Part shown: positions 1 to 46,305 of the stretch, in pieces | How the letters are laid out: the number at the start of each line of letters is the position of its first letter | Numbering within the stretch: the stretch's first letter is position 1 | NCBI GenBank assembly: GCA_030448025.1 | Contig: JAUJNQ010000002.1 | Location: 700,473-746,777, forward strand | Source: Acidimicrobiales bacterium | GTDB lineage: Bacteria > Actinomycetota > Acidimicrobiia > Acidimicrobiales > GCA-2861595 | Length of the DNA: 46,305 nt | Reading direction: 5' to 3' | Made by a program: the position numbers and the translations under genes | Notes under the pieces: model-generated | Database searches by the model: none | Told to the model about the DNA's origin: nothing | What the model saw: only the letters and a program-made list of their open reading frames with translations

Positions 1-713
1 CCCAGCTCGCCCAGGGCAGTGAGGAGGTGGCCGTCGCCGGCGTCGACCGCGGCTCTGGCCACCAGTCCCGGTGGGAGCCAGCCGAGCACCTTTGCCAGCT
101 GGTCCACCGCGGCTCGGTCCGCGGCTCCCAGCACCCGTCCGCTCACCTGAACAGCGAGGTTGAACACGAGTACCAAGGTCACGCTCACCACCACGGAGAT
201 GTCTCGTGCCCGACGGGAGCGGAGGAAGCCGGAGAGCGAGGTGACCAGAGCCCGGCTGGCGGTGACGCACAGGAGCAGCTCCACCACGACGGCGGCCACG
301 ACCACCACGGCGCCCGGCCCTGGCGGGGAGAACCCCACGACTGCCCCGCTCAGCGCCACCAGGATCGCGAGCGGGACCACGCCGATGGTCGACGCCGCCA
401 GGAGACCGGTCATGAGCTGGCGCCGGGTGAGGGGCAGTAGCGCCAGGCGAGCCGGGTCGAGGGTGTCGTCGGTTCCAAAGGCCAGGAGCGGGGCGAGCAG
501 CCAACCCACGAAGACGGCGGTGAAGGACAGCACGGCCACGGGCAGGCGGGCATCGGGCTCGGCCCGCGGCACGACGGCGAGGAGGGTGAACCCCAGACCG
601 GCCAAGGGCAGGGCCACGCAGAGACTGAGGACGAGCCCGACCACCTGGGCCGATCCGAGGCGTAGCCCGTTGCGGATCAGGCGGAGCTTCAGCCGGACGA
701 AGTGCCGAGCCAA
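1..713 (-). CDS. ABC-2 type transporter permease, 3' part cut by window edge
   Basis: Reading the minus strand from a TTG at 713 gives an uninterrupted frame to the window edge (237 codons seen). It is a hydrophobic protein with membrane spans near residues 22-45, 60-78, 103-125, 132-155 and 173-192, separated by short Arg-rich loops (LTRRQL, LRSRRARD). The start overlaps the end of the upstream ABC ATPase gene by about 25 bases, so the two are translationally coupled and form one exporter. The family is the ABC-2 permease type; the substrate cannot be told. No better in-frame ATG or GTG lies upstream, so the TTG start is the least certain part. The C-terminus is missing. Confidence 0.75.
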   Translation of the reverse strand, partial: MARHFVRLKLRLIRNGLRLGSAQVVGLVLSLCVALPLAGLGFTLLAVVPRAEPDARLPVAVLSFTAVFVGWLLAPLLAFGTDDTLDPARLALLPLTRRQLMTGLLAASTIGVVPLAILVALSGAVVGFSPPGPGAVVVVAAVVVELLLCVTASRALVTSLSGFLRSRRARDISVVVSVTLVLVFNLAVQVSGRVLGAADRAAVDQLAKVLGWLPPGLVARAAVDAGDGHLLTALGEL

Positions 714-1510
714 CCCAACCCCCGGCTGTCCACCTCGGTGGCGCCCACCAGCTCCACGAAGGCGTCTTCGAGACTCGCCCGACTACCCCGGACCTCGTCC
801 AGCGACCCCTCCGACACCACACGGCCCTGGTGCATGACCGCCACCCGGTCACACAGGCGCTCCACCAGCTCCATGACGTGGCTCGAGAAGATCACCGTCG
901 CCCCGCCGTCGGTGTAGCGCTCGAGGACTCCACGGATGGCGCGGGCCGAGACGGGGTCGATGGCTTCGAAGGGCTCGTCCAGGAACAGGATGCGAGGTCC
1001 ATGGAGCAGGGCGGCGGCCAAGGCGACCTTCTTTCGCATGCCGTGGCTGTAGTCCACGACCAGCGTGTTGGCCGCTTCGCTGAGCCCCAGCACCCCCAGC
1101 AGCTCGACCGAGCGCTCGCCGATCACGACCTCGGGCATCGACCGGAGGAGCCCGGTGTAGGAAAGCAGCTCGGTGCCCGTGAGCCGATCGAAGAGGCGGA
1201 GGTCTTCGGGAAGCACGCCGATCCGGGCCTTGGCGGCGCGTGGGTCCCGCCAGACGTCGATGCCGTCCACCACCGCCGTGCCGGCGTCGGGGCGCAGCAG
1301 GCCGGTCGCCATGCGCAGTGCCGTGGTCTTGCCCGCCCCGTTGGGTCCGACCAACCCGAAGAAGCACCCGTGGGGGACAGCGAGTGAGACGCCGTCCACC
1401 GCCCGCATGGTGGCGAAGGACTTGGCCAGGTTCACCAGGAGCAGGGCGTGATGTCCCGTCCCGCCCTCCTCGCCCGGCCCGCCGTCAGCCGACGGTGCCT
1501 CGGTGCTCAC
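689..1510 (-). CDS. ABC transporter ATP-binding protein
   Basis: A 273-residue ATPase that powers the adjoining membrane permease. It shows Walker A (GPNGAGKTT), a signature-like stretch YSHGMRKK in place of the usual LSGGQ, Walker B with catalytic glutamate (ILFLDEPFEAID), the D-loop, and the switch histidine in SSH. This pattern fits the CcmA/DRR-type ATPases of ABC-2 exporters. The frame is open much further upstream, but that part is antisense-like low-complexity sequence overlapping the next gene. The GTG at 1510 (VSTEAPSADGG) leaves a normal N-terminus before the conserved LVNLAKSF start of the domain. The substrate is unknown. Confidence 0.85.
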   Translation of the reverse strand: MSTEAPSADGGPGEEGGTGHHALLLVNLAKSFATMRAVDGVSLAVPHGCFFGLVGPNGAGKTTALRMATGLLRPDAGTAVVDGIDVWRDPRAAKARIGVLPEDLRLFDRLTGTELLSYTGLLRSMPEVVIGERSVELLGVLGLSEAANTLVVDYSHGMRKKVALAAALLHGPRILFLDEPFEAIDPVSARAIRGVLERYTDGGATVIFSSHVMELVERLCDRVAVMHQGRVVSEGSLDEVRGSRASLEDAFVELVGATEVDSRGLGWLGTSSG

Positions 1511-1550
1511 CAGGACGGGCCCGGCGGCGCCCAGAGGCCGATCGGGTGGA

Positions 1551-1766
1551 TCAGGGGGTGGCTGGGACGGGCTCGACGCCGCGGCGCCGCAGGTAGGCCA
1601 GCTTCTGCTCGATCGCTTCCTGCCAGGCCGCGAGGTCGGCCTCGAAGTGGGAGCGGTCGCCGTCCTCGTAAGCGTGCTCCAACTCGTCGAAGGCGGCATC
1701 CTCGGCATCGAGCAGCTCGCGATACCGCCTCAGGAAATGGTCGTCGATCACCTCGGCCAATGTCAC
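1551..1766 (-). CDS. Small uncharacterised helical protein
   Basis: A 71-residue acidic, alpha-helical protein (LAEVIDDHFLRRYRELLDAE and following) with no recognised domain. The GTG start at 1766 is chosen because an AAGGGA Shine-Dalgarno lies 8 bases upstream (1775-1780). An ATG at 1802 or 1862 in the same frame would give 83 or 103 residues but lacks a ribosome site. It sits 40 bases upstream of the ABC ATPase on the same strand and may be co-transcribed with it. Function unknown. Confidence 0.6.
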   Translation of the reverse strand: MTLAEVIDDHFLRRYRELLDAEDAAFDELEHAYEDGDRSHFEADLAAWQEAIEQKLAYLRRRGVEPVPATP

Positions 1767-1849
1767 GAATATCGTCCCTTTCACCGCCGGTAAACCAGTC
1801 ATCGGAGCGTACCGGACCGCGTCGGAGCCAGCACCCCTCCGTCGCTGAT

Positions 1850-2521
1850 CTAGAACACGCACTCCGAGATGCCGTTGGCCTTGGAGAAGCCGAAGATCCT
1901 CTCGCTCAGCTCCGTGCTCTGGGCGGAGATTCCGGCGTAGCTCTTGTTGTCCTTCCGGCGGAGGGAATCGGCGAAGCTCCGGCCGGTGGCCACGTAGGCG
2001 TCCCAGTCATCGAGCCAGCGGCTCACCTCCGCCTGATCGTCGGCGCTCACCGGCAGGCCACGCACCTCTCCGGTCAGGCGTTCCAGCTCGTCCGAAGTCC
2101 GGTCGACCGTCCCCGCCAGCGCCGCTTCCTTGCGCTCGTCGCCGGTCCTGCGCCGCGCCCGGTCCTGGCGGAGATCGGGAAGGCTGCGGGCGCAGGCGGC
2201 GTTGGCCTGGCGCACGAACTCCTGGTCCTCCACCGTGCGCGGCGGCAGCTTCGGCCCGCTGCCCAGACCGCGGGCGAAGACGACTCCGAAGAGGACGACG
2301 AACAGCGCACCGGCAGCGACCAGCACCCACCGGCGCGATGGCGGCGCCGGGCGCCCGGGCCCTCGAGTGCCCGGCCGCGACGGCACCCGTGTCGTCCGCA
2401 AAGGCTTGTTGGCTGTACCGCTCCGGCGCTGTGGGGAAGACGACCCGTTGGCGCCGGGCCCGGGCTTCTCCGGCTCTGCCTTCGGTGGCAGCGGCTCCTG
2501 TGGGTCCTGGTGCTCGGTCAT
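1850..2521 (-). CDS. Uncharacterised single-pass membrane protein
   Basis: A 223-residue protein with a Pro/Arg/Ser-rich, probably disordered cytoplasmic N-terminus (1-63), one transmembrane helix at about 65-85 (WVLVAAGALFVVLFGVVFAR) and an extracytoplasmic helical domain with a conserved-looking pair of cysteines (NAACARS and the C-terminal ECVF) that could form a disulfide. The ATG overlaps the stop codon of the SCP2-domain gene upstream (TGATG), so the two are translationally coupled. No family is recognised; the architecture resembles many actinobacterial secreted-domain proteins. Confidence 0.7.
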   Translation of the reverse strand: MTEHQDPQEPLPPKAEPEKPGPGANGSSSPQRRSGTANKPLRTTRVPSRPGTRGPGRPAPPSRRWVLVAAGALFVVLFGVVFARGLGSGPKLPPRTVEDQEFVRQANAACARSLPDLRQDRARRRTGDERKEAALAGTVDRTSDELERLTGEVRGLPVSADDQAEVSRWLDDWDAYVATGRSFADSLRRKDNKSYAGISAQSTELSERIFGFSKANGISECVF

Positions 2522-2907
2522 CAGTACGACGTGCGTTCGCGCAGCTCGGAGAAGGTTGTGTCGAGCCCCCGGATCGCTTCCTGGTGCTCGATGAGGGTGG
2601 CGATGTTCCCCGTAAGGCGGATGTCCCCCGACATGAGGGCCGTCTGCACCCGGATGTCGCCCCTCACCACGCCCACCGCGGTCTGGTACGACTGGCTGAT
2701 GACGGCGTCGGGGGTCTCGGCTTCTCCGAGCCCGGCCCTGACCGTTCCCCCGTCCAGCCGGACCCAGTAGCGCACATCACCGTCAGGGGTGCCCGTGACC
2801 ACCTGCTGGAGGCTGAGACGAGCAGGGCCGGCCGGCGCGGGTTGCGTCCGCTGCCGCGCCGCAGCGTTGAGGTCGTCGAACCACTCAGGGCTCAGGTAGC
2901 GGGCCAC
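2521..2907 (-). CDS. SCP2 sterol-binding domain protein
   Basis: A 128-residue protein that fits a stand-alone SCP2 (sterol carrier protein 2) lipid-binding domain: the N-terminal LSPEWFDDLN helix, a beta-sheet with YWVRLDGGTVRAGLGEAETPD, and the typical tail with a SGDIRLTGNIATLIEHQEAI core resembling the (M/L)xGxxKxxGD segment of the fold. Such proteins bind hydrophobic ligands in the cytoplasm. It begins at GTG 2907 and its stop is fused with the start of the membrane protein downstream (TGATG overlap). The ligand is not predictable. Confidence 0.75.
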   Translation of the reverse strand: MARYLSPEWFDDLNAAARQRTQPAPAGPARLSLQQVVTGTPDGDVRYWVRLDGGTVRAGLGEAETPDAVISQSYQTAVGVVRGDIRVQTALMSGDIRLTGNIATLIEHQEAIRGLDTTFSELRERTSY

Positions 2908-2932
2908 GCCGAAGGTCTAGTACGCCCGAGGC

Positions 2933-3697
2933 ATGGTCTCGGCATCGTGGGAGCGGCGTCACCCGGGTCGGCGCGAGTTCTGGGGTTTCGATTTCTTCAC
3001 GGCAGACGCCTCCCTGGGTGGCTTCGTGGGTCTCACCTTCCTGCCCGACCGTCAGCGGTGCTGGTACTGGGCCGCTCTGGTGGGCGACCGGCGCCCCTAC
3101 CTCCTCGTGCGGGACCTGGAGGTTGCCCTGCCCCGCCTTCCCGCCTCTCGAGAGATCCGCTCGGAAGCTCTGTGGGCCGACATGAATTGCGAGACCCCGT
3201 TCGAGCACTGGTCGCTCGGATTGGAGGCCTTCGGCGTGGCCATGGACGATCCCGACGAGGCGCTCGGAGCGGAGCGGGGCGAGCGCGTCGGCCTCGGGCT
3301 GGATGTGGAGTGGGAGTCAGTGGGGGACGTGGTGGGGGCGGAGGGCTCCTACGACCAGCCAGGGGTGGTCCACGGCGAGATCCTGGTGGGCGGCGCCTGG
3401 GTGGAGAAGATCGCCTTCGAGGGCCTCGGCTGGCGGCGTCACTCCTGGCAGCACTACGACGGGACGGGCGCCGACTGGATGACCGGGCCGAGCTGCTGGC
3501 TGGGCGGGCGACTCGAAGACGGCACGCCTCATCGGTTGGAGACCGTCGCCGAGGAGGTCGTCGTCGAGCCTCTGCATCGAGCCCCACTGGTGGTGGAGAC
3601 GGCCAGCGGGCCGGCGGCCCTGGAGCGTCACCTGTGTCGTTTTGGCGACCCGCTCGCCGGCCAGGGCGTGGGTTGGGTGGAATGGCTGAGGCCTTGA
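2933..3697 (+). CDS. Uncharacterised 254-residue protein
   Basis: A full-length-looking soluble protein rich in Trp and Gly with alternating beta-strand character (FWGFDFFTADASLGGFVG, RCWYWAALVG, CETPFEHWSLGLEAFGV). There is no signal peptide. The tryptophan-rich beta pattern and the HWS motif remind me of lipocalin-like CrtC/AttH folds, but I cannot support a family. It is divergent from the SCP2 gene with only 25 bases between the starts, so both probably share one regulatory interval. ATG 2933 is the first start available after the divergent gene. Confidence 0.6.
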   Translation: MVSASWERRHPGRREFWGFDFFTADASLGGFVGLTFLPDRQRCWYWAALVGDRRPYLLVRDLEVALPRLPASREIRSEALWADMNCETPFEHWSLGLEAFGVAMDDPDEALGAERGERVGLGLDVEWESVGDVVGAEGSYDQPGVVHGEILVGGAWVEKIAFEGLGWRRHSWQHYDGTGADWMTGPSCWLGGRLEDGTPHRLETVAEEVVVEPLHRAPLVVETASGPAALERHLCRFGDPLAGQGVGWVEWLRP

Positions 3698-3738
3698 CGG
3701 GCGCTCAGCCCCGGGCACGGAACTGACAGCATGGACAC

Positions 3739-4248
3739 TTGTCGCCGTACTTTCCGGATGTTCCACCGAAGTCAGAGCTGACCGCCCGCCAGGACCTCGT
3801 TCTCGAGAGGTTCAGGGCACTGTTGGAGCGCGTGCAGCCGATGAGGACGCAGCCAGAGCTGACGTCGGCAACCCTCGACAGGGACGGCCCCCACTTCACC
3901 TTGGCTGTCCGGCACGACGAGCGTGTGGAGCTCGAAGTGGGCCTTGCGTTGTTCAAGGAGGACGAGCTGTTGGCGTATTGGGGCACGCTCGCTCACGAGG
4001 ACTTCCTCCTGTCCGACTACCCCTCCGCTCAGGAAGGCATCGAAGACGCGCTCGGCTTTGTCGAGCAGGCCCTGACCGGTCGCTTCGAGGTCGAGGCGAC
4101 CTACCGAGGCGAAGTCATGACCAAGGCGACGACCTTCTGGATCCAGCAGGACGGTGACCGCCAACGTCTGGCCACGACTGGGTTGCTCGTGTTCAACCCG
4201 TTTCGTCGGCGGCGCCGTGAGCGGGTGAGGATGTCCTTCATCGATTAG
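3739..4248 (+). CDS. Uncharacterised 169-residue protein
   Basis: A soluble alpha/beta protein with a TTG start at 3739 in this reading; an ATG at 3841 would shorten it to 135 residues. Its visible features are a long amphipathic helix at about 15-40, a beta-rich centre (HFTLAVRHDERVELEVGL) and a basic C-terminal patch (FRRRRRERVR). It follows the 254-residue gene by 41 bases on the same strand and could be in its operon. I recognise no domain. The start is uncertain because the TTG lacks a clear ribosome site. Confidence 0.5.
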   Translation: MSPYFPDVPPKSELTARQDLVLERFRALLERVQPMRTQPELTSATLDRDGPHFTLAVRHDERVELEVGLALFKEDELLAYWGTLAHEDFLLSDYPSAQEGIEDALGFVEQALTGRFEVEATYRGEVMTKATTFWIQQDGDRQRLATTGLLVFNPFRRRRRERVRMSFID

Positions 4249-4444
4249 AGCGGGACGTCTGCATGCAGCTTCGCTGGTCGGGCTCACGGCGTGGCAGCGC
4301 CCGGCCTGCCATCCGGAAAGAGACAGAACGGGCGCAAGAATCAGGCGCCTTCCCTCTCAAGGTGAGCACACGTACTGCCGATACCGGACAAGCGACGCAG
4401 CTGCTGGTCGGGAGTTGTCGTGTGAGGCGGTAAGGAGGGCGTGA

Positions 4445-6517
4445 GTGAGTCGGTCGGGAAACGGATTGGCTTGGTCGCAAGACCGGGACCTCGACCGCCT
4501 GCTGCTCGAGGCTGTGAGGGACCACGGCATCATGATGTTCGACCTCCACGGCCACGTCATCAGGTGCAACCCAGGTGCGGGCGCCATGACCGGCTACCCA
4601 AACGACGAAGTGCTCGGCCGTCACTTGTCCTGCTTCTACACCGAGGCAGACCGACGGAGCGGACGCCCGGACGAGATCCTGTCGAGGGCCGTCTCCGAGG
4701 ATCATTGCGAGGCCGAAGAGCTTCGGGTCCGCAAGGACGGCTCCTCGTACTGGGCAGACATCGTCATGAGTCCGGTGCGAGACGAACATGGACGCCTTCG
4801 CGGCTTCGCCGAGGTCGCCCGAGACGTCACCGGCCGAGTGATGGCCGAGAAGGCCCTGCGTGAGAGCGAGGAGCGCTTTCGGCTGCTGGTGGCCGGGGTG
4901 AGGGACTACGCCATCTTCATGCTCGACCCTTCCGGGCGCGTCCTGAGCTGGAACTGCGGAGCCGAGCTGATCATGGGCTACGAGGCCGACGAGGTGCTCG
5001 GTGGCCATTGGTCCTGCTTCTACAGCGAGGAAGACCGCCGACTGGGAGCTCCCGACACGCACTTGGCCGAAGCCGAACGCCAGGGCCGTGTCGAGGCCGA
5101 GGGTTGGTGCGTCCGCAAGGACGGATCGCAGTTCTGGGCCAACGCGGTTATCACCGCGCTCCGTGACGAGGACGGGACGTTGTGTGGATTCGCCAAGATC
5201 ACCAGGGACGTCACCGAGCGCAGGCAGCTGCTCTCCAACCTGAAGCACCAGGCGCTGCACGACGCCCTTACCGGGCTGCCCAACCGGGTGCTCTTCGCAG
5301 AACACCTCCGTCAGGCGCTGGCACGCCAGGACCGCCACGACCACCTGGTGGCCGTGCTCTACCTCGACGTGGATCGCTTCAAGGTGATCAACGACAGCCT
5401 GGGCCACCAGGTGGGCGACCGCTTGTTGGTGGCCCTCTGTGAGCGGGTCAGAAGCGTCACCCGGCCAGAGGACACCGTCGCCCGCATGGGCGGGGACGAG
5501 CTCGCCGTGCTCTGCGAGGTGGATGACGAGTCGGACGCCATAGCCGTCGCCCAGCGCATCCTGAAGGCTCTCCAGGAACCCTTGTCCGCCAACGGTCACG
5601 AGCTGGTGGTCGGCACCAGCATCGGCGTCGCCCTGACCAGGGACGGTGCGATCGAACCCGAGCGACTGATGGCCGATGCCGACGTCGCCATGTACTCGGT
5701 CAAGGAGCGCGGGCGCGGTCGCTTCGAGCTGTTCAACGATGCCATGCGGCTACGAGCGGTGCATCGATTGGACAAGGAGCTCTCTTTGCGCCGAGCCGTG
5801 GAGCGCGGCGAGTTCCGCCTTTACTTCCAGCCGGTGGTGGAGCTCGGTGAGGGAAGGACGGTCGGGTACGAAGCGCTCCTGCGCTGGGAGCATCCCGAGC
5901 GGGGCATCCTCGGTGCTGACGAGTTCATACCGCTGCTCGAGGAGACAGGCCTCATCCTCACGCTCGGCCAATGGGTTCTGTCCGAGGCCTGTCGGCAGGG
6001 CGCTTCGGCGCCGTGGGCTGACCGAAGCTCCTCTCCCACCATGAGCGTGAACATCTCTTCGCTGCAAGTGGTCCATTCCGACCTGCAAGGTCTGGTGGGT
6101 CAAGCCCTGGCCCAGTCGAACCTGGCACCGGACCGGCTCTGCCTGGAACTGACTGAAAGCGTCCTGCTCGATGACGAGGAGGGCACCGCCAACACCCTTG
6201 ACGACCTCAAGTCCCTTGGCGTGAAGCTGGCCCTGGACGACTTCGGCACCGGTTACTCGTCCCTCACCTACCTGCAACGACTCCCGCTGGACACGGTGAA
6301 GATCGACCGCTCCTTCGTCGCTGGGCTCGGCTCTGACCCGTGCGGGTCGGCCATCGTTTCCTCGATCGTCAAGATCAGTGACGTGCTCGAGCTCGACGTG
6401 GTTGCCGAGGGGGTGGAGACGCAGTCGCAGCACCACGCGTTGCAGGCGTTGGGGTGTCCGCTGGCCCAGGGTTACTACTTCGGCCGCCCGGAGCCGGCCG
6501 AGCTCGCAATGGTTTGA
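4445..6517 (+). CDS. PAS-PAS-GGDEF-EAL cyclic-di-GMP enzyme
   Basis: A 690-residue cytosolic enzyme for making and/or breaking cyclic-di-GMP. Two PAS domains (about 15-130 and 145-258) are near duplicates of each other, both carrying a SCFY..EDRR segment and a VRKDGS segment. The GGDEF domain (about 262-430) has GGDEL at 349-353 and an RPED inhibitory-site motif five residues before it. The EAL domain (about 445-690) keeps EALLRW, SVNISS, LELTES, LDDFGTGYSS, KIDRSF, EGVET and the QGYYFGRP tail, so phosphodiesterase activity is likely; cyclase activity is possible. The GTG at 4445 follows an AAGGAGGG ribosome site. A GTG at 4441 is in another frame. No membrane span is present, so the signal is probably intracellular. 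Confidence 0.93.
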   Translation: MSRSGNGLAWSQDRDLDRLLLEAVRDHGIMMFDLHGHVIRCNPGAGAMTGYPNDEVLGRHLSCFYTEADRRSGRPDEILSRAVSEDHCEAEELRVRKDGSSYWADIVMSPVRDEHGRLRGFAEVARDVTGRVMAEKALRESEERFRLLVAGVRDYAIFMLDPSGRVLSWNCGAELIMGYEADEVLGGHWSCFYSEEDRRLGAPDTHLAEAERQGRVEAEGWCVRKDGSQFWANAVITALRDEDGTLCGFAKITRDVTERRQLLSNLKHQALHDALTGLPNRVLFAEHLRQALARQDRHDHLVAVLYLDVDRFKVINDSLGHQVGDRLLVALCERVRSVTRPEDTVARMGGDELAVLCEVDDESDAIAVAQRILKALQEPLSANGHELVVGTSIGVALTRDGAIEPERLMADADVAMYSVKERGRGRFELFNDAMRLRAVHRLDKELSLRRAVERGEFRLYFQPVVELGEGRTVGYEALLRWEHPERGILGADEFIPLLEETGLILTLGQWVLSEACRQGASAPWADRSSSPTMSVNISSLQVVHSDLQGLVGQALAQSNLAPDRLCLELTESVLLDDEEGTANTLDDLKSLGVKLALDDFGTGYSSLTYLQRLPLDTVKIDRSFVAGLGSDPCGSAIVSSIVKISDVLELDVVAEGVETQSQHHALQALGCPLAQGYYFGRPEPAELAMV

Positions 6518-6545
6518 GCCGGGAGTATCGCCTCTCGAGCAACCC

Positions 6546-7130
6546 TCAGTCGCGGCCGGCCCTCGTCACGGCCCGCAAAAGACCTTTGAGGCCGACGTAG
6601 ACGACGCCGCCGGCCACGACCCAAGGGCCCACGGCGATGATCGGGTCGAGCGGCTGGTGCGCCAGGTCGGCGCGCTTCTTGCCGACACGCGACGCCATGC
6701 CGTGGTGAGAGATCTCGCTCAGCACGCCGCTCTCGGTGATCGGGTCGTCCGGGTGCAGCGTCAGGAACGACCGGAGGTGACTTCCGAGCGCGTCCACCCT
6801 GTCGGCCGCCACCAGGATCAACCAATGCGCTGCGCGCCCCTCGCTGAGGGTGTAGGCGTGTTTGCGCATCATCCCGGACACGCCCTTCGGCGGGCACGAC
6901 GTGCCGAAGACCGGCGTGAGGAACTCGTGCTCGATCGACCTCTCGCGTGGCCGCTTCTCCGGCTGGCGCTCGGGGAAGTCCCAGTGTGCGCCGCTCAGGT
7001 TGGGGTCGAACCGCTCCCTCGGCACCGACGGGCGATCCTTCGGGTCCAGGTCCACGCCCCACCCGGGGATACGAGCCCTGAGCTGGTCACTTGACTCGGC
7101 TAGAACGGGCTTGTCTGCGGTGTACGCCAT
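6546..7130 (-). CDS. Conserved hypothetical protein with C-terminal membrane helix
   Basis: A 194-residue protein with an AGGAAG ribosome site before ATG 7130. The N-terminal two thirds is soluble with a run of Pro/Arg/Glu; a hydrophobic helix at about 163-185 (IIAVGPWVVAGGVVYVGLKG) may anchor it to the membrane. It lies 18 bases downstream of the zinc alcohol dehydrogenase on the same strand, so it is almost certainly co-transcribed and may be an accessory protein of it. No domain recognised. Confidence 0.7.
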   Translation of the reverse strand: MAYTADKPVLAESSDQLRARIPGWGVDLDPKDRPSVPRERFDPNLSGAHWDFPERQPEKRPRERSIEHEFLTPVFGTSCPPKGVSGMMRKHAYTLSEGRAAHWLILVAADRVDALGSHLRSFLTLHPDDPITESGVLSEISHHGMASRVGKKRADLAHQPLDPIIAVGPWVVAGGVVYVGLKGLLRAVTRAGRD

Positions 7131-7148
7131 GGTCGCTCTTCCTGTTCC

Positions 7149-8297
7149 TCAGCCGGCGTTCGGGACGATGAGCGGCTTGATGCAATCGTCCAGTTTGGCC
7201 GAGAAGATGTAGTAGCCCTCGGCGATGTGCTCGAGGGGGATGCGGTGGGTCACGATGTCGCTGGGCTTGAGGTAGCCGTTGCGCACGTGCTCGAACAGGC
7301 GTGGCCACTGCCGCTTCACCGGGCATTGGTTCATCCGCAGGGTGAGGCCCTTGTTGAAGGCGTCCCCGAACTTGACGGCGCTGAACATCGGGCCGTACGC
7401 ACCCATCACCGAGACGGTGCCGCCCTTGCGGACGGAGTCGATCGCCCAGTTGAGCGCCACGGGGGAGCCGCCCTGAAGCTTGAGCTTGACTGAGGTGAGG
7501 TGTTGGACGAAGTTGCCATCCGCTTCGGCGCCGACGGCGTCGATGGCCACGTCTGCACCGAGATGCTCGGTGATCTTCTTCATGTGCACGACGACATCGT
7601 CGTGCTCGGTGAAGTTGTAGGTCTCGGCGTGGGCGAAGGTCCGCGCCTTCTCCAGCCGATACTCCAAGTGATCGATGACGATGACGCGCCCGGCGCCCAT
7701 GAGCCAGGCCGACTTGGCGGCGAACAGTCCCACCGGTCCGGCGCCGAAGACCACCACCACATCGCCTTCGATGATGTCGCCGAGCTGTGCCCCGAAGTAG
7801 CCGGTGGCGAGCGCGTCCGTGAGCAAGACGGCGTCCTCGTCGTCCATCCACTCCGGGATGAGGCTCGGCCCGACGTCGGCGAAGGGGACCCGCACGAACT
7901 CGGCCTGGCCGCCATCGTATCCACCGCAGGTGTGGGAGTAGCCGTAGATGCCGCCGACCGCGGTGGCGTTCGGGTTGACGTTGTGGCAGTTCGAGTACAG
8001 GCCGCGGGCGCAGAAGAAACAAGACCCGCAAAAGACGTTGAACGGCACCATGACCCGGTCGCCGCGCTTGAGGTTCTGCACCGAGGGCCCCACCTCTTCG
8101 ACCACGCCGATGAACTCGTGCCCGAAGGTCATGCCGACCCGCGTGTCGGGCATCATCCCGTGGTAGAGGTGGAGGTCCGAGCCGCAGATGGCCGCAAGGG
8201 TCACCCGCACGATCGCGTCGTTGGGGTGCTCGATGGGAGGGACGTCCTTCTCCTCGACCCGGATCTTCCACGGTCCGCGATAAACCATCGCTCGCAT
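7149..8297 (-). CDS. Zinc-dependent alcohol dehydrogenase (MDR family)
   Basis: A 382-residue medium-chain dehydrogenase. The catalytic zinc site is seen in ICGSDLHLYHG and GHEFIGVVEEVG, the structural zinc site in CGSCFFCARGLYSNC, and the NAD(P)-binding Rossmann fold in GAGPVGLFAAKSA followed by an acidic VIDH that favours NAD. It resembles the threonine dehydrogenase/formaldehyde dehydrogenase-like branch that oxidises alcohols or aldehyde adducts; the substrate is not predictable. The chosen start is ATG 8297, with GTG 8300 an alternative; the open frame upstream is spurious. A TAGGCT -10 box at 8306-8311 sits 6-9 bases ahead, suggesting a leaderless message. Confidence 0.88.
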   Translation of the reverse strand: MRAMVYRGPWKIRVEEKDVPPIEHPNDAIVRVTLAAICGSDLHLYHGMMPDTRVGMTFGHEFIGVVEEVGPSVQNLKRGDRVMVPFNVFCGSCFFCARGLYSNCHNVNPNATAVGGIYGYSHTCGGYDGGQAEFVRVPFADVGPSLIPEWMDDEDAVLLTDALATGYFGAQLGDIIEGDVVVVFGAGPVGLFAAKSAWLMGAGRVIVIDHLEYRLEKARTFAHAETYNFTEHDDVVVHMKKITEHLGADVAIDAVGAEADGNFVQHLTSVKLKLQGGSPVALNWAIDSVRKGGTVSVMGAYGPMFSAVKFGDAFNKGLTLRMNQCPVKRQWPRLFEHVRNGYLKPSDIVTHRIPLEHIAEGYYIFSAKLDDCIKPLIVPNAG

Positions 8298-8305
8298 CAC
8301 TGCCG

Positions 8306-8311
8306 AGCCTA
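8306..8311 (-). promoter_or_regulatory. -10 box of the alcohol dehydrogenase
   Basis: TAGGCT on the minus strand lies 6 bases before an in-frame GTG and 9 before ATG. No Shine-Dalgarno lies between, as expected of leaderless actinobacterial promoters. No convincing -35 box is seen. Confidence 0.45.
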
Positions 8312-8521
8312 ATGGGGACGAATGACCGGACCGAGCGCGAGCTCCCGGCGGCACAACCCGGCCGCCCGCCGGGAATGGGGCGACGCATGGGGACTCGGCC
8401 GGGACACCGAACGAACTTGATGTCCCGGCCGAGGGGGGGTCTGCGGCCAAGTGGGCTGCAGCGGGGAATGACCAGGAACGCAGAGGCGAATCTGTGGCTT
8501 TCCGTCCCTGCGATGGAACTG

Positions 8522-8683
8522 TTAGGGAAGCACGCTCACCGAGACGGTATCGGTGAGACAGCGGTTGTTGCAGACACGCACGTTGTTGGCGTGCACCTTC
8601 GTGTCGAGGATCCCGGCCGATGCCGGACCCGCGAGAATGGCCATGCCGACGACTGCGGCCACCGCCGAGAGCACCTTGCGCAT
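8522..8683 (-). CDS. Small secreted two-cysteine peptide
   Basis: A 53-codon gene, ATG 8683 to TAA 8522, with a strong GAGAGGAAG ribosome site a few bases upstream. The first 23 residues form a clear Sec signal peptide: MRK, a hydrophobic core, then the AxA site GPASA. The mature peptide is about 30 residues and ends in SVSVLP; its only cysteines form a CNNRC pair that may make a disulfide hairpin. It is beta-prone and reminiscent of small secreted surface peptides such as chaplins, but I cannot claim homology. An 8-bp inverted repeat (8535-8542 / 8550-8557) lies near the gene's 3' end and may act as its terminator. It lies downstream of sdhB on the same strand, behind another hairpin. Confidence 0.7.
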   Translation of the reverse strand: MRKVLSAVAAVVGMAILAGPASAGILDTKVHANNVRVCNNRCLTDTVSVSVLP

Positions 8684-8702
8684 GAAGACTTCCTCTCTTC
8701 TT

Positions 8703-8722
8703 GTCAGCCCTTGTTGGCTGAC
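8703..8722 (-). terminator. Hairpin between sdhB and the secreted peptide gene
   Basis: GTCAGCC and GGCTGAC form a perfect 7-bp stem with a 6-base loop, about 95 bases after the sdhB stop and 20 bases before the start of the small peptide. It has no U-tract, so it may be a factor-assisted terminator of sdhAB or an operator of the peptide gene. Confidence 0.4.
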
Positions 8723-8815
8723 GTTGGGGAATCGACCGCGTGCTGGTCTTCGTTACAGCAGCTTCTCGAGCGTTGGAGGCAGCAGCGTGGCCGATAGGGG
8801 TTGTCGACGGCGCTG

Positions 8816-9529
8816 TCAGCTACGGTCGAACAGCGTCTTTCGCTTGACCTCTTGGATGGCCTGGGTGACCTTGATGCCGCGCGGGCAGGCCTCGGAGCAA
8901 CTGAAGGCGGTGCGGCACTTCCACACGCCGGAGCGCTGGTCGAGAAGGTCGAGGCGCTCACTGCTGGCTTGGTCCCGGCTGTCGAACACGAAGCGGTGGG
9001 CGTTCACGATGGCGGCCGGGCCCACGTACTCCGAGTCGCCCCAGTAGACGGGGCATGCGGTGGTGCAGGCGGCGCAAAGGATGCACTTTGTGGTGTCGTC
9101 GTAGCGGGCCCGTTCCTCGGGTGACTGGAGGCGCTCGGTGCAGCCGGGGTCGTCAGTGTTGACCAGGTAAGGCATCACCGAGCGGTACTGGGCGAAGAAC
9201 GGCTCCATGTCCACCACCAGGTCTTTGATGACCGGCAGGCCCCTGATGGGCTCCACGGTGATGGTGCCGCCGCCGCCACCGACGGCGTCCTTGACCAGGA
9301 CGACGCACGCCAGGGCGTTGGCCCCGTTGATGATCATGGCGTCCGAGCCGCACACGCCGTGGGCGCACGAGCGGCGGAAGCCGAGGGTGCCGTCCTGGGC
9401 CCAACGGACCGTGTGCAGGGCGTCGAGCACCCGGTCGGTGGGCTCGGCCTGCACGGTGAACGTTTGCCAATGCGGCTTGCGGTCGCTGTCGGGGTTGAAT
9501 CGCTTGACCTTCAGCTCGACGTCGATCAC
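8816..9529 (-). CDS. sdhB: Succinate dehydrogenase/fumarate reductase iron-sulfur subunit
   Basis: A 237-residue subunit that carries electrons from the SdhA flavin to quinone. The N-terminal [2Fe-2S] domain has C55, C60, D63 and C75 (CAHGVCGSD), with aspartate as third ligand as in Escherichia coli SdhB. The C-terminal domain has the [4Fe-4S] motif CILCAACTTACP and the [3Fe-4S] motif with CSEACPRGI. The GTG at 9529 is preceded by AAGGAGT at good spacing; the open frame further upstream overlaps sdhA and is not coding. The gene follows sdhA by 95 bases. No membrane-anchor (sdhC/sdhD) genes are found on either side, so these are elsewhere or distant. Confidence 0.94.
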   Translation of the reverse strand: MIDVELKVKRFNPDSDRKPHWQTFTVQAEPTDRVLDALHTVRWAQDGTLGFRRSCAHGVCGSDAMIINGANALACVVLVKDAVGGGGGTITVEPIRGLPVIKDLVVDMEPFFAQYRSVMPYLVNTDDPGCTERLQSPEERARYDDTTKCILCAACTTACPVYWGDSEYVGPAAIVNAHRFVFDSRDQASSERLDLLDQRSGVWKCRTAFSCSEACPRGIKVTQAIQEVKRKTLFDRS

Positions 9530-9624
9530 TGGGGACTCCTTCGGAGCGGAGGGGTGATCCGGCTTTGCCGGTCGCCCGGAGCACGATCTTGATCGCCCGA
9601 GGCGCTCTGCGCCGAGGGTGAAGT

Positions 9625-11364
9625 TCAATACTTCCTTTCCATGGGGAGGTAGTCGCCACCGACGACGGGTTTGTAGGAGAGCTCCACGGTGCCGTCGTCC
9701 TTTCTCGTCGCCAGAGTGTGGCGCATCCAGTTGGCGTCGTCGCGCAGGGGATGGTCCGTGCGGAACTGGGCGCCCCGGCTCTCGGTGCGGGCCCGTGCGC
9801 TCACCACCAGGGATTCGGACAGGTCGAGGAGGTATCCCAACTCGAGCGCCTCGGTGAGGTCGTAGTTGAAGGTGGGGCCCTTGTCGTCCACCGTGACCTC
9901 GGCATAGCGCCGGACAAGGTCCCCCAGGGTGGCCAGCATCGACGAAAGCGTCTCCTCGGTGCGGTACACGAACGCCTTCTCCGTCATCGCCGCCTGGAGG
10001 TCTGCTCGGACGCGGGCCACCTTCTCGCCGCCGGAGCCACTCACCAGGCTCTGGATGCGGTTCGCCACGTCCGCTTCCACGCCGCCGGGCAGCTCTGGTA
10101 GGTCGGTGGCGTGAACGAAGTCCACCAAGGCCCGCCCACCGCGCTTGCCGAACACCACGATGTCGAGCAGGGAGTTGGTGCCGAGCCGGTTGGAGCCGTG
10201 GACGCTGACGCAGGCGCATTCGCCAGCGGCGTACAGGCCCGGGAACACCGTGCCGTCGGGGTCCACCACCACCTCCCCGTCCACGTTGGTCGGTATGCCA
10301 CCCATGGCGTAGTGGGCCGTGGGCTGGATGGGGATGGGCTCGGTCTTGGGCTCGATTCCGAGGTAGGTGCGCACGAAGTCGCTGACGTCGGGGAGCTTGG
10401 CGTCGATCTGTTCGGGAGCAAGGTGGGTGAGGTCGAGGTGGACGGCGTCCTTGTCGTTGCCAACGCCCCGACCCTCCAGGACCTCGCTCTGGATGGCGCG
10501 CGACACCATGTCCCGCGGGGCCAGGTCCTTCACCGTGGGGGCGTAGCGCTCCATGAAGCGCTCGCCGCTCTGGTTGCGCAGGATGCCGCCCTCACCCCTG
10601 GCTGCTTCGGAGAGGAGGATGCCGAGCTTGTAGATGCCCGTGGGGTGGAACTGGAAGAACTCCATGTCCTGGAGGGGAATGCCCCGGCGGTAGAGGAGCC
10701 CCGGCCCGTCGCCCGTCAGCGCGTGGGCGTTGGACGAGACCTTGAACATCTTGCCGTATCCACCCGTGGCGAAGAGCACGGCCTTGGTGGTGAACACGTG
10801 CAGGTCACCGGTCGCCAGGTCATAGGCGACGACTCCACCCACCCGGCCGTCCACGAAGGCCACGTCGAGCACGTGGAGCTCGTTGAAGAAGTTCACGTCC
10901 CGGGCCACGCATTGCTGGAAGAGAGTCTGCAGGATCATGTGGCCGGTGCGGTCGGCCGAGTAGCAGGCCCGCCGAACGGGCGCCTCGCCGTGGTTGCGGG
11001 TGTGGCCGCCGAAACGGCGCTGGTCGATCTTGCCCTCTGGGGTGCGGTTGAACGGCAGGCCGAAGTGCTCGAGCTCGATGACGGCGTCGATGGCCTCTCG
11101 GCACATGATCTCGGCCGCCGGCTGGTCCACCAGGTAGTCGCCGCCCTTGATGGTGTCGAACAGGTGCCATTCCCAGGAGTCCTCTTCGACGTTGGCCAGC
11201 GCCGCGCACATGCCGCCCTGCGCCGCTCCGGTGTGCGACCGGGTGGGGTACAGCTTGGTGATCACGGCCGTGCGGCACTTGCCAGCTGCCTCGATCGCGG
11301 CCCGCAGGCCCGCTCCGCCGGCACCCACGATCACCGCGTCGTAGCTGTGGCGATGGACCTCCAT
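9625..11364 (-). CDS. sdhA: Succinate dehydrogenase/fumarate reductase flavoprotein subunit
   Basis: A 579-residue flavoprotein that oxidises succinate to fumarate in the TCA cycle. It shows the FAD-binding GAGGAGLRAAIEA, the SHTGAAQGG segment whose histidine (H44) binds FAD covalently, the RFGGHTRNHGE and RTGHMILQTL active-site region, the ATGGYGKM strand, and the conserved HYAMGGIPTN and GLYAAGECA..VHGSNRLGTNSLL blocks. Length and C-terminal SRGAQFRTDHP region are normal for SdhA. It is the first gene of an sdhA-sdhB pair, transcribed away from the divergent AAA ATPase gene. A GAAGGGCAG ribosome site precedes the ATG. Confidence 0.95.
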   Translation of the reverse strand: MEVHRHSYDAVIVGAGGAGLRAAIEAAGKCRTAVITKLYPTRSHTGAAQGGMCAALANVEEDSWEWHLFDTIKGGDYLVDQPAAEIMCREAIDAVIELEHFGLPFNRTPEGKIDQRRFGGHTRNHGEAPVRRACYSADRTGHMILQTLFQQCVARDVNFFNELHVLDVAFVDGRVGGVVAYDLATGDLHVFTTKAVLFATGGYGKMFKVSSNAHALTGDGPGLLYRRGIPLQDMEFFQFHPTGIYKLGILLSEAARGEGGILRNQSGERFMERYAPTVKDLAPRDMVSRAIQSEVLEGRGVGNDKDAVHLDLTHLAPEQIDAKLPDVSDFVRTYLGIEPKTEPIPIQPTAHYAMGGIPTNVDGEVVVDPDGTVFPGLYAAGECACVSVHGSNRLGTNSLLDIVVFGKRGGRALVDFVHATDLPELPGGVEADVANRIQSLVSGSGGEKVARVRADLQAAMTEKAFVYRTEETLSSMLATLGDLVRRYAEVTVDDKGPTFNYDLTEALELGYLLDLSESLVVSARARTESRGAQFRTDHPLRDDANWMRHTLATRKDDGTVELSYKPVVGGDYLPMERKY

Positions 11365-11535
11365 TCGAGTGGCTGCCCTTCAGGCCCGGTAAACGTCGAC
11401 GGTGTTCAGGAAGAGCCTGAAGTCGCCTCGGCCCTGCCGAAGATGGCGGGGCCGGCGTTGCGAAGCTCTCGTTGAGCGATCGACTGCACCCTCTTAGCCT
11501 ATCTGCCACGAGCGCTCGCTCTCCCGGCATGCTCG

Positions 11536-11541
11536 TAGGCT
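11536..11541 (+). promoter_or_regulatory. -10 box of the AAA ATPase gene
   Basis: TAGGCT ends 7 bases before the GTG start at 11548, exactly the distance expected if transcription begins on the start codon. Only a weak GAGG lies between. The interval to sdhA (11365-11547) also must hold the sdhA promoter. Confidence 0.45.
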
Positions 11542-11547
11542 GAGGTC

Positions 11548-12948
11548 GTGAGCTCACGGCCTGCCACCATCGGCCAGCTACGGGACTCGGGATGGGTCTC
11601 GGTCCCGGTGAAGGAGGAGCTCCGGCGCAACGCCGCCGTCCGACTAGCCGAGGGCCGGCCCCTTCTCGACGGCGTCTTCGGCTATGACGACACGGTCCTG
11701 CCCCAGCTCCAGAACGCCCTGCTGGCCGGACACGACCTGATCTTGCTCGGCGAGCGCGGTCAGGCCAAGACCCGCATCATCCGCTCGCTTCCCTCGTTGC
11801 TCGACGAGCTCGTCCCCGTCGTCGCCGGGTCGGAGGTGAACGACAACCCGTACCACCCCATCTCCCGCCACGCCCGAGACCTCGTCGCCGAGCAGGGAGA
11901 CGAGGCCCCAATCCAGTGGATAGGTCGGGGCCAGCGCTTCGGCGAGAAGCTGGCCACGCCCGACACGTCAGTGGCCGACCTCATCGGCGAGGTGGACCCC
12001 ATCCGCGTGGCCGAGGGCCGCTACCTGTCGGACGAGCTCACGCTGCACTACGGCCTGGTGCCCCGCAGCAACCGGGGCATCTTCGCCATCAACGAGCTTC
12101 CCGACCTGGCCGAGCGCATCCAGGTGAGCCTGCTCAACGTGCTCGAGGAGCGGGACGTGCAGGTCCGCGGCTACAAGATTCGACTGCCCCTCGACTTCAT
12201 GCTCGTGGCCTCGGCCAACCCCGAGGACTACACCAACCGCGGTCGCATCATCACCCCGCTGAAGGACCGCTTCGGCGCTCAGATCCGCACCCACTACCCG
12301 CTGGACCTGGCCACGGAACTGGACGTGGTGGCCCAGGAGGCCGTCGCCTTGGACGTCCCCGGCCTTCGCGTGCAGGTGCCGGTGTTCATGAGCGAGGTGG
12401 TGGGCACCCTCACCCAGCTGGCCCGAGCCAGCGCTCACGTCAATCAGCGTTCGGGCGTCTCCGTGCGGCTCACCATCGCCAATCACGAGACCCTGGTTGC
12501 CAACGCCGCCCGCCGAGCGCTGCGCCTGGGTGAGAAGGACGTGGTGCCGAGGGTCAGCGACCTGGCGGCGCTGGCGTCGTCCACCGCCGGCAAGGTGGAG
12601 CTCGAGGCGCTCGAGGAGAGTCGTGAGGAGCAGGTCATCGATCGCCTCCTGAGCTCCGCCGTGCTCACGGTGTTCAAGCAGCACTGCTCGGTTGGCCGGC
12701 TCGCCGACGTGGTGCTCGGATTCGACGAGGGCACCGTGGTCCATGCCGGCGAGGACGTGGGCTCTGCCGCCTATGCCGACCTGCTGGCCGCCATCCCCGC
12801 TCTGCGGGGTCCGGCCATGGAGCTGGCCGCCAGCGAGACGCCTGCCGCCGTGGCCAGCGCCGCGGAGTTCCTGCTCGAAGGCCTCCACCTGTCCAAGCGT
12901 CTCAACAAGGAAGCGCTCGTCGGTCGCAGCGCCTATCGGGGCCGCTGA
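11548..12948 (+). CDS. MoxR/magnesium-chelatase-like AAA ATPase
   Basis: A 466-residue AAA+ ATPase. Walker A is GERGQAKT (about 71-78); the Walker B region reads GIFAINELPDL with asparagine before the glutamate; sensor 1 is in LVASANPEDYTNRGR; the arginine-finger segment is TPLKDRFGAQIRTHYP. This is the magnesium-chelatase ChlI/MoxR type that acts with a von Willebrand factor A partner as a chaperone or metal-insertion machine. The matching VWA protein is encoded at 14414-16366 on the same strand. The DUF1990 gene follows after 34 bases. The start is GTG 11548 with a leaderless-type promoter. Confidence 0.88.
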   Translation: MSSRPATIGQLRDSGWVSVPVKEELRRNAAVRLAEGRPLLDGVFGYDDTVLPQLQNALLAGHDLILLGERGQAKTRIIRSLPSLLDELVPVVAGSEVNDNPYHPISRHARDLVAEQGDEAPIQWIGRGQRFGEKLATPDTSVADLIGEVDPIRVAEGRYLSDELTLHYGLVPRSNRGIFAINELPDLAERIQVSLLNVLEERDVQVRGYKIRLPLDFMLVASANPEDYTNRGRIITPLKDRFGAQIRTHYPLDLATELDVVAQEAVALDVPGLRVQVPVFMSEVVGTLTQLARASAHVNQRSGVSVRLTIANHETLVANAARRALRLGEKDVVPRVSDLAALASSTAGKVELEALEESREEQVIDRLLSSAVLTVFKQHCSVGRLADVVLGFDEGTVVHAGEDVGSAAYADLLAAIPALRGPAMELAASETPAAVASAAEFLLEGLHLSKRLNKEALVGRSAYRGR

Positions 12949-12982
12949 GCCACCGGCCCAGCCGACTCGTCAGGACCAGCGG

Positions 12983-13555
12983 ATGTACTCGATCCTCGAG
13001 CCCACGCCGGCTCAGCTGGAATCGATCCTCGCCGAGCAGAGGGGCGAGGCACTGACCTACGCGGAGCTCGGCGCCACCACAGACACTGAGCTGCCGCCGG
13101 GGTACCGCCACGACCGTTGCTCCGCGGAGCTGGGCCGGGGCCGAGATGTGTTCGAGCGAGGAGCCGAGGCCCTCCGCCAGTGGCAGGCGCACGCCGGGGC
13201 CGGCGTCCGGGTGCTTCCCTCGGGCGCGCCCATCGAGGTGGGCGTGGAGGTCGTTCTGTGCTTCCGGCTCGTCGCCCTGCACGTGGTGGCCGCCTGTCGC
13301 ATAGTTCGCGTCGTCGACGAGGCGGCCCGCTTCGGCTTCGCCTACGGCACCCTGCCCATGCACCCGGAGACGGGCGAGGAGGCGTTCCTCGTGGAGTGGG
13401 ACGAGGAGCGTGACCCAAGCGTGCGCTTCAGCATCACCGCGTTCTCCCGACCGCGTGAACGCCTGGCCGCGCTCGCCGGACCCGTCTCCCGCCGGGTGCA
13501 GCGCCGTGTGACCGAGTCCTACCTCGAGGGAGTGCGCCGCTTCGTCAGCACCTGA
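12983..13555 (+). CDS. DUF1990 (UPF0548) family protein
   Basis: A 190-residue protein with the features of DUF1990: TYAELGATTDTELPPGYRHD near the N-terminus, the paired FERGAEALRQWQAH and ARFGFAYGTLPMHPETGEEAF blocks, and a C-terminal FSRPRERLAALAGPVSRR region. The family has an SRPBCC-like/beta fold and no known activity. The start is ATG 12983; the frame is open upstream but that part overlaps the ATPase gene. It lies in the same orientation between the AAA ATPase and the VWA gene, and converges with the Bax-inhibitor gene with 8 bases between their stops. Confidence 0.82.
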   Translation: MYSILEPTPAQLESILAEQRGEALTYAELGATTDTELPPGYRHDRCSAELGRGRDVFERGAEALRQWQAHAGAGVRVLPSGAPIEVGVEVVLCFRLVALHVVAACRIVRVVDEAARFGFAYGTLPMHPETGEEAFLVEWDEERDPSVRFSITAFSRPRERLAALAGPVSRRVQRRVTESYLEGVRRFVST

Positions 13556-13563
13556 TGGTTTGG

Positions 13564-14334
13564 TCAGTCGCCCCGGAGGATGGAGAGCAGGCGCAGGATC
13601 TCGACGTAGAGCCAGACCAGCGTGACCATGATCCCGAAGGCCGCGAACCAGCCATAGCGGGCGGGCAGGCCCTGTCGGGCGCCCTTCTCCACGAGGTCGA
13701 AGTCGAGGACCAGGTTGAGCGAGGCCAGGCCGATGGCGAACAGGCCTACACCGATCCCGAGCGGGCCCTGGCGCAGGCCCAGGCCGCCCTCGGTGAAGAA
13801 GCCGGCGACGAGGTTCACCATCATCAGGAGGAAGAAGCCGATGGTGGCGCCCACGACCATCTTGGTGAACTGTGGTGTGACGCGGATCTTCCCGCTCCGG
13901 TAGAGCCCGAGCATGACCGCCGTGACACCGGCCGTGCCCATTACGGCCTGGACCACGATGCCGGGGTACTGCGCATTGAAGAACTGGCTGACCCCGCCGA
14001 GGAAGACGCCTTCGACGGCGGCGTAGGTGACGATGGCGGCCGGGTTGGTGACCTGCTTGAAGATGATGACCAGGGCCAGCACGAGGCCGACGATGGCCGC
14101 GGGGAACGCCAGCGCACCCAGGCCGAGGACCCAGGTGACTGCACCGGTTACGAAGGCCACTGCCAGCAGGAGCGCGGTTCGGCCGATGACGTCCTCCACG
14201 GTCATCCGCCCGGTCTGCTTAGAGGTGGCGCTCGGGCCGAGGTACGCCTGCTCCAAGGGGTCGATCGTCTGGGTTCGCCCCGCTCCGGAGAAACCAGGGC
14301 TGCGGGTGAGCGCAGGGTTGCTGCTGGTACGCAC
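13564..14334 (-). CDS. Bax inhibitor-1/YccA family membrane protein
   Basis: A 256-residue integral membrane protein with about seven transmembrane helices after a 45-residue cytosolic N-terminus. The pattern TVEDVIGRTALLLAVAF, TYAAVEGVFLGGVSQFF and the C-terminal YGWFAAFGIMVTLVWLYVEILRLL matches the actinobacterial branch of the Bax-inhibitor-1/YccA family (COG4760 type). These proteins are linked to membrane-protein quality control and ion leak, mostly from other organisms. A GAGGAGGA ribosome site lies before the GTG. It is divergent from the VWA gene, with an interval of only about 80 bases. Confidence 0.88.
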   Translation of the reverse strand: MRTSSNPALTRSPGFSGAGRTQTIDPLEQAYLGPSATSKQTGRMTVEDVIGRTALLLAVAFVTGAVTWVLGLGALAFPAAIVGLVLALVIIFKQVTNPAAIVTYAAVEGVFLGGVSQFFNAQYPGIVVQAVMGTAGVTAVMLGLYRSGKIRVTPQFTKMVVGATIGFFLLMMVNLVAGFFTEGGLGLRQGPLGIGVGLFAIGLASLNLVLDFDLVEKGARQGLPARYGWFAAFGIMVTLVWLYVEILRLLSILRGD

Positions 14335-14400
14335 GTTCAGTCCTCCTCGTGAGGCGGGCGCAGTGCCCGTCTGGCATTACAACCTTAGAGGCCCCGTAAG

Positions 14401-14406
14401 TATTCT
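14401..14406 (+). promoter_or_regulatory. -10 box of the VWA-domain gene
   Basis: TATTCT ends 8 bases before GTG 14414 and no ribosome site intervenes, consistent with leaderless transcription. This also supports GTG 14414 over longer in-frame starts. Confidence 0.45.
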
Positions 14407-14413
14407 CGTCCGC

Positions 14414-16366
14414 GTGTCCCGGCGTTACGGCTATTCCCGCTGGGACGGCACCCAGGTGGGCTTCGAGCTCGATGCCGAGGACGTGTTGGCCGAGCTCAAC
14501 GACGACGTGCTGTACCACGGCGACCTCAACGCCGCCCTCCGGCGCCTCCTCCAGTCGGGGATGCCCGAGCGGGACATCACCGGCATCCGCGACCTGCTCG
14601 ACCAGCTGCGCCAGCGCCGCCGGGAGGATCTCGATCGCTACGACCTCGGAGGGGCGTACCACGACCTGGCCCAAGCCCTGCGGGACGTGGTCGACACCGA
14701 GCGGGCCGCGCTCGATCGGCTGCCCGGTGCGGATGCCGCCGAAGCCCGGTTGGAGCTCGACCTGCTCCCTCCCGACCTGGCCGGGCGGGTCCGTGCCCTG
14801 CAGGACTACGAGTTCACGTCCTCTGAGGCCGGGCAGCGGTTCCAAGCCCTGCTGGAGGATCTGCGGCGGGAGCTGGTCCAGAGTCAGTTCAACCGCATGG
14901 CCGGCGCCATGTCCGACATCGACCCTGCCCAGCTCCAGCGGGTGAAGGACATGGTCGACGACTTGAACCAGCTCCTCGAGATGCGCCAGGCGGGGCAGGA
15001 CACCGACCGGGCGTTCGACGACTTCATGGGCCGCCACGGTGGCTTCTTCCCCACCAACCCACGGACGCTCGGCGAGCTGCTCGAGCAGATGGCGGCCCAG
15101 ATGGCGGCCGCGCAGGCCATGTTCAACTCGATGACGCCCGAGCAGCGGTCCCAGCTCCAGGAGCTCTCCCGGCAGCTCCTCGGTGACATGGACCTTCAGT
15201 GGCAGCTGGACCGGCTGGGGAACAACCTGCGCCACGCCGTGCCCGGAGCCGGTTGGGACCGTGGCTACGACTTCGTCGGCCACGACTCGATCGGCCTGGC
15301 GCAGGGGGTCGGCGTGCTGGATCGCCTGGGTGAGCTGGACGACCTGGAGAACCTGTTGCGCTCCGCCGCCAACCCCGGGGCGCTGGCCGACGTGGACATC
15401 GATCGTGCCGGCGAGCTCCTGGGCGAGGACGCCGCTCGTTCACTGGAACGCCTGGCCGACATGTCGAAGCTGTTGTCCGAAGCCGGACTGGTGGAGAACC
15501 GGGGGGGCCGCCTCGAGCTCACGCCCAAGGGCCTTCGCCGAATCGGGCGCAACGCCCTCGCCGACCTCTTCGCCCGGCTGTCGAAGGACCGCCTCGGCCG
15601 CCACGCGGTCGATGCCTCCGGCACCGGGCACGGGCGGAGCGACGAGACCAAGCCCTACGAGTTCGGGGACCCGTTCACCCTCAACATCGAGCGCACCGTG
15701 CGCAATGCCCTGTCCTCACGCGGTGGCGGGATCCCTGTCCTCCTGTCACCGGCCGACTTCGAGGTGGACCGGACCGAAACCCTCACCCGCACGGCCACCG
15801 TGTTGATGCTCGACCTCTCACTGTCCATGCCCATGCGAGACAACTTCCTCGCGGCCAAGAAGGTGGCCATCGCCCTGCATTCGCTGATCTCGACGCAGTA
15901 CCCGAGGGACTACTTGGGCATCGTGGGGTTCAGCGAGCTGGCCCGGGAGATGAAGCCCCGGGAGCTGCCCGAGGTGTCGTGGGATTTCGTCTACGGCACG
16001 AACATGCACCACGGCCTCACCCTCAGCCGGAGGATGCTGGCCCGCCAGTCGGGGACGAGGCAGATCATGATGATCACCGACGGCGAGCCCACCGCCCACG
16101 TGCAAGCGGACGGTGAGGTGTTCTTCCACTATCCACCGGTGCGCCAGACCGTCGACGCCACTCTCGCCGAGGTAGCCCGCTGCACGAGCGAGGGCATCGT
16201 CATCAACACCTTCATGCTCGACGCCACCTCTTACCTCAAGGCCTTCGTGGACGACCTGACCCGACTCAACCGGGGACGGGCGTTCTTCACCACCCCCGAG
16301 ACGCTCGGTGACTACGTGCTCGTGGACTTCATCGAGCAGAAACGCGCCCGCCGGTCGGCATCATGA
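14414..16366 (+). CDS. VWA-domain protein, partner of the AAA ATPase
   Basis: A 650-residue protein. The N-terminal 450 residues are helical and charged (several coiled-coil-like segments, Gln/Met-rich QMAAQMAAAQAMF). The C-terminal third is a von Willebrand factor A domain with a complete MIDAS metal site: DLSLSM at about 465, the threonine in YGTNMHHG, and ITDGEPT. VWA proteins of this type act with MoxR/ChlI-like ATPases, and the ATPase at 11548 is the obvious partner. The frame extends far upstream but reads antisense through the Bax-inhibitor gene; GTG 14414 has a leaderless promoter just ahead. No signal peptide, so it works in the cytoplasm. Confidence 0.85.
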   Translation: MSRRYGYSRWDGTQVGFELDAEDVLAELNDDVLYHGDLNAALRRLLQSGMPERDITGIRDLLDQLRQRRREDLDRYDLGGAYHDLAQALRDVVDTERAALDRLPGADAAEARLELDLLPPDLAGRVRALQDYEFTSSEAGQRFQALLEDLRRELVQSQFNRMAGAMSDIDPAQLQRVKDMVDDLNQLLEMRQAGQDTDRAFDDFMGRHGGFFPTNPRTLGELLEQMAAQMAAAQAMFNSMTPEQRSQLQELSRQLLGDMDLQWQLDRLGNNLRHAVPGAGWDRGYDFVGHDSIGLAQGVGVLDRLGELDDLENLLRSAANPGALADVDIDRAGELLGEDAARSLERLADMSKLLSEAGLVENRGGRLELTPKGLRRIGRNALADLFARLSKDRLGRHAVDASGTGHGRSDETKPYEFGDPFTLNIERTVRNALSSRGGGIPVLLSPADFEVDRTETLTRTATVLMLDLSLSMPMRDNFLAAKKVAIALHSLISTQYPRDYLGIVGFSELAREMKPRELPEVSWDFVYGTNMHHGLTLSRRMLARQSGTRQIMMITDGEPTAHVQADGEVFFHYPPVRQTVDATLAEVARCTSEGIVINTFMLDATSYLKAFVDDLTRLNRGRAFFTTPETLGDYVLVDFIEQKRARRSAS

Positions 16367-16439
16367 TTCACGCAGGCCTCAGGAAACTGGCGACGGTCAC
16401 TCCACCCGATCAGACGCACACCGTCGCCCGAAGGGCGAA

Positions 16440-16657
16440 CCGCTAGCCGCTCAGGAGCAACGCGGAGACGGTAGCCGGCGGTGGTCTTGGGTCCCCTGTC
16501 GGACAGCCGCCGAGGGTCTGACACTCGGCCAGTAGCTCCGGGCCGCCGGCCCGTTGAATGGCGCCGTCCACGCCGCCCCCTCTAGGAGAGATTGGCTGGC
16601 GGCGTTGACGACGGCGTCCACCTGCTGGCAGGTGATGTCGCCCTGCACGGCCTTCAT
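16440..16657 (-). pseudogene. Decayed macro-domain (ADP-ribose-binding) gene
   Basis: On the minus strand from ATG 16657 the start of a macro domain can be read in three pieces. Frame one gives [17 protein letters not shown] and SLLEG. The reading then moves to a second frame at about 16574-16582, giving [20 protein letters not shown] and LGGCPTGD. It moves again at about 16483-16493 into a third frame reading KTTAGYRL. These blocks match the family consensus ([40 protein letters not shown]). After that the homology ends and the C-terminal half is missing. Two frameshifts plus truncation mark a dead gene. Confidence 0.82.
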
Positions 16658-16788
16658 CCTCACGCCGGTCGTCCTCCTCCTGAGCCCCCTTGCGCAGGTA
16701 ACGTCCAGGGGCCATGATGACAACGTTGTAATTACAGAGTGGCGATTACACAGGTGGCGGAGACCGCTGCCCAGGAAGGAAGGTTGGC

Positions 16789-17088
16789 ATGAGGGGATCC
16801 GAGTTGCTCGCTGAGCTGATGGATGCCGCTCCCGAGCGGACCTGGCAGCGCCAGGCGAACTGCATGGGCGTCGACCCCGACCTGTTCTTCCCCGAGCGGG
16901 GTGCCTCCACCCGCGAGGCCAAGGAGGTGTGCCGCGGCTGCGTGGTCCGCGAGGACTGCCTCGAGTACGCCCTCACCAACAGCGAGAAGTTCGGCATCTG
17001 GGGCGGCTTGAGCGAGCGTGAGCGCCGTCGCATCCGCCGGGCCCGGTCCGTGGCCGGGCGTTCTCGGGGAGCCGCCTCCGCCTCCTGA
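16789..17088 (+). CDS. WhiB-family iron-sulfur transcription regulator
   Basis: A 99-residue WhiB-like regulator. Four cysteines bind a [4Fe-4S] cluster: the one in ANCMGVDPDLFFP, the pair in CRGC and the one in EDCLEYAL. The GIWGGLSERERRR turn, characteristic of the family, is followed by a basic DNA-binding tail. Such proteins usually act with the primary sigma factor. A purine-rich AGGAAGGAAGG ribosome site precedes ATG 16789. Upstream (16720-16729) is a perfect 10-bp palindrome ACAACGTTGT and two ATTACA copies that may be regulatory. A hairpin at 17130-17160 probably ends its transcript. Confidence 0.93.
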   Translation: MRGSELLAELMDAAPERTWQRQANCMGVDPDLFFPERGASTREAKEVCRGCVVREDCLEYALTNSEKFGIWGGLSERERRRIRRARSVAGRSRGAASAS

Positions 17089-17104
17089 CGGCTCCGAACA
17101 CTGA

Positions 17105-17932
17105 TCACTGCCCCCCACGACCGGCACCGTCGAGGCCCGCCTTCTCCAGGCGGGCCTCGATCGTCCGAGAGGGGCTCAGGTCGAGCGTTCGCCAGCGGGA
17201 GGACGGGATGGTCTCGAGCAACCGGGCCGGCACCAGGCCCACGAGTTCGGCTCGGGCGATCGCCACATGCCGGGCTACTGCGTCGAAGGCAGCGTCGGGG
17301 CCCACGGCGAAGGGATCGATGAGGTTGCAGGACACCTGGGCAGCGCCGTCGAGATCGAGGCCGAGGGCGCGGATCCCCGGACTGCGGATGGCCGCCGCCA
17401 CCTGCTGGGCCACTTGCACGTCCGAACCCGGTGTGAGCCAGAGGTTGTAGGCCACGAGCAGGCCCCGGGCGCCCACGCTCATGGCGCCGGCGCTCGGGTG
17501 GGGCAGGGAAGGCCCCGTCGTGGGCGCCAGTGACCTGAAGGCGCCACGGCGGACTTCGGGAAGCGAACGTTCAGGCCCGTACACGAAGCAGGGGACCCCC
17601 AGCGACTCGGCGGCCCAGCGGGCGAAGCGGTCCCGGGCGGCGAGGGCGTCGTCGAGGGAGGAGCCTTCCAGCGGTGTGAAAGGAACCACGTCGGCCGCTC
17701 CGAGGCGGGGATGGCCCCCCTGGTGCGACCGCATGTCGATGCGGGCCACGGCCTCGCTCGCCACCCGCCTGGCTGCCTCCTCGACCTGCGGACCGGCAAG
17801 GGTCAACACGCCGCGGTGGTGGTGGGGATCGGTGTGCTGATCGAGCAGGTGGGAGCCGGCGGCCAGGCCGAGGGCATGGAGGACCGACCCATTCCGGCCT
17901 TCGCTCACGTTCAGCACGCACTCGAGCACCAC
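17105..17932 (-). CDS. Glutamate formimidoyltransferase
   Basis: A 275-residue protein matching the N-terminal transferase domain of formimidoyltransferase-cyclodeaminase: ECVLNVSEGRN at the start, RIDMRSHQGGHPRLGAADVVPFTPL with the catalytic-region histidines, VPCFVYGP, ARGLLVAYNLWL and the C-terminal VSCNLIDPF and SELVGLVPxRLL-like segment. It moves the formimino group between formiminoglutamate and tetrahydrofolate in histidine breakdown. Usual stand-alone enzymes are around 300 residues, so this one is slightly short. Its start is 28 bases from the divergent LLM oxidoreductase. Tandem GTG codons begin the frame. Confidence 0.85.
   Translation of the reverse strand: MVLECVLNVSEGRNGSVLHALGLAAGSHLLDQHTDPHHHRGVLTLAGPQVEEAARRVASEAVARIDMRSHQGGHPRLGAADVVPFTPLEGSSLDDALAARDRFARWAAESLGVPCFVYGPERSLPEVRRGAFRSLAPTTGPSLPHPSAGAMSVGARGLLVAYNLWLTPGSDVQVAQQVAAAIRSPGIRALGLDLDGAAQVSCNLIDPFAVGPDAAFDAVARHVAIARAELVGLVPARLLETIPSSRWRTLDLSPSRTIEARLEKAGLDGAGRGGQ
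17130..17160. terminator. 12-bp hairpin after whiB, inside the end of the convergent gene
   Basis: TCGAGGCCCGCC and GGCGGGCCTCGA pair perfectly around a 7-base loop, 42 bases after the whiB stop. The hairpin is also the coding sequence for residues near the C-terminus of glutamate formimidoyltransferase. There is no U-tract, common for high-GC terminators. Confidence 0.55.
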
Positions 17933-17948
17933 CCGAGGATCGCGCTCC

Positions 17949-17954
17949 TACGAT
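17949..17954 (+). promoter_or_regulatory. -10 box of the LLM oxidoreductase
   Basis: TACGAT ends 7 bases before GTG 17961 with no ribosome site between; leaderless-type arrangement in a 28-base divergent interval. Confidence 0.5.
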
Positions 17955-17960
17955 CGGTCG

Positions 17961-18779
17961 GTGAACATCGGGCTGGTGCTCCCGGACCATGGACGGTGGG
18001 AGGGAGTCGTCGAGCTGGCCGCCGGGGCGGAGAGGCTGGGTGTGGGGTCGTTGTGGCTCTGCGACCACCCGGAGAGCAGAGGAACGGCGTCCGGCCACGA
18101 CGCCATGGAACCGCTGACGGCGTTGGCGGGCCTGGCCCGGGTCACCACCATGGTCCGGCTGGGGGTTCTCCTCCAGGCCGGTGCCCGGTCGCCGGCGGTG
18201 GCGGCCAAGGCGCTCTCCACCACCGACGTCCTGAGCGGCGGGCGGGTGATCGTTGGGTTGGAGGAGCATCCAGGCGCCGGAGCCGCCGAGGCATGCGCCC
18301 TGGGCGAGGCCGTACAGGTCATGAGGGGTGCCTTCGGAGGCGGGCCCTTCACGTTCCAGGGGCAGCACCATCGCTGCGAGGGTCTGCGGTGCCGGCCCTT
18401 GCCTGTTCAGCGACCCGCGCCTCCCATCTGGATCAGCGGCAGCGACGGGCGCCTCCTCGCCCTCGCCGCACGCCACGCCGACGGGTGGGGACCTTCAGGA
18501 CGGCGGTGCAGCGTGGAGGAGTACCGAAGTCTGGGGAACGCGCTCGACCAGGCATGCGAGGAGGCAGGCAGGGACCCGGCCGGCATTCACCGGTTCGTGC
18601 GCCGTGAAGTGCCGGCGAGCGGGCCCAGTCAGCTCGGCGCCGAGGTGGCCGCCTGGGGGAAGTATGGCGTGGCGACGCTCATGCTCGACCTCAGGGCGGT
18701 AGCCTTGCCTGCGGCGAGCGGTGGCGCCCTCGAGCAGGAGCTCGAGATCGTGGAATCCGCCGTTTCCTTTTCTAGGTGA
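17961..18779 (+). CDS. LLM-class (luciferase-like, probably F420-dependent) oxidoreductase
   Basis: A 272-residue TIM-barrel oxidoreductase of the luciferase-like monooxygenase superfamily. Features are the N-terminal GLVLPDHG strand, AERLGVGSLWLCDH, LARVTTMVRLGVLL, the KALSTTDVLSGGRVIVGL block and PPIWISGSDGRLLALAARHADGW near the cofactor pocket. In actinobacteria most such proteins use F420H2; FMN use cannot be excluded. At 272 residues it is short for the family (about 300-340), the missing part being in the C-terminal region. The tatA gene starts 8 bases after its stop. Confidence 0.82.
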   Translation: MNIGLVLPDHGRWEGVVELAAGAERLGVGSLWLCDHPESRGTASGHDAMEPLTALAGLARVTTMVRLGVLLQAGARSPAVAAKALSTTDVLSGGRVIVGLEEHPGAGAAEACALGEAVQVMRGAFGGGPFTFQGQHHRCEGLRCRPLPVQRPAPPIWISGSDGRLLALAARHADGWGPSGRRCSVEEYRSLGNALDQACEEAGRDPAGIHRFVRREVPASGPSQLGAEVAAWGKYGVATLMLDLRAVALPAASGGALEQELEIVESAVSFSR

Positions 18780-18787
18780 GGAGTGTC

Positions 18788-19030
18788 ATGGGTGGTATCG
18801 GAGCACCGGAACTGATCATCGTCCTCGTCGTGGTCTTGCTGCTCTTCGGGACCACCCGCCTGCCCAAGCTGGCCAGGTCCGTCGGTCAGGCCTCGAAGGA
18901 GTTCAAGAAGGGCGTGGCCGAGGGGCCCGGCGACGACGAAGACGAGATCGAGAGGGCCAAGACCGAGCCCAAGGGGCTGGAGTCCAAGCAGGTCGAGCCC
19001 AAGGACACCAAGAAGCGGGCTTCGACCTAG
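18788..19030 (+). CDS. tatA: Sec-independent translocase protein TatA
   Basis: An 80-residue TatA/E-type protein forming the pore of the twin-arginine export system. It has the N-terminal membrane helix (IGAPELIIVLVVVLLLFG), the hinge FG, the conserved amphipathic helix LPKLARSVGQASKEFKKG and a charged, disordered tail. ATG 18788 has a GAGGAG ribosome site; an upstream GTG at 18776 would add four residues. tatB/tatC are not in the window. Confidence 0.9.
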   Translation: MGGIGAPELIIVLVVVLLLFGTTRLPKLARSVGQASKEFKKGVAEGPGDDEDEIERAKTEPKGLESKQVEPKDTKKRAST

Positions 19031-19102
19031 ACGGTCATGCGACGGGGCCTGGCTCCGCCGAGTCGCCTGTCATGGGGTGGGTCCGTCACTGGGTGCGATC
19101 CG

Positions 19103-19369
19103 TCACTGCGTGGAAGCCTCCCGGCGCCGCCGGCGGGCGATGCGGCGGCGTTCGCGTTCCGAGGCCCCTCCCCACACGCCGTGGACGATGTGGTTGCGCA
19201 GGGCGTACTCCAGGCAGGGCGACTTCACCGGACAAGTGGCACAGATTCGACGGGCCACCTCCACCCCGACGCCATCGCTCGGGAAGAAGGTCGAGGAGGG
19301 TTCGTGGCGGCAGTTCCCAGCGGCCATCCAATCCGACTCGGTGACCTCACTGACCTCTTTGACCTCCAC
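19103..19369 (-). CDS. WhiB-family iron-sulfur transcription regulator
   Basis: An 88-residue WhiB-like protein. Cluster cysteines are in GNCRHEPSS, CATC and SPCLEYAL; the family turn is GVWGGASERERRR, followed by a strongly basic tail IARRRRRE that may grip DNA. GTG 19369 is chosen because a GGGAGG site lies just upstream; longer frames run into the divergent promoter region. The first codons are three 9-base repeats of GAGGTCANN, encoding EVKEVSEVT. It is divergent from htrA with 135 bases between, and convergent with tatA. Confidence 0.9.
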   Translation of the reverse strand: MEVKEVSEVTESDWMAAGNCRHEPSSTFFPSDGVGVEVARRICATCPVKSPCLEYALRNHIVHGVWGGASERERRRIARRRRREASTQ

Positions 19370-19504
19370 GTCGCCTCCCAACCCCCGATGCGGACCCCGG
19401 GGGTACCGTTGCCTGACAAGGTGTCCGTAGTGACCGACCTTTGCGGATGAAGCTGATAGCGACCTGTGACCTGACTGAAATCCGACTGTAAGGAGCCGGA
19501 GACG

Positions 19505-20776
19505 GTGGACGACCGCCCTGCGAATCCCCAGCCGCTTCGCCCCCAGACGCTCCCGCTGGAGCCGCCCACGCAGCAGCAAGCGCCCCCCTATGTGGCGGAT
19601 CCCCCGGCGCCGCCGCCTCCGTCCCCACAGTCCGCGCCGACGTCTGCCACCGGCGGTGCGCGGCGCTGGGTCGGGGTGGCTCTAGTCGCCGCCCTCATAG
19701 GCGCCGTCACCGGCGGAGGGATCGGGGCCCTGGTAGCCGGCGACGACGATCCCGAGGAGCCGTCCGGCCCCCCCTTCGCCAACAACAGCAGCGTGATCGC
19801 CCGGCCCCAGGACATCCAGCAGATCCTGGCCAACGTGCAGCCCGGTGTGGTGTCGATCCGTACCCAGGCCTTCCAGGGTGGCGGCGGCCTGTTCGACCTC
19901 GAGCCGACGCCGGTACGGGGGGCGGGGACGGGGGTCATCCTCACGTCCGCGGGCGAGATCCTCACCAATGCCCACGTGGTGGGCGGCGCAACCTCCATCA
20001 AGGTCACGCTCGACCGAGAGACCGCAGCCCGCGACGCCGACCTGCTCGGCCTGGACGCTCCCACCGACGTCGCCATCATCAAGCTGCGGGATACGAAGGG
20101 CCTTGAAGGACGACCGGTCAGCCTTGGCTCGTCGGGACGCCTGAGGGTTGGTGACTCGGTCGTGGCCATCGGCCACGCCCTGGCCCTGCCCGGCGGACCA
20201 ACCGTCACCCAAGGGATCGTGTCCGCCTTGGACCGCTCGCTGGCCGACCGGAACCAGCAGCTCTCGGGCCTGATACAGACCGATGCTGCCATCAACCCGG
20301 GCAACTCGGGAGGGCCGCTGGTGAACGCCGAGGGAGAGGTCATCGGCATCAACACCGCCGTGATCCAGAACAGCGGACGATCCGTTGCCCAGAACATCGG
20401 CTTCGCCATCGCCATCGACGGCGTGAAGCCGATGCTCGAGCGACTGCGCAAGGGTGAAGCGGGCGCGCCGCAGGGCTTTCTCGGTGTGAGCAGCGTCACG
20501 CTCACGCCCGACATCAAGGACCGGCTCGGCGTCAGCGCCGACTCGGGTGCCCTCATCGACGACGTCACGGAGGGCTCGCCAGCCGCGGCCGCCGGCCTGC
20601 AGCGCTACGACATCATCACCAGGATCGGAGACAAGCAGGTCACCACCAACGCCGACCTCCAGGCGGCCGTGCGGGCTCTGGCGCCGGGCACCCGCGTGGA
20701 GGTCCAGTGGAAGCGGGGCGACGAGGATGGCAAGGCCACGGTCACCCTCGCGGCCCGACCAACGGGCGGGGGGTAG
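19505..20776 (+). CDS. HtrA/DegP-type membrane-anchored serine protease
   Basis: A 423-residue protein with a proline-rich cytoplasmic N-terminus (1-53), one transmembrane helix (about 55-78), a trypsin-like protease domain with the full triad H157 (TNAHVV), D188 (PTDVAIIKL) and S268 (NPGNSGGPL), and one PDZ domain (about 325-415). Its role is degradation or handling of misfolded or signalling proteins outside the membrane, as for mycobacterial PepD/HtrA. A TAAGGAG ribosome site precedes GTG 19505. It is divergent from whiB and may share regulation with it. Confidence 0.93.
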   Translation: MDDRPANPQPLRPQTLPLEPPTQQQAPPYVADPPAPPPPSPQSAPTSATGGARRWVGVALVAALIGAVTGGGIGALVAGDDDPEEPSGPPFANNSSVIARPQDIQQILANVQPGVVSIRTQAFQGGGGLFDLEPTPVRGAGTGVILTSAGEILTNAHVVGGATSIKVTLDRETAARDADLLGLDAPTDVAIIKLRDTKGLEGRPVSLGSSGRLRVGDSVVAIGHALALPGGPTVTQGIVSALDRSLADRNQQLSGLIQTDAAINPGNSGGPLVNAEGEVIGINTAVIQNSGRSVAQNIGFAIAIDGVKPMLERLRKGEAGAPQGFLGVSSVTLTPDIKDRLGVSADSGALIDDVTEGSPAAAAGLQRYDIITRIGDKQVTTNADLQAAVRALAPGTRVEVQWKRGDEDGKATVTLAARPTGGG

Positions 20777-20823
20777 GCTCGCCGTTCGCCCACGGCCAGC
20801 GCTTGGCGGCCCAGGAGCTCACC

Positions 20824-21114
20824 ATGTCGATCCCGTCCGAACAGCTCTCGCAACAGCCTCCCAGAGGCCACGTGAGGATCGTGTACCTCGGCCCCGTCGC
20901 GCCTCACTGGGACCTGCAGTCCGAGTTCGGTGACCGGTCCCTCATCGAGGAGTTCCGCCAGCGGGCCCTCGCCAGGCTCGTGCTCCTTCCCCCCCACGAT
21001 CCGCAGTTCCGCCGCAACCGGGAGCGGGTGGCACGTGATGCGGAGCGGGAGAACCTCGTGCTCGAGTGGAACCTCGGCGTGCCCGACGACGAGGAGCTCG
21101 GACAGCTCTCATAG
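20824..21114 (+). CDS. Uncharacterised 96-residue protein
   Basis: A small soluble protein with an AGGAG ribosome site before ATG 20824. It has a beta-rich first half (GHVRIVYLGPVAPHWDLQ) and a helical, charged second half (FRRNRERVARDAEREN) ending in an acidic EDDEEL-type tail. It lies between htrA and the sensor kinase gene on the same strand. No domain recognised. Confidence 0.65.
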   Translation: MSIPSEQLSQQPPRGHVRIVYLGPVAPHWDLQSEFGDRSLIEEFRQRALARLVLLPPHDPQFRRNRERVARDAERENLVLEWNLGVPDDEELGQLS

Positions 21115-21148
21115 AGCACGGGTCCACCGGTGCGGGAAAGCCCACCCG

Positions 21149-21154
21149 TACAGT
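21149..21154 (+). promoter_or_regulatory. -10 box of the SenX3-like gene
   Basis: TACAGT ends 8 bases before GTG 21162 and no Shine-Dalgarno lies between, so GTG 21162 is taken as the start of a leaderless message. Confidence 0.4.
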
Positions 21155-21161
21155 GGAAATC

Positions 21162-22469
21162 GTGCCGGACGCTCCCGTACTCGCCCAGCTGGCCGCTCTG
21201 GGAGCCGCGGGCCTGTTGATGGTGACGCTCCTAGTGGCCCTCCTGGTGTCGGTCCGCCGTCGCCGGGCCATGACCCGGCGCCTGAGCGTGGTGCTGGCCC
21301 GCCTCGACCTGCCGGGAGCTTCCGACGCCAGCGACGGTGAGGACGGCATGGGCCGGCTCGAGCAGCTGGCGGAGTCCGCTGTGTTGCGGGTGAGCGAGGC
21401 GGAGGCCGCCACCGACCGCATGAGCGAGACCCTGGACGAGATGGCCCTTGGCGTCGTGATCTGTGACGAGCGGGCAGGCATCGTCTACCGCAACCCGCGG
21501 GCCGCGGACCTGTGCCGGATCGACGCCGACCACAGCGAGGTCGAGGACACCGTCAACGAGCTGCTCCGAGGGGGCGTGGGCGGAGACCGCCGGTCGTGCA
21601 CGGTCGAGGTGCTGGGCCCCCCACAGCGCACGATCACGGTGTCGGGGCGACCGCTGGACGACGGTCGGCGGACGCTGGGCGCCGTCGTCGTCATCGAGGA
21701 CATGTCCGATCGTCGGCATTTCGACATGATCCGCCAGGACTTCGTGGACAACGTGACGGCCGAGCTGCGCACGCCACTGGGCGCCCTCGGGCTGCTCGCC
21801 GACACGGTGGTGGCCGAGAGCGAGCCGGAGCTCGTCCGGCGCCTGGCGATGCGGCTTCGAGACGACGCCATCCGGATGGGACGGATCGTCGAGGACGTGG
21901 CCGAGCTCAGCCGCATCGGCACCGGGGCGGCGCCCGAGCGTCAGCTCGTGCCGGTTCACCTCGTGGTGGCCCAGGCCGTAGAGGAGGTGCGATCGCACTC
22001 CACCATCGGCGAGGTCACCATCGGCGCCGCCGAGGCGCCGAGGCGCTTGGTCGTGCTCGGTGATCGGCGCCAGCTCGTATCCGCCGTGCGACGCCTGGTG
22101 GAGAACGCCGTGGCCTTCTCGGACGAGGGATCAGCGGTGCGCGTCGCAATACGCCGGCAGGCCTCATGGGTGGAGATCGACGTCGTGGACCAGGGACCCG
22201 GGATCCCGCCTAGGGAGCTGGATCGCATCTTCGAGTCCTTCTATCGGGTCGGCGCCAGCGGTTCCCGGGACTCAGCGGGGACTGGACTGGGCCTTGCCAT
22301 CGCCTCCCAGATCGCCAGTGGCCACGGGGGTGAGGTGCAGGTCACTTCCACCAGCGAGGAGGGTTCCACCTTCACTCTGCGCCTCCCGGTGCGAACCTCC
22401 GCCGGGAGGCGCAGGCCGCGAGTCCGCGTCCGCCACCCCCAGCTGTCCCTCAGCGACGCCGCAGGCTGA
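21162..22469 (+). CDS. SenX3-like histidine kinase lacking the phospho-acceptor histidine
   Basis: A 435-residue sensor with one N-terminal membrane helix (about 8-31), a PAS-like domain (about 90-185) and a kinase core. The dimerisation box reads DNVTAELRTPLG, where SenX3/PhoR-type kinases have NVSHELxTPLG; alanine (codon 21759-21761) replaces the histidine that is phosphorylated. The ATP-binding domain looks intact: N-box ENAVAF, G1 DQGPGIP, F-box FESFYR and G2 GTGLGLAIA. No response regulator gene is adjacent. It may phosphorylate another partner, act as an allosteric subunit, or have lost kinase function. GTG 21153 is an alternative start. Confidence 0.88.
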   Translation: MPDAPVLAQLAALGAAGLLMVTLLVALLVSVRRRRAMTRRLSVVLARLDLPGASDASDGEDGMGRLEQLAESAVLRVSEAEAATDRMSETLDEMALGVVICDERAGIVYRNPRAADLCRIDADHSEVEDTVNELLRGGVGGDRRSCTVEVLGPPQRTITVSGRPLDDGRRTLGAVVVIEDMSDRRHFDMIRQDFVDNVTAELRTPLGALGLLADTVVAESEPELVRRLAMRLRDDAIRMGRIVEDVAELSRIGTGAAPERQLVPVHLVVAQAVEEVRSHSTIGEVTIGAAEAPRRLVVLGDRRQLVSAVRRLVENAVAFSDEGSAVRVAIRRQASWVEIDVVDQGPGIPPRELDRIFESFYRVGASGSRDSAGTGLGLAIASQIASGHGGEVQVTSTSEEGSTFTLRLPVRTSAGRRRPRVRVRHPQLSLSDAAG

Positions 22470-22914
22470 GCTTCAGTCTCCGCCCGCCGCTGCGTCGGTG
22501 CGTTAGCACGTCGTCGTCGGCTCTGGTCCACATCCGGGCTGGGCCGGTGTCGACGGTTTCGCCGGCCTCGGCGTGGGCCTGGGCCGACCCGGGAAGCTCT
22601 CCTTCGGCCATGGACTGGTCCCGGTCCGTCACGAGCGCGCCCAGCTCGTCGTGTGAGAGCACGCCCTCGAGCTCGGGGTAGTCCGTCCCCGGGAAGCCGT
22701 TCGCCATCTCGCGTTCCGCGGCCGGGGCATCGTCCGGAGGACCGGGCCTCCACGAGGCGAAGGCCTCGTCGAGGAGCGCCTCGTCCGCCCACTCGGGCCC
22801 CGGGGCCGGCCGGGCAGAGGGAGCGACGGCAGAAGTAGGTGCCAATGGGGTGTCGACAGGGGCGTCGACCTCGTTGGTCTCATAGAGGTCGCCGAGCAGC
22901 TTGGAGAGATCCAT
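22450..22914 (-). CDS. Uncharacterised acidic 154-residue protein
   Basis: A Pro/Ala/Glu-rich, probably mostly disordered protein (conserved-looking MDLSKLLGDLYETNE N-terminus and a basic tail GGRRLKLSLRRR). It begins with ATG 22914, faces away from the MFS gene, and its 3' end overlaps the 3' end of the sensor gene by 20 bases in convergent orientation. No family recognised; codon usage fits a real gene. Confidence 0.55.
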   Translation of the reverse strand: MDLSKLLGDLYETNEVDAPVDTPLAPTSAVAPSARPAPGPEWADEALLDEAFASWRPGPPDDAPAAEREMANGFPGTDYPELEGVLSHDELGALVTDRDQSMAEGELPGSAQAHAEAGETVDTGPARMWTRADDDVLTHRRSGGRRLKLSLRRR

Positions 22915-22972
22915 GCATACGGAGATCGGTCACTGAGTCTCCCGACTTGAGTGTCCCGTAGCATTGGCACCG

Positions 22973-24211
22973 GTGAAGACCGACCCCGAAGGCCGGGACC
23001 TCGGGAGCCGGGTACTGGACGGTGGGGCCAAGCGGCCGGCATCGCCGTTCTCCCGCCTGGTCACGACCCAGGCCGTGGCTGTGGCCGGCGACGCCCTGGT
23101 GACCACGGCGCTGGCCGGATCGATCTTCTTCGACATCTCGCCCACGGCCGCACGGGGCCGGGTGGCCCTTTCACTCGTGCTCACCATCGCCCCCTTCGCC
23201 CTGGTGGCCCCCTTCCTCGGACCAGCAATCGACCGGTTGGGCGGCGGGCGGCGCCTGATGGTCTTCATCGCTGCCGCCGGCCGGGCCGTGGCCGCATGGC
23301 TGATGGCCGGCGTCCTCGACGGGCTGCTGCTCTTCCCGGTGACCTTCGCTCTGCTCGTGCTCTCGAAGACCCACTCCGTGGCCAAGAGCTCGCTCGTGCC
23401 CACGGTGGTGAGGTCTGACGAGGAGCTGGTGAAGGCCAACTCCAAGCTGGCTCTGGTAAGCGCCGTCACCGGTCTGGTGGCGGCGGCGCCGGCTGTGGCC
23501 GTGCTCGAGCTTGCCGGGGCGGAGTGGGTCGTGCGCCTGGCTGCCGTCGTCTTCGTGGCCGCCGCCGTCCTCTCGCTCCGGATCAAGCAGGTGCGCCTCG
23601 ACGATCCCGAGTCGCGACCTCTGGCTCGCCAGGAACTGCACGACGCCGGCATCCGCCTGGCGGCCACGGCCATGGGAGTGCTGCGGGGGTCGGTGGGGTT
23701 TCTCACCTTCCTCATCGCCTTCACCCTCCGCCGGGACGGCGCCCCGGCGTGGAAGTTCGGGGCGGCGCTCGCCGCCAGCATGGGCGCCACGGTGGTGGGC
23801 GCGGCGCTGGCACCCCGGCTGCGGCGGCGGGTGGCGGAGGAGCACATGCTGGTCGGGTCGATGGGCCTGGTGATGGTGAGCGGGGTCGCCGCCTGGCAGG
23901 TCGGCGGCTTCGTCGGCGACCTGGTGCTGGCCGCCGCCATCGGCGGCGCCGCCAGCGCGGGGAAGCTGGCGTTCGACTCGCTGGTGCAGCGCGACGCCCC
24001 CGACGCCACCCAGGGTCGCTCCTTTGCCCGCTACGAGGCGCTTTTCCAGCTTGCATGGGTGGTCGGGGCCCTGGTGCCGGTGGTGACGGCCGTGCCCCGA
24101 CGGCTCGGGTACGCGCTGCTCATCGTCGCTGCCGCGGCGTCGATCGTGGCCTACCTCCTCGGTCTACGGCGGGCGCACCGCGGGTCCGAGGAGCAGGCGG
24201 GGGCCATTTGA
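22973..24211 (+). CDS. Major facilitator superfamily permease
   Basis: A 412-residue polytopic membrane protein with about 12 hydrophobic helices, the first after a 30-residue soluble lead. The loop after helix 2 has FLGPAIDRLGGGRRLM, the MFS motif-A like G-x-x-xDR-x-GRR. A central cytosolic loop joins the two halves. The substrate is unknown. Start GTG 22973 is chosen; TTG 22964 overlaps a TAGCAT -10 box at 22959-22964. The stop overlaps the start of the phosphoesterase gene (TTGA), so both are one operon. Confidence 0.85.
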   Translation: MKTDPEGRDLGSRVLDGGAKRPASPFSRLVTTQAVAVAGDALVTTALAGSIFFDISPTAARGRVALSLVLTIAPFALVAPFLGPAIDRLGGGRRLMVFIAAAGRAVAAWLMAGVLDGLLLFPVTFALLVLSKTHSVAKSSLVPTVVRSDEELVKANSKLALVSAVTGLVAAAPAVAVLELAGAEWVVRLAAVVFVAAAVLSLRIKQVRLDDPESRPLARQELHDAGIRLAATAMGVLRGSVGFLTFLIAFTLRRDGAPAWKFGAALAASMGATVVGAALAPRLRRRVAEEHMLVGSMGLVMVSGVAAWQVGGFVGDLVLAAAIGGAASAGKLAFDSLVQRDAPDATQGRSFARYEALFQLAWVVGALVPVVTAVPRRLGYALLIVAAAASIVAYLLGLRRAHRGSEEQAGAI

Positions 24212-24702
24212 GCCGCGTGGTGGTGCTGTCCGACACCCACCTGCACCCCGGCGGTCGACGGCGACTTCCCGACGGCGCCTACCGGGCCCTCGACGATGCC
24301 GAGGTGATCCTTCATGCCGGCGACATCGTGACCGCCGAGCTCCTTCACGAGCTGTCCGGCTTCGCTCCCACCCACGCCGTACTGGGCAACAACGACCTGG
24401 ATCCGGCGCTGGCCCACCTGCCCCAGGAGCGCCTCGAGGTCATCGACGGGGTGCGAGTGGCGATGGTGCACGACAGCGGTCCACGAGCCGGGCGCGAGGC
24501 CCGAATGCGCCGGCGGTTCCCCGACGCCCAGGTCGTGGTCTTCGGCCACAGCCACATCCCCTGGAACCAGCCCGGTGCAGACGGCCAGCTGCTGTTCAAC
24601 CCCGGCTCGCCCACCGAGCGTCGAGCCCAGCCCCGCCACACCCTCGGCGTGCTCGACCTCGAGGCCGGGAAGGTTGTGAGCAGCGAGATCGTGGCGCTCT
24701 GA
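24208..24702 (+). CDS. YfcE/MJ0936-type metallophosphoesterase
   Basis: A 164-residue calcineurin-like phosphoesterase with all metal-binding motifs in order: SDTH near the N-terminus, HAGDIV, GNND and the late GHSH. Small enzymes of this family hydrolyse phosphodiesters of uncertain natural identity, with two divalent metals. The TTG at 24208 overlaps the MFS stop; GTG 24217 is an alternative. Convergent with the zincin-like gene, with 22 bases between their stops. Confidence 0.88.
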   Translation: MSRVVVLSDTHLHPGGRRRLPDGAYRALDDAEVILHAGDIVTAELLHELSGFAPTHAVLGNNDLDPALAHLPQERLEVIDGVRVAMVHDSGPRAGREARMRRRFPDAQVVVFGHSHIPWNQPGADGQLLFNPGSPTERRAQPRHTLGVLDLEAGKVVSSEIVAL

Positions 24703-24724
24703 CGCTCAGTCCAGACCGTCGGAC

Positions 24725-25897
24725 TCAGTCCGGGATGTCGATGCGTTCCAGCCAGAGGCCCGGAGCGTCGACCTCGGCGGGGGTGGGCAGCTCCCGCTCG
24801 GAGCGCCAGAGCCGCGCCAGCCCCTGGTCTCCTGCCCGCTCCAGGATCCCACGCACGAAGGTCGTGCCCCGCTCGTACTGCGCCGGGCCGAGCTCGAGGC
24901 CGAAGAGCTGTTCCACCAGCCGCCCTCCTTCGCCGGCGTCGGCCCGACGCCGGCGCATGGCCTCCACGAGGGCGGGAGCGGATCTCACGAGGTTGGCCCC
25001 GGTGGTGCTCATCACATGGTCGACGTAGCCCTCGACGGCGACCACCAGGGCTTCGATGCGGGTGAGCAGCTGACGCTGAGCGGGTGTCTGCATGACACCG
25101 AGCAGCTCGCCGGGATTGCCGAGGATCTCGTTGAAGGAGGTGGGATTGGTGGGGTCGATCCCACTGAGCTTGTCCTCCAGAGCACTGGGGTCGGGCTGGA
25201 AGCCGCTCACGTACTGGCGGAGAAGCTCGGTGAGCCGTTCGCGCACGTGCGGGCGCCCGAGGACGGCGTGATGGGTGATCTGATGAAGGCAGACCCACAT
25301 GCGCACCTCGGCGCGGTCCAGGCTCCAGTCGGAGGCGAAGGCGTTGACGCCGGCGGGGACGATGAGGATCCGGTCAGAAGGTGGCCTGGGGATGGGCAGG
25401 TCGTACTGGCCCAGCGCTCGGCGGGCCTGGTGACCCACCAGCGAGCCCGCCTGCAGCCCGAGGAGGACAGGCCCGATCATGTCCGTCACGCCACCGAGGA
25501 GCTGAGCCGTGGGGTCGTGCTCGCCGGCGTCGTCCGATGCGTCCTCGCCCTGCTGTCCCATGCGAGCGAAGCTCTCCGCCAAACCCTCGAGCAAGGGCCG
25601 GTAGGCGTCGAGAGTGCGGCCCGCGTAGTCGCCCCGACCGACCGGTCGGATCTCGAGCACACCCCCTGCGATCGAGGTGGAGAGTCCCGTCGCCGTGCTC
25701 ACCTGGAGGTCGGCGGCCCGGGCCAGCTCCTCGTAGCCCATCCGCTCGAGGGGTTCGATGTTCGCCTCGGGCCCGCCCTCCATGGCCAGTCCCTGGGCAA
25801 TTTGGCGAGCGACCTGGAGGTTCACCGGGCCCTGATTGGCGAACAGCTTGGCCAGCTCGCCGAAGATCCCTTCGAAAGGGTTGCCCGGCGTGCTCAC
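24725..25897 (-). CDS. Zincin_2/F420-associated family protein with altered HExxH
   Basis: A 390-residue protein of the actinobacterial DUF2342/zinc-dependent metalloprotease-like family that is often linked to coenzyme F420 genomes. Recognisable blocks are NPFEGIFGELAKLF at the start, LLEGLAESF, the glycine-rich GLQAGSLVGHQARRALGQYD, and LLIVPAGVNAFASDW-type lead-in to the metal site. The site reads WVCLHQITHH: glutamine (residue 206) stands where HExxH zincins have the catalytic glutamate. The zinc ligands H205 and H209 remain. GTG 25897 has a leaderless-type TACGAT box 7 bases upstream; the longer open frame is spurious. Confidence 0.85.
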   Translation of the reverse strand: MSTPGNPFEGIFGELAKLFANQGPVNLQVARQIAQGLAMEGGPEANIEPLERMGYEELARAADLQVSTATGLSTSIAGGVLEIRPVGRGDYAGRTLDAYRPLLEGLAESFARMGQQGEDASDDAGEHDPTAQLLGGVTDMIGPVLLGLQAGSLVGHQARRALGQYDLPIPRPPSDRILIVPAGVNAFASDWSLDRAEVRMWVCLHQITHHAVLGRPHVRERLTELLRQYVSGFQPDPSALEDKLSGIDPTNPTSFNEILGNPGELLGVMQTPAQRQLLTRIEALVVAVEGYVDHVMSTTGANLVRSAPALVEAMRRRRADAGEGGRLVEQLFGLELGPAQYERGTTFVRGILERAGDQGLARLWRSERELPTPAEVDAPGLWLERIDIPD

Positions 25898-25903
25898 CCG
25901 GCC

Positions 25904-25909
25904 ATCGTA
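25904..25909 (-). promoter_or_regulatory. -10 box of the zincin-like gene
   Basis: TACGAT on the minus strand ends 7 bases before GTG 25897, the same spacing and sequence as the LLM oxidoreductase promoter at 17949-17954. Confidence 0.45.
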
Positions 25910-25966
25910 GGGGAGGGATGGGAGAAGGCAGCCAACACACCATTCCGCCGCCGTCACCGATGCCCG

Positions 25967-25972
25967 TAGCAT
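25967..25972 (+). promoter_or_regulatory. -10 box of the leader ORF/mreB transcript
   Basis: TAGCAT ends 8 bases before GTG 25980. The surrounding CCCGTAGCATTG (25963-25974) is identical to the sequence before the MFS gene (22955-22966). Confidence 0.45.
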
Positions 25973-25979
25973 TGTCGGC

Positions 25980-26039
25980 GTGAGACCTCCACTTCCCCCA
26001 TTGGCGATCCCCGTGGTGACCCCCGGAAACGGTCGATGA
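25980..26039 (+). CDS. Proline-rich leader peptide overlapping the next gene
   Basis: A 19-codon ORF, VRPPLPPLAIPVVTPGNGR, starting 8 bases after a -10 box and ending with a TGA that overlaps the ATG of the 64-residue gene (ATGA). It has six prolines including PPLPP, a type of sequence that slows ribosomes. It may be a translated leader that couples or tunes translation of the downstream membrane protein and mreB. It could also be chance; no protein function is claimed. Confidence 0.4.
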   Translation: MRPPLPPLAIPVVTPGNGR

Positions 26040-26230
26040 GCAACCTCCTCTACCTGGTGATCCCCCTGGGCGGCAGCATCCTCGGATCGCTCGTCTTGTG
26101 GGCTCGTCACCGCAAGCCCACGTCGATGGAGTCGGGCATCGACGAGTTCGAAAGGGGCCTGCGGGCGCTGGCGCCGGGTGGCGACACGGCTCCCGCCCCC
26201 ACGTGGCGCAGGCGCCGCCGGGTGCACTAG
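26036..26230 (+). CDS. Small single-pass membrane protein upstream of mreB
   Basis: A 64-residue protein with an N-terminal membrane helix (LLYLVIPLGGSILGSLVLWA), a cytosolic segment with the acidic patch ESGIDEFERGLRAL and a basic tail RRRRRVH. It has no ribosome site of its own but its ATG overlaps the stop of a leader ORF. It ends 19 bases before mreB, so it probably lies in the mreB operon and could be a membrane partner. The helix-then-DEFERGL arrangement recurs in small actinobacterial proteins of unknown function. Confidence 0.65.
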   Translation: MSNLLYLVIPLGGSILGSLVLWARHRKPTSMESGIDEFERGLRALAPGGDTAPAPTWRRRRRVH

Positions 26231-26249
26231 ATGGATTCCTCATAGACGG

Positions 26250-27257
26250 ATGGGCAAGGACCTCGCCATCGACCTGGGTACGGCCAACACCCTCGTCTAC
26301 GCGCGCAACAAGGGCATCGTGCTCAACGAGCCCACCGTCATCGCGCTGAACGAGAAGACCCAAGACGTGCTGGCCATGGGTCACGAGGCGTGGCAGATGA
26401 TCGGCAGGACCCCCGGCTACATCGTCGCCGTCCGGCCGCTGCGCAAGGGAGCCATCACCGACTTCGAGATAACGCAGCGGATGATCCGGCTCCTGCTCAA
26501 GCGGGCTGGGGTCACCCGGATGAACCGGCCACGCGTGCTGATCTGCGTGCCGTCGGCCATCACCGAGGTGGAGCGCCGGGCCGTGGAGGAGGCAGCTCGG
26601 CGCGCCGGAGCCGCCGAGACCTACCTCATCGGCCAGCCCATGGCCGCCGCCCTCGGGGCTGGTCTCCCCATCCACGAGCCGCTCGGCAACATGGTGGTGG
26701 ACGTGGGCGGGGGCACGAGCGAGACGGCCGTCATCTCCCTCGGAGGGGTGGTGGCGCTCCGAGCCATCCGGGTGGGCAGCTTCGACATCGACGCCGCCCT
26801 CCAGGCGTGGGTGCGCCGTGAGTACGGCATCGCCATCGGCGAGCGCACGGCCGAGGAGATCAAGGTGGCCATCGGCACCGCCTACCCAGTGGAGAACGCC
26901 ACCAAGGCCGAGGTGCGGGGCCGGGACCTGATGACCGGCCTGCCGAAGAACGTCATCCTCTCCCCCGAGGAGGTGCGCACCGCCATCGACGAGCAGGTCA
27001 CCGCCATCGTCGACTCGGTGGTGCAGTGCTTGGGCCAGGCTCCTCCCGAGCTGGCTCAGGACCTGATCGTGCAGGGCATCAACCTGGTGGGCGGCGGCGG
27101 GATGCTCCGGGGCCTCGACCGCCGGCTCTCGGAAGAGACGGCCATCCCCGTGCGCCTGGTGAACGCCCCGCTCGAGTGCGTTGTGCTCGGCGCGGGCAAG
27201 TGCCTCGAGGCGTTCGACTCCGTCATGGACCTGTTCATGGGGTCCGAGTCCCTGTGA
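26250..27257 (+). CDS. mreB: MreB-family actin-like cell-shape protein
   Basis: A 335-residue bacterial actin homologue that forms membrane filaments directing wall synthesis. Phosphate-1 (DLGTANTLVYA), connect region (PRVLICVPSAITEVE), phosphate-2 (VVDVGGGTSETAVISLGG) and adenosine motif (LVGGGGMLRGLDRRL) are all present. ATG 26250 is chosen at the conserved GKDLAIDLGTAN start. The usual mreC, mreD, and rodA genes do not follow; instead bioB begins 24 bases after its stop. It may therefore be an MreB/Mbl paralogue with a different role. Confidence 0.92.
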   Translation: MGKDLAIDLGTANTLVYARNKGIVLNEPTVIALNEKTQDVLAMGHEAWQMIGRTPGYIVAVRPLRKGAITDFEITQRMIRLLLKRAGVTRMNRPRVLICVPSAITEVERRAVEEAARRAGAAETYLIGQPMAAALGAGLPIHEPLGNMVVDVGGGTSETAVISLGGVVALRAIRVGSFDIDAALQAWVRREYGIAIGERTAEEIKVAIGTAYPVENATKAEVRGRDLMTGLPKNVILSPEEVRTAIDEQVTAIVDSVVQCLGQAPPELAQDLIVQGINLVGGGGMLRGLDRRLSEETAIPVRLVNAPLECVVLGAGKCLEAFDSVMDLFMGSESL

Positions 27258-27280
27258 GGGATCCCTGCGAGGAAGCGCCT

Positions 27281-28297
27281 GTGAGCCGGCGGCTGGGCGA
27301 CGCTCGGGCCGCCCTGGCTGCGGCCGGCGCGGCCCTGCTCGACGAAGGGCGCCAGCTCGTTCCCGAGGAGCTGGAAGCGCTGTCGCGGCTGGCGCCCGAG
27401 TCGGTGCCTGCGCTGGCTTCGCTGGCCCATGAGGTGCGGCTCGCCTGGTGCGGGCCCGAAGTGGAGGTCGAAGGCATCCTCTCGGCCAAGACCGGGGGGT
27501 GCCCGGAGGACTGCGGCTTCTGCAGCCAGTCGGCCCGCTTCGACTCTCCGGTCAAGGCCACCGCCTTGCTCGACACCGGCGAGGTAATGGCCGCGGCGCG
27601 CCAGACGGCAGCCAGCGGGGCCACCGAGTTCTGCCTCGTCCTCGCCGTCCGCGGGCCGGACGAGCGCACCATGGCGCGCCTGGAGGAGCTGGTGCCCCTG
27701 GTGCGCGAGGAGACAGGTCTGGAAGTGGCGGTCAGCGCGGGGATCCTCGACGCCGGCCAGGCCGAGCGCCTGGCCGCCGCCGGCACGCACCGCTACAACC
27801 ACAACCTGGAGACGGCGCGTTCGTTCTTCTCCCGAGTGGTCACCACCCACACGTGGGACGAGCGCTTCCAGACCTGCCGGTTGGTGCAGCAAGCGGGGAT
27901 GGAGCTGTGCTGCGGCGTCCTGCTGGGCATGGGCGAGACCACCGCTCACCGACTCGAGCTGCTGGCCCAGCTACGGGAGGTGGCTCCCGCCGAGGTGCCC
28001 ATCAACTTCTTGAACCCCCGTCCGGGAACGCCTCTGGGGCAGCGGTCGCTGGTCCACCCCCTGGAGGCCATTCGCTGGATCGCGTTGTTCCGCCTGGCTC
28101 TTCCGAGCGTCCTGCTCCGCTACGCCGGCGGGCGCGAGGTGACGCTGCGGGAGCTCCAGGCCATGGGCCTCACGGCCGGGATCAACGCCCTGATCGTGGG
28201 CAACTACCTCACCACCCTGGGCCGCGCCGCCGAGCAGGACCTTCAGATGCTGGCCGACCTGGGCATGCCGGTGGCGGCGCTGTCACGGGTCCTGTGA
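27281..28297 (+). CDS. bioB: Biotin synthase
   Basis: A 338-residue radical SAM enzyme that inserts sulfur into dethiobiotin. C74, C78 and C81 (CPEDCGFC) bind the SAM-cleaving [4Fe-4S] cluster; conserved [21 protein letters not shown] and the late GREVTLRE and GNYLTTLGR blocks confirm biotin synthase rather than another radical SAM enzyme. GTG 27281 has a GAGGAAG ribosome site; a GTG at 27254 overlapping the mreB stop is less likely. A small Cys-rich gene follows directly, as in other actinobacteria. Confidence 0.95.
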
Positions 28298-28307
28298 GGC
28301 GCCATTG

Positions 28308-28484
28308 TTGAGGCGCCACTGCTCCGGGTGCGGCCGATCGAGCCCCGAGTGCCGCGGGTGCGCTCCCGCCCTCGATCCGCCTCGGTACTGCGAGCAGTGC
28401 GGGCGCCGGATGGCGGTGCAGGTCATGCCCAAGGGCTTCATGGCCCGCTGCGCCGAGCACGGCCGGCACTCGCCGAGGACCTGA
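28308..28484 (+). CDS. bsaP: Small Cys-rich biotin synthase auxiliary protein (BsaP-like)
   Basis: A 58-residue protein (TTG 28308 to TGA 28484) with seven cysteines: HCSGC, a C..C pair at 15 and 18, [14 protein letters not shown] and ARCAEHG. The last part, with DPPR(Y/F)C..CGRRM.VQV...G..ARC..HG, matches the small Fe-S protein BsaP that actinobacteria encode next to bioB and need for biotin synthase activity. The start codon is uncertain: a 10-base repeat TGAGGCGCCA occurs both at the bioB stop and at this TTG. Zinc-ribbon binding would be an alternative to an Fe-S cluster. Confidence 0.75.
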
Positions 28485-28504
28485 CCTGACGCCGTGACCA
28501 GCTG

Positions 28505-29107
28505 CTAGGACAGCCGGCTTACCAGGGCGTCCATGTCGGTCACCACGTCGAGGCCGGTCCGGTCCCGTAGCCAGCGGGCGTTCCGGGCATGGAGGGGATT
28601 GCCCTCCCGGTAGCGGTTGAGGAACACCACCGGGTCGTCGAGCACCGAGGCGGCCAGCAGCACGGCATTGATGGTGCCCAGCTCGGTGGGGGCCACGAGC
28701 ACCACTGTGTCCGGTTTCAATGCTTCGCCCAGAGCGACGGTGTCGCCGGTGGAGGCGATCGGTGAGCGGGGCCCTCCCACTCCCTCGACCAGCCCGTAGC
28801 GGACGCCGCCCGGCCAGGCCAGCTCGTCGACAAGGTCGTCCACGCTGAAGGCGGGCCGGCCCAGGAGCTCGGCGGCGATGGGCGGGGCCATGGGCACCTC
28901 GTACCAGCGGTGCCCGGGGCACACCGATTCTGGTTGCTCCCCGGCGGCGGCGGCCAGCACGTCGGCGTCGGTGGTCTCCAAGCCGGGGTCGTAGGACTGC
29001 ACCGGCTTTCGAGCCGCCACCGTGTGGCCACCGGCGCGCCACGCACCAAGCAGTTGTGCGCCCACCCACGTCTTGCCGGTGCTGGTGCCTGTGCCCGTCA
29101 CGAGCAC
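28505..29107 (-). CDS. bioD: Dethiobiotin synthetase
   Basis: A 200-residue ATP-dependent carboxylase closing the ureido ring of dethiobiotin. The N-terminal P-loop GTGTSTGKTW, the ARKPVQSYDPG lysine segment, EGVGGPRSPI and the VAPTELGTINAVLL block are diagnostic. GTG 29107 starts 7 bases after the bioF stop, so it is the last gene of the HEAT-bioA-bioF-bioD operon. It converges on the bioB/bsaP pair with 20 bases between. The protein is slightly shorter than typical (about 220-230). Confidence 0.92.
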   Translation of the reverse strand: MLVTGTGTSTGKTWVGAQLLGAWRAGGHTVAARKPVQSYDPGLETTDADVLAAAAGEQPESVCPGHRWYEVPMAPPIAAELLGRPAFSVDDLVDELAWPGGVRYGLVEGVGGPRSPIASTGDTVALGEALKPDTVVLVAPTELGTINAVLLAASVLDDPVVFLNRYREGNPLHARNARWLRDRTGLDVVTDMDALVSRLS

Positions 29108-29114
29108 TACGTGC

Positions 29115-30284
29115 TCAGGCCTGCTCAGGTCCGTCTCCTCCCGGCCCGTGCCCCAGCCCCAACGCGGCCAGGGCGGTGACGATCCGCTCGACGTGAGCCG
29201 TTTGGTGCGCTGCCGAGAGGGTGATCCGCAGTCGGGAGCTGTGGGCCGCCACCGTGGGCGGACGGATGGCCGGGACGAGCATTCCCCGGTCGAGCAGCCG
29301 GCGGGAGACGTCCATGGCGCGCGCCTCGTCCCCGAGGACAACGGAGACGATCGGCGACGGGTGGCCGGGGGCCAGCAGCTCCACGTGGGCCCGCAACCGA
29401 GCGCGGAGGTCGTCTCCCTCAGGCGAGCGGACCACCCTCACGGCGGCCAGGGCGGCAGCGGTGTCGGCCGGCGAGGACGCCGTGGTGTAGATGTACGAGC
29501 GGGCCAGGTTGACGATGAGGTCCACCAGCGCGGCCGGGCCGGCCACGAACCCGCCCAGGGCCCCGAGGGTCTTCGAGAGCGTGCCCACCCGGAGCACCTG
29601 ACAGGCCCCGAGGGCAGGCTCAGCGCTCAACACGGCGTGGGCCTCGTCGAGCACCAAGAGGGCGTCGTGGCGGTGGCAGGCGTCTGCCAGCTCGGCCACC
29701 GGGGCCACGTCACCGTCCATGGAGAACACCGCGTCGGTCACCACCAGGGCCCGGCCCGGCTGGCGCAGGCTGCGTTCGACGAAGCCCACGTCGCCGTGGG
29801 GGTACACCGTGACGTCGGCTCGGGCCAGGCGGCACCCGTCCACGATCGAGGCGTGGTTGCGTTCGTCGGAGAGGATGCGAGCGCCGGCGGTGCCCATGGC
29901 GGTGAGGACACCGAGGTTGGCGGTGAAGCCGGTTGAGAACAGCGCAGCTCGCTCCGCTCCCTTCCACCGGGCGAGCTCGGCCTCCAGCTCGCTGTGCACC
30001 GGTCGGGAGCCGGTGACCAGGCGGGCCGAGCCGGCGCCCGCTCCCCAGCGGTCGAGGGCGTCGTGGGCAGCGGCCACCACGGCGGGGTGATGGCTCAAGC
30101 CGAGGTAGTCGTTGGAGGCGAACGACACCACGGGCCGGTATCCGTCACCGTCGCACACCCGGCCGGTGGGGCCCGCGCCGTCGAAGTCCCGGACCTCGCG
30201 CCAGCGGCCGTCGGCTCGTATGCGGGCGCCCTCGCGCTCGGCCCACCGGGGCCAGGTGGCGGAGGTGGCCGTTGCCAGCCTCAC
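29115..30284 (-). CDS. bioF: 8-amino-7-oxononanoate synthase
   Basis: A 389-residue PLP enzyme joining alanine and pimeloyl-ACP/CoA. It shows [33 protein letters not shown], the cofactor-contacting [37 protein letters not shown] and the Schiff-base lysine in [15 protein letters not shown] 30284 overlaps the bioA stop (GTGA), showing translational coupling; the open frame upstream overlaps bioA. The short tail after [16 protein letters not shown] is normal. Confidence 0.94.
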
Positions 30285-31594
30285 GAGGCCGTGACCTCGG
30301 CGATGGCCTGGCCCAGCACCGCCACGATCCGCTCGATCTCGCCGGCGGTCACCGTGAGCGGGGGCATGAGCACCACCACGTCTCCCAGAGGGCGGAGGAG
30401 CACGCCTCGCCTCACCGCCGCGGCGCAGACGCGCCGACCCCATCGCATGGCCGGCCCCGGTGGGTCCAGGTCGATCCCCACCATCAGGCCCTTCACCCGT
30501 ATGTCCCCGACGCCGGGCAGGGGCGCGACGCCGGCGGACAGCAGGCGCGCCAGCTGGGCCGAGCGGACGCCGACGTTGGCCAACACCCGGCGTTCTTCGA
30601 GCAGTTGGAGGTGGCGCAGGGCGACCGCCGCGGCGAGGGCGTTGCCCCCGTAGGAGTGGCCATGGTGGAGGGTTCGAGGTGATGGGTCGGGACCGAGGAA
30701 GGCGTCGAAGACGTGGCCGGCGGCCACGGCGGCCGACAGGGGCAGGTAGCCGCCGGTGATGCCCTTGCCCAGGCACAGCAGATCGGGCCGCAGGCCGCAC
30801 TGCTCGGAGGCGAAGAGGGTGCCGGTGCGCCCGAAGCCGGTGGCGACCTCGTCACATATGAGGAGCACTTCGTGGCGACGGCAGACCTCCGCCAGCTCAC
30901 AGAAGCCCTCCGGGCCGGCCATCTGCATGCCCGCCGCCCCTTGCACCAGGGGCTCGACGACCACGGCGGCCAGTTCGTGGGCATGCTCGGCCACCATCGC
31001 CGCCGCCACGTCGAGGCATGACGGGTCATCGAAGCCGGGCGCCCGCAACACGGGGAAGCGGAGGGGGTCGAACACCTCGGTGCCGAAGCCGCCCGCGCCC
31101 ACGGACAGGGCACCCACCGTGTCGCCGTGGTAGGCGCCGCCGAAGGCCAGGTAGGAGGTCCGTCCCTCCACGCCCCGGTTGGCCCACAGCTGGAAGGCGA
31201 TCCGCAGGGCCTGCTCCACGGCGGCGGCCCCGTCGGAGGCGAAGAGGACGTGTGGGCGGTCCACCGGCACCACCGAAGCCAGGGCCTCGGCAAACTCGAC
31301 CACCACGCGGTTGGTGTTGCCCAGCATGGTGGAATGGGCGACGAGATCGAGCTGGCGGCGCAACGCCTCGTCCAGCTCCGGCACCCTGTGCCCGACGGTG
31401 TTGACCCACAGCGAGGAGATGGCGTCGAGGTAGCGGTTCCCGTCCACGTCGATCAGCTCGTGGCCCTCGGCGCGCTCGACCACCACCGGGGCGTCGTCGA
31501 GATAGGAGGACATCTGGGTGAATCCGTGCCAGACCACGGAGGCGTCCCGCTTGGCCCATCGACCGGCCGTGCCGCCCCCGGGTGCTTGGGTCAC
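30281..31594 (-). CDS. bioA: Adenosylmethionine-8-amino-7-oxononanoate aminotransferase
   Basis: A 437-residue class-III aminotransferase making 7,8-diaminopelargonate. Recognisable parts are VWHGFTQMSSYLDDAPVVV (the substrate-side FTQM segment typical of BioA), SSLWVNTVGHRVPELD, FGGAYHGDTVGALSVG, ICDEVATGFGRTGTLFA and the PLP lysine in LCLGKGITGGYLPLSA. GTG 31594 overlaps the stop of the HEAT-repeat gene upstream, and its stop overlaps bioF. It thus sits second in a four-gene operon. Confidence 0.95.
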   Translation of the reverse strand: MTQAPGGGTAGRWAKRDASVVWHGFTQMSSYLDDAPVVVERAEGHELIDVDGNRYLDAISSLWVNTVGHRVPELDEALRRQLDLVAHSTMLGNTNRVVVEFAEALASVVPVDRPHVLFASDGAAAVEQALRIAFQLWANRGVEGRTSYLAFGGAYHGDTVGALSVGAGGFGTEVFDPLRFPVLRAPGFDDPSCLDVAAAMVAEHAHELAAVVVEPLVQGAAGMQMAGPEGFCELAEVCRRHEVLLICDEVATGFGRTGTLFASEQCGLRPDLLCLGKGITGGYLPLSAAVAAGHVFDAFLGPDPSPRTLHHGHSYGGNALAAAVALRHLQLLEERRVLANVGVRSAQLARLLSAGVAPLPGVGDIRVKGLMVGIDLDPPGPAMRWGRRVCAAAVRRGVLLRPLGDVVVLMPPLTVTAGEIERIVAVLGQAIAEVTAS

Positions 31595-32271
31595 CCGCGC
31601 TTTCCTAGTGCGTCCGGCGATTCCCGGCCAACGCTTTGGCCCAGCAGGTCTTCGGCGGCCTGGCGGACCTGCCAGTCACGATCATCGAGGGCGCGCTGGA
31701 GCGCGGCGTCGACCTCATCTCCCTCGAAGGGCGCCAAGGCGATGACGGCCCTCCTGCGGATGGTCGGCTTGTCGCCGGTGGCGTTGAGGATGGCGCGAAG
31801 GCCACGTTCATGGCCGATGGCGCCCAGAGCGGCCACGGCTGCTTCCCGGCACAGGGCGTCGTCGTGGTCACCGGCCAAACGGGCCAGCGCGGCCACCGTG
31901 CCCGCCTCAGGCGCGCCTCGCTCGCCGAGGGCCCACGCCGCCGCCTCCACGACGGAGGACTGGTGGTCGTCGAGCAGCGACAGGAGGTCCACGCCCGGGT
32001 GGCTGACCGCCACCTCGCAGGCCCTCCTCCGGACGACCGGCGCGGGGTCGGCGAGCATGGCCGCCACCTCACCGTCGTGGGCCCGGCCCTGGCGCCAGAG
32101 CGCCCAGAGCGCCGTGGCTCGGACGCGCGGTGAGGGGTCGGCCAAAAAACAGCGGGCCGCTGCCTCGTCGCCGAGATGGCCGGCCAGCGCCGCCTCCCGC
32201 CGCCGGCGGATCTCGGCGGGGGAGACGGCCTCGTCCCCGGCTTCGTCCTTGCCGCCGGTGGGGCCGGTCAC
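31591..32271 (-). CDS. HEAT-repeat protein leading the biotin operon
   Basis: A 226-residue alpha-solenoid protein with about five HEAT/PBS-lyase type repeats, each with a (V/A)R..A..AL.(A/W)(L/I) core (SPRVRATALWALWR, PAPVVRRRACEVAV, HDDALCREAAVAALGAIG, TIRRRAVIALAPF, DWQVRQAAEDLL). Such repeats are binding scaffolds. It overlaps bioA by the GTGA junction and is cotranscribed with bioA-bioF-bioD, so a role in biotin synthesis or a shared regulator is possible, but nothing in the family proves it. Confidence 0.8.
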   Translation of the reverse strand: MTGPTGGKDEAGDEAVSPAEIRRRREAALAGHLGDEAAARCFLADPSPRVRATALWALWRQGRAHDGEVAAMLADPAPVVRRRACEVAVSHPGVDLLSLLDDHQSSVVEAAAWALGERGAPEAGTVAALARLAGDHDDALCREAAVAALGAIGHERGLRAILNATGDKPTIRRRAVIALAPFEGDEVDAALQRALDDRDWQVRQAAEDLLGQSVGRESPDALGKRG

Positions 32272-32303
32272 GCCGACTGGTGGCGGTGCGTCACACTGGA
32301 CCC

Positions 32304-32918
32304 GTGCGGCCTCGACGTAGCGTGCTCCTCGTCCTTCTGGTGTCCCTGCTCCTCGTGGGGACGGGCGCGGTCTGGCACGACGGTCGAGGTGGGAGACCGG
32401 ACGACCCGGCGTTCGAGCGGTCTGCGATCACGACCACCACCACGCGGTCGGACGCCGTCGCCCAGGCTCCACTCACCCGCCCGGTAGACGTGCCCGATGA
32501 CCCGTACGCACCGGAGCCCCTGGTGGAGATCGGCACCATCGAGATTCCCAAGATCAACCTCACCCACCGCCTCTTCCACGGCATCAGCCTGCGAACCATC
32601 GACCGCGGGCCCAGTCACTGGCCGGGGAGCGCGATGCCCGGGGAGGTGGGCAACGCCGTCTTCTCCGGTCATCGGGTCACCCACAGCAAGCCCTTTCGGG
32701 ACATCGACCGGATGGCTCCCGGCGACCAGGTGTTCTTCACTGTGAACGGGGTTCGGTCGACGTACGTCATGACCGGCCATGAGATCGTCACCCCGAAGGG
32801 CATGCACATCGTGGAGCCCACGGCCACTCCTACGGCCACGCTCTTCGCCTGCCATCCTCCCGGCTCTGCAAAGTTCCGCTACGTGGTCCATCTCGCTCTT
32901 TGGGCCGGCCCGACGTGA
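32304..32918 (+). CDS. Class E sortase
   Basis: A 204-residue membrane-anchored transpeptidase. N-terminal membrane helix at about 6-23, an extracytoplasmic Thr/Pro linker, then the sortase fold with EIGTIEIPKINLTH, catalytic H123 (FSGHRVTHSKPF), C183 (TLFACHPPGS) and R192 (KFRYVV). The TLxxCHP context is typical of class E (actinobacterial housekeeping) enzymes that attach surface proteins at LAxTG-type signals. No substrate protein is seen in the window. GTG 32286 is an alternative start. It lies divergent from the HEAT/bio operon. Confidence 0.9.
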   Translation: MRPRRSVLLVLLVSLLLVGTGAVWHDGRGGRPDDPAFERSAITTTTTRSDAVAQAPLTRPVDVPDDPYAPEPLVEIGTIEIPKINLTHRLFHGISLRTIDRGPSHWPGSAMPGEVGNAVFSGHRVTHSKPFRDIDRMAPGDQVFFTVNGVRSTYVMTGHEIVTPKGMHIVEPTATPTATLFACHPPGSAKFRYVVHLALWAGPT

Positions 32919-32927
32919 GCTGGTCGC

Positions 32928-33545
32928 CTACGCCCCGAGCGCCCGTCGCAGGACGAGACTGATGGCCGCGACGGCCAACATGACCAGCCCGGCGACGAGG
33001 GCGCCGACCACCACGGCGAGCATCATCAAGCCCAATGCCGAGCGAGCCCGAACGCGAGCCGTCGGGGTGGGAACCTCAGGTTGGGCGGGCCAGCGCCTGG
33101 TGGTGCTCAGACCGGAGGAGAGCGACCGTGCAGGGGGGGGATGCTCGGGCAGTGCCCTCGACGGGGTTCCTTGCACCTCCACCGGGAGGTCCTGCGCCGC
33201 CACTTCCGTAGTCGCCGAACCCGCCTCGGGGGCAGGTTCGTCGGTTTCGACGCTCACCTCCATCACCCTGTCGGCGACCGGCGTGGCCTCGACCGGCTCG
33301 ACACCGACCGGCGTGGCCTCGACCGGCTCGTCCTGGGACTTGTCCAGGCCAGCGGCCCACAGGTGCCAGTCCTCTCGGGTCCAATCGAGGATCGGCTTGC
33401 TTCTCAGTAGGGAGCGCTCTTCGACCTTCGATGCCGCGGACACCTCAGCACCGTTGTGCGCGTGGCCCCCCTCGTCCGTCATTCGGTCGCCTTCGGGCGC
33501 GCCGTGGCCGTTGGCCTTGCCTGCCTCCGAGTCGCTTACGGTCAT
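32928..33545 (-). CDS. Uncharacterised tail-anchored membrane protein with internal repeat
   Basis: A 205-residue protein: hydrophilic acidic N-terminal 160 residues with a SKPILDWTREDWHLWAAGL motif rich in Trp, then a C-terminal membrane helix (about 170-200, LGLMMLAVVVGALVAGLVML). The centre holds a duplicated VEATPV segment encoded by a 30-base tandem repeat. ATG 33545 is chosen; the longer frame runs antisense through the PDZ-Lon gene. It converges with the sortase gene (9 bases between the two stops). Function unknown. Confidence 0.65.
   Translation of the reverse strand: MTVSDSEAGKANGHGAPEGDRMTDEGGHAHNGAEVSAASKVEERSLLRSKPILDWTREDWHLWAAGLDKSQDEPVEATPVGVEPVEATPVADRVMEVSVETDEPAPEAGSATTEVAAQDLPVEVQGTPSRALPEHPPPARSLSSGLSTTRRWPAQPEVPTPTARVRARSALGLMMLAVVVGALVAGLVMLAVAAISLVLRRALGA
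33275..33330. repeat. 30-base tandem duplication in the tail-anchored protein gene
   Basis: A 26-base unit ending GTGGCCTCGACCGGCTCG occurs at 33275-33300 and again at 33305-33330, period 30 bases, so it keeps the reading frame and repeats EPVEATPV-type residues. Confidence 0.8.
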
Positions 33546-33611
33546 GCCCCGAGGGCGCGGCCGAAGCGTGGCGGGCGCGTGGCAGGCTCTCTGCGACAAC
33601 GGAAGGCAGAG

Positions 33612-34718
33612 GTGGACACGATCGACTCGATGGTAGCGCCGGGCCCTCCGAGCCCCCAGGAAGCGCCGCCCCCTCCCCGGGGGCGGCAACCCAGATGGCC
33701 GATCTTCCTGGTCCTCGGACTGGTCATCCTCCTCGCGGCCTCGCACTTCAGGCTGCCCTACTACAAGGTGGCACCGGGCGAGGCACTCCAGGTGAACGAC
33801 CTGATCCAGGTACCCAAGGAACGGGCTTTCCCCCCCCAGGGCAAGGTGTACCTGGCCACGGTCTCCCTGGAACGAGCCACGCCCGTGGCTGCGCTGGTCG
33901 GTTGGCTCGATGGTGACGCCGAAGTGGTGCCCGAGGAGCGCATTCTCGGGAGCGCTCCCCCCGGCGACTTCTCGGAGCAGAATCGCCGGCTGATGTCGGA
34001 ATCCAAGCAGGTGGCCTCGGTGGTGGCTCTCAGACACCTCGGGTACCCGGTGGCGGAGCACGGCGCAGGTGGCGTGGTCGTGGCCGTAGAGAGGGGCACG
34101 CCGGCCGACGGCCGCCTGTCTCCGGACGAGGTCATCCTCGCCGTCGACGGGCGGCCCACGATGCTGGCGTCGGAGGCGGTGGGCCTCATTCGGGCCCACA
34201 AACCGGGGGACGTCGTGCGACTGGAGGTCCGAAGCGTGGAGGGGGCCGTTCGCACCGAACAGGTGACGCTCGCGGTCAATCCGCGGCGACCGGGCGGGTT
34301 CCTCGGCGTGAGCATTCTCACCAAGGACCAGCGGTTCGACTATCCCTTCGATGTCAGCATCGACTCCGGAAAGATCGGCGGTCCCTCGGCGGGCCTGGCC
34401 TACACCCTCGGCGTTCTGGACGCCCTCACCGCCGGCGAGCTCACCGGCGGCAAGAAGGTGGCCACCACAGGCACCATGGAGATCGACGGCACCGTAGGCA
34501 ACGTCGGCGGCGTGGCCCAGAAGACGGCTGCCGTTCGAGACGAGGGTGCCGATTACTTCCTCGTGCCGCCCAGTGAGTACGAGGAGGCCAGGTCCCATGC
34601 CGGCGACGACTTGAAGGTCATGAAGGCCGGCTCGCTGTCCGAGGCTCTAGCCGCCCTCTCAGACCTGGGCGGCGATGTCAGCACTCTGGCCAAGGCTCCG
34701 GCCGGGGCTCGCGGCTGA
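33612..34718 (+). CDS. PDZ-Lon (YlbL-type) membrane serine protease
   Basis: A 368-residue protein with an N-terminal membrane helix (about 29-45), an N-terminal domain, a PDZ domain (about 145-220) and a Lon-type S16 protease domain with the Ser-Lys dyad: S259 in GGPSAGLAYTLG and K304 in GGVAQKTAAV. YlbL-family proteases sit in the membrane with the active domain outside and degrade membrane-associated cell-cycle proteins in other Gram-positives. GTG 33612 has a GGAAGG ribosome site. It is followed by the DivIVA gene after 82 bases, an interesting association with cell division. Confidence 0.92.
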   Translation: MDTIDSMVAPGPPSPQEAPPPPRGRQPRWPIFLVLGLVILLAASHFRLPYYKVAPGEALQVNDLIQVPKERAFPPQGKVYLATVSLERATPVAALVGWLDGDAEVVPEERILGSAPPGDFSEQNRRLMSESKQVASVVALRHLGYPVAEHGAGGVVVAVERGTPADGRLSPDEVILAVDGRPTMLASEAVGLIRAHKPGDVVRLEVRSVEGAVRTEQVTLAVNPRRPGGFLGVSILTKDQRFDYPFDVSIDSGKIGGPSAGLAYTLGVLDALTAGELTGGKKVATTGTMEIDGTVGNVGGVAQKTAAVRDEGADYFLVPPSEYEEARSHAGDDLKVMKAGSLSEALAALSDLGGDVSTLAKAPAGARG

Positions 34719-34790
34719 GCCCGGCTGCACCAAGGCCGATCGAGACTAAGGACGATCCATAGAATCCTTCTGACGGTGTCCCGCGGGTCG

Positions 34791-34796
34791 TAGTCT
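34791..34796 (+). promoter_or_regulatory. -10 box of the DivIVA gene
   Basis: TAGTCT ends 5 bases before ATG 34801 and 8 before the in-frame ATG 34804; a leaderless start at 34804 fits best. It is also one arm of an 8-bp inverted repeat (CGAGACTA 34741-34748, TAGTCTCG 34791-34798). A second -10-like TAGAAT is at 34760-34765. Confidence 0.35.
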
Positions 34797-34800
34797 CGGG

Positions 34801-36816
34801 ATGATGCCCGACGATCCCGTCTCGGCTGAGGAGGTCGCCCACCGGCGGTTCTCCTCCGCTTTCCGGGGCTTCGACCCGGGCGAGGTTCGTGAGTATCTCG
34901 ACCGGGTCGCTGCCGAGCTACGCGCGTCGGTGAAGCGGGAGCGCGACCTTCAGCGCCGGATGGCCGATGCCGAGCACCGGGCTGCTCATCCGGTGATCGA
35001 CGAGGACGTCCTCACGCAGTCGCTGGGCGAGGAGACCGCTCGCATCCTGGCCAGCGCCCATGACGTCGCTCGCGAGCTCAAGGCCAAGGCCGAGGAGAAT
35101 GCCGCTCGCATCCTTCGTGAGGCTCACGCCGACGCGCAGCGCATCACTGCCAGCGCCGAGGCGGTGCTGTCGGAACGAAGCGAGGAGGCCGAGAAGGCCG
35201 CCGATGAGATCCGCCGCGCTGCCAGGTCGGAGATGGAGTCAGCGGTCGCAAAGGCCAAGCAGGATGCCAGGGCCTTGGCGGCGGGCGCGGAGGTCCAGGC
35301 GAGCCGGATGCTGAAGGAGGCCGAGGCCGCCAGTGCCCGGGTGGCGAAGGAGCTGGCTCGGCGCCGGCGGATCGCTCAGGCCCAGGTCGAGCAGCTTCTG
35401 GCCGGCCGCGAGCGGTTGCTCGCGGCCTACCGTGTGGTGCACCGGACCCTCGAGGAGGTTGGTGAGGAGCTCCAGCGAGCCGAGCCCGAGGCTCGAGCGG
35501 CCAGTGAGGCGGTGGTCCGCAGGACCGGGGTCGAGCTCGATCACGCCGAGGACGCTGCTGGTGCGGATGCCGGCGGTGTAGATGCTGGCGCCGAGTCCGA
35601 GCGCCACGTCTCGGTGTCGGTCGCTGCCGACACCGCCGCGCTCGCCCGTTCCCAACCCGCTGAGCCGAGGCCCGCGCCCACTTCCACTCCCCGTTCCGAT
35701 CCCGTGGGAGAGCCTCCGGTCGAGCCCCGAGTGCGCGACGACGCCGTCTCCATCGACGCCCCGCCGGCTCACGTCATCGTCGAGACCGCGGCTGCTGCTG
35801 CCGCCGAGGCCGTTGCCGCCGCCGAGGCCCAGAACGGGAAAGAGGAGAACGAGGGCGATGTCATCGTCGAGGCCGAGGGTGCGGTCGAGCCCGAGCCCGA
35901 GCCGGTGTCGACGCCGGAGCGACAAGCCTCGCCCGACGCCGGGCCTGATCTGCTCACCACTGACGCCCCGAGCGGTGTGGTCGAGCTGTTCGCCCGCATC
36001 AAGGCCGGTCGCAGCGCAGCGTTGGCCCAGGCCGAGGAAGTGCTCGATGGCCATGCGGGGGGCCGGCAGGCGCCAGCCGCCTCACCCGCGGCCGAGAGCC
36101 GGGAGGGCGGAGGTGAGAGCGAGGCCGACACCGTCGAGGGACCGGATGAGGATGCTGTCTCCGACGGCGACGAGGCCGCCCTGAAGCGTCGTGACGCTGC
36201 GCTGGAGAGCATCATCTCGCGGTTGTCGCGGAAGTTGAAGCGGGCGCTTCAAGACGAGCAGAACGAGGTCCTCGACCGTCTCCGTTCCCACCGGGGGCCC
36301 CCCTCGGACGAGCTGCTTCCCCCCAGCGTCGACCAGGCCGACCGCTACCGGCGCACCAGCGCCGACCTGCTCGAGGAAGCGGCGGTGGCAGGAGCCCGGT
36401 ACATGTCGGCGGGGGCATCTCTGGTGCCCGAGGTGGGGGACCTGGCAGAGGGCCTGGCCGAAACCCTGGCCGCTCCCCTCCGCCGCCGGCTGCAGCGGGG
36501 TTTGGCGGGCGAGAACGGAGATGACGCGGCAGCAACGGCAGAGCGCATCAGTGCCGCCTACCGCGAGTGGAAGACCCAGTTGGTGGACCGCCTGGCCGGT
36601 GACGCCGCCATCAGCGCCTTCTCACGAGGAGTGGCTCAGGTGGCGCGGGGAGCCCTCCTGCGCTGGGTGGTGGACGACGATGGCGGTCCCTGCCCGGACT
36701 GTTACGACAACGCGTTGGCCGGACCCACTCCCAGCGGAGACACTTATCCCACGGGCCAAGCGCACCCTCCTGCCCACGCCGGTTGCCGCTGCCTGCTGGT
36801 CCCGGCCAACCCCTAG
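34801..36816 (+). CDS. DivIVA-domain protein with a phage-head-protein-like C-terminal tail
   Basis: A 671-residue protein in three parts. The N-terminus (about 6-45) is a DivIVA domain (VSAEEVAHRRFSSAFRGFDP, EVREYLDRVAAEL) which binds curved membrane and recruits pole/septum partners. A long Ala/Glu/Arg coiled coil (about 45-220) and an acidic, Pro-rich linker (about 230-450) follow. The last 200 residues are helical and end in CPDC...GDTYPTG..HPP.H.GCRC (C631, C634, H655, H659, C662, C664), the pattern of the metal-binding tail of Mu gpF/SPP1 gp7 head-morphogenesis proteins. It probably organises polar growth; the tail's role is unknown. A second ATG at 34804 may be the true start. Confidence 0.83.
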   Translation: MMPDDPVSAEEVAHRRFSSAFRGFDPGEVREYLDRVAAELRASVKRERDLQRRMADAEHRAAHPVIDEDVLTQSLGEETARILASAHDVARELKAKAEENAARILREAHADAQRITASAEAVLSERSEEAEKAADEIRRAARSEMESAVAKAKQDARALAAGAEVQASRMLKEAEAASARVAKELARRRRIAQAQVEQLLAGRERLLAAYRVVHRTLEEVGEELQRAEPEARAASEAVVRRTGVELDHAEDAAGADAGGVDAGAESERHVSVSVAADTAALARSQPAEPRPAPTSTPRSDPVGEPPVEPRVRDDAVSIDAPPAHVIVETAAAAAAEAVAAAEAQNGKEENEGDVIVEAEGAVEPEPEPVSTPERQASPDAGPDLLTTDAPSGVVELFARIKAGRSAALAQAEEVLDGHAGGRQAPAASPAAESREGGGESEADTVEGPDEDAVSDGDEAALKRRDAALESIISRLSRKLKRALQDEQNEVLDRLRSHRGPPSDELLPPSVDQADRYRRTSADLLEEAAVAGARYMSAGASLVPEVGDLAEGLAETLAAPLRRRLQRGLAGENGDDAAATAERISAAYREWKTQLVDRLAGDAAISAFSRGVAQVARGALLRWVVDDDGGPCPDCYDNALAGPTPSGDTYPTGQAHPPAHAGCRCLLVPANP

Positions 36817-36819
36817 CAT
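36814..36819 (+). promoter_or_regulatory. -10 box of UPF0182 gene on the divIVA stop codon
   Basis: TAGCAT, whose first three bases are the divIVA stop codon, ends 7 bases before ATG 36826. No ribosome site follows, so UPF0182 can be transcribed as a leaderless message independent of divIVA. Confidence 0.45.
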
Positions 36820-36825
36820 CACCTC

Positions 36826-39729
36826 ATGCGAATCCCCGCCGACATCGGTCGGCGCCGCCGCCCGCCCAACCGTGCCGGCCTCATCGCCGTCGCCGCCGTC
36901 CTCTTCTTCGTCCTCACGTCCGTGCGAGGGATCGCCGGCTTCTACACCGACTACCTGTGGTTCGGCGAGCTCGGGTTCACGAGCGTGTGGCGACGGTTGG
37001 TCGGCGCCAAGGTCTTCCTGGCCCTGACCTTCAGTGCCCTGTTCTTCGCTGTCCTGCTGGTCAACCTCGTGATCGCCGACCGGCTGGCGCCGCGGTTCCG
37101 GCCGGTGAGCGCCGAGGACCAGGTGGTGCAGCGCTACCGCCAGCTCGTCGGTAGCCACGCCGCCAAGTTGCGGGTGGCTGTCGCTCTGCTGTTCGCGCTC
37201 CTGGCCGGCGCCGGGGTCTCGGCCCAGTGGCACAACTGGATCCTCTTTGGCAACGGCGTGAGCTTCGGAGCGAAGGATCCACAGTTTGGCAAGGACATCG
37301 GGTTCTTCGTGTTCAAGCTGCCCTTCCTCTCCTTCGTGGTGAATTGGGCCTTCGTGGCCATGGTGCTGGTCGCGCTGGTCACTGCGGCCGCCCACTACCT
37401 GAACGGCGGCATCCGGCTGCAGACCCCGGGCCAGCGCGTCACGGCGCAGGTGAAGGGTCACCTCTCCGTCCTGCTCGGGATCCTCGCCCTGATCCAGGCT
37501 GGCAAGTACTTCTTCAGGCGCTACGAGCTGAACCTCTCCACCCGAGGCGTGGTGGACGGCGCCACCTACACCGACGTCAACGCGCAGCTGCGTGCCTTCG
37601 AGCTGCTCATCCTCATCTCTCTGGTGGCGTTCGTGCTGTTCCTGCTCAACATCCGCCGCCGGGGATGGGTGCTCCCGGCCATCGGCGTAGGGCTCTGGGC
37701 CTTCGTGGCCCTGATCGTCGGCTCCATCATTCCGGCGGTGATGCAGAAGTTCGTGGTGAACCCGGCCGAGATCGACAAGGAGCGTCCTTTCATCGAACGC
37801 AACATCAAGGCCACCAGGGCGGCGTACGGGCTGGATGCGGTGGAGGAGAAGGCGTTCGAGTACGACGAGAAGCTCACTGCTGCCGGGCTGGAGAAGAACA
37901 GCGAGACCGTGCGCAACGTTCGCCTGTGGGACCCGAAGTTCGTCGGCCAGACCTTCCAGAAGCTGCAAGAGATCCGGGGCTATTACCAGTTCAACGAGCC
38001 CGACATCGACCGCTACACCATCAACGGTCAGGTGACGCAAACCATCGTGTCGGCCCGTGAACTGAACCCCAGCGACCTGCCGGGGGCGGAGTCGTGGGTC
38101 AACCGTCATCTCTCCTATACCCACGGCTTCGGTGCGGTGGTTGCCCCCGCCAACGCAGTCACGCCGGACGGCAAGCCCGACTTCGTCCTGCGCAACGTTC
38201 CCCCGGTGGGAAGCCCGGAGGTGAAGCAACCCCGGCTCTACTACGGGGAGCGCATCGGCGGCTACGCCATCGTCAACAGCAAGCAGCCCGAGATCGATTT
38301 CCAGAAGAGTGAGGGTGAGACCGAGCTCAGCACCTACGACGGCTCGGGCGGCGTCCGCCTCAACTCGTTGCTGCGCAAAGCCGCCCTTTCCCTCAGGTTC
38401 GCCGACGTGAACTTCCTCATCTCCAACCTGGTGACCCCACAGTCCCGAGCCATCTACATCCGGGACATCAACGAACGGGTCCGCACGGCTGCGCCCTTCC
38501 TCCGCTACGACGCCGACCCTTACCCGGTCATCATCGGCGGGCGGATCCTCTGGATTCAGGATGCGTACACCGCCAGCAGCGCCTACCCGTACTCCCAGCG
38601 ACCCAACGTGGACCGCGTGCCGGTCGAAAGCGACCTGCGGGCGCCGTTCAACTACGCCCGCAACTCGGTGAAGGTGGTCATCGACGCCTACGACGGCACC
38701 ACCAAGTTCTATCTGATCGACGAAAAAGACCCAATGGCCCGGGCATACGCCAAGGCCTTCCCAAAGCTGTTCTCCCCGGCTTCGGAGGTGAGTGAGGAGC
38801 TGCGCTCACACTTCCGCTACCCCGAGGACCTCTTCCGCGTCCAGACCAACATGTACGGGCGCTACCACATCACCGGGCCAGACGACTTCTACAACGCCGG
38901 CGACGCTTGGAACATCTCGCAGGATCCGGGTTCGGGGTCGCCCACTCCGGCCACCCAGCAGGGCCCGGGTGGTGCCAGACAGAAGAAGATGGATCCCACC
39001 TACCTCCTGCTGCGGCTGCCGGGAGACCCCGAGGAGAGCTTCCTGATCCTGCAGCCCTTCGTCCCCGCCTCCTCCACGGACGAGAAGCAACAGAACCTCA
39101 CCGCCTTCATGACGGCCAAGAGCGATCCGGAGGACTACGGCAAGCTGCAGGCCTTCGTCATGCCCCGAGGTGCGCAGATCGACGGTCCGGCCATCGTCGA
39201 CGCCCGCATCTCGGCCGACGCCGACATATCACGCGAGATCACCTTGCTCAACCAGCAGGGCTCGGAGGTCCTGCTAGGCAACGTGCTGGTGATCCCGGTG
39301 GAGAACTCGCTGCTGTACATCCGACCGTTGTACGTGCAGTCCAAGCGGAACCCCCTGCCGGAGCTCGAGAAGGTCATCGTGGTGTTCGGCGAGAAGGCGG
39401 TCATGCGCGACACGCTCCAGCAGTCGCTGGCCACAGTGTTCGGTGACGCGCCGGACACGCTGGAGCAGTTCAAGCCGGGGGAGGCCCCGACCCCGCCACC
39501 GGGGCCTCCCGACGGCCCCACAGCGCCTGCGCCAGGCCCACCGGCCAGCACCCAGCAACTCCTCGATCAGGCGCAGACCGCATACGACGCCGCCCAGGCT
39601 GCGCTTCGCAGCGGCGACCTGGCGGAGTACCAGCGCCAGATCACAGTGGTCGGCGACCTTCTCGGCCGGGTGCGCCAAGCCCAAGGCGGAGGGGGTGATG
39701 GTGGACCGTCACCACCGGCACCGTCCTAG
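36826..39729 (+). CDS. UPF0182 family large membrane protein
   Basis: A 967-residue protein of UPF0182 (COG1615). Seven membrane helices lie in the first 330 residues (first after a basic RIPADIGRRRRPPNRA lead), followed by a 600-residue extracytoplasmic domain with the conserved TRAAYGL, VRLWDP, YGE..GGYAIVN and VIVVFGEKAVM blocks. The C-terminus adds a Pro-rich linker and a helical segment (YDAAQAALRSGDLAEYQRQI) seen in actinobacterial members. Function not established; the family is widespread in actinobacteria and cyanobacteria. It ends 27 bases before the tRNA gene. Confidence 0.93.
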   Translation: MRIPADIGRRRRPPNRAGLIAVAAVLFFVLTSVRGIAGFYTDYLWFGELGFTSVWRRLVGAKVFLALTFSALFFAVLLVNLVIADRLAPRFRPVSAEDQVVQRYRQLVGSHAAKLRVAVALLFALLAGAGVSAQWHNWILFGNGVSFGAKDPQFGKDIGFFVFKLPFLSFVVNWAFVAMVLVALVTAAAHYLNGGIRLQTPGQRVTAQVKGHLSVLLGILALIQAGKYFFRRYELNLSTRGVVDGATYTDVNAQLRAFELLILISLVAFVLFLLNIRRRGWVLPAIGVGLWAFVALIVGSIIPAVMQKFVVNPAEIDKERPFIERNIKATRAAYGLDAVEEKAFEYDEKLTAAGLEKNSETVRNVRLWDPKFVGQTFQKLQEIRGYYQFNEPDIDRYTINGQVTQTIVSARELNPSDLPGAESWVNRHLSYTHGFGAVVAPANAVTPDGKPDFVLRNVPPVGSPEVKQPRLYYGERIGGYAIVNSKQPEIDFQKSEGETELSTYDGSGGVRLNSLLRKAALSLRFADVNFLISNLVTPQSRAIYIRDINERVRTAAPFLRYDADPYPVIIGGRILWIQDAYTASSAYPYSQRPNVDRVPVESDLRAPFNYARNSVKVVIDAYDGTTKFYLIDEKDPMARAYAKAFPKLFSPASEVSEELRSHFRYPEDLFRVQTNMYGRYHITGPDDFYNAGDAWNISQDPGSGSPTPATQQGPGGARQKKMDPTYLLLRLPGDPEESFLILQPFVPASSTDEKQQNLTAFMTAKSDPEDYGKLQAFVMPRGAQIDGPAIVDARISADADISREITLLNQQGSEVLLGNVLVIPVENSLLYIRPLYVQSKRNPLPELEKVIVVFGEKAVMRDTLQQSLATVFGDAPDTLEQFKPGEAPTPPPGPPDGPTAPAPGPPASTQQLLDQAQTAYDAAQAALRSGDLAEYQRQITVVGDLLGRVRQAQGGGGDGGPSPPAPS

Positions 39730-39756
39730 GACGGCCTGATAAACTGCCCGCTCCGC

Positions 39757-39811
<55 letters not shown>

Positions 39812-39830
<19 letters not shown>

Positions 39831-41476
39831 CGACATAGCTCCAACCGGGCGTGGACGCGTTCCTGTCCGGTTGGGGCTTGTTTTTCGTAGCGGAGCCTGA
39901 CGCCGAGCGCCCGGTAGAGCTCGGCTCGTTCGGCACGGTCGGATCTGGCGAGCATGAGCACCAGCCCGCCGGCCTGGGTGAGCGTGTCTCGCACCTCCCA
40001 TTCCTTGAGCGGCACAGCGTTCGTCTGAGACCGCTCCCACTGTTCGATGACCGATTGGGCCGCGGCAATATCGGACTGGATCTTGCGCGTCTGGCCGGCG
40101 GCTAGCACGGGGTCCATGCCGGCTCGGACGGCGGCAAGCATGCGGTCGAGTTCGACCTCGAGGCGTTCACGGCTTCGCCGTGATCCGACTACTTCGGCCG
40201 GTTCCGTTTGCAGCGACCGGTCCGCGGCGAGGATCGCCGCGACGGTGGCGTCGATGTGGTCATGGTCGGTGAGGGTGTCGAGCCAGGCATCGACGGCCGC
40301 GAGGATTCGCTCTTCGCGCACCATGTACGTGGGCGGGTGGCCGGGCACCGAAGGGACGGCGTAGTCGGACCGGGTCGCCACGCAGCGGTAGTAGGCCTTG
40401 TTCTTGGCGGTGTTCCCGGACATCGCCTTGCCACAGTGGCCGCAGCGGATGGCACCGGCGAGGACGTACTGACCGGGGCGAGAGCGGGGCCTTCGTGTCC
40501 TGGTGCCGACCGTGGTGGTAATTCGCTTGTTCACTCGCTCGAACAAGTCAGCTGGAATTAGCGCGGGCCAGGAGGGCTGCTCTGACCAGGCCCATGAGTC
40601 GGGGGACTGCCGACGCTGGCGGGAGATGGTGCCGAGGGCCGGGTCACGGGCGCTGAGCAGCTCGTCGTGACGGCGCTGGCGCCCGGCGACCTGCCGCCCC
40701 AGGTAACGGGGGTTGGTGAGGATGGCGCGCACGGCCGAGCCCCCCCAGACACCGGCAGAGCGGGGATGGCGGACCGGGCCGATCTCGCCGGGGCTTGGTA
40801 TGCCTTCGGCCTCCAGCCGCTGTGCGATGGAGCGGAACCCGACGCCCTCGTCGTACAGCTCGAAGATGCGTCGCACGACCGGTGCGGTGTCGGGGTCGGG
40901 CTTGAGGGTGCGGAGCTGGGCGCCGGCCGACGCCTTGCTGCGGTTGGGGTGGGGAAGACCGGTGTCCACGAGGCGGTAGCCGTAGTTGGGTCGTCCGCCA
41001 AGCCATCGGCCCGCGGTCGCCAGTGCCAGGATCGAAGCTCGGGTCCGGTGCTGGACCCGCCGGCGCTCGGCCTTCGACAACCCGCCGAAGAGGCTCATCA
41101 CAAGGTCGTGGGCTTCGCTGTCGGGGTCGACCGGGCCACCCACCTCGGGCACCCACAACTGCACGCCGTAATGGCAGAGCACGGGGAACACGAGCTGGAA
41201 CTGCGCCCCCGAAAATGCGCGCTGTGGCTCGCCGATCACCAAGTTCGTCCAGCCGCAGCCAGGGTCAGTGATGTCGGCGAGAAGCCGACTCGCCTCTGGG
41301 CGGCGAGACCAGGGGAGTGAGCGGCTGACGTCGATGTCGTGGTACACGGCGACGATCCGGCCCTCCTGGGGTCCAATGAGCTGTTGGGCGAGGGAGAGCT
41401 GCCAGCGCCGCGAGTCCTCGGGTGACTGGTTCTCCTCGGTGCTGGTCCGCAGGTAGGCGGCGAATTCGACAGTCAT
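39812..41476 (-). CDS. Large serine recombinase (integrase)
   Basis: A 554-residue site-specific recombinase. The N-terminal resolvase domain has the nucleophile S12 in AAYLRTSTEEN, the ERRRVQHRTRASI long helix, then a Recombinase domain (GGRPNYGYRLV, IFELYDEGVGFRSIAQRLEAEGI), a zinc ribbon (IRCGHCGKAMSG and YYRC) and a C-terminal coiled coil (about 450-500). It integrates and excises the element. Its final residues, RGGGRI, and the TGA stop are read from the complement of the tRNA-fMet 3' end. ATG 41476 overlaps the stop of a small upstream ORF (ATGA). Codon usage is like the neighbours. Confidence 0.93.
39837..39885 (+). terminator. Rho-independent terminator after tRNA-fMet
   Basis: AGCTCCAACCGG (39837-39848) pairs with CCGGTTGGGGCT (39867-39878) with one G-U, followed by TGTTTTT. 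On the plus strand it would end the tRNA transcript 7 bases after the gene. The DNA lies on the element side of the junction and within the recombinase coding sequence. Confidence 0.55.
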
Positions 41477-41637
41477 GGCGAGGAGTGTGCCTCCGGAGGC
41501 CGATCAATTGCGAGGCCATGATCGCCCGACACGTGCTCGCCTGATCGCCGGATGCCCAGGTGGGAGCGAATGATGCGGGCGAGCACCGCGGCGCCGGCAG
41601 GGCTCAGTGCCGGCGGCTCGTCGGTGACGAGGATCAG
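41473..41637 (-). CDS. Small ORF coupled to the recombinase, possible CTG start
   Basis: A 54-residue frame (PPALSPAGAAVLARIIRSHL near its start) whose TGA overlaps the recombinase ATG (ATGA). No ATG, GTG or TTG exists in frame between here and 41787. A CTG at 41637 overlaps the TGA of a 22-codon ORF (41702-41634), the same CTGA junction seen at the pilin gene. Such small helical proteins are common ahead of element recombinases and may be directionality factors, but this is inference. A 104-residue form from ATG 41787 would overlap the preceding gene. Confidence 0.35.
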   Translation of the reverse strand: MILVTDEPPALSPAGAAVLARIIRSHLGIRRSGEHVSGDHGLAIDRPPEAHSSP

Positions 41638-41704
41638 CGGACTGGAGCCCTGCGACGACGCCGCTCGCCTCGAGTGGCGACGAAAAGAGCACTTCCCATC
41701 ATTT

Positions 41705-41962
41705 TCACCGGTGGCCGCCCCGGAGGGACACGGAGACTTGCCGGGCGACGCGGCCCTCGAATTGGGCCACCTGTTCGCGAAGGCCACCGACGGACGACCC
41801 GATCCGCGAGGACTGACGCAGAAACCGCAGGGGGGCGGCCAGGCCGGCTAGGAGCCTGTGCTCGCCCTGGTGACGCGCAGCGCTGGCATTCGCGTAGGCG
41901 AGCAGAGCCCCTGCCGTAGGTCTACTGGATCCGATGGCGGACGCCGTTACCGCGTCGCTCAT
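41705..41962 (-). CDS. Small helical protein in the methylase-recombinase operon
   Basis: An 85-residue Ala/Arg/Gln-rich protein (GALLAYANASAARHQGEHR, then a heptad-like GGLREQVAQFEGRVARQ tail) beginning 7 bases after the stop of the second methyltransferase on the same strand. No ribosome site of its own, which fits re-initiation after the methyltransferase. Function unknown; its position in the recombinase operon suggests an element-specific role. Confidence 0.5.
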   Translation of the reverse strand: MSDAVTASAIGSSRPTAGALLAYANASAARHQGEHRLLAGLAAPLRFLRQSSRIGSSVGGLREQVAQFEGRVARQVSVSLRGGHR

Positions 41963-41969
41963 TCTGAAC

Positions 41970-42818
41970 TCACGGGACAACCCGCCTTCGGAAGACCAGT
42001 ACGTCCTCGTGGGCGATGACCAACTGTGGCGCGCCTCGATGTCGGGACTTGCGGGCATGTTCAAGGGCGAAGAAGGAGGCCCGAGGCACCAGGGTGTTGT
42101 CGCGCAGGCCTGCTAGGAGGGCCACGTTGCGCTCGAAGAGCACCAGCCCGGCCTGCTCGCCAACCCGTCCAATGGCCCCCGGCAAGTCGACGAGCTGTCC
42201 GTGGCGACGCCAGGGCCGCACGGTCATCGCCACCAGCCCACGGGGCCGCAGCAGGCGGGCACAGCCGACGAGGATGTTGTGGACCGCCCGGAGCAGCTCG
42301 TCCAGGCCTACGGCTGCCAGGTTGGCGGGGTCAGAGGAGTACGCGCAGTCATACTTTGTGACACCCCGACCGGGCCGGGCCCGCACGTGGCCGTGGACCG
42401 ACGGCCCGTAGGGGGGCGAGGTGACCACCAGCGCAACTAGCCCCTGCAGGGCCGGGTCGACCAGCGAAGAGACGTGGCGCCCGTCGCCGATGTGTATTTC
42501 GCCGTGGCCGGAAGCACCGTTGGCTTTGGCGTGGGCCAGGTTGGATGATGCCAGCTCCGCCCACCTCGGCTCGTACTCGACGCCCACCGCGTCCCGCCCC
42601 AGGTGCACGGCCTCGACCAGCGTCGTGCCGATGCCGCACATGGGGTCGAGGACGAAGTCGCCCGGTTCGCTGTAGGCCTCGATGGCCGCCCGGGCGGTGG
42701 CGGGCAGCATCTTTGCCGGGTGGGCGCCCGACGTAGGCAGGTAGCGCCCGGCCCGCTGCGCTCGGGAGGTCCGCTGGGCCACCGGCCACACCGAGAGGGG
42801 AAGACACGGCTCAGCCAC
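41970..42818 (-). CDS. DNA methyltransferase (N4/N6 amino type), second of pair
   Basis: A 282-residue SAM-dependent methyltransferase with motif [17 protein letters not shown]-side VGVEYEPRWAELA, and the catalytic motif IV TSPPY, in the order I then IV with a short spacing. This fits an amino-methyltransferase of the DNA N4/N6 type; an RNA substrate (TRM11-like) is the alternative. It shares SVWPVAQ, HPAKM and AHEDVLVF with the neighbour upstream, so the two are paralogues. GTG 42818 overlaps that gene's stop. No restriction nuclease is near. Confidence 0.85.
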   Translation of the reverse strand: MAEPCLPLSVWPVAQRTSRAQRAGRYLPTSGAHPAKMLPATARAAIEAYSEPGDFVLDPMCGIGTTLVEAVHLGRDAVGVEYEPRWAELASSNLAHAKANGASGHGEIHIGDGRHVSSLVDPALQGLVALVVTSPPYGPSVHGHVRARPGRGVTKYDCAYSSDPANLAAVGLDELLRAVHNILVGCARLLRPRGLVAMTVRPWRRHGQLVDLPGAIGRVGEQAGLVLFERNVALLAGLRDNTLVPRASFFALEHARKSRHRGAPQLVIAHEDVLVFRRRVVP

Positions 42819-43689
42819 GGGCGTCGTCCCCCTTCGTGAAGACCAGAACGTCCTCATGGGCCACGAGGTGGGCCGGCAGGCCGCGGGCCCTGGCCTTGCG
42901 GGTCTGGGTCAGCTGCCAGAACGACGGGCGGGCCACAAGCTCGCTCCCCCGCACGGCGCACAACAGGGCGATGACGTGCTGGTGGTAGGCGAAGCCGACC
43001 TGGCGTGCCAGGGCCACGGTGGCCGCCGCCAGGTCGAAGCAGCGGGCCCGCCGGCGCAGGTTCTTGGTGACTGTGACCAGCAGCCCACCCGGCCGCAGCA
43101 CGGCGTGGCAGGCCTCGTACACCTCCGACATCTGGGCCAGGTAGGTCTCGTCGCGGGCGTGTCCCAGGTTGGCTTGGTTGGCCGAGTAGTTGAGCGAGGC
43201 CCGGTCGCACAGGCTGCGTCCCGCCAGCCACGCCGCCTTGTCGATGGTCCCCACCTCACAGGCGTACGGCGGAGAGGTGGCGACCAGGTCAACCGAGCCA
43301 GCCTCGTCGGCCAGCAGCGTCGGGAGCTGGCGGGCGTCGCCCACCCGCACCTCCCCCAGGGCCCGCCGCTCAGGGGACAGGATGTGGTCGAGGTTGTCCC
43401 GGGCTAGGTCGGCCCAGCGCTCCTCGACCTCCACACCGAGGCAACGCCGGCCGAGCTCGGCGCCTTCCACCAGGGTGGTGCCGATCCCGCACATGGGATC
43501 GACCACTAGCTGTCCCGGGGCTGAGTAGGCCTCGACGATGCGCCGTGCCAGGGCGGGGACCATCTTGGCCGGATGTGCGGTAGAGGCGGCCAGGTAGCGG
43601 TCCTTGCGCTGATACTGGGCAGAGGTCTGGGCCACCGGCCACACGGCCAGCGGGACCTCTTCCTTGTCGTGATGGGGGGATGTCGCCAT
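42811..43689 (-). CDS. DNA methyltransferase (N4/N6 amino type), first of pair
   Basis: A 292-residue methyltransferase with motif [27 protein letters not shown] and motif [13 protein letters not shown]; the C-terminus reads [13 protein letters not shown]. Its paralogue follows with an 8-base overlap. Tandem duplication suggests two specificities or modification of both strands of a non-palindromic site. ATG 43689 is chosen; the frame upstream reads antisense through the winged-helix gene. It is the first gene of a four- or five-gene operon ending in the recombinase, and is divergent from the regulator at 43843. Confidence 0.85.
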
Positions 43690-43721
43690 GGGCCTGGCCC
43701 ACGGCCCTTGGTTGCGCCGGT

Positions 43722-43762
43722 CACCCCAGTAACCGGGGTTCGGGGGTGGTTCGCGGACAAGG
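43722..43762. repeat. 41-base element, copy 1
   Basis: Read on the minus strand this begins CCTTGTCCGCGAAC, has AACCCCGGTT after 8 bases and ends GGGGTG. It lies in the divergent promoter interval between the methyltransferase and regulator genes. Copy 2, in opposite orientation, is at 45265-45305; 32 of 41 positions agree without gaps. Confidence 0.75.
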
Positions 43763-43842
43763 TTTCGAGGATCTCCTTGAGGCGGGCTGGACGTGGAGGT
43801 AGGTCCTTCCAAGCCCAGAACCGACTCGGAATAGGAGACACC

Positions 43843-44364
43843 ATGACTACGACCACAGCCCCCACGGCAAAGGAGGCGATCCTCGCTGCCCTCGCCCGCA
43901 AGCCCGATGCCACCGCCACCGAGCTGGCCCAAGACGCAGGCCTCGGTCGCTCCACCGCCGCCAAGGCCCTGGCCGCACTCGAGGCCGAGGGCCAGGTCCG
44001 CCGCACCCTGGGCGGGCGCGACGGCGCCCGGCGCCTGGCTGACCGCTGGGCACCGGCCACGGTGACCGACCAGCCCACGACGCGCCCGAAGAAGCGCCGG
44101 AACAGGGGCTCGACACAGACAGCGCCAACGATCTCGGCTGCGGAGGCAGGTGCTCGCTTGGGCAAGGGCCAGCTGCGGGGCAAGGTGCTGGAGCACCTGC
44201 GGGCCCAGCCCGGAGGTGAGTTCACGCCCAACGCGGTGGCCAAGGCGTTGGGGCACTCGTCCGGCGCCGTCGGCAACGCCCTGGTGCGTCTCGCCGCGGC
44301 TGGTGAGGTGGAGGAGGTGTCCGACCGCCCTCGCCGCTACGCCGTCCCTCCTCACCGCCGCTGA
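43843..44364 (+). CDS. Two-domain winged-helix transcription regulator of the element
   Basis: A 173-residue protein with two winged-helix DNA-binding units. The first (about 8-65) has KPDATATELAQDAGLGRSTA then a recognition helix KALAALEAEGQ and a wing VRRTLGG. The second (about 105-170) has PGGEFTPNAVAKALGHSSGA, NALVRLAAAGE and VEEVSDRPRRYA. A basic linker KKRRNRG joins them. An AGGAG ribosome site precedes ATG 43843. It probably controls its own divergent promoter and/or the motif array just downstream (44409-44512). Confidence 0.82.
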   Translation: MTTTTAPTAKEAILAALARKPDATATELAQDAGLGRSTAAKALAALEAEGQVRRTLGGRDGARRLADRWAPATVTDQPTTRPKKRRNRGSTQTAPTISAAEAGARLGKGQLRGKVLEHLRAQPGGEFTPNAVAKALGHSSGAVGNALVRLAAAGEVEEVSDRPRRYAVPPHRR

Positions 44365-44408
44365 CCGGGCCGCATCAAGGCGGTCGCCGCACGCCTTCCC
44401 GTCCGGGG

Positions 44409-44512
44409 CGACTCCATCACTTTTCCATCACGTCGAGCCGCAGGTGATGGAGTCGACCTCCACGATCCTCTCCATCACGCCTTGGGGATGACGCGACGGA
44501 AAAGTGATGGAG
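44409..44512. repeat. Array of five CTCCATCAC motifs (operator or iteron-like)
   Basis: Copies of CTCCATCAC (or TTCCATCAC) lie at 44412-44420 (+), 44423-44431 (+), 44444-44452 (-), 44470-44478 (+) and 44504-44512 (-). Two larger perfect inverted repeats result: CGACTCCATCAC 44409-44420 with 44444-44455 (12 bp), and CTCCATCACTTTTCC 44412-44426 with 44498-44512 (15 bp). The array fills the gap between the regulator gene and the sigma-like gene and ends 44 bases before the latter's start. Confidence 0.85.
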
Positions 44513-44555
44513 CGGGACAGGGGCAATGGCGGCTCCCAACCACAAGGAGCCGCCC

Positions 44556-45464
44556 ATGCGCCCAGTCCAACCCTCCCCCTTCGACACCCTGGAGGAGGCG
44601 TTCCGCCTCCTCGTCGTCGGCCCCTCGCCGCTCAGCCTCAACGGAGCGGCGATCGGCCACGGCCTGCCAGCCCGCCCGATTCCCCTCGACGAGCTGCGGA
44701 GCCTGCTGCTGCATCCCTCGGTGCCCTTCGCCGCTCGAGACGCCGCCTTGAACCTGCTGGTTCGCCGGGCCCAGCGGCGCCGGGACGGGGCCGTGGTGGG
44801 CCTGGCTGGCGTGCTGCTTCCCGGCCTGCGCCGGGCTGCCGCGCCACTGGTCGCTGCCTGTCCGGCCAAAGCCGCCGACCTGGAGGCGGAGATGCTGGCC
44901 GCCCTCGTCCAGGCGGTAGGCGAGGCTCGCCCAGGGGCCGAGCGGGTGGCCGCTCGCCTGGTGTGGTCGGCGGCCCGCCGGGCGCGGGCGCTGCTGGGCG
45001 CTGAGTTCGCCCATCGCAACCACAGCGCATCGACCGCGGCCCCGGCCGAGCCGCCACGGCCCTGGGGGCACCCTGACCTGGTGCTGGCCGAGGCCGTGGC
45101 CGCAGAGGTGGTGTCCGTTGAGGATGCCGAGCTCATCGGCGCCACCCGCGTAGGCGAGGTGCCGCTCCGGCAACTGGCAACGGAGTGGGGCGTGGCCTAC
45201 GACGCCCTGCAGAAGCGACGCCGGAGGGCGGAGCTGGGCCTCGTCGAGTGGATTCTTCGGAATTCCTTGTCCGCGAACTGGCCGGAAACCCCGGTTCTAG
45301 GGGTGCGGGTCGACCCCAGGAAGGGCCACAGGGCACCGGCAGCCCGAGGATGCGCCGCCACCGGAGCGACCAAGGAGGTGAGGAAGACCCACCGCCGGCC
45401 CCGGCCCCTCCGGGGTGGCCGACCCGCCCAGTCGAGCCACACGTCGGAAAGGGGCACCCGCTGA
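44556..45464 (+). CDS. Sigma-factor-like helix-turn-helix protein of the element
   Basis: A 302-residue protein. The first 200 residues are Ala/Leu/Arg helices (RDAALNLLVRRAQRRRD, AARLVWSAARRARALLG). At about 205-240 it carries a sigma-70 region-4-like helix-turn-helix: PLRQLATEWGVAYDALQKRR. The C-terminal 60 residues are basic and of low complexity, and the DNA for them contains copy 2 of the 41-base element. An AAGGAG ribosome site precedes ATG 44556. Its stop overlaps the CTG start of the pilin gene. It is likely the first gene of the conjugation operon; role not proven. Confidence 0.7.
   Translation: MRPVQPSPFDTLEEAFRLLVVGPSPLSLNGAAIGHGLPARPIPLDELRSLLLHPSVPFAARDAALNLLVRRAQRRRDGAVVGLAGVLLPGLRRAAAPLVAACPAKAADLEAEMLAALVQAVGEARPGAERVAARLVWSAARRARALLGAEFAHRNHSASTAAPAEPPRPWGHPDLVLAEAVAAEVVSVEDAELIGATRVGEVPLRQLATEWGVAYDALQKRRRRAELGLVEWILRNSLSANWPETPVLGVRVDPRKGHRAPAARGCAATGATKEVRKTHRRPRPLRGGRPAQSSHTSERGTR
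45265..45305. repeat. 41-base element, copy 2
   Basis: Starts CCTTGTCCGCGAAC, then AACCCCGGTT after 8 bases and GGGGTG at the end. It is inverted relative to copy 1 (43722-43762) and lies inside the 3' part of the sigma-like gene. Confidence 0.75.
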
Positions 45465-45799
45465 CCACACCCACCGCCAAGAAGCTGTTCACCCTCGTCC
45501 TCATTGCCGCCGGGGTGGTGGTGCTCGTCCTCCTGGTGCCGACGCCGGCCCTGGCCCAGTCGCCCGGCCCGTCGCTCTCCGGCGTCATTGACCGGCTCCG
45601 CAACGTGGTGGTGGGGCTGCTGGCCGGGTTGGCCACCCTGTTTCTCACCGTCGGCGGCCTGCGCTACATGACGGCGGGTGGCGACCCCAGCCAGGTGGAG
45701 CGGGCCAAGGTAGCCCTGCGCTCGGCTGCTATCGGCTACGGACTGGCTGCCCTGGCCCCGGTACTGGTGGCCCTCCTCCGCACGGTGGTGGGGGGTTGA
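45461..45799 (+). CDS. VirB2/TrbC-like conjugation pilin, apparent CTG start
   Basis: A 112-residue protein: signal peptide with positive KK and hydrophobic core ending in PTPALA, a short periplasm-side segment, then two membrane helices (VVVGLLAGLATLFLTVGGL and AIGYGLAALAPVLVALL) separated by YMTAGGDPSQVERAK. This is the layout of TrbC/VirB2 pilin subunits in actinobacterial elements. A strong GGAAAGGGG ribosome site lies 6 bases before CTG 45461, which overlaps the TGA of the upstream gene (CTGA). The nearest ATG, 45350, would add a long unrelated N-terminus. Confidence 0.75.
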   Translation: MTTPTAKKLFTLVLIAAGVVVLVLLVPTPALAQSPGPSLSGVIDRLRNVVVGLLAGLATLFLTVGGLRYMTAGGDPSQVERAKVALRSAAIGYGLAALAPVLVALLRTVVGG

Positions 45800-46305
45800 C
45801 CCGACGCCATCGCCGACTCGCCGCCGTACTGCTGCTGGGAAGCGCCGTGGCCGTCGCAGCGGGCGGGGGGGCCACTGCCCAGCCGGCCCCACCCGAACCG
45901 GGAGCGGCCCCCGCGACGAATGTCACGACGACGACTGTCCCCACAATGACTGTCCCCACAACGACCGGGCCTGCCCCACCCGGCATCCAGCTGGGACCGC
46001 CACCGCCAGGCACGCCCGCCACCACACCCCCCGCCGCGCCCGCTACGGGCCCGGCTGCCCAGGCTCCGTCGGAGCCCGACAACCCCGGGTTCTTCGATGT
46101 CGGTGGCCGCGTCCAGAAGGCCATCAACGACTGGTTCGCCGACCTCGTCACCTCGGCCCTGGACCCTGCGCTGGACCTCCTGGGCCGCACCGTCCTGGCC
46201 ACCCCAGACGTGAGCGAGGCAGGGCGGGTGCGGGAGCTGTGGGGAGTGTCGGCCGGGATGGCCAATGCCTTCTTCGTGGTCTTCATGCTCGTCGGCGGGG
46301 CCATC
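45796..46305 (+). CDS. TrbL/VirB6-like conjugal transfer membrane protein, 5' part
   Basis: The frame from TTG 45796, overlapping the pilin stop (TTGA), stays open to the window end (170 codons seen). It has a signal peptide (RRHRRLAAVLLLGSAVAVAA, then ATAQ), a 70-residue Pro/Thr-rich linker including two VPT repeats, an amphipathic segment (VQKAINDWFADLVTSALDPA) and the start of a membrane helix (NAFFVVFMLVGGAI). This matches the beginning of TrbL/VirB6-type channel proteins of conjugation systems that follow the pilin. The multi-helix C-terminus lies beyond the window. Confidence 0.7.
   Translation, partial: MTRRHRRLAAVLLLGSAVAVAAGGGATAQPAPPEPGAAPATNVTTTTVPTMTVPTTTGPAPPGIQLGPPPPGTPATTPPAAPATGPAAQAPSEPDNPGFFDVGGRVQKAINDWFADLVTSALDPALDLLGRTVLATPDVSEAGRVRELWGVSAGMANAFFVVFMLVGGAI

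Follow-up and report, generated by a model that had tools for sequence, protein, structure and literature searches.

Gene organization of the locus

The window, by which we mean the whole 46,305-nucleotide stretch analysed, closes contig C7, which is 746,777 bp long and belongs to a genome of 2.7 Mb. Its last part holds the left end of an ICE that has integrated next to tRNA-Met (Table 1). The contig, and with it the window, ends 1.7 kb after the start of P1. Gene calls were based on homology and Pfam, and simple ORF calling mis-frames some of the genes. A homologue of the PF13814 relaxase encoded by the relatives described below was not found in the window's own genome assembly, from which the rest of this element is therefore absent.

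Table 1. Features at the left end of the element (positions within the window)
Feature	Position	Strand	Basis
tRNA-Met (CAT), likely left attachment site of the element	39757..39831	+	recombinase ORF overlaps tRNA 3' end
Large serine recombinase (Resolvase + Recombinase + Zn ribbon), element integrase	39812..41476	-	domain search
DNA methyltransferase M2 (N6_N4_Mtase)	41970..42857	-	domain search; homologues in 29/29 loci
DNA methyltransferase M1, overlaps M2, divergent from regulator	42811..43689	-	homologues in 29/29 loci
173-aa regulator, two winged-helix domains (MarR_2, HTH_IclR)	43843..44364	+	domain search
Array site 1, CTCCATCAC	44412..44420	+	sequence scan
Array site 2, TTCCATCAC (site 1 + 11 bp)	44423..44431	+	sequence scan
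Array site 3, CTCCATCAC	44444..44452	-	sequence scan
Array site 4, CTCCATCAC	44470..44478	+	sequence scan
Array site 5, CTCCATCAC	44504..44512	-	sequence scan
RNA hairpin GGCGGCTCC/GGAGCCGCC, pairs P1 Shine-Dalgarno	44528..44554	+	inverted-repeat pairing
P1, 302-aa sigma-factor-like protein, first gene of transfer operon	44556..45464	+	homology; AlphaFold/Foldseek
T4SS pilin (TrbC/VirB2-like), exact start uncertain	45461..45799	+	PF18895, PF04956
Next transfer gene, cut by contig end	45796..46305	+	ORF

The M1/M2 pair was present in every element compared (29/29), from Acidimicrobiia to Amycolatopsis and Dormibacterota. P1 has no match in Pfam or NCBIfam; when its AlphaFold model was searched with Foldseek, it matched sigma factors consistently, with weak E values. 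All nine pairs of the hairpin in the P1 leader are formed in the window and at least six of nine in all 20 relatives compared; the hairpin is kept across genera, with one pair varying among G-C, G-U, and A-U. Its pairing with the P1 Shine-Dalgarno sequence hints that the transfer operon may be controlled at translation.

A phased repeat array in the leader of the transfer operon

The 191-bp intergenic region between the regulator stop (44364) and the P1 start codon (44556) contains five TCCATCAC cores, four of them exact copies of CTCCATCAC and one TTCCATCAC, which span positions 44412–44512 on both strands. The centres of sites 1–3 are 11 and 21 bp apart. The sites are nested in a 12-bp perfect inverted repeat (44409–44420/44444–44455), itself within a longer imperfect one of 15 nt, and a 15-bp perfect inverted repeat (44412–44426/44498–44512), within a longer imperfect one of 23 nt. 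The initial annotation had described five near-identical 9-mers on both strands in about 100 bases, the two perfect inverted repeats, the spacing of the first three centres, and the position between a two-domain winged-helix regulator and the first transfer gene, and each of these was recovered on re-measurement. Its remark that the site is not known from any named family agrees with the literature, to the limited extent searched.

Of 5,000 dinucleotide shuffles of the intergenic region, 2 had some 8-mer present in five copies within 110 bp. Shuffles of the whole 46-kb window reached at least five copies somewhere in 7 of 100 cases, so the cluster statistic by itself is only moderate and, window-wide, not extreme; it is the comparative evidence below that makes the array secure. 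A DNA search of the genome with the array region returned only this locus (plus its own opposite strand). An isolated exact copy of the motif lies at 33258, outside the element, and there is no second cluster in the window or the genome. An Rfam search around the array gave only sub-threshold chance matches.

Site positions are conserved among relatives, whereas their sequence is not

Relatives were gathered from homologues of the regulator and of P1, which yielded some 100 further loci. Arrays were found in Acidimicrobiia, Actinoplanes, Amycolatopsis, Saccharopolyspora, and Dormibacterota, always before P1: nearly all Acidimicrobiia elements and most of the other actinobacterial and Dormibacterota elements carry one, and about a dozen related loci lack a clear 8-mer array. 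The relatives include elements of cultured bacteria, L110 and L116 in Acidiferrimicrobium sp. IK and L149 in Pseudonocardia dioxanivorans CB1190. Plasmids searched for close DNA or protein relatives gave a single distant match, in Embleya; viral contigs gave none; and a further 395 genomes contained no new elements like L099, one of the loci compared below. In one relative (L119, G164:C111), an insertion of approximately 1.5 kb lies between the regulator and an intact array when compared with the 89%-identical L110.

The motif itself differs by element. The motifs include TCCATCA, TACCCC, CCCCCG, AGTCCC, TACTGCAC, TACTACAC, GTGAACAC/TTGAACAC, AGTGACAC, ACGTCCAC, CTACTAG, and CCAAACTAGTACC; many classes can be read as 8-mers with a CRC end. 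In the elements scanned, motif copies were nearly confined to the intergenic region upstream of P1. In the GC-rich DNA of most Acidimicrobiia arrays, a conserved short A/T-rich block (AAATTTCTT) lies beside the repeats; the short version of the array in the window has no clear block of this kind. Two arrays are mixed (L100 and L116): the sites close to P1 are of the CCCCC type and those more distant, on the upstream side, of the TACCCC type, and the arrays look like intermediates of class turnover. Arrays of several classes can also occur within a single genome (G179, G164, G252, and G370), which led us to reject a pure host factor as the explanation of the array.

The geometry of the array, unlike its sequence, is shared. 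A spacing of 11 bp dominates between neighbouring sites (32 pairs in direct and 26 in convergent orientation), other peaks lie close to 22–23 bp, and certain positions, counted from the leader hairpin, recur between classes (-16, -27, -64, -75, -131, and -142, among others). The place of site 5, 16 bp 5' of the hairpin, is filled in most motif classes. Sites with different motifs coincided within 2 bp in 311 of 1,209 cases, whereas the rotation control gave 124 on average and 150 at most; the places of the sites are thus conserved and their letters variable. Fixed places with changing letters are characteristic of sites at which a trans-acting protein binds along one face of the helix. An explanation by RNA hairpins only was rejected, since one sequence is common to copies in both orientations and not all copies pair.

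Judged from these comparisons, the array is one version of a repeat array that heads the transfer genes in a large family of mobile elements of actinobacteria, on which little work has been done. Its element-specific spelling at fixed places would be expected of docking sites whose partner protein evolves fast; this partner is probably the enzyme that initiates transfer.

The MOBC relaxase as candidate partner

Relatives that are long enough encode VirB4, VirD4, and a PF13814 relaxase further down the operon, the relaxase approximately 8 kb downstream with E values of 1e-41 to 1e-50. PF13814 is the MOBC relaxase family (PMC5357655). The AlphaFold model of the relaxase (pLDDT 89) matched DNA-bound MarR proteins and the centromere-binding protein AspA at its N-terminus (E of about 0.003–0.01), which is therefore predicted, by a match at the level of the fold, to be a MarR-like DNA-binding domain.

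Across 27 loci, motif distance was correlated with the divergence of the relaxase winged helix (Mantel r 0.72). The winged helix retained a signal given the rest of the relaxase (partial Mantel 0.28–0.36, p 0.001), whereas the rest given the helix gave 0.01–0.08, which was not significant; within Acidimicrobiia alone, the partial signal specific to the winged helix was 0.08 (p 0.28). P1, virB4, and virD4 are also correlated with the motif (r about 0.70), because all of them share a phylogeny. In comparisons with M1, M2, P1, virB4, and virD4, the relaxase helix always had the larger partial correlation, by margins that were modest over P1, virB4, virD4, and the regulator, and segments in the P1 helix and at other relaxase positions scored as well. 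Motif divergence thus appears to be followed more closely by the winged helix than by the remainder of the relaxase, a suggestive pattern that is confounded by phylogeny.

In the three relaxases of the AGTCCC class, the 49-residue winged helix is identical except at one residue, with regulators down to 59% identical. The relaxases of L099 (G328) and L107 (G370) are on other contigs, and their assignment is uncertain: in G328, a near relaxase and virD4 occur on C107 alone, and this contig is linked to the L099 array, on C250, by elimination only. Relative to the AGTCCC class, the C107 relaxase differs in the recognition helix (TGERR to SGARR) and in the wing (RRGG to RSGG), a difference not counted as proof. 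On balance, the correlations favour the relaxase as the probable partner of the array.

Our leading explanation, to which we give slightly less than an even chance, is that the array is a phased docking array in the transfer-operon leader of a MOBC/T4SS ICE, with the MOBC relaxase as its likeliest partner, serving as oriT and probably also in silencing. We infer the relaxase as partner, the array as oriT, and the regulation of transcription by binding. Half-sites of 8–9 bp, placed every 11 bp or multiples of it in either orientation, would be bound by a sequence-specific protein encoded by the element. Relaxase molecules would dock on the phased sites by their N-terminal MarR-like winged helix, marking oriT and positioning the nuclease domain at a putative nic site in or beside the array; a nic site itself was not found. 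The bound relaxase would also cover the P1 promoter and silence the transfer operon until transfer starts, when VirD4 would recruit the relaxase–DNA complex. With somewhat less assurance, we suggest a hypervariable recognition code between MOBC relaxases and their origins throughout this broad ICE family, in which the MarR-like domain of the relaxase and the 11-bp-phased array would change together at fixed places, giving each lineage a private origin. A change in the recognition helix would come first and turnover of the sites would follow, with partly switched arrays as intermediates.

Set beside known systems, the array would function much as an oriT or the clt/TRS loci described below, and a MOBC oriT is plausible. 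CloDF13 MobC is the prototype of the MOBC relaxases. The elements studied here resemble MOBC oriT regions in the PF13814 relaxase that accompanies VirB4 and VirD4 in the relatives and in the repeat-rich non-coding region at the head of the transfer operon; they differ in that their half-sites follow an 11-bp phase and vary together from one element to another. A limited and partial search of the literature found no comparable array for MOBC oriTs. The clt loci of Streptomyces plasmids and AICEs, with 8-bp TRS repeats bound by TraB (PMC4170104), share with the proposed oriT an actinobacterial setting and a makeup of 8-bp repeats that a transfer protein would recognize on the DNA. However, clt/TraB systems move double-stranded DNA without a T4SS, and the repeats here occupy an 11-bp lattice, some in one orientation and some in the other. 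Membership of the clt/TRS group, which goes with a single FtsK-like TraB and neither relaxase nor T4SS, was rejected on the gene content, as the relatives encode VirB4, VirD4, and PF13814 and the window has a T4SS pilin. Stoperators of the mycobacteriophage L5 type are numerous repressor sites, likewise of element-specific sequence, but they are scattered, whereas the array sites are clustered in one intergenic region.

Alternative explanations

An iteron-type replication origin of the excised element, with the Replic_Relax protein or another protein as initiator and unwinding at the A/T-rich block, seems unlikely. As in iteron plasmid origins, several phased, short, replicon-specific repeats lie beside an A/T-rich block, in most Acidimicrobiia arrays, and PF13814 is named for replication-relaxation and could itself act as initiator. 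However, inverted half-site pairs, common here, are atypical of iterons; the array in the window lacks the clear A/T block; and the elements are integrated. A non-exhaustive search recognized no separate replication initiator in the elements, and the neighbouring genes have no match to a Pfam initiator.

The adjacent genes were assessed in a natural experiment provided by closely related elements. L103 is approximately 81–98% (mostly 89–98%) identical to L099 and L107 in nucleotide sequence per 300-bp bin across the integrase, methyltransferases, regulator, and P1, whereas the arrays are only 64–68% identical, with AGTCCC in L103 and TACCCC in L099 and L107 at homologous sites; the L103 and L099 arrays have a CCCRC part in common. 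P1, M1, and M2 are 96%, 93%, and 94% identical between L103 and L099, which differ in motif, and only 67%, 79%, and 80% identical between L103 and L110, which share one. This double dissociation of regulator, P1, M1, and M2 from the motif indicates that no adjacent gene is a simple specificity determinant.

The initial annotation had proposed the array as a possible operator of the regulator and had suggested looking for motif clusters beside regulator homologues. Under this proposal, the tandem winged-helix protein (P0002) would repress or activate the transfer operon, with one half-site per domain. Its gene is directly upstream of the array in most Acidimicrobiia elements, two winged helices on a flexible linker would suit half-sites in either orientation, and in the 15 loci that have a regulator, its divergence is correlated with the motif (r 0.71; 0.36 given the relaxase helix, p 0.005). 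Nonetheless, between L103 and L099, whose motifs differ, the N-terminal winged helix of the regulator is 97% and the C-terminal one 92% identical, whereas those of L103 and L110 are 55–61% identical (55% in the N-terminal winged helix) with the same motif; the motif does not follow the DNA-binding domains of the regulator. In L119 and L125, the regulator is 1–2 kb away from the array, and in Actinoplanes, Amycolatopsis, and Dormibacterota, arrays occur with no detectable adjoining regulator; outside Acidimicrobiia, no regulator lies between the methyltransferase and the array. The search beside regulator homologues did reveal arrays, but with motifs that differ by element. An operator of the regulator is accordingly as improbable as the iteron-type origin, and of the earlier suggestion of an operator, an iteron-like origin, or an oriT, the first failed the double-dissociation test and is not supported, whereas the origin or oriT part is favoured as the likelier by a MOBC relaxase, in the long relatives, whose MarR-like domain appears to track the motif.

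It is very unlikely that the sites are targets of M1 and M2, with one enzyme for each strand of an asymmetric site and an epigenetic switch of the transfer operon as the outcome. Every one of the 29 loci has tandem overlapping M1/M2 homologues that point away from the array, and the array sites are asymmetric, as two enzymes would lead one to expect, but M1 and M2 are 93–95% identical across elements with different motifs and approximately 80% across elements with the same motif, M2 has no motif signal beyond that of the relaxase helix (0.04, p 0.24), and an 11-bp lattice calls for binding rather than methylation. Least probable of all is autoregulation by the sigma-like P1 through the array: P1 is invariably downstream of the array, its predicted structure is like that of sigma factors, those of the ECF group among them, and a segment of its C-terminal helix scores 0.26, but the L103/L099 and L103/L110 identities given above run against it, its HTH overall is more weakly correlated with the motif than is the remainder of P1, and sigma factors are not usually array binders.

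Implications for actinobacterial ICEs

Actinobacterial ICEs of the T4SS type are poorly known, and a 2011 survey limited its search for T4SS ICEs to MOBF relaxases (PMC3218068). No transfer origin of an actinobacterial MOBC element was found described in a limited search of the literature. The combination of conserved geometry with element-specific sequence could serve as a ready marker of the probable oriT in such elements, and the motif classes would lend themselves, as a natural series, to deciphering the recognition code of a winged helix. The docking model also suggests how related ICEs that share a genome (e.g., G179 and G164) might keep their transfer origins apart. If the relaxase is indeed the partner, the relaxase helix of the window's element should resemble that of the TCCATCA class (PGLDVAQRRLLRL).

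Long relatives (L050/L173, L055/L056, L057/L181, and others) have an apparent second operon of Tad/Flp-pilus-like genes past the T4SS operon, with a TadA-like ATPase and TadE-like and TadB/C-like proteins, as well as a large protein with a LysM/BTAD-like look, all as judged by sequence appearance.
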